Shown here in pieces: positions 1 to 12,392 of a stretch of DNA of 12,392 nt. The notes below the pieces were generated by a model. The model did not search any database and was not told the origin of the DNA. It worked only from the letters and a program-made list of their open reading frames with translations. The DNA comes from Clostridia bacterium (lineage in GTDB: Bacteria; Bacillota_A; Clostridia; Oscillospirales; CAG-272), in the NCBI GenBank assembly GCA_017632155.1, contig JAGBRZ010000147.1, positions 1 through 12,392 of the forward strand, in the 5' to 3' direction. How positions within the stretch are numbered: position 1 is the first letter of the stretch; every line of letters starts with the position of its first letter. The position numbers and the translations under genes are program-made.

Positions 1-52
1 ATCTTCCAAAAACTTTCCGCTGCTGTTGTCTATTGTTTTATTATAATTGGAT

Positions 53-142
53 AATTTCCGCAACGGCGGAAATTTACCTTCATATTGCCGCAGCAACGGC
101 TCTGTCGGTTTTCTGAAAGAAAACGGCGGTGTTTAGCCGCCG
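53..142. repeat. Hairpin-rich gene-free leader region (upstream part)
   Basis: No gene is visible in 1-258. This part holds three inverted repeats: 53-61 with 66-74 (9 bp, loop AACG), 108-114 with 118-124 (7 bp, loop GAA), and 124-130 with 136-142 (7 bp including one G-T pair). A TATAAT-like hexamer at 42-47 has no credible -35 partner, so I do not call a promoter. The hairpins may belong to the same family as the array that follows at 156-241. Their role is unknown. Confidence 0.6.
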
Positions 143-155
143 AGGCAGAGTCGAC

Positions 156-241
156 ATTTGCCGCAGGCAAATACACCATCATTCTCGCGAAGCGAGATCA
201 TCATTCTGCCGAAGGCAGATTATCATTCGCGCGAAGCGCGA
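156..241. repeat. Tandem 22-bp hairpin array, spacer nnATCAT
   Basis: Three hairpins repeat with an exact 22-bp period: TCTCGC-GAA-GCGAGA at 183-197, TCTGCC-GAA-GGCAGA at 205-219 and TCGCGC-GAA-GCGCGA at 227-241. Each is preceded by a 7-base spacer ending in ATCAT (CCATCAT, TCATCAT, TTATCAT). A related hairpin, ATTTGCC-GCA-GGCAAAT, lies at 156-172. Spacer, triloop and the outer TC...GA pairs are constant. The inner stem changes on both arms together, so pairing is kept while sequence is not. The array ends 17 bases before the start codon of the flavin reductase gene, so it may be part of its 5' leader. A second array with another spacer lies at 5668-5756. Confidence 0.85.
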
Positions 242-258
242 CAGAATAGGAGCTAAAA

Positions 259-843
259 ATGTCCAAACAAGAATGGAAAGGCGGCGCACTTCTCGCGCCT
301 CTGCCTGCTGTAATAGTAACCTCTGCCCGCGAGGGCGAAAAGCCGAACGCTATCACCATCGCTTGGTGCGGCATCATCTCGACACATCCGCCCGCGCTCT
401 ATATCTCTGTGCGCCCCTCGCGCCATTCGTACGAGATCATAAAGGAAACGGGCGAATTCTGCGTCAATCTCGTGCCCGTAAGCCTCGTCCGCGCCGCCGA
501 TACCTGCGGTGTGCTGACGGGAAGAAAGGTCGATAAGTTCGAAAAATGCAAGCTTACGCCCGAAAAATGCTTCAAGATCTCCGCGCCCGCCATCGCCGAG
601 TCGCCGCTGACTCTCGAATGCAAGCTCCGCGAGATCATTCCGCAGGGCTCGCACGATATGTTCATCGCCGACATTGTCGCAACGGGAGTTGACGAGTCGC
701 TGATCGACGAGAAGGGAAGCCTCCACCTCGGCAAGGCAAACCTTTCCGCATTTGCCCATGGAGAGTATTTTGAACTCGGAAAAACGATAGGGACGTTTGG
801 GTACTCAGTAAGGAAAAAGAAGAAAAATCAAAAAAAGAAATGA
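259..843 (+). CDS. Flavin reductase family protein (FMN-binding split barrel)
   Basis: A 194-residue protein of the flavin reductase-like / flavoredoxin family. Members bind FMN in a split barrel and move electrons from NAD(P)H or reduced carriers to flavin. The barrel start is at about residues 9-75, with the typical NAITIAWCG stretch followed by Pro-Pro-Ala-Leu-Tyr, then RHSYEIIKETGEFCVNLV, a segment in these proteins that contacts FMN. The C-terminal half has GSHDMFIADIVA and the closing HGEYFELG and GTFGYSV stretches. Length is normal for the family. The start is set by AGGAG at 249-253, a few bases before the ATG. The last ten residues are almost all Lys, an unusual basic tail. It is the first gene of a probable pair with the lipoprotein 16 bases downstream. 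The in vivo electron donor and acceptor cannot be read from the sequence. Confidence 0.88.
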   Translation: MSKQEWKGGALLAPLPAVIVTSAREGEKPNAITIAWCGIISTHPPALYISVRPSRHSYEIIKETGEFCVNLVPVSLVRAADTCGVLTGRKVDKFEKCKLTPEKCFKISAPAIAESPLTLECKLREIIPQGSHDMFIADIVATGVDESLIDEKGSLHLGKANLSAFAHGEYFELGKTIGTFGYSVRKKKKNQKKK

Positions 844-859
844 TATTGAGGTATTACAA

Positions 860-2161
860 ATGAAGTTAAAATGCATTTTCACATTCATTTTTTCGCTTAT
901 TATGACTTTTTCCCTCGTTGCTTGTAATGGCGATGGGGAGGAAACCGTTCCCGAAACCACGGAAATGATACAGGAGAGCACCGTTGAGGCGGTTGATCTT
1001 GATCTTCATATTGTTCAGGGCGGTGAAAGCGAATATGTTATAGTCCGACCCGAATCAAGCAAGGATGATGTTATATCCGCTATGCAGCAGCTTCGCAACA
1101 GTATCAAAGATAAATACGGCATTTCCCTGAGGCTTGACACCGATGGCAAGCGAAAGCCGGGAACTGAGCCCGAGTATCAGATACTCATTGGCTCCACCAA
1201 GGAGCCCGAAAGCGCGGGAGCAACCGAGTTTATCTCATCTCTCAATCGCGAGGAGGCATCATTTGTGATCGAAGCGCACGAAAAAAGACTTGTCATAGTT
1301 GCGACGAACGCGGCTATGTACGATGCGGCGCTAAACTTTTTGGAAGAGAATTTTATGAAAAACAACGAAATGACCGTTCCGTGCGGCTTCAAGCACCGTG
1401 CGGAAATAGAAACACTGACACTTCCGATCTTTGAGCCGGGCAACGAGCTGGCGGTTTCGATGAAGGAGCTCTATACCATCAAAACTCACACTGATGCAAA
1501 CGGCATAAATTGCCGCATCATTCAAGGGGCGTGCACAGACGGTGAGTATCTTTACACCTGCCTCAATGACGGTGCATCAAGCGGCGCGGTGACAACAATC
1601 GTCAAAACCGAACTCGTCACGGGAAAGGTGGTTGCGAAATACGAGGGAATTATGATTGATCACGCAAACGATCTGACCTATAATCCCAAAACAAAGGAAA
1701 TACTTGCCTGCCATAACTCTCCCAGAAATCAGCTGATTTCGATCTTCGATGCAGAAACAATGGCATATAAGGAAACAAAAACGATCAGACACAGTATCTA
1801 CTCTATCGAATATGACGAATTTGAGGATTGCTATTGGGTTGGAATTTCGGGCAGCTACAATTTTGTACGCTATGACAGCAAGCTTAAAGGGTATGGTTCG
1901 CAGATCCACGGCTATGAAAACGGATTTACCAAGCAGGGAATGGATGCCGATGAAAATTACATCTACTTCGTTCTTTACAACACTAACTGCATTGCGATCT
2001 ACAACAAAAAGGGCGAGTATATCCGCCAAGTTGACCTACCCGTGACCAAGGGCGAGCCTGAGAACATCAGCCACGTCGGTGATTTGTTCTATATCGTCTA
2101 TAATAATTCCTCTTGGACAGGAGGAATCGTTTACGAAGTCGCGATCACGGAAAAAAAGTGA
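860..2161 (+). CDS. Secreted lipoprotein, alpha/beta N-terminal domain plus probable beta-propeller
   Basis: A 433-residue lipoprotein. A hydrophobic signal sequence ends in the lipobox LVAC, so Cys22 would be lipidated and the protein held on the outer face of the membrane. An acidic, Thr-rich linker runs to about residue 45. Residues 50-180 form an alpha/beta domain with YVIVRP (59-64) and QILIGSTKEPES (107-118). The same two landmarks occur at almost the same positions in the minus-strand lipoprotein ending at 2215. Residues 195-433 contain repeated strand patterns such as TDGEYLYTCLND and ADENYIYFVLYN, which suggest a beta-propeller with no visible catalytic motif. GAGG precedes the ATG by about nine bases. 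The 16-base gap to the flavin reductase suggests cotranscription, although the functions do not clearly connect. A role in glycan or cell-surface binding is only inference. Confidence 0.75.
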   Translation: MKLKCIFTFIFSLIMTFSLVACNGDGEETVPETTEMIQESTVEAVDLDLHIVQGGESEYVIVRPESSKDDVISAMQQLRNSIKDKYGISLRLDTDGKRKPGTEPEYQILIGSTKEPESAGATEFISSLNREEASFVIEAHEKRLVIVATNAAMYDAALNFLEENFMKNNEMTVPCGFKHRAEIETLTLPIFEPGNELAVSMKELYTIKTHTDANGINCRIIQGACTDGEYLYTCLNDGASSGAVTTIVKTELVTGKVVAKYEGIMIDHANDLTYNPKTKEILACHNSPRNQLISIFDAETMAYKETKTIRHSIYSIEYDEFEDCYWVGISGSYNFVRYDSKLKGYGSQIHGYENGFTKQGMDADENYIYFVLYNTNCIAIYNKKGEYIRQVDLPVTKGEPENISHVGDLFYIVYNNSSWTGGIVYEVAITEKK

Positions 2162-2170
2162 TCAATAAAG

Positions 2171-2203
2171 AAAGAATCCGCCTGAAGATCAGGCGGATTC
2201 TTT
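2171..2203. terminator. Bidirectional rho-independent terminator
   Basis: A perfect 15-bp stem (2171-2185 with 2189-2203) has a three-base loop AGA. It lies between the convergent genes ending at 2161 and 2215. The stem starts with AAA and ends with TTT, so it can serve both strands; the T-run is short on either side. Confidence 0.88.
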
Positions 2204-2214
2204 GGTTTAATATA

Positions 2215-3603
2215 TTATTGATATTTCGTATCCCACACGCGTATCTTATAAAAATGACCGCTTGTTGAAGTAATAGTCAGCTCTTTGCCGCCTTTAAAAA
2301 AGACTGCAGTTTGACTTGTCCAGGTCTTAAACGCGCCGTCGGGATAAATGAAAACGAAGCTTCCGTCATCGAAATTACCGACGCCCTTAATGTTTGCGCG
2401 GTCGAGAATTTCGTGACCTGCGTAGTCGGTTCGGAAGGTCTTGGTGTTCTTATCAAACTGATAAACGTGCGAGCCCGTGGTGACCCAAAGAGCGTCCTTA
2501 TTGCCGTAAACGGGCGCAAGATCGTGCGACCAATCGCTCGGGATCGTCGCGCGGAGAGTCGTGTCCTCTGTGACCGTTACCTTGCTGCCGTCAAGAGTTA
2601 CCCGATATGCGGTCAAAGTGGTTCTTCCGATCGCCCAAAGGACCTGAAGCTCTTCATCCCAAAGAACTCCGTGTGCATCCTCAAGCACAACGCTTGCGGA
2701 GGCGGTTCTTGAAAGATTTTTGTCGGTGGTAAAGAATCGAACCTCGCCGCCCGAGCTCGATGCGATTGCGATCACGCCGTTCGGCATAAGCTCAATGCTG
2801 TGCGGATTGCTTGCCGCTCCCTCGGTGCGCCACAAAAGCTTGCCCTCGGGGTAGGAGATCATGCAGCCGTAGCTGTTGCCGCAAACGGCAAGCGCAACGT
2901 CGCCGTATTTCTCCGAGTGGCGGAATTTCGTACCCGCAATGTTATAATAGGGCATCTTGTAGGACCAAACAAGCGAACCATCGTCAAGCTTGCCTTCGGA
3001 AATATCGTAAACCTCAAGATGCGAGTTGCCTTGATTGGTCAGCGCAACAAGATATGCGCCGCGCTCGATCTTTTGCTTGATATCTGTATTTTTATCCAAA
3101 ACGAATCCGTTTTCTGCACTCAGCATCGCTAAAAACGCCTCAACGGCGCGCGCCGTCATCAGGTCGCTTCCACCCGCAATAACGATCTTTGACCCAATAA
3201 CGCGGATGAGGTATTCGTCGGCGGTAAGTCCCGTGCAAGCTTCCACACTTTCGGGGCGGTTGGTCGCGCCGATCAGGATCTCGCAGATCTCGCCAACATC
3301 CTCATTCGGCATAAGAAAATCGGTTGTAATCGAAAAATCGCCGCCCGTCAATTCCTTGAGAGCTTTTTTCAGATCAATGCCGAGCTGTTTCATACCGTCA
3401 CTTCCCTCATCGGGACGAACAATGCGATAGAGCGCTTCGCCGTTTTCATTCAAAAGACCGACTGTAGTGGGTACGGGTTCGGTTTCTGGCAGGGTTTCGA
3501 TTGCCCCTGCGGTAGTTTCAACGGGAACCTCACCCCCGCCGACACACGAAACTGCGCCAAAAATAAGCAGAATCGCGAAAATTAAAGAGATGAATTTTTT
3601 CAT
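2215..3603 (-). CDS. Secreted lipoprotein with DUF6528-like propeller domain
   Basis: A 462-residue lipoprotein. The leader starts MKKFISLIFA and the lipobox ends at Cys20, followed by Gly-Gly-Gly and a Thr/Glu/Pro linker to about residue 48. An N-terminal alpha/beta domain (about 50-175) has YRIVRP at 59-64 and EILIGATNRPES at 108-119, matching the domain in the gene at 860-2161. Residues 183-462 look like a beta-propeller. The stretch around NPHSIELMPNG (266-276), followed by IAIASSSGG, resembles what I recall of the DUF6528 family; this is recollection, not a search. I chose the ATG at 3603, which has AAAGGA about nine bases upstream, over a TTG at 3639 that would overlap the previous gene. 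It follows the SGNH gene by 23 bases and is probably cotranscribed from the promoter at 5260-5288. A carbohydrate-binding role is inference. Confidence 0.78.
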   Translation of the reverse strand: MKKFISLIFAILLIFGAVSCVGGGEVPVETTAGAIETLPETEPVPTTVGLLNENGEALYRIVRPDEGSDGMKQLGIDLKKALKELTGGDFSITTDFLMPNEDVGEICEILIGATNRPESVEACTGLTADEYLIRVIGSKIVIAGGSDLMTARAVEAFLAMLSAENGFVLDKNTDIKQKIERGAYLVALTNQGNSHLEVYDISEGKLDDGSLVWSYKMPYYNIAGTKFRHSEKYGDVALAVCGNSYGCMISYPEGKLLWRTEGAASNPHSIELMPNGVIAIASSSGGEVRFFTTDKNLSRTASASVVLEDAHGVLWDEELQVLWAIGRTTLTAYRVTLDGSKVTVTEDTTLRATIPSDWSHDLAPVYGNKDALWVTTGSHVYQFDKNTKTFRTDYAGHEILDRANIKGVGNFDDGSFVFIYPDGAFKTWTSQTAVFFKGGKELTITSTSGHFYKIRVWDTKYQ

Positions 3604-3626
3604 TAAAAATAATTCCTTTTGTTTGT

Positions 3627-5228
3627 TCAATTTCCGCAATACTTCTTCGCGATCTCGCGCAGAGATTTTGCGGTTGCGGCGGAGTTTCCGTTGGTTTCTG
3701 CGGTTTCGGGAAGCTCCTTGTCGAAGACGGAGCTATAGATCATAGCCGCCTGAAGGTAGCCAAGGCCGATCTTTTCGGGGTCCTTGTATTCGTGGTAAGC
3801 CTCGCCGTAGTTGATAACGCCGATTCCGAATTCAGCCGCCCACTTGTCGGCAAGTTCCTTGAAGTATGCGCTTCCTTCTGCCGCGGAATATGTTTCCTTC
3901 TTGCCCGAATCGGTATATCCGGGGTCGCCGCCCGCTGTTGTGAAGATGCCGGGCTTCGATTTGCTGTTAAGCGTGAAGAGGAAAATGTTATCTGTTTCCG
4001 CCTTGAACAGAGGCATAACGGCGCGAAGCGCGGCAAGCTCGCTTTCCTGAACGTCGGTGGCGGATTTGGTGATACGGCGTGTGATCTGGATGACAATGGC
4101 ATCCCAGTCATTTCCTTCAAGTGCCGCGCGAAGTCCGAGATCGTTGTTTGCATTCACAAGATCGTTCATAACGAAAGTCGAGCTGCGAACGTACTGCGAA
4201 ATGACGGTTCTGCCGTCCGCTTCCTTGACAAGCTTGCCGAAAACACTCGCGCAGGAGTAATCGTCCATCAGATTCGAGCCGACGATCAGAAGGTTGAAGG
4301 GCTTGTCGGCGGATTCCTCCGTAAGGTCGGGCACAAGCCCGCCAAGAACGGTGTCGCTTGCGATGCCTTCAAGCACACCCGCTGCGGGCGCGGCAGATAT
4401 AGTATACGGGATCATCTCCGCTTTTTCACCGAAAACTGTGGTGTAAATGACTGCCGCGGCGAGATATGAGCCGATTGGCGAGGGGTGACGCTCATCGGAA
4501 TGATAAAGATTAAATTCGGGATACTTTGCGATGCAGTTTTCAAAAGCATAACCCGCAAGCGCAACCTTGACGCCGAGCGATGCCGCAAATTCAAGGTTGA
4601 CCTCGTGCATGAACGCCGTGTGCGGCTTTCTGCCCATCAGGTGAGTCGCAACCTCGGTCATACTTGTCGGATTCTGCGCCTTGTATTCAACAACGTTTCC
4701 GTTGTTGTTACCCCAAACGGAGTAGAGAAGCACGTCGCCGCCCGCGGCTTTCGCGAGCTCCTGAATCTTCTTTGCGGATGCAAGCTCAGCCTCTTTTACC
4801 GTGTTTTCATAGGGAGAAATGCGGCGTGAGGGCTCGATGATGACAAGATCCCACGGATTGTTTTTGAGCAGCGGAATCGCCTGCTTGCCGACCTCGGTGC
4901 GCTCGTCGGTGAAATCCGAGATGGTAGCACTTCCCTTGGTTACGGATTTGACGTTGACCTTTTTGCCGTTCGCGGTCGCGATCCGCGCGAAAAGGTCGGG
5001 CATATCGTTGTAGTACATCAGGCTGTTGCCGAGGAAAAGAATGTTCAAAGTTTTGTCCTCCTGAATCTGTTCGGTAGTTTCCGGCGCGGGATCTGTCGCG
5101 GCTTCGGTTTCGGGAATGTCGGTGGTGCCATCGGCAACCGTCGTGACATTCTCCGCGCCGCCGCCCGAGCAAGCAACCGCCGAAAATGTAAGCAATATTG
5201 CAAGAATTAAAGAAATGAACTTTTTCAT
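3627..5228 (-). CDS. Lipoprotein with two SGNH/GDSL-type domains, the second inactive
   Basis: A 533-residue lipoprotein with leader MKKFISLILA, Cys20 as the lipidated residue, and a Thr/Glu/Ala-rich linker to about residue 58. Domain 1 (about 60-270) is an SGNH hydrolase, an esterase fold often used to remove acetyl groups from glycans. GNSLMYYND carries the nucleophile Ser69, and HSDERHP carries Asp245 and His248 near its end. Domain 2 (about 309-505) is a duplicate: NDWDAIVIQITRRI at 373-386 mirrors NPWDLVIIEPSRRI at 124-137. In domain 2 the first motif reads GSNL, putting Asn319 at the nucleophile position, and the Asp/His positions are Tyr481 and Pro484. Domain 2 should therefore be non-catalytic and may bind substrate. 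The ATG at 5228 has AAAGGA upstream; a longer frame from 5291 would begin upstream of the likely promoter. DUF4886 is a possible family name. The substrate is unknown. Confidence 0.82.
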   Translation of the reverse strand: MKKFISLILAILLTFSAVACSGGGAENVTTVADGTTDIPETEAATDPAPETTEQIQEDKTLNILFLGNSLMYYNDMPDLFARIATANGKKVNVKSVTKGSATISDFTDERTEVGKQAIPLLKNNPWDLVIIEPSRRISPYENTVKEAELASAKKIQELAKAAGGDVLLYSVWGNNNGNVVEYKAQNPTSMTEVATHLMGRKPHTAFMHEVNLEFAASLGVKVALAGYAFENCIAKYPEFNLYHSDERHPSPIGSYLAAAVIYTTVFGEKAEMIPYTISAAPAAGVLEGIASDTVLGGLVPDLTEESADKPFNLLIVGSNLMDDYSCASVFGKLVKEADGRTVISQYVRSSTFVMNDLVNANNDLGLRAALEGNDWDAIVIQITRRITKSATDVQESELAALRAVMPLFKAETDNIFLFTLNSKSKPGIFTTAGGDPGYTDSGKKETYSAAEGSAYFKELADKWAAEFGIGVINYGEAYHEYKDPEKIGLGYLQAAMIYSSVFDKELPETAETNGNSAATAKSLREIAKKYCGN

Positions 5229-5259
5229 AAGAAATACCGTCCTTTCATTCGTTGGTTTT

Positions 5260-5288
5260 ATTATAGCATAAAATGCATTTATTTGCAA
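5260..5288 (-). promoter_or_regulatory. Sigma-A promoter of the lipoprotein operon
   Basis: On the minus strand, TTGCAA (5288-5283), a 17-base spacer and TATAAT (5265-5260) with an extended TGC just upstream. Transcription would start about 25 bases before the ATG at 5228. Confidence 0.75.
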
Positions 5289-5355
5289 CAAAAAACCGAC
5301 AAATATGCGATTTTATATTATTTTAAAAAAAGTTGAATATTTTTTCAAGAAACAC

Positions 5356-5384
5356 TTGACAAACAGAATAATTTATGCTATAAT
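5356..5384 (+). promoter_or_regulatory. Sigma-A promoter of tRNA-Arg
   Basis: A consensus TTGACA (5356-5361), a 17-base spacer and TATAAT (5379-5384) with TGC before the -10 box. It lies about 30 bases upstream of the tRNA. A perfect promoter is expected for a strongly expressed stable RNA. Confidence 0.9.
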
Positions 5385-5414
5385 ATTTAGGCGTTATACG
5401 AGATATAACGAAAT

Positions 5415-5491
5415 GCGCCGTTAGCTCAGCCGGATAGAGTGTTTGGCTACGAACCAAAAGGCCGGGGGTTCGAGTCCCTCACGGCGCGCCA
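5415..5491 (+). tRNA. tRNA-Arg (anticodon ACG)
   Basis: A 77-base cloverleaf. The acceptor GCGCCGT pairs with ACGGCGC, followed by discriminator G and encoded CCA. The anticodon stem TTTGG/CCAAA encloses loop CTACGAA, giving anticodon ACG (read as inosine-CG after editing), so it decodes CGN arginine codons. The T-arm is GGGGG-TTCGAGT-CCCTC at 5464-5480. It has its own promoter and terminator and is a single-gene unit. Confidence 0.96.
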
Positions 5492-5529
5492 TAACAAAAG
5501 CCCACAGCAAAGCTGTGGGCTTTTGTTAT
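5491..5529 (+). terminator. Rho-independent terminator of tRNA-Arg
   Basis: A perfect 18-bp stem (5491-5508 with 5512-5529) with loop AAA begins at the last base of the tRNA CCA. TTTT lies within the 3' arm. Confidence 0.88.
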
Positions 5530-5546
5530 GCCACCCCGTTCGATAA

Positions 5547-5653
5547 CTCGGAACCCCGATGTGGTTTCGCAGGCGAAACCACATCACTGTTCGCGCTATT
5601 GCCAAATAAAATTATCACGCCCAATTATGCGCGAACTGGGGGTTCAGAGTCCC
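5547..5653 (+). ncRNA. Folded post-tRNA element, copy A (tRNA-T-arm copy at 3' end)
   Basis: A compact foldable element of unknown kind. An outer stem GAACCCC (5551-5557) pairs with GGGGTTC (5639-5645); a further CTC/GAG (5547-5549 with 5647-5649) follows across one mismatch. Inside are a 12-bp hairpin (5558-5569 with 5574-5585, loop CAGG) and a second stem GTTCGCGC/GCGCGAAC (5589-5596 with 5629-5636), whose loop ends in CCCAATTAT. The 3' end, GGGGGTTC-A-GAGTCCC (5638-5653), copies the upstream tRNA-Arg T-arm (5464-5478) with one extra A, 174 bases downstream. The same architecture, with different stems, follows tRNA-Pro at 12145-12241. Whether it acts as RNA, as folded DNA, or only as the scar of a mobile element cannot be told here. 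Confidence 0.6.
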
Positions 5654-5656
5654 GGA

Positions 5657-5756
5657 CGAAATATTTCGCACTCGCTCCGTTCGGGTGCACTTAACTCACG
5701 GCAACGCCGTGACCTTAACTCCGCCGAAGGTGGATCTTAACTCGCGCCCCGCGCGA
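5657..5756. repeat. Second tandem hairpin array, spacer nCTTAAC
   Basis: After a 12-base palindrome CGAAATATTTCG (5657-5668) and a 7-bp hairpin (5668-5674 with 5682-5688) come three short hairpins: TCACGGC-AAC-GCCGTGA (5696-5712), TCCGCC-GAA-GGTGGA (5720-5734, one G-T pair) and TCGCGC-CCC-GCGCGA (5742-5756). Each is preceded by a 7-base spacer ending CTTAAC (ACTTAAC, CCTTAAC, TCTTAAC), giving periods of 24 and 22 bp. The outer TC...GA pairs are constant, as in the array at 183-241, but the spacer differs. No gene is visible between 5530 and 5809. Confidence 0.8.
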
Positions 5757-5771
5757 AAGCACAAACAAAAC

Positions 5772-5802
5772 TTCAGCCGCATCCGTTTCGGATGCGGCTG
5801 AA
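5772..5802 (-). terminator. Rho-independent terminator for the membrane protein gene
   Basis: A 14-bp perfect stem (5772-5785 with 5789-5802) with a three-base loop lies eight bases past the stop codon of the minus-strand gene. On that strand it is followed by GTTTTGTTTG, a fair T-run. Confidence 0.85.
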
Positions 5803-5809
5803 AGTCTAT

Positions 5810-6340
5810 TTAATACTGTCTTCCTCTTCTCATACCAACCGACTCAAAGAAAACGGCGGCGAGGACAAATATGATCGAAAGAATTCCGAGAACCGAATTT
5901 GCACCGTTTATCACGCTCGATCCGTGCACCACACAAAGCACAGCGGCTCCAACGCAGAAAAGCATCAGCACGCGTCGGGTGTTGAGTATGCCCGTCACAG
6001 TCAGAATATAAACTACGGTGAAAACGGCGTAAATCGATACGAGTGTGACCGTCTGCCAAAGCTCAAGGCCGACGGCGCGGAAAATTATATAAAGCGAACC
6101 GCCCACAATGGGGAAAACCGTGGGAATGAGGCTCTTTTTTCTTGAAAGAAGCATCGCGCCGAAGATGACGCAGCATACCGCGGGCACAAGAAGCTCAATG
6201 ACGAGGTCAAAAAGCAAAAATTCGCCGCTGTATGAGAGAATGAACCCAACCGTCCTTACAGCCGCCGCGGCAAAAAAGAGGAGCGCCGCGAGGATGGCAA
6301 AGGGCGAATCGGGAGAGAGTGTACGTCTGTTATATGACAT
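5810..6340 (-). CDS. Hypothetical six-helix membrane protein
   Basis: A 176-residue integral membrane protein that I do not recognise. About six hydrophobic helices can be seen, near residues 13-35, 43-65, 71-88, 95-118, 123-138 and 148-166. The loop after the second helix is SRKKS, there is a TRR between helices four and five, and the tail is RRGRQY. These basic loops suggest cytoplasmic faces. No enzyme motif is visible. The ATG at 6340 is preceded by GGGAG at good spacing, so I prefer it to a longer frame from 6388. It has its own promoter (6423-6451) and terminator (5772-5802), so it is transcribed alone. Its composition matches the GC-richer left half of the window. Confidence 0.78.
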   Translation of the reverse strand: MSYNRRTLSPDSPFAILAALLFFAAAAVRTVGFILSYSGEFLLFDLVIELLVPAVCCVIFGAMLLSRKKSLIPTVFPIVGGSLYIIFRAVGLELWQTVTLVSIYAVFTVVYILTVTGILNTRRVLMLFCVGAAVLCVVHGSSVINGANSVLGILSIIFVLAAVFFESVGMRRGRQY

Positions 6341-6422
6341 TTTTATCTCCCTCAAAACGAAATTTATAGGAAAGACGAAAAACCCCACATTTGGGGATAT
6401 CGCGTCGAATTATCTACTATAT

Positions 6423-6451
6423 ATTGTACTATGTAGTTTGCCGTTTGTCAA
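6423..6451 (-). promoter_or_regulatory. Sigma-A promoter of the six-helix membrane protein gene
   Basis: On the minus strand, consensus TTGACA (6451-6446), a 17-base spacer and TACAAT (6428-6423). The untranslated leader would be about 75 bases and includes a small CCCCA/TGGGG hairpin at 6383-6396. Confidence 0.85.
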
Positions 6452-6500
6452 GTGTTTTATGCAAATTTGTTTGATGAATTTCTAATATTTTTCTTACAAA

Positions 6501-6532
6501 CAAAAAGAATGCCCCCGAAATGCGGAGGCATT
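6501..6532 (-). terminator. Rho-independent terminator of the PadR operon
   Basis: A ten-bp stem with one G-T pair (6508-6517 with 6523-6532) is followed on the minus strand by CTTTTTG (6507-6501). It lies eight bases past the stop of the secreted protein gene. Confidence 0.88.
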
Positions 6533-6539
6533 GATATCA

Positions 6540-7028
6540 TTACGAAACATTTCCGTATATATCACAAGTCATAGAAAGATCAACGTTAATGGTTTTTGTA
6601 GTGACAAATAAGAATTTATTTTTAAATGTACCGTATCCGTATGCTGTCGCTCCCGAGCGGGATGACGAGCCGTTGGAAAATTCCCAAGAATTTTCATATA
6701 TGGTATAATCATAGCTTGCATTGGTACAAGTAGCGGAACTACCGTATACATAGCTAAATGTGGCAGTTAATGTGTATTCCCATTCAATCTCACCAGAAGA
6801 ATTGGTGAATCTTGCAGGTTGTTCTGCTAATATTGTTGTTGCGGTTGAGCGCATTGAATTAACCATAGTGAATTCTGGAACAAATATTGTTAGATAACTG
6901 CCATCTTCATATTCTATAACAGTAGATTCGAAACTTTGCTTTTCATTGATCGTTTCAGCATTGATCGGCGCCACAAACAAAGTCATAACAAAAACGAATG
7001 CCAATAATATACAACTGATTTTTTTCAT
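6540..7028 (-). CDS. Small secreted protein with signal peptide
   Basis: A 162-residue exported protein of no family I can name. A Lys-containing start and a hydrophobic core are followed by a likely signal peptidase I site after Ala24 (PINA then ET), with no lipobox Cys. The mature part is rich in Thr, Ser, Tyr and Phe in an alternating pattern, which suggests beta strands. It includes YTLTATFSYVYGSSATCTNASYDYT and ends TKTINVDLSMTCDIYGNVS. Two Cys in the mature part (in SATCTNA and SMTCD) could form a disulfide. AGGAG overlaps the stop codon of the HAAS-like gene upstream, so the two are probably translationally linked. As last gene of a PadR operon it may be the effector the system controls, but that is inference. 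The gene is AT-rich, like its operon neighbours. Confidence 0.8.
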   Translation of the reverse strand: MKKISCILLAFVFVMTLFVAPINAETINEKQSFESTVIEYEDGSYLTIFVPEFTMVNSMRSTATTILAEQPARFTNSSGEIEWEYTLTATFSYVYGSSATCTNASYDYTIYENSWEFSNGSSSRSGATAYGYGTFKNKFLFVTTKTINVDLSMTCDIYGNVS

Positions 7029-7037
7029 ATTTTACTC

Positions 7038-7421
7038 CTATTTTATTACGGTAATACCGGGACTATCTACGGTAATCTCTCCACCTACCATAGACCACAA
7101 GTGGGCAATGTAAAACGATAAAAGGGTAATAATTGCAATAAGAACGACAACCGAAACCGTCAGAATCAGATTCACCAGCTTCGATTTTTTCAAAAGCGCG
7201 CTATAATCATCTCTGTCATAAAAGCTTGCTGCAATTTCTTCGGGAGTACCGAATTCCGCGCATAGCGAATCGTATGAAATTTCTTTTTCTTCAAAACGGT
7301 CGGTGATCTTGCTTCTCATATCGTTCGCAAAAACCTTTTTGATCGACCAAGAACATCCCGTCAATTCATCCGTAATCCGAGAAAGATAAAGCTTGACTGT
7401 CTTTTTATCCGTTTTGTTCAT
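7038..7421 (-). CDS. HAAS-like (DUF1700/DUF6120-type) single-helix membrane protein
   Basis: A 127-residue protein. A cytoplasmic helical domain of about 78 residues includes TDRFEEKEISYDSLCAEFG followed by TPEEIAASFY (59-68). This FG-x-P-EEIA pattern is typical of the HAAS / DUF1700 / DUF6120 group, which usually sits next to a PadR regulator and is thought to act with it. One transmembrane helix spans about 82-105 and a short tail ends at residue 127. The ATG at 7421 has AGGAG about seven bases upstream. The gene overlaps the end of the PadR gene by 17 bases, so the two are expressed together. The exact DUF assignment is from memory; the HAAS-like nature is more certain than the number. Confidence 0.82.
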   Translation of the reverse strand: MNKTDKKTVKLYLSRITDELTGCSWSIKKVFANDMRSKITDRFEEKEISYDSLCAEFGTPEEIAASFYDRDDYSALLKKSKLVNLILTVSVVVLIAIITLLSFYIAHLWSMVGGEITVDSPGITVIK

Positions 7422-7770
7422 CGTTCGCTCCTTTCCAGTTTAACAGCGACTCAACACCGGCAAAAACTATTTTCATTTGCTCTTTTCCGTATTCAAGATA
7501 TTCTTTTCCGTATTCGCTTATGGAGTAATACATTCTGAATCGCTTGTTTACTACCATTTCCTTGTGCGAGGAAATCAATTCTCTCGATTGCATACGGTAT
7601 AGCGGGCCGTAAAGCGAGCCTTCTTTTACCTGAAAAGCGTTATCCGTGCGCCGGGCAAGCTCCTCCTTGATCTCGTAGCCGTACATATCGCGCTCCGAAA
7701 GCATATGCAAGATCAACAATTCAACAATACCGAGCCGCACGTTTTCATAAATACTGTCCTTCCAATGCAA
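7405..7770 (-). CDS. PadR family transcriptional regulator
   Basis: A 121-residue PadR regulator, a winged-helix repressor that binds DNA as a dimer. The N-terminal helices (VRLGIVELLILHMLS) lead into GYEIKEEL (31-38). The recognition part GSLYGPLYRMQSRELI (51-66) and the wing strands RFRMYYSIS (78-86) follow, then a C-terminal dimer helix (86-110). Start choice: AGGAGG at 7783-7778 is only one base from a GTG at 7776 but seven from a TTG at 7770, so the TTG is the better start; both are in frame. It is first in an operon with the HAAS-like gene and the secreted protein gene. Back-to-back promoters with the protease gene suggest it may control both directions, as PadR proteins usually repress their own operon. 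No inducer can be inferred. Confidence 0.92.
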   Translation of the reverse strand: MHWKDSIYENVRLGIVELLILHMLSERDMYGYEIKEELARRTDNAFQVKEGSLYGPLYRMQSRELISSHKEMVVNKRFRMYYSISEYGKEYLEYGKEQMKIVFAGVESLLNWKGANDEQNG

Positions 7771-7777
7771 AGCCACC

Positions 7778-7783
7778 CCTCCT
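7778..7783 (-). promoter_or_regulatory. Ribosome binding site that decides the PadR start (TTG)
   Basis: Minus-strand AGGAGG, seven bases from TTG at 7770 and one base from GTG at 7776. The spacing supports initiation at TTG. Confidence 0.7.
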
Positions 7784-7791
7784 TTGCATTT

Positions 7792-7820
7792 ATTATATCA
7801 CAAAAAAGTTATTATGTAAA
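7792..7820 (-). promoter_or_regulatory. Sigma-A promoter of the PadR operon
   Basis: On the minus strand, TTTACA (7820-7815), 17 bases and TATAAT (7797-7792) with TGA upstream of the -10 box. It lies just 21 bases from the divergent promoter at 7842. A weak inverted repeat ATACT/AGTAT (7820-7824 with 7836-7840) sits between the two and is a candidate PadR operator at low confidence. Confidence 0.85.
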
Positions 7821-7841
7821 TACTTTTTTCAAAATAGTATA

Positions 7842-7870
7842 TTGACAAATGGTTAAATTTATGGTATAAT
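7842..7870 (+). promoter_or_regulatory. Sigma-A promoter of the protease-lipoprotein pair
   Basis: Consensus TTGACA (7842-7847), a 17-base spacer and TATAAT (7865-7870) with TGG before the -10 box. The leader of about 90 bases to the ATG at 7966 shows no clear terminator or riboswitch. Confidence 0.9.
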
Positions 7871-7965
7871 GCTTATGACAAAGTTTTTCAAAGCGGTAGT
7901 TCGGCAGAAGCGTTACTATCATTGAAAAGTTGGTCAAATTATTATTTGTAATATGGAGGTTATCT

Positions 7966-9696
7966 ATGAACACACATCGTTTCTTTAAAGTTTCTGTTGC
8001 AGTTATATTGATTACTGCAATGCTATCGATTTCGCCGCTATCCGTCTTAGGCAGTTCTTTACAGTTAACCGTCAATGCTAAAACTAGCGAAGAATTACGC
8101 AAGGTTTGTAATTTTACAGGTATTAATGAACAAATTGAGGTTGGAATTTTTCTTAATGATTTATCCGATGAGGAAGTGGCGACAGCATTTGAATCGCAAC
8201 AAGTAACTCGATTGGATTCATTAACAGTGTCTAAAGAGAGTTTTTCCTCGAAACCAACATCAGATCAAATTAACAATACTATTGCCAACTCAAGAAATCT
8301 TTACAAAAGTTTATACAATCAACACAACCAAAAAATTGCCGAGGACCTTTCAATATCATCTAACATCATCTATCGTAGCCGTTATTCTCCGCTAATAATT
8401 GCTTCTTTAACAAAATCAGAAATCAATCGTTTGGCTTTGACAGATAAAGTTACTTACATTGATACTTATTCAAGAGATGTCAAAGCAGAATCAACCAGTG
8501 ACAATGGCAACGATTTTAATATTGATCTGCAAATTTGCAGAATTAACGAAGCTAAACAAGCCTTTGATGTCGATGGCAGTGGTGTAGTTATTGGTATCGT
8601 TGATGAAGGAATTCCTAACGAAACTGAACTCGCTGGATATTCAATTCCGTACATTCCTAGTCATATGTATGGTTCCTATAAATCATCACATGCTAGCTAT
8701 TGTGCCAATATTATTAATACTATTGCCCCCGGATCAACATTATTTTTTGCTGGGAATCCACCCGCAGGCGGAGTAGTGGAATGTGTAGAATGGCTCTTAG
8801 ATCAGGAAGTAATGATTATAAGTGCTTCAATATCAGCAGGCATTGAAGCAAATACTTATACTATGTATTCCAAATGGTTTGATCATATTTCTTACCATCA
8901 CGCAGTAATCTTTGTTACTGCGGCTGGCAATAACGATGTACCCAATGAACTTCAAGGGTGTAGAGATATGCAAATGGCATATAATGTTATTACTGTTGGT
9001 TCCTTAAATTGCAAAACCACCCTAACGTATTCTGACGATGAGTTAGGCATCGCACATTTTAATAATACTTCTGTTGCACCATTTAAACCGGATATTAGCA
9101 CTTCTTGTGGAGATACATCCGGTTCAACAGCATTAATGACCGGAAGCATCGCTCTATTACTTGAGACTGACACATCATTAAGAATGTATTCGGAAACTAT
9201 TAAAGCTTTGCTTGCAGCAAGTGTTAACCAATCATCGCCACACAAATACTGTACTTCCGATAGAACGGAATCTAGAGCTTCTTTTATGCAAGTTGGAGCG
9301 GGTTTATTGGATGTCTACCGTTTTCTTTATAACGGCATACAAGAAAAATACTATAATAACACCATCAGTAATTCGATTAATGAAGATACAATCTATTTCG
9401 CCCCGAATTGCGATATTAGATTAGCATTCGCTTATGTGCAACCTGTCACCATATCATCGATTGATCATAGTTTTGAAGAATCGACAGTTCAAGGAGATAT
9501 AGTTGATTACGCAATATACATTAGAAAACAGGACGAAATTGCTCCGATTACATATTCCAACACATCAAATAATTTGGAAATAGTCGAATTCAACTCTGGT
9601 ACAGGAGGATATTTTACAATCAAAATCGTTCCGGTATATGCAACTACAAGTACAGTTTTTTATTCTGTAGCAACTAATGTTGAACCCGCAACATAA
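7966..9696 (+). CDS. Secreted subtilisin-like serine protease (S8 family) with propeptide
   Basis: A 576-residue exported protease. Residues 1-30 are a signal sequence. Residues about 45-170 look like an inhibitor-type propeptide, including YSPLIIASLTKSEINRL and VTYIDTYSRD. The catalytic domain follows: Asp213 in VVIGIVDEGI, His242 in SSHASYCANII, oxyanion Asn322 in AAGN and Ser385 in GDTSGSTALMTG. All residues of an active subtilase are present, but the motifs diverge: Gly after His is Ala, the Gly of Gly-Thr-Ser is Asp, and the usual Pro four residues after Ser is Ala. Residues about 455-576 form a Thr/Ser-rich beta-like tail with no cell-wall anchor. GGAGG at 7955-7959 selects the ATG at 7966 over 7930. 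The gene is much more AT-rich than the window's flanks. The lipoprotein gene follows after ten bases. Possible targets include the secreted protein across the divergent promoter, but that is speculation. Confidence 0.88.
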   Translation: MNTHRFFKVSVAVILITAMLSISPLSVLGSSLQLTVNAKTSEELRKVCNFTGINEQIEVGIFLNDLSDEEVATAFESQQVTRLDSLTVSKESFSSKPTSDQINNTIANSRNLYKSLYNQHNQKIAEDLSISSNIIYRSRYSPLIIASLTKSEINRLALTDKVTYIDTYSRDVKAESTSDNGNDFNIDLQICRINEAKQAFDVDGSGVVIGIVDEGIPNETELAGYSIPYIPSHMYGSYKSSHASYCANIINTIAPGSTLFFAGNPPAGGVVECVEWLLDQEVMIISASISAGIEANTYTMYSKWFDHISYHHAVIFVTAAGNNDVPNELQGCRDMQMAYNVITVGSLNCKTTLTYSDDELGIAHFNNTSVAPFKPDISTSCGDTSGSTALMTGSIALLLETDTSLRMYSETIKALLAASVNQSSPHKYCTSDRTESRASFMQVGAGLLDVYRFLYNGIQEKYYNNTISNSINEDTIYFAPNCDIRLAFAYVQPVTISSIDHSFEESTVQGDIVDYAIYIRKQDEIAPITYSNTSNNLEIVEFNSGTGGYFTIKIVPVYATTSTVFYSVATNVEPAT

Positions 9697-9706
9697 GGAG
9701 GGATAA

Positions 9707-10783
9707 ATGAAGACTGTACATGTTATAACATTTTTTTTATTAATATTTTTCCTTCTCATATTTGTATCATGCTCTCCGATAGATTTTTCCCACATTGAAA
9801 CTACTGATATAGGAACAACGTCATATGATGAAACCGTTACTACCACCGATACAGAATCGCCGTCCTCTCTTGAATCGGTTACTACCGATAATATAACGGA
9901 GCCTCTGCCTGAGGGAAGATTATTCAATTCAAACAATGACGGATGGTGCGTAGACCCCGGGGCATACCGTAACATATACACCGGAGCTCCCGATATTCCG
10001 CCCGTGGGTTCACTTCAGCTCACGCCTCTTGCCGCATATCTCGCCAACACCGCCGAGGACGGCGAGGAAATGTATTTTATCGTGGGCGTGACGGCTTCCA
10101 AAAACTCGTCGGGAACTCCGAAGGGATGGTCAAAGGAGGATCTTATGTCGTTCGTTTACAACGGCAAGACCGTTGGGGAATATCTTTCCTCCTTTGAGTA
10201 TCAGGCATACTGCGAGAACAATTCGACCTATCCCAGCTATGCTTCGTGGGAGATACTTTCGGCAAATCTTTACGCCGGTATGACTCCGGAGGAAGCTCTT
10301 AAAGAAGAAAACTACGTAAAAGTTTCAAAAATGCATTTTGAGTATCAGGAGGCATATTACAAGGCACGAGCGGCGTTTTTGTGTGAGATCGCTCCTTATG
10401 AGCAAAAGCCCGACGCCGCGGAATATCTCGAGGGTTTCGGCATTGAGCTTTGCGGTGACCCGAGCACCGAGGAATGGCGCTATCATCTGCAGGTAATAAA
10501 GACCTCGAATTCTTCGATAGGTGCGATCAACGGCACTATGGATTTCCTTGTCAAATGCACTAAAGAGGAGCTGTGGGCGCTCAATGACGGCAACACCGAT
10601 TACGGCTTCATCTTCTACGCCTCCGACAGCGAGGGCAGATTTATTCTTTCAAATCAGCCTCCGATCGAAGGCTACCGCGGAAATCTTTCGTCCGATCTGT
10701 GCTATCTCGACCGCAGACTCATCGACGGGCACGTTGCGTTTTCGTATGAAGAGCTTGGGATTTATGATAGATTGAAATACTGA
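9707..10783 (+). CDS. Hypothetical lipoprotein downstream of the protease
   Basis: A 358-residue protein that I cannot assign. The strongly hydrophobic leader ends FVSC, so Cys22 is probably the lipidated residue. A Thr/Ser/Asp-rich linker runs to about residue 68. The rest is a mixed alpha/beta domain starting near LPEGRLFNSNNDGWC, with a long helical stretch at about 195-240 (EEALKEENYVKVSKMHFEYQ region) and closing strands to DRLKY. No catalytic motif is visible. AAGGAGG overlaps the protease stop codon and the gap is ten bases, so the two genes form an operon. The first 65 or so codons are AT-rich like the protease, while the remainder is GC-richer like the distant neighbours, which hints at a fusion or replacement of the 5' part. 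Confidence 0.72.
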   Translation: MKTVHVITFFLLIFFLLIFVSCSPIDFSHIETTDIGTTSYDETVTTTDTESPSSLESVTTDNITEPLPEGRLFNSNNDGWCVDPGAYRNIYTGAPDIPPVGSLQLTPLAAYLANTAEDGEEMYFIVGVTASKNSSGTPKGWSKEDLMSFVYNGKTVGEYLSSFEYQAYCENNSTYPSYASWEILSANLYAGMTPEEALKEENYVKVSKMHFEYQEAYYKARAAFLCEIAPYEQKPDAAEYLEGFGIELCGDPSTEEWRYHLQVIKTSNSSIGAINGTMDFLVKCTKEELWALNDGNTDYGFIFYASDSEGRFILSNQPPIEGYRGNLSSDLCYLDRRLIDGHVAFSYEELGIYDRLKY

Positions 10784-10790
10784 TTCAGGA

Positions 10791-10828
10791 GAAAAAACAT
10801 CCCCATTCGCCGCAAGGCGAATGGGGAT
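10791..10828. terminator. Bidirectional terminator between convergent genes
   Basis: A 13-bp perfect stem (10799-10811 with 10816-10828) has a GCAA tetraloop. On the minus strand it is followed by GTTTTTTC (10798-10791), a good T-run for the gene ending at 10835. On the plus strand a T-rich stretch begins a little further on, so it may also stop the lipoprotein operon. Confidence 0.87.
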
Positions 10829-10834
10829 TATTAA

Positions 10835-11812
10835 TCAGTCTTTTTTCTTTCCGCTATTGTTCGACTTCACGCTGATAACAACGGCAACAACAAGGATTCC
10901 GATGGCAACGATCATAAATATCGCGCTGCCCGAAATGCCGCGCGATGCGCGCTGCGGGGTGGGGAAGACGTTTTCGATATAGTCAACGCAGATGACGGTG
11001 CGGATGCCCGTCGCCTCTGTGAAGGACTCGAGCGCGGCATTGACCGTTGCGGCTGTCAGCTGCGGCTCTCCCGAACCCGTCAGGTCAACAAGCTTCGATT
11101 CGTTCGGCTGCGTTGCCTTGCTCGGCTCGACGTTGAAGGACGAGGAAAGCCCCTCCGCAACGATCACCTTTTCCATCTCTCCCATCAGCGACGCGAGGTT
11201 GGCATCGAGCGAGTAGGCGTAGTAATTCGCCACGTGCGAGCTGACGAGCTGACCGAGCGTGGTGTAATTGTTGCCGAAATGCTCGGAAACTTCGTAGGCA
11301 ATGTTGTCGCCGACCCACGCAATGAAGTAAATGTCCTCGCATTCCTCTTCGACGAGGAAGTAGAGCAGAATGTTGTCCTCGTAGGTCGCGCCGTGGTCGA
11401 AGAACTGCGAATATTTCGCATCGGCGGCGCGCTGAAACGCGGCTTCGTTGTAATTTTGACCGAAATCATCGGGGTGAACCTTCACGTTGTTCGTGGGCAG
11501 AAGCATATAAATTAACGCAAAGGCAAAGAATATAATGATGATCACGGGCGCCATCATCGCGCCAAGGCATCCCCCACCGCCACCGCCGTAATAACGGCGC
11601 GGACCGAATCCCCAACCAAAATAGGGACCGTGATGGTGATGGTGATGATGCGGGTGATGATGGGGAGTTCCAAAGCCTCCGGGACGCGGACCACCAAAGC
11701 TGCCGCCGGGGCGCGAACCGCCACCGAAGCCTCCGCCGCCAAATCCTCCTCCGCGGGAGCCGCCTCCAAAGCCGCCACCGCCACCTCTTGAACCTCCACC
11801 GGGACCGGGCAT
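10835..11812 (-). CDS. Gly/His-rich two-helix membrane protein with TPM-like external domain
   Basis: A 325-residue protein with four parts. Residues 1-50 are almost only Gly, Ser, Arg, Phe and Pro. Residues 51-61 are ten His and one Pro, a possible metal-binding tract. A first transmembrane helix spans about 86-105. A soluble domain of about 190 residues includes YEDNILLYFLVEEECEDIYFIAW and faintly resembles TPM-type extracytoplasmic domains. A second helix spans about 297-316, followed by a Lys-rich end. With both ends carrying positive charge, the middle domain probably faces outward. AGG stands eight bases from the ATG at 11812, and a clear promoter is at 11852-11880. The TPM likeness is weak. 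The function is unknown; metal handling is a guess from the His tract. Confidence 0.75.
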   Translation of the reverse strand: MPGPGGGSRGGGGGFGGGSRGGGFGGGGFGGGSRPGGSFGGPRPGGFGTPHHHPHHHHHHHGPYFGWGFGPRRYYGGGGGGCLGAMMAPVIIIIFFAFALIYMLLPTNNVKVHPDDFGQNYNEAAFQRAADAKYSQFFDHGATYEDNILLYFLVEEECEDIYFIAWVGDNIAYEVSEHFGNNYTTLGQLVSSHVANYYAYSLDANLASLMGEMEKVIVAEGLSSSFNVEPSKATQPNESKLVDLTGSGEPQLTAATVNAALESFTEATGIRTVICVDYIENVFPTPQRASRGISGSAIFMIVAIGILVVAVVISVKSNNSGKKKD

Positions 11813-11851
11813 ATCATTTACCTCACTTTCAATGAAATGTTTTATGATACT

Positions 11852-11880
11852 ATTATATCATTGTGCATAGCAATTGTCAA
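11852..11880 (-). promoter_or_regulatory. Sigma-A promoter of the Gly/His-rich membrane protein gene
   Basis: On the minus strand, TTGACA (11880-11875), 17 bases and TATAAT (11857-11852) with TGA before the -10 box, about 40 bases from the ATG. Confidence 0.9.
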
Positions 11881-11940
11881 TATTTTTCGCAAAGAGATAA
11901 ATGATAATGCACTAAAACTTGCTCTTTTTGCAAAAATCCC

Positions 11941-11969
11941 TTGACAAACCCCGCCGCGTATGATATAAT
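11941..11969 (+). promoter_or_regulatory. Sigma-A promoter of tRNA-Pro
   Basis: Consensus TTGACA (11941-11946), 17 bases and TATAAT (11964-11969) with TGA before the -10 box, 45 bases upstream of the tRNA. Confidence 0.9.
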
Positions 11970-12014
11970 ATAGTGCTGATAAATTAAAAATAACAGTATT
12001 TTACTAAAAATCAA

Positions 12015-12091
12015 CGAGATGTGGCTCAGTTTGGTAGAGCGCTACGTTCGGGACGTAGAAGTCGCAGGTTCGAATCCTGTCATCTCGACCA
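12015..12091 (+). tRNA. tRNA-Pro (anticodon CGG)
   Basis: A 77-base cloverleaf. The acceptor CGAGATG pairs with CATCTCG, followed by discriminator A and encoded CCA. The anticodon stem CTACG/CGTAG encloses loop TTCGGGA, giving anticodon CGG, which reads CCG. C1-G72 and G37 fit proline tRNAs. The T-arm is GCAGG-TTCGAAT-CCTGT. Its 3' end from the T-loop onward is the start of a 168-bp tandem repeat. Confidence 0.96.
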
Positions 12092-12126
12092 AAATAGGGG
12101 ATAGCCTTCAGGCTATCCCCTATTTT
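12091..12126 (+). terminator. Rho-independent terminator of tRNA-Pro (repeat unit 1)
   Basis: A perfect 16-bp stem (12091-12106 with 12111-12126) with loop TTCA begins at the last base of the CCA and closes with TTTT. It is copied exactly in unit 2. Confidence 0.88.
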
Positions 12127-12144
12127 GCTTGAACTGAATTGATG

Positions 12145-12241
12145 CTGAACCTCTTGGTGTCGCGAAGCGGCACCAATCATTTGCGCGCGAGCACTGCATA
12201 TCGCTCTCGCACCCAATTATGCGCGCAAATATAGGTTCAGA
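12145..12241 (+). ncRNA. Folded post-tRNA element, copy B
   Basis: The same layout as the element after tRNA-Arg. The outer stem CTGAACCT (12145-12152) pairs with AGGTTCAG (12233-12240). A ten-bp hairpin (12154-12163 with 12167-12176, loop GAA, one G-T pair) is followed by TC and the stem ATTTGCGCGC/GCGCGCAAAT (12179-12188 with 12221-12230). The loop of this last stem ends in CCCAATTAT, and the 14 bases CCCAATTATGCGCG are identical to copy A. The outer stem's 3' arm copies the tRNA-Pro T-arm (AGGTTC), so its 5' arm is also complementary to the tRNA gene itself. A second copy of this element begins at 12313 and is cut off by the window end. Confidence 0.65.
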
Positions 12242-12259
12242 ATCCTGTCATCTCGACCA
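12233..12259 (+). pseudogene. Duplicated tRNA-Pro 3' end (T-arm to CCA)
   Basis: This copies the tRNA-Pro 3' end (12066-12091), beginning AGGTTC and ending in the acceptor strand CATCTCG, A, CCA. One A is inserted in the T-loop (TTCAGAAT in place of TTCGAAT). There is no 5' half, so it cannot be a tRNA by itself. Confidence 0.92.
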
Positions 12260-12294
12260 AAATAGGGGATAGCCTTCAGGCTATCCCCTATTTT
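12259..12294 (+). terminator. Duplicated terminator hairpin (repeat unit 2)
   Basis: An exact copy of the tRNA-Pro terminator 168 bases downstream. It would act only on transcripts that read through the first one. Confidence 0.85.
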
Positions 12295-12392
12295 GCTTGA
12301 ACTGAATTGATGCTGAACCTCTTGGTGTCGCAAAGCGGCACCAATCATTTGCGCGCGAGCACTGCATATCGCTCTCGCACCCAATTATGCGC

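What the first reader, a model, noticed from the sequence alone, without database searches (positions are those of the whole stretch)
12073..12392. 168-bp tandem repeat built from a tRNA 3' tail, its terminator and a folded non-coding element
The repeat boundary falls inside the tRNA-Pro T-loop, and each unit regenerates the tRNA 3' end, CCA and terminator. Crossover in the T-loop with identity to the end of the tRNA gene is known for tyrosine integrases, but here the unit carries no gene and recurs in direct tandem with one difference in 152 bases. It could be a minimal mobile element that stacks in tRNA genes, a tandem attachment-site array used by an integrase elsewhere, or a recombination-driven satellite. 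I know of no named class that fits.
Basis: partly seen in the sequence, partly recalled or inferred. Interest (0 to 1): 0.88.

Follow-up and report, generated by a model that had tools for sequence, protein, structure and literature searches.

The report
tRNA-linked repeat array in gut Clostridia
Behind many tRNA genes of some uncultured gut bacteria lies a small folded non-coding DNA element that ends in a copy of that same tRNA's tail; it resembles the little-understood "tRNA-linked repeats" of E. coli, and here its ends follow the sequence of the tRNA it sits behind.

Summary
The 168-bp tandem repeat is real: two units, one difference in 153 bases, junction between tRNA-Pro positions 56 and 57, second unit cut by the contig end. 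It is one of a family. The window's other tRNA (Arg) carries a single element at 5545-5657. A covariance model found 12-26 copies in each of four related ruminant-gut Clostridia genomes, behind 20 tRNA species, 49-66 nt past the tRNA end in 35 of 37 loci. Each copy is a hairpin pair closed by an anti-T-arm and a T-arm copy, running into its own tRNA's tail (311 of 333 positions; permuted mean 219.5, highest 245). Similar arrays lie inside long contigs of relatives, so an assembly artefact is unlikely. A named class fits: the tRNA-linked repeats (TLRs, Rfam RtT) of E. coli; K-12 lysQ and lysV show the same order of parts. These elements do not match RtT, so they are a separate, TLR-like family. 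A genuine integrase island at the same tRNA in a relative has another boundary. Function is unknown, and RNA-level selection is only weakly indicated. Most novel: interiors are shared between some tRNA genes while arms and tail match the local tRNA.

The parts
12015..12091 (+). tRNA-Pro(CGG) gene; its tail from position 57 to CCA (12072-12091) is the start of the repeat unit
   Evidence: ARAGORN; Rfam RF00005 68.5 bits
12072..12239 (+). repeat unit 1 (168 bp): tRNA tail, terminator, anti-T-arm, folded interior, T-arm copy AGGTTC plus one extra A
12092..12126 (+). intrinsic terminator of tRNA-Pro (15-bp stem, T run)
   Evidence: fold; letters
12141..12153 (+). anti-T-arm GATGCTGAACCTC, left arm of the closing stem, complementary to the T-arm
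12154..12176 (+). hairpin 1 (10-bp stem; compensatory changes among relatives)
12179..12230 (+). hairpin 2, stem ATTTGCGCGC/GCGCGCAAAT with a 32-nt loop that ends in the conserved CCCAATTAT
12233..12259 (+). copy of the tRNA-Pro T-arm and tail: AGGTTC, one extra A, then 20 of 20 nt of position 57 to CCA
12240..12392 (+). repeat unit 2, cut by the end of the contig after 153 of 168 nt
5415..5491 (+). tRNA-Arg(ACG), the other tRNA gene of the window
5545..5657 (+). second element of the same family, single copy, behind tRNA-Arg: anti-arm, hairpin 1, hairpin 2 with CCCAATTATGCGCG, T-arm copy GGGGTTCAGAGTCCC
   Evidence: model R1, 81.1 bits, (this copy was among the 11 the model was built from); pattern; 77% identical to the orthologous element of G004

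Best explanation
It is a tRNA-linked repeat (TLR-like element) of a family that I found only in a group of gut Clostridia. Shown: behind the terminator of many tRNA genes sits a folded element of mostly 95-145 nt whose closing stem pairs an anti-T-arm with a T-arm copy, and which runs into a copy of that tRNA's own tail. Shown: interiors tend to group by tRNA across genomes and are sometimes alike between different tRNAs, while arms and tail match the local tRNA. Inferred: the window's tandem array arose by unequal exchange or slippage between the direct repeats (T-arm to CCA, 26 nt plus one extra base) that flank each unit; this makes near-identical units and can add or remove them. Inferred: arms stay matched to the gene either because the tRNA gene acts as template in gene conversion, or because the fold is selected. 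[quoted passage not shown] coli, and works as a folded RNA.
For: Family: same anatomy at both tRNA genes of the window; 69 matches in four genomes. I used 68; one antisense match to an element already counted was dropped. Of these 68, 48 lie within 420 nt downstream of a same-strand tRNA, 13 are too near the edge of the stretch to tell, 7 have none. 37 distinct loci, 20 tRNA species. Own-tail match 311/333 (permuted mean 219.5, sd 6.8, highest of 3000: 245); anti-arm 225/259 (193.8, sd 3.6, highest 208). Fold: on 11 copies 94.9% of cells paired, 30 cells with changes on both sides (shuffled mean 9.0), slid controls 28-47% paired; 63 of 66 copies fold with the closing stem, 62 of 66 with two or more hairpins inside. 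Interior nearest neighbour has the same tRNA in 18 of 47 (permuted mean 2.0, highest 11), the same genome in 14 of 47 (mean 14.2). E. coli K-12: own tail repeated downstream in 11 of 37 tRNA genes in eight stretches, foreign-tail control 1 of 370; lysQ and lysV show tail, terminator, 13-nt anti-T-arm, interior, tail, terminator.
Against: No Rfam RtT match for the window or 18 related loci at gathering threshold, nor at E up to 1 for seven loci and the window end. The tail copy often stops near position 65, short of CCA, unlike the 18-19 bp of E. coli TLRs; the window's own tRNA-Arg element is such a case. RNA-level selection is weak: G-U against A-C cells are 29 to 40 over all stem columns, 23 to 13 after I dropped two badly aligned columns, against 55 to 1 in tRNA stems. 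The minus strand folds better in 48 of 66. The family looks narrow: 8 of 59 genomes, G001 included; 2 of 295 in the order, G001 included. The strict filters of those two searches miss diverged copies (one was seen in G009). No transcription data.
Confidence: 0.7

Rival explanations
1. Neutral palindromic satellite. Template switching and gene conversion at the tRNA gene and its terminator keep rewriting complementary arms from the tRNA gene, which selection holds constant. No function is needed; the arms match because the gene is the template.
For: Stems are almost strictly Watson-Crick with no clear G-U excess over A-C (tRNA control). Two loci show long inverted copies: tail-terminator-anti-tail at tRNA-Gln L100, and nearly the whole tRNA-Met inverted with mismatches at L102.
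Against: The 32-nt loop of hairpin 2 keeps conserved letters across the 11 aligned copies though it is not part of the stems. Own-tRNA complementarity beyond the T-arm is not general: tail and trailer pair with -19.9 own against -15.6 permuted, but the acceptor strand alone gives no excess, -3.83 against -3.69.
Confidence: 0.25
2. Minimal integrative element. A gene-less cassette carrying a tRNA tail and terminator is inserted at the T-loop by a tyrosine recombinase made elsewhere, restoring the tRNA and pushing the old tail and terminator downstream.
For: Distal tails followed by a different terminator at Lys L047, Asn L049, Ser L056, Ala L053 and Lys L064. Unlike proximal terminators at the tRNA-Pro gene of window and G004. 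In G006 a Trp-type element with the Trp tail sits behind tRNA-Gln (L080), and another lies with no tRNA in the 249 nt left before the contig end (L082).
Against: At L080 the Gln tail is proximal and the Trp tail distal, the reverse of T-loop integration. TLRs follow 5S genes in E. coli. No match in phages or plasmids, pattern not in viral contigs. The displaced tRNA-Pro fragment that goes with an integrase island in G002 starts at the anticodon.
Confidence: 0.12
3. Cis-acting RNA switch. In read-through transcripts the anti-T-arm invades the tRNA and spoils its fold unless the T-arm copy captures it.
For: Predicted acceptor stem kept in 33 of 37 tRNAs alone, 6 of 37 with the trailer up to the anti-arm, 25 of 37 with the last part of that trailer shuffled; T-stem 24, 7 and 21 of 37.
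Against: Adding the whole element restores the acceptor stem in only 10 of 37 and the T-stem in 17 of 37. Minimum-energy folds ignore co-transcriptional folding and modification, and the terminator comes first.
Confidence: 0.12
4. Assembly artefact: a single unit duplicated by the assembler.
For: The window ends inside unit 2, and element matches crowd contig ends.
Against: Tandem arrays inside longer contigs of relatives, non-identical tandem units at the tRNA-Pro gene of G003, and one difference between the two units here.
Confidence: 0.03

Closest known systems
tRNA-linked repeats (TLRs) of E. coli, including the 178-bp tyrT/tyrV repeats
   Same: Directly behind a tRNA gene; end in a copy of that gene's 3' end; occur singly or in tandem. 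At lysQ and lysV also terminator, 13-nt anti-T-arm and repeated terminator in the same order.
   Different: Different interior, no match to the RtT model; tail copy in Clostridia often ends near position 65; one or two extra bases in the copied T-loop; found behind 20 tRNA species in four genomes.
Rfam RtT RNA (RF00391)
   Same: The covariance-model family of the E. coli elements; 4 hits in the tyrT/tyrV stretch and 6 in 49 kb of other K-12 tRNA regions.
   Different: No RtT match in the window or in the related loci tested.
Tyrosine-integrase islands in tRNA genes
   Same: Restore a tRNA 3' end and leave a displaced copy of it.
   Different: The G002 island next to tRNA-Pro(CGG) carries an integrase (PF00589) and AbiH; its likely displaced fragment starts at the anticodon. 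The unit here has no gene and starts in the T-arm.
MITEs / REP-type palindromes
   Same: Short, gene-less, inverted-repeat ends, many copies.
   Different: Ends are not fixed but follow the neighbouring tRNA, and position and orientation are fixed relative to it in the loci with a tRNA.

Membership tests
tRNA-linked repeats (TLR) | located immediately downstream of a tRNA or rRNA gene, same strand | tested here: met
   Both window elements; 48 of 68 matches within 420 nt of a tRNA, 13 undecidable at edges, 7 without a tRNA
tRNA-linked repeats (TLR) | 18-19 bp at its 3' end identical to the 3' end of the upstream gene | tested here: met
   tRNA-Pro unit 1: 20 of 20 nt. Not met by the tRNA-Arg element of the window, whose copy stops after GAGTCCC. 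A 14-nt test with up to 2 mismatches is met by 9 of 38 tRNA genes of G003, so many members of the family fall short
tRNA-linked repeats (TLR) | transcribed by read-through and processed (shown for rrA/rrB/rrF only) | not testable with these tools
   No expression data. Reported for rrA/rrB/rrF of E. coli (PMC8144298)
Rfam RtT (RF00391) | score above the gathering threshold | tested here: not met
   not listed at E up to 1
Tyrosine-integrase element | encodes or sits next to an integrase | tested here: not met
   No integrase among the ten window proteins scanned; only mechanical ORFs overlap the unit; the sequence beyond the contig end is unknown
Tyrosine-integrase element | recombination at the T-loop leaves the host's own tail distal | tested here: inconclusive
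   Distal tails with other terminators fit; the G006 Gln locus shows the opposite order
MITE | constant terminal inverted repeats shared by all copies | tested here: not met
   Arms vary with the local tRNA
MITE | target-site duplication and a matching transposase in the genome | not tested
   -

The most novel reading that the evidence does not exclude
A tRNA-addressed cassette: a folded interior that passes from one tRNA gene to another and on arrival has both of its arms and its tail rewritten from the resident tRNA gene, so that each copy carries the address of its host. The same principle would have arisen in Clostridia and in Enterobacteria with unrelated interiors.
Probability: 0.3. Interest if true: 0.8.

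Novelty: new variant of a known kind. Interest (0 to 1): 0.6.

Why it matters
TLRs have been known in E. coli for over forty years with almost no function assigned. A second family in Clostridia, with an interior that does not match RtT, behind 20 tRNA species and with arms that follow the local tRNA, gives a comparative data set. It makes open questions directly testable: what keeps the arms matched, whether the fold acts as RNA or DNA, and whether tRNA genes breed such repeats repeatedly. It also gives one reason why assemblies of these genomes break at tRNA genes.

Tried and rejected
Chance: rejected by a near-perfect 153-nt repeat and by shuffles. Protein-coding unit: only mechanical ORFs overlap the repeat. 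Phage, plasmid or viral origin: no match (with the pattern only). Known Rfam family: in the window only tRNA reaches gathering. Near related loci Fusobacteriales-1 (L031) and Gut-1 (L010) do, beside the elements and not over them. Matches at E up to 1 below gathering include BSR1073 over the window array (E 0.0004, 23.8 bits, threshold 241), which I take as chance.

Extended palindrome: in the window the tRNA-Pro tail, terminator and trailer form an imperfect inverted repeat, and I first thought this general. Own against permuted pairing gives no excess for the acceptor strand.

RNA or DNA fold: the first G-U/A-C count (29 to 40) looked like evidence against RNA. It included two badly aligned columns; without them it is 23 to 13 (summed by hand). 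I call this inconclusive.

Fast evolution of the element: window against G004 at tRNA-Arg, the element is 77% identical, the downstream spacer 93%, the terminator stretch 96%, but the upstream spacer is 77% too, so the rate alone says little.

Empty site: of 12 loci with the 192-aa gene that flanks tRNA-Arg in the window, ten show no tRNA in the stretch fetched and two (G003, G004) show tRNA-Arg with an element. No clean empty site was found.

Order-wide search: almost none outside close relatives. Interior-free scan of two distant genomes: 0 of 59. Paper searches that gave nothing useful.

Full report
WHAT IS THERE. The window ends in a tRNA-Pro(CGG) gene (12015-12091) followed by a 168-bp tandem repeat. 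Unit 1 runs from tRNA position 57 (12072) to 12239. Unit 2 starts at 12240 and is cut after 153 nt by the end of the contig; the two differ at 1 of 153 positions. Unit 1 holds the tRNA tail with CCA, a terminator, a 13-nt stretch complementary to the T-arm (anti-T-arm), two hairpins, and a T-arm copy AGGTTC with one extra A. Its non-coding part folds with z = -6.0 against shuffles.

IT IS A FAMILY. The window's other tRNA, Arg(ACG) at 5415-5491, carries a single element with the same anatomy at 5545-5657. A scan of genome contigs for a pattern common to both gave 8 loci. Seven are from "Clostridia bacterium" MAGs of goat, yak and cattle gut, from four assemblies. The eighth (Muribaculaceae) has no tRNA in the locus and lies, as I judge from reading it, in a coding sequence, so I take it as chance. 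From 11 copies I built a covariance model. It found 14, 17, 26 and 12 matches in the four genomes G001-G004. I worked with 68 of the 69 and dropped one antisense match to an element already counted.

POSITION. Of the 68, 48 lie within 420 nt downstream of a same-strand tRNA, 13 are too close to the edge of the stretch to judge, and 7 have no tRNA there. The 48 stand for 37 distinct loci and 20 tRNA species. The distance from tRNA end to the first element is 49-66 nt in 35 of 37, 93 and 98 in the other two. The four genomes hold 27, 31, 42 and 33 tRNA matches, so at least 37 of 133. tRNA genes of G003 where I saw no element include the Val-Asp-Phe-Gly clusters, Glu, Cys, Gln(TTG) and Tyr; for some of these the contig ends soon after the gene.

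ARMS AND TAIL FOLLOW THE LOCAL tRNA. Over the 37 loci, the nine positions 57-65 of the local tRNA recur behind the element's GTTC at 311 of 333 positions. Permuting tRNAs gives a mean of 219.5 (sd 6.8) and at most 245 in 3000 trials. The anti-arm gives 225 of 259 against 193.8 (sd 3.6), at most 208. An earlier count on 46 elements, tandem copies included, agrees (389 of 414 against at most 302 in 5000). Pairing energy between trailer and own tail is -19.9 against -15.6 permuted; the acceptor strand alone shows no excess.

THE FOLD. On the 11-copy alignment 94.9% of cells pair, 10 of 25 pairs have changes on both sides (shuffled mean 6.1; 2 of 500 shuffles as high), and sliding the partner by 1-3 columns drops pairing to 28-47%. 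63 of 66 copies fold freely with the closing stem (two copies under 95 nt left out). The orthologous tRNA-Arg element of the closest relative (G004; flanking proteins 90-91% identical) is 77% identical while the downstream spacer is 93% and the terminator stretch 96%; the upstream spacer is 77% too. Whether the fold acts as RNA is open: G-U to A-C is 29 to 40 or 23 to 13 without two bad columns, against 55 to 1 in tRNA stems; the minus strand folds better in 48 of 66.

HISTORY. Interiors group by tRNA: nearest neighbour at the same tRNA in 18 of 47 (permuted mean 2.0, highest 11), in the same genome in 14 of 47, as expected by chance. Yet G003 Lys and Ser interiors are 81% alike, and G003 Leu(GAG) and Pro(TGG) 84%, each with its own arms and tail (its output was cut in the middle). 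In G006 a Trp-type element with the Trp tail stands behind tRNA-Gln, and another has no tRNA in the 249 nt left before the contig end. At tRNA-Pro(CGG), G003 has three unlike elements, the third decayed, the first behind a terminator like the window's. G004 has another terminator and only the left part of an element. In G002 a truncated tRNA-Pro is followed by what is, by eye, the element that is second in G003. The intact G002 gene borders an island with an integrase and AbiH; that the two contigs are the two ends of one island is inference.

NOT LIKELY AN ARTEFACT. 23 of 68 matches lie within 500 nt of a contig end against 4.5 expected, but arrays of 3.6 x 152 bp and 2.8 x 129 bp lie inside contigs of 73 and 47 kb in two other genomes, G020 and G015.

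THE KNOWN CLASS. PMC8144298 (abstract, passages and the first part of the Discussion seen) describes tRNA-linked repeats: 22 in E. coli K-12 at ten loci, their last 18-19 bp identical to the 3' end of the upstream tRNA or rRNA. It says that they had no known function, and shows that the three behind 5S genes are transcribed by terminator read-through and bind Hfq and CsrA. Passages of PMC2965389 and PMC4986893 link the rtT transcript and the RtT family to tRNA operons. I fetched eight K-12 stretches. RtT hits: 4 at tyrT/tyrV, 6 in 49 kb elsewhere. Own tails recur behind 11 of 37 tRNA genes, foreign-tail control 1 of 370. lysQ and lysV show the order of the window: tail, terminator, 13-nt anti-T-arm, interior, tail, same terminator. 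The Clostridial elements do not match RtT. I therefore call them TLR-like, not RtT. I did not find the tracking of arms described in the listings and passages seen; the library lacks most subscription journals, and the original TLR papers were not read.

RANGE. 8 of 59 genomes drawn as relatives of G001, itself included, have matches, and 2 of 295 in the order, G001 included; both searches used strict filters. An interior-free scan (14-nt own tail, up to 2 mismatches) found repeats in 9 of 38 tRNA genes of G003, 1 of 21 of G005/G009 and 0 of 59 of G044/G058, with foreign-tail controls of 1 of 380, 0 of 210 and 1 of 590. For the last two pairs only 30 loci each were fetched, of 45 and 102 tRNA matches. 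In the same call G001, G002 and G004 gave 2 of 6, 2 of 8 and 3 of 8, but their loci had been fetched because they hold elements; of the window's two tRNAs, one. The hit in G009 (L161) is an element of the same shape that the model search missed.

MECHANISM. Best supported: array growth by unequal exchange or slippage between the T-arm-to-CCA direct repeats. How arms stay matched (rewriting from the tRNA gene or selection on the fold) is open. A switch acting on the tRNA is possible: predicted acceptor stems survive in 33 of 37 tRNAs alone, 6 of 37 with the trailer, 25 of 37 with the last part of the trailer shuffled. The whole element restores only 10 of 37.

Noticed in passing
window 177-238; L001 behind the tRNA-Thr array; L086, L092, L093, L094, L096, L099, L103 behind tRNA terminators: Arrays of short hairpins (ATCAT-type spacers with short GC stems) follow several tRNA genes that lack the element; one such stretch (L010 1411-1493) just passes the Rfam model Gut-1 (RF01706, 51.6 bits, threshold 50).
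   Followed up: no
L102 (G001:C26, contig end): tRNA-Met(CAT) followed by its terminator and a nearly complete inverted copy of the tRNA with mismatches.
   Followed up: no
L087 (G003:C2): tRNA-Asn with an unrelated multi-hairpin interior of roughly 200 nt flanked by a 12-nt anti-T-arm and T-arm, then a full Asn tail and a second terminator: same frame, other filling.
   Followed up: no
L012, L022, L077: Elements without a recognisable tRNA at the usual distance but with a shared upstream motif around CATCAYCGCCAAGGGATA in three genomes; possibly a decayed tRNA or an unknown RNA gene (no Rfam match there).
   Followed up: partly
L126 and L125 (G002:C1, C114): Tyrosine integrase and AbiH genes behind tRNA-Pro(CGG); Fic and restriction-type helicase genes next to the displaced tRNA fragment.
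   Followed up: partly
L104 (G001:C66): Three antisense T-arm-like stretches in a row behind tRNA-Gln(TTG).
   Followed up: no
window 10835-11812: 325-aa glycine-rich protein without a Pfam match, next to tRNA-Pro also in G003 and G004.
   Followed up: no
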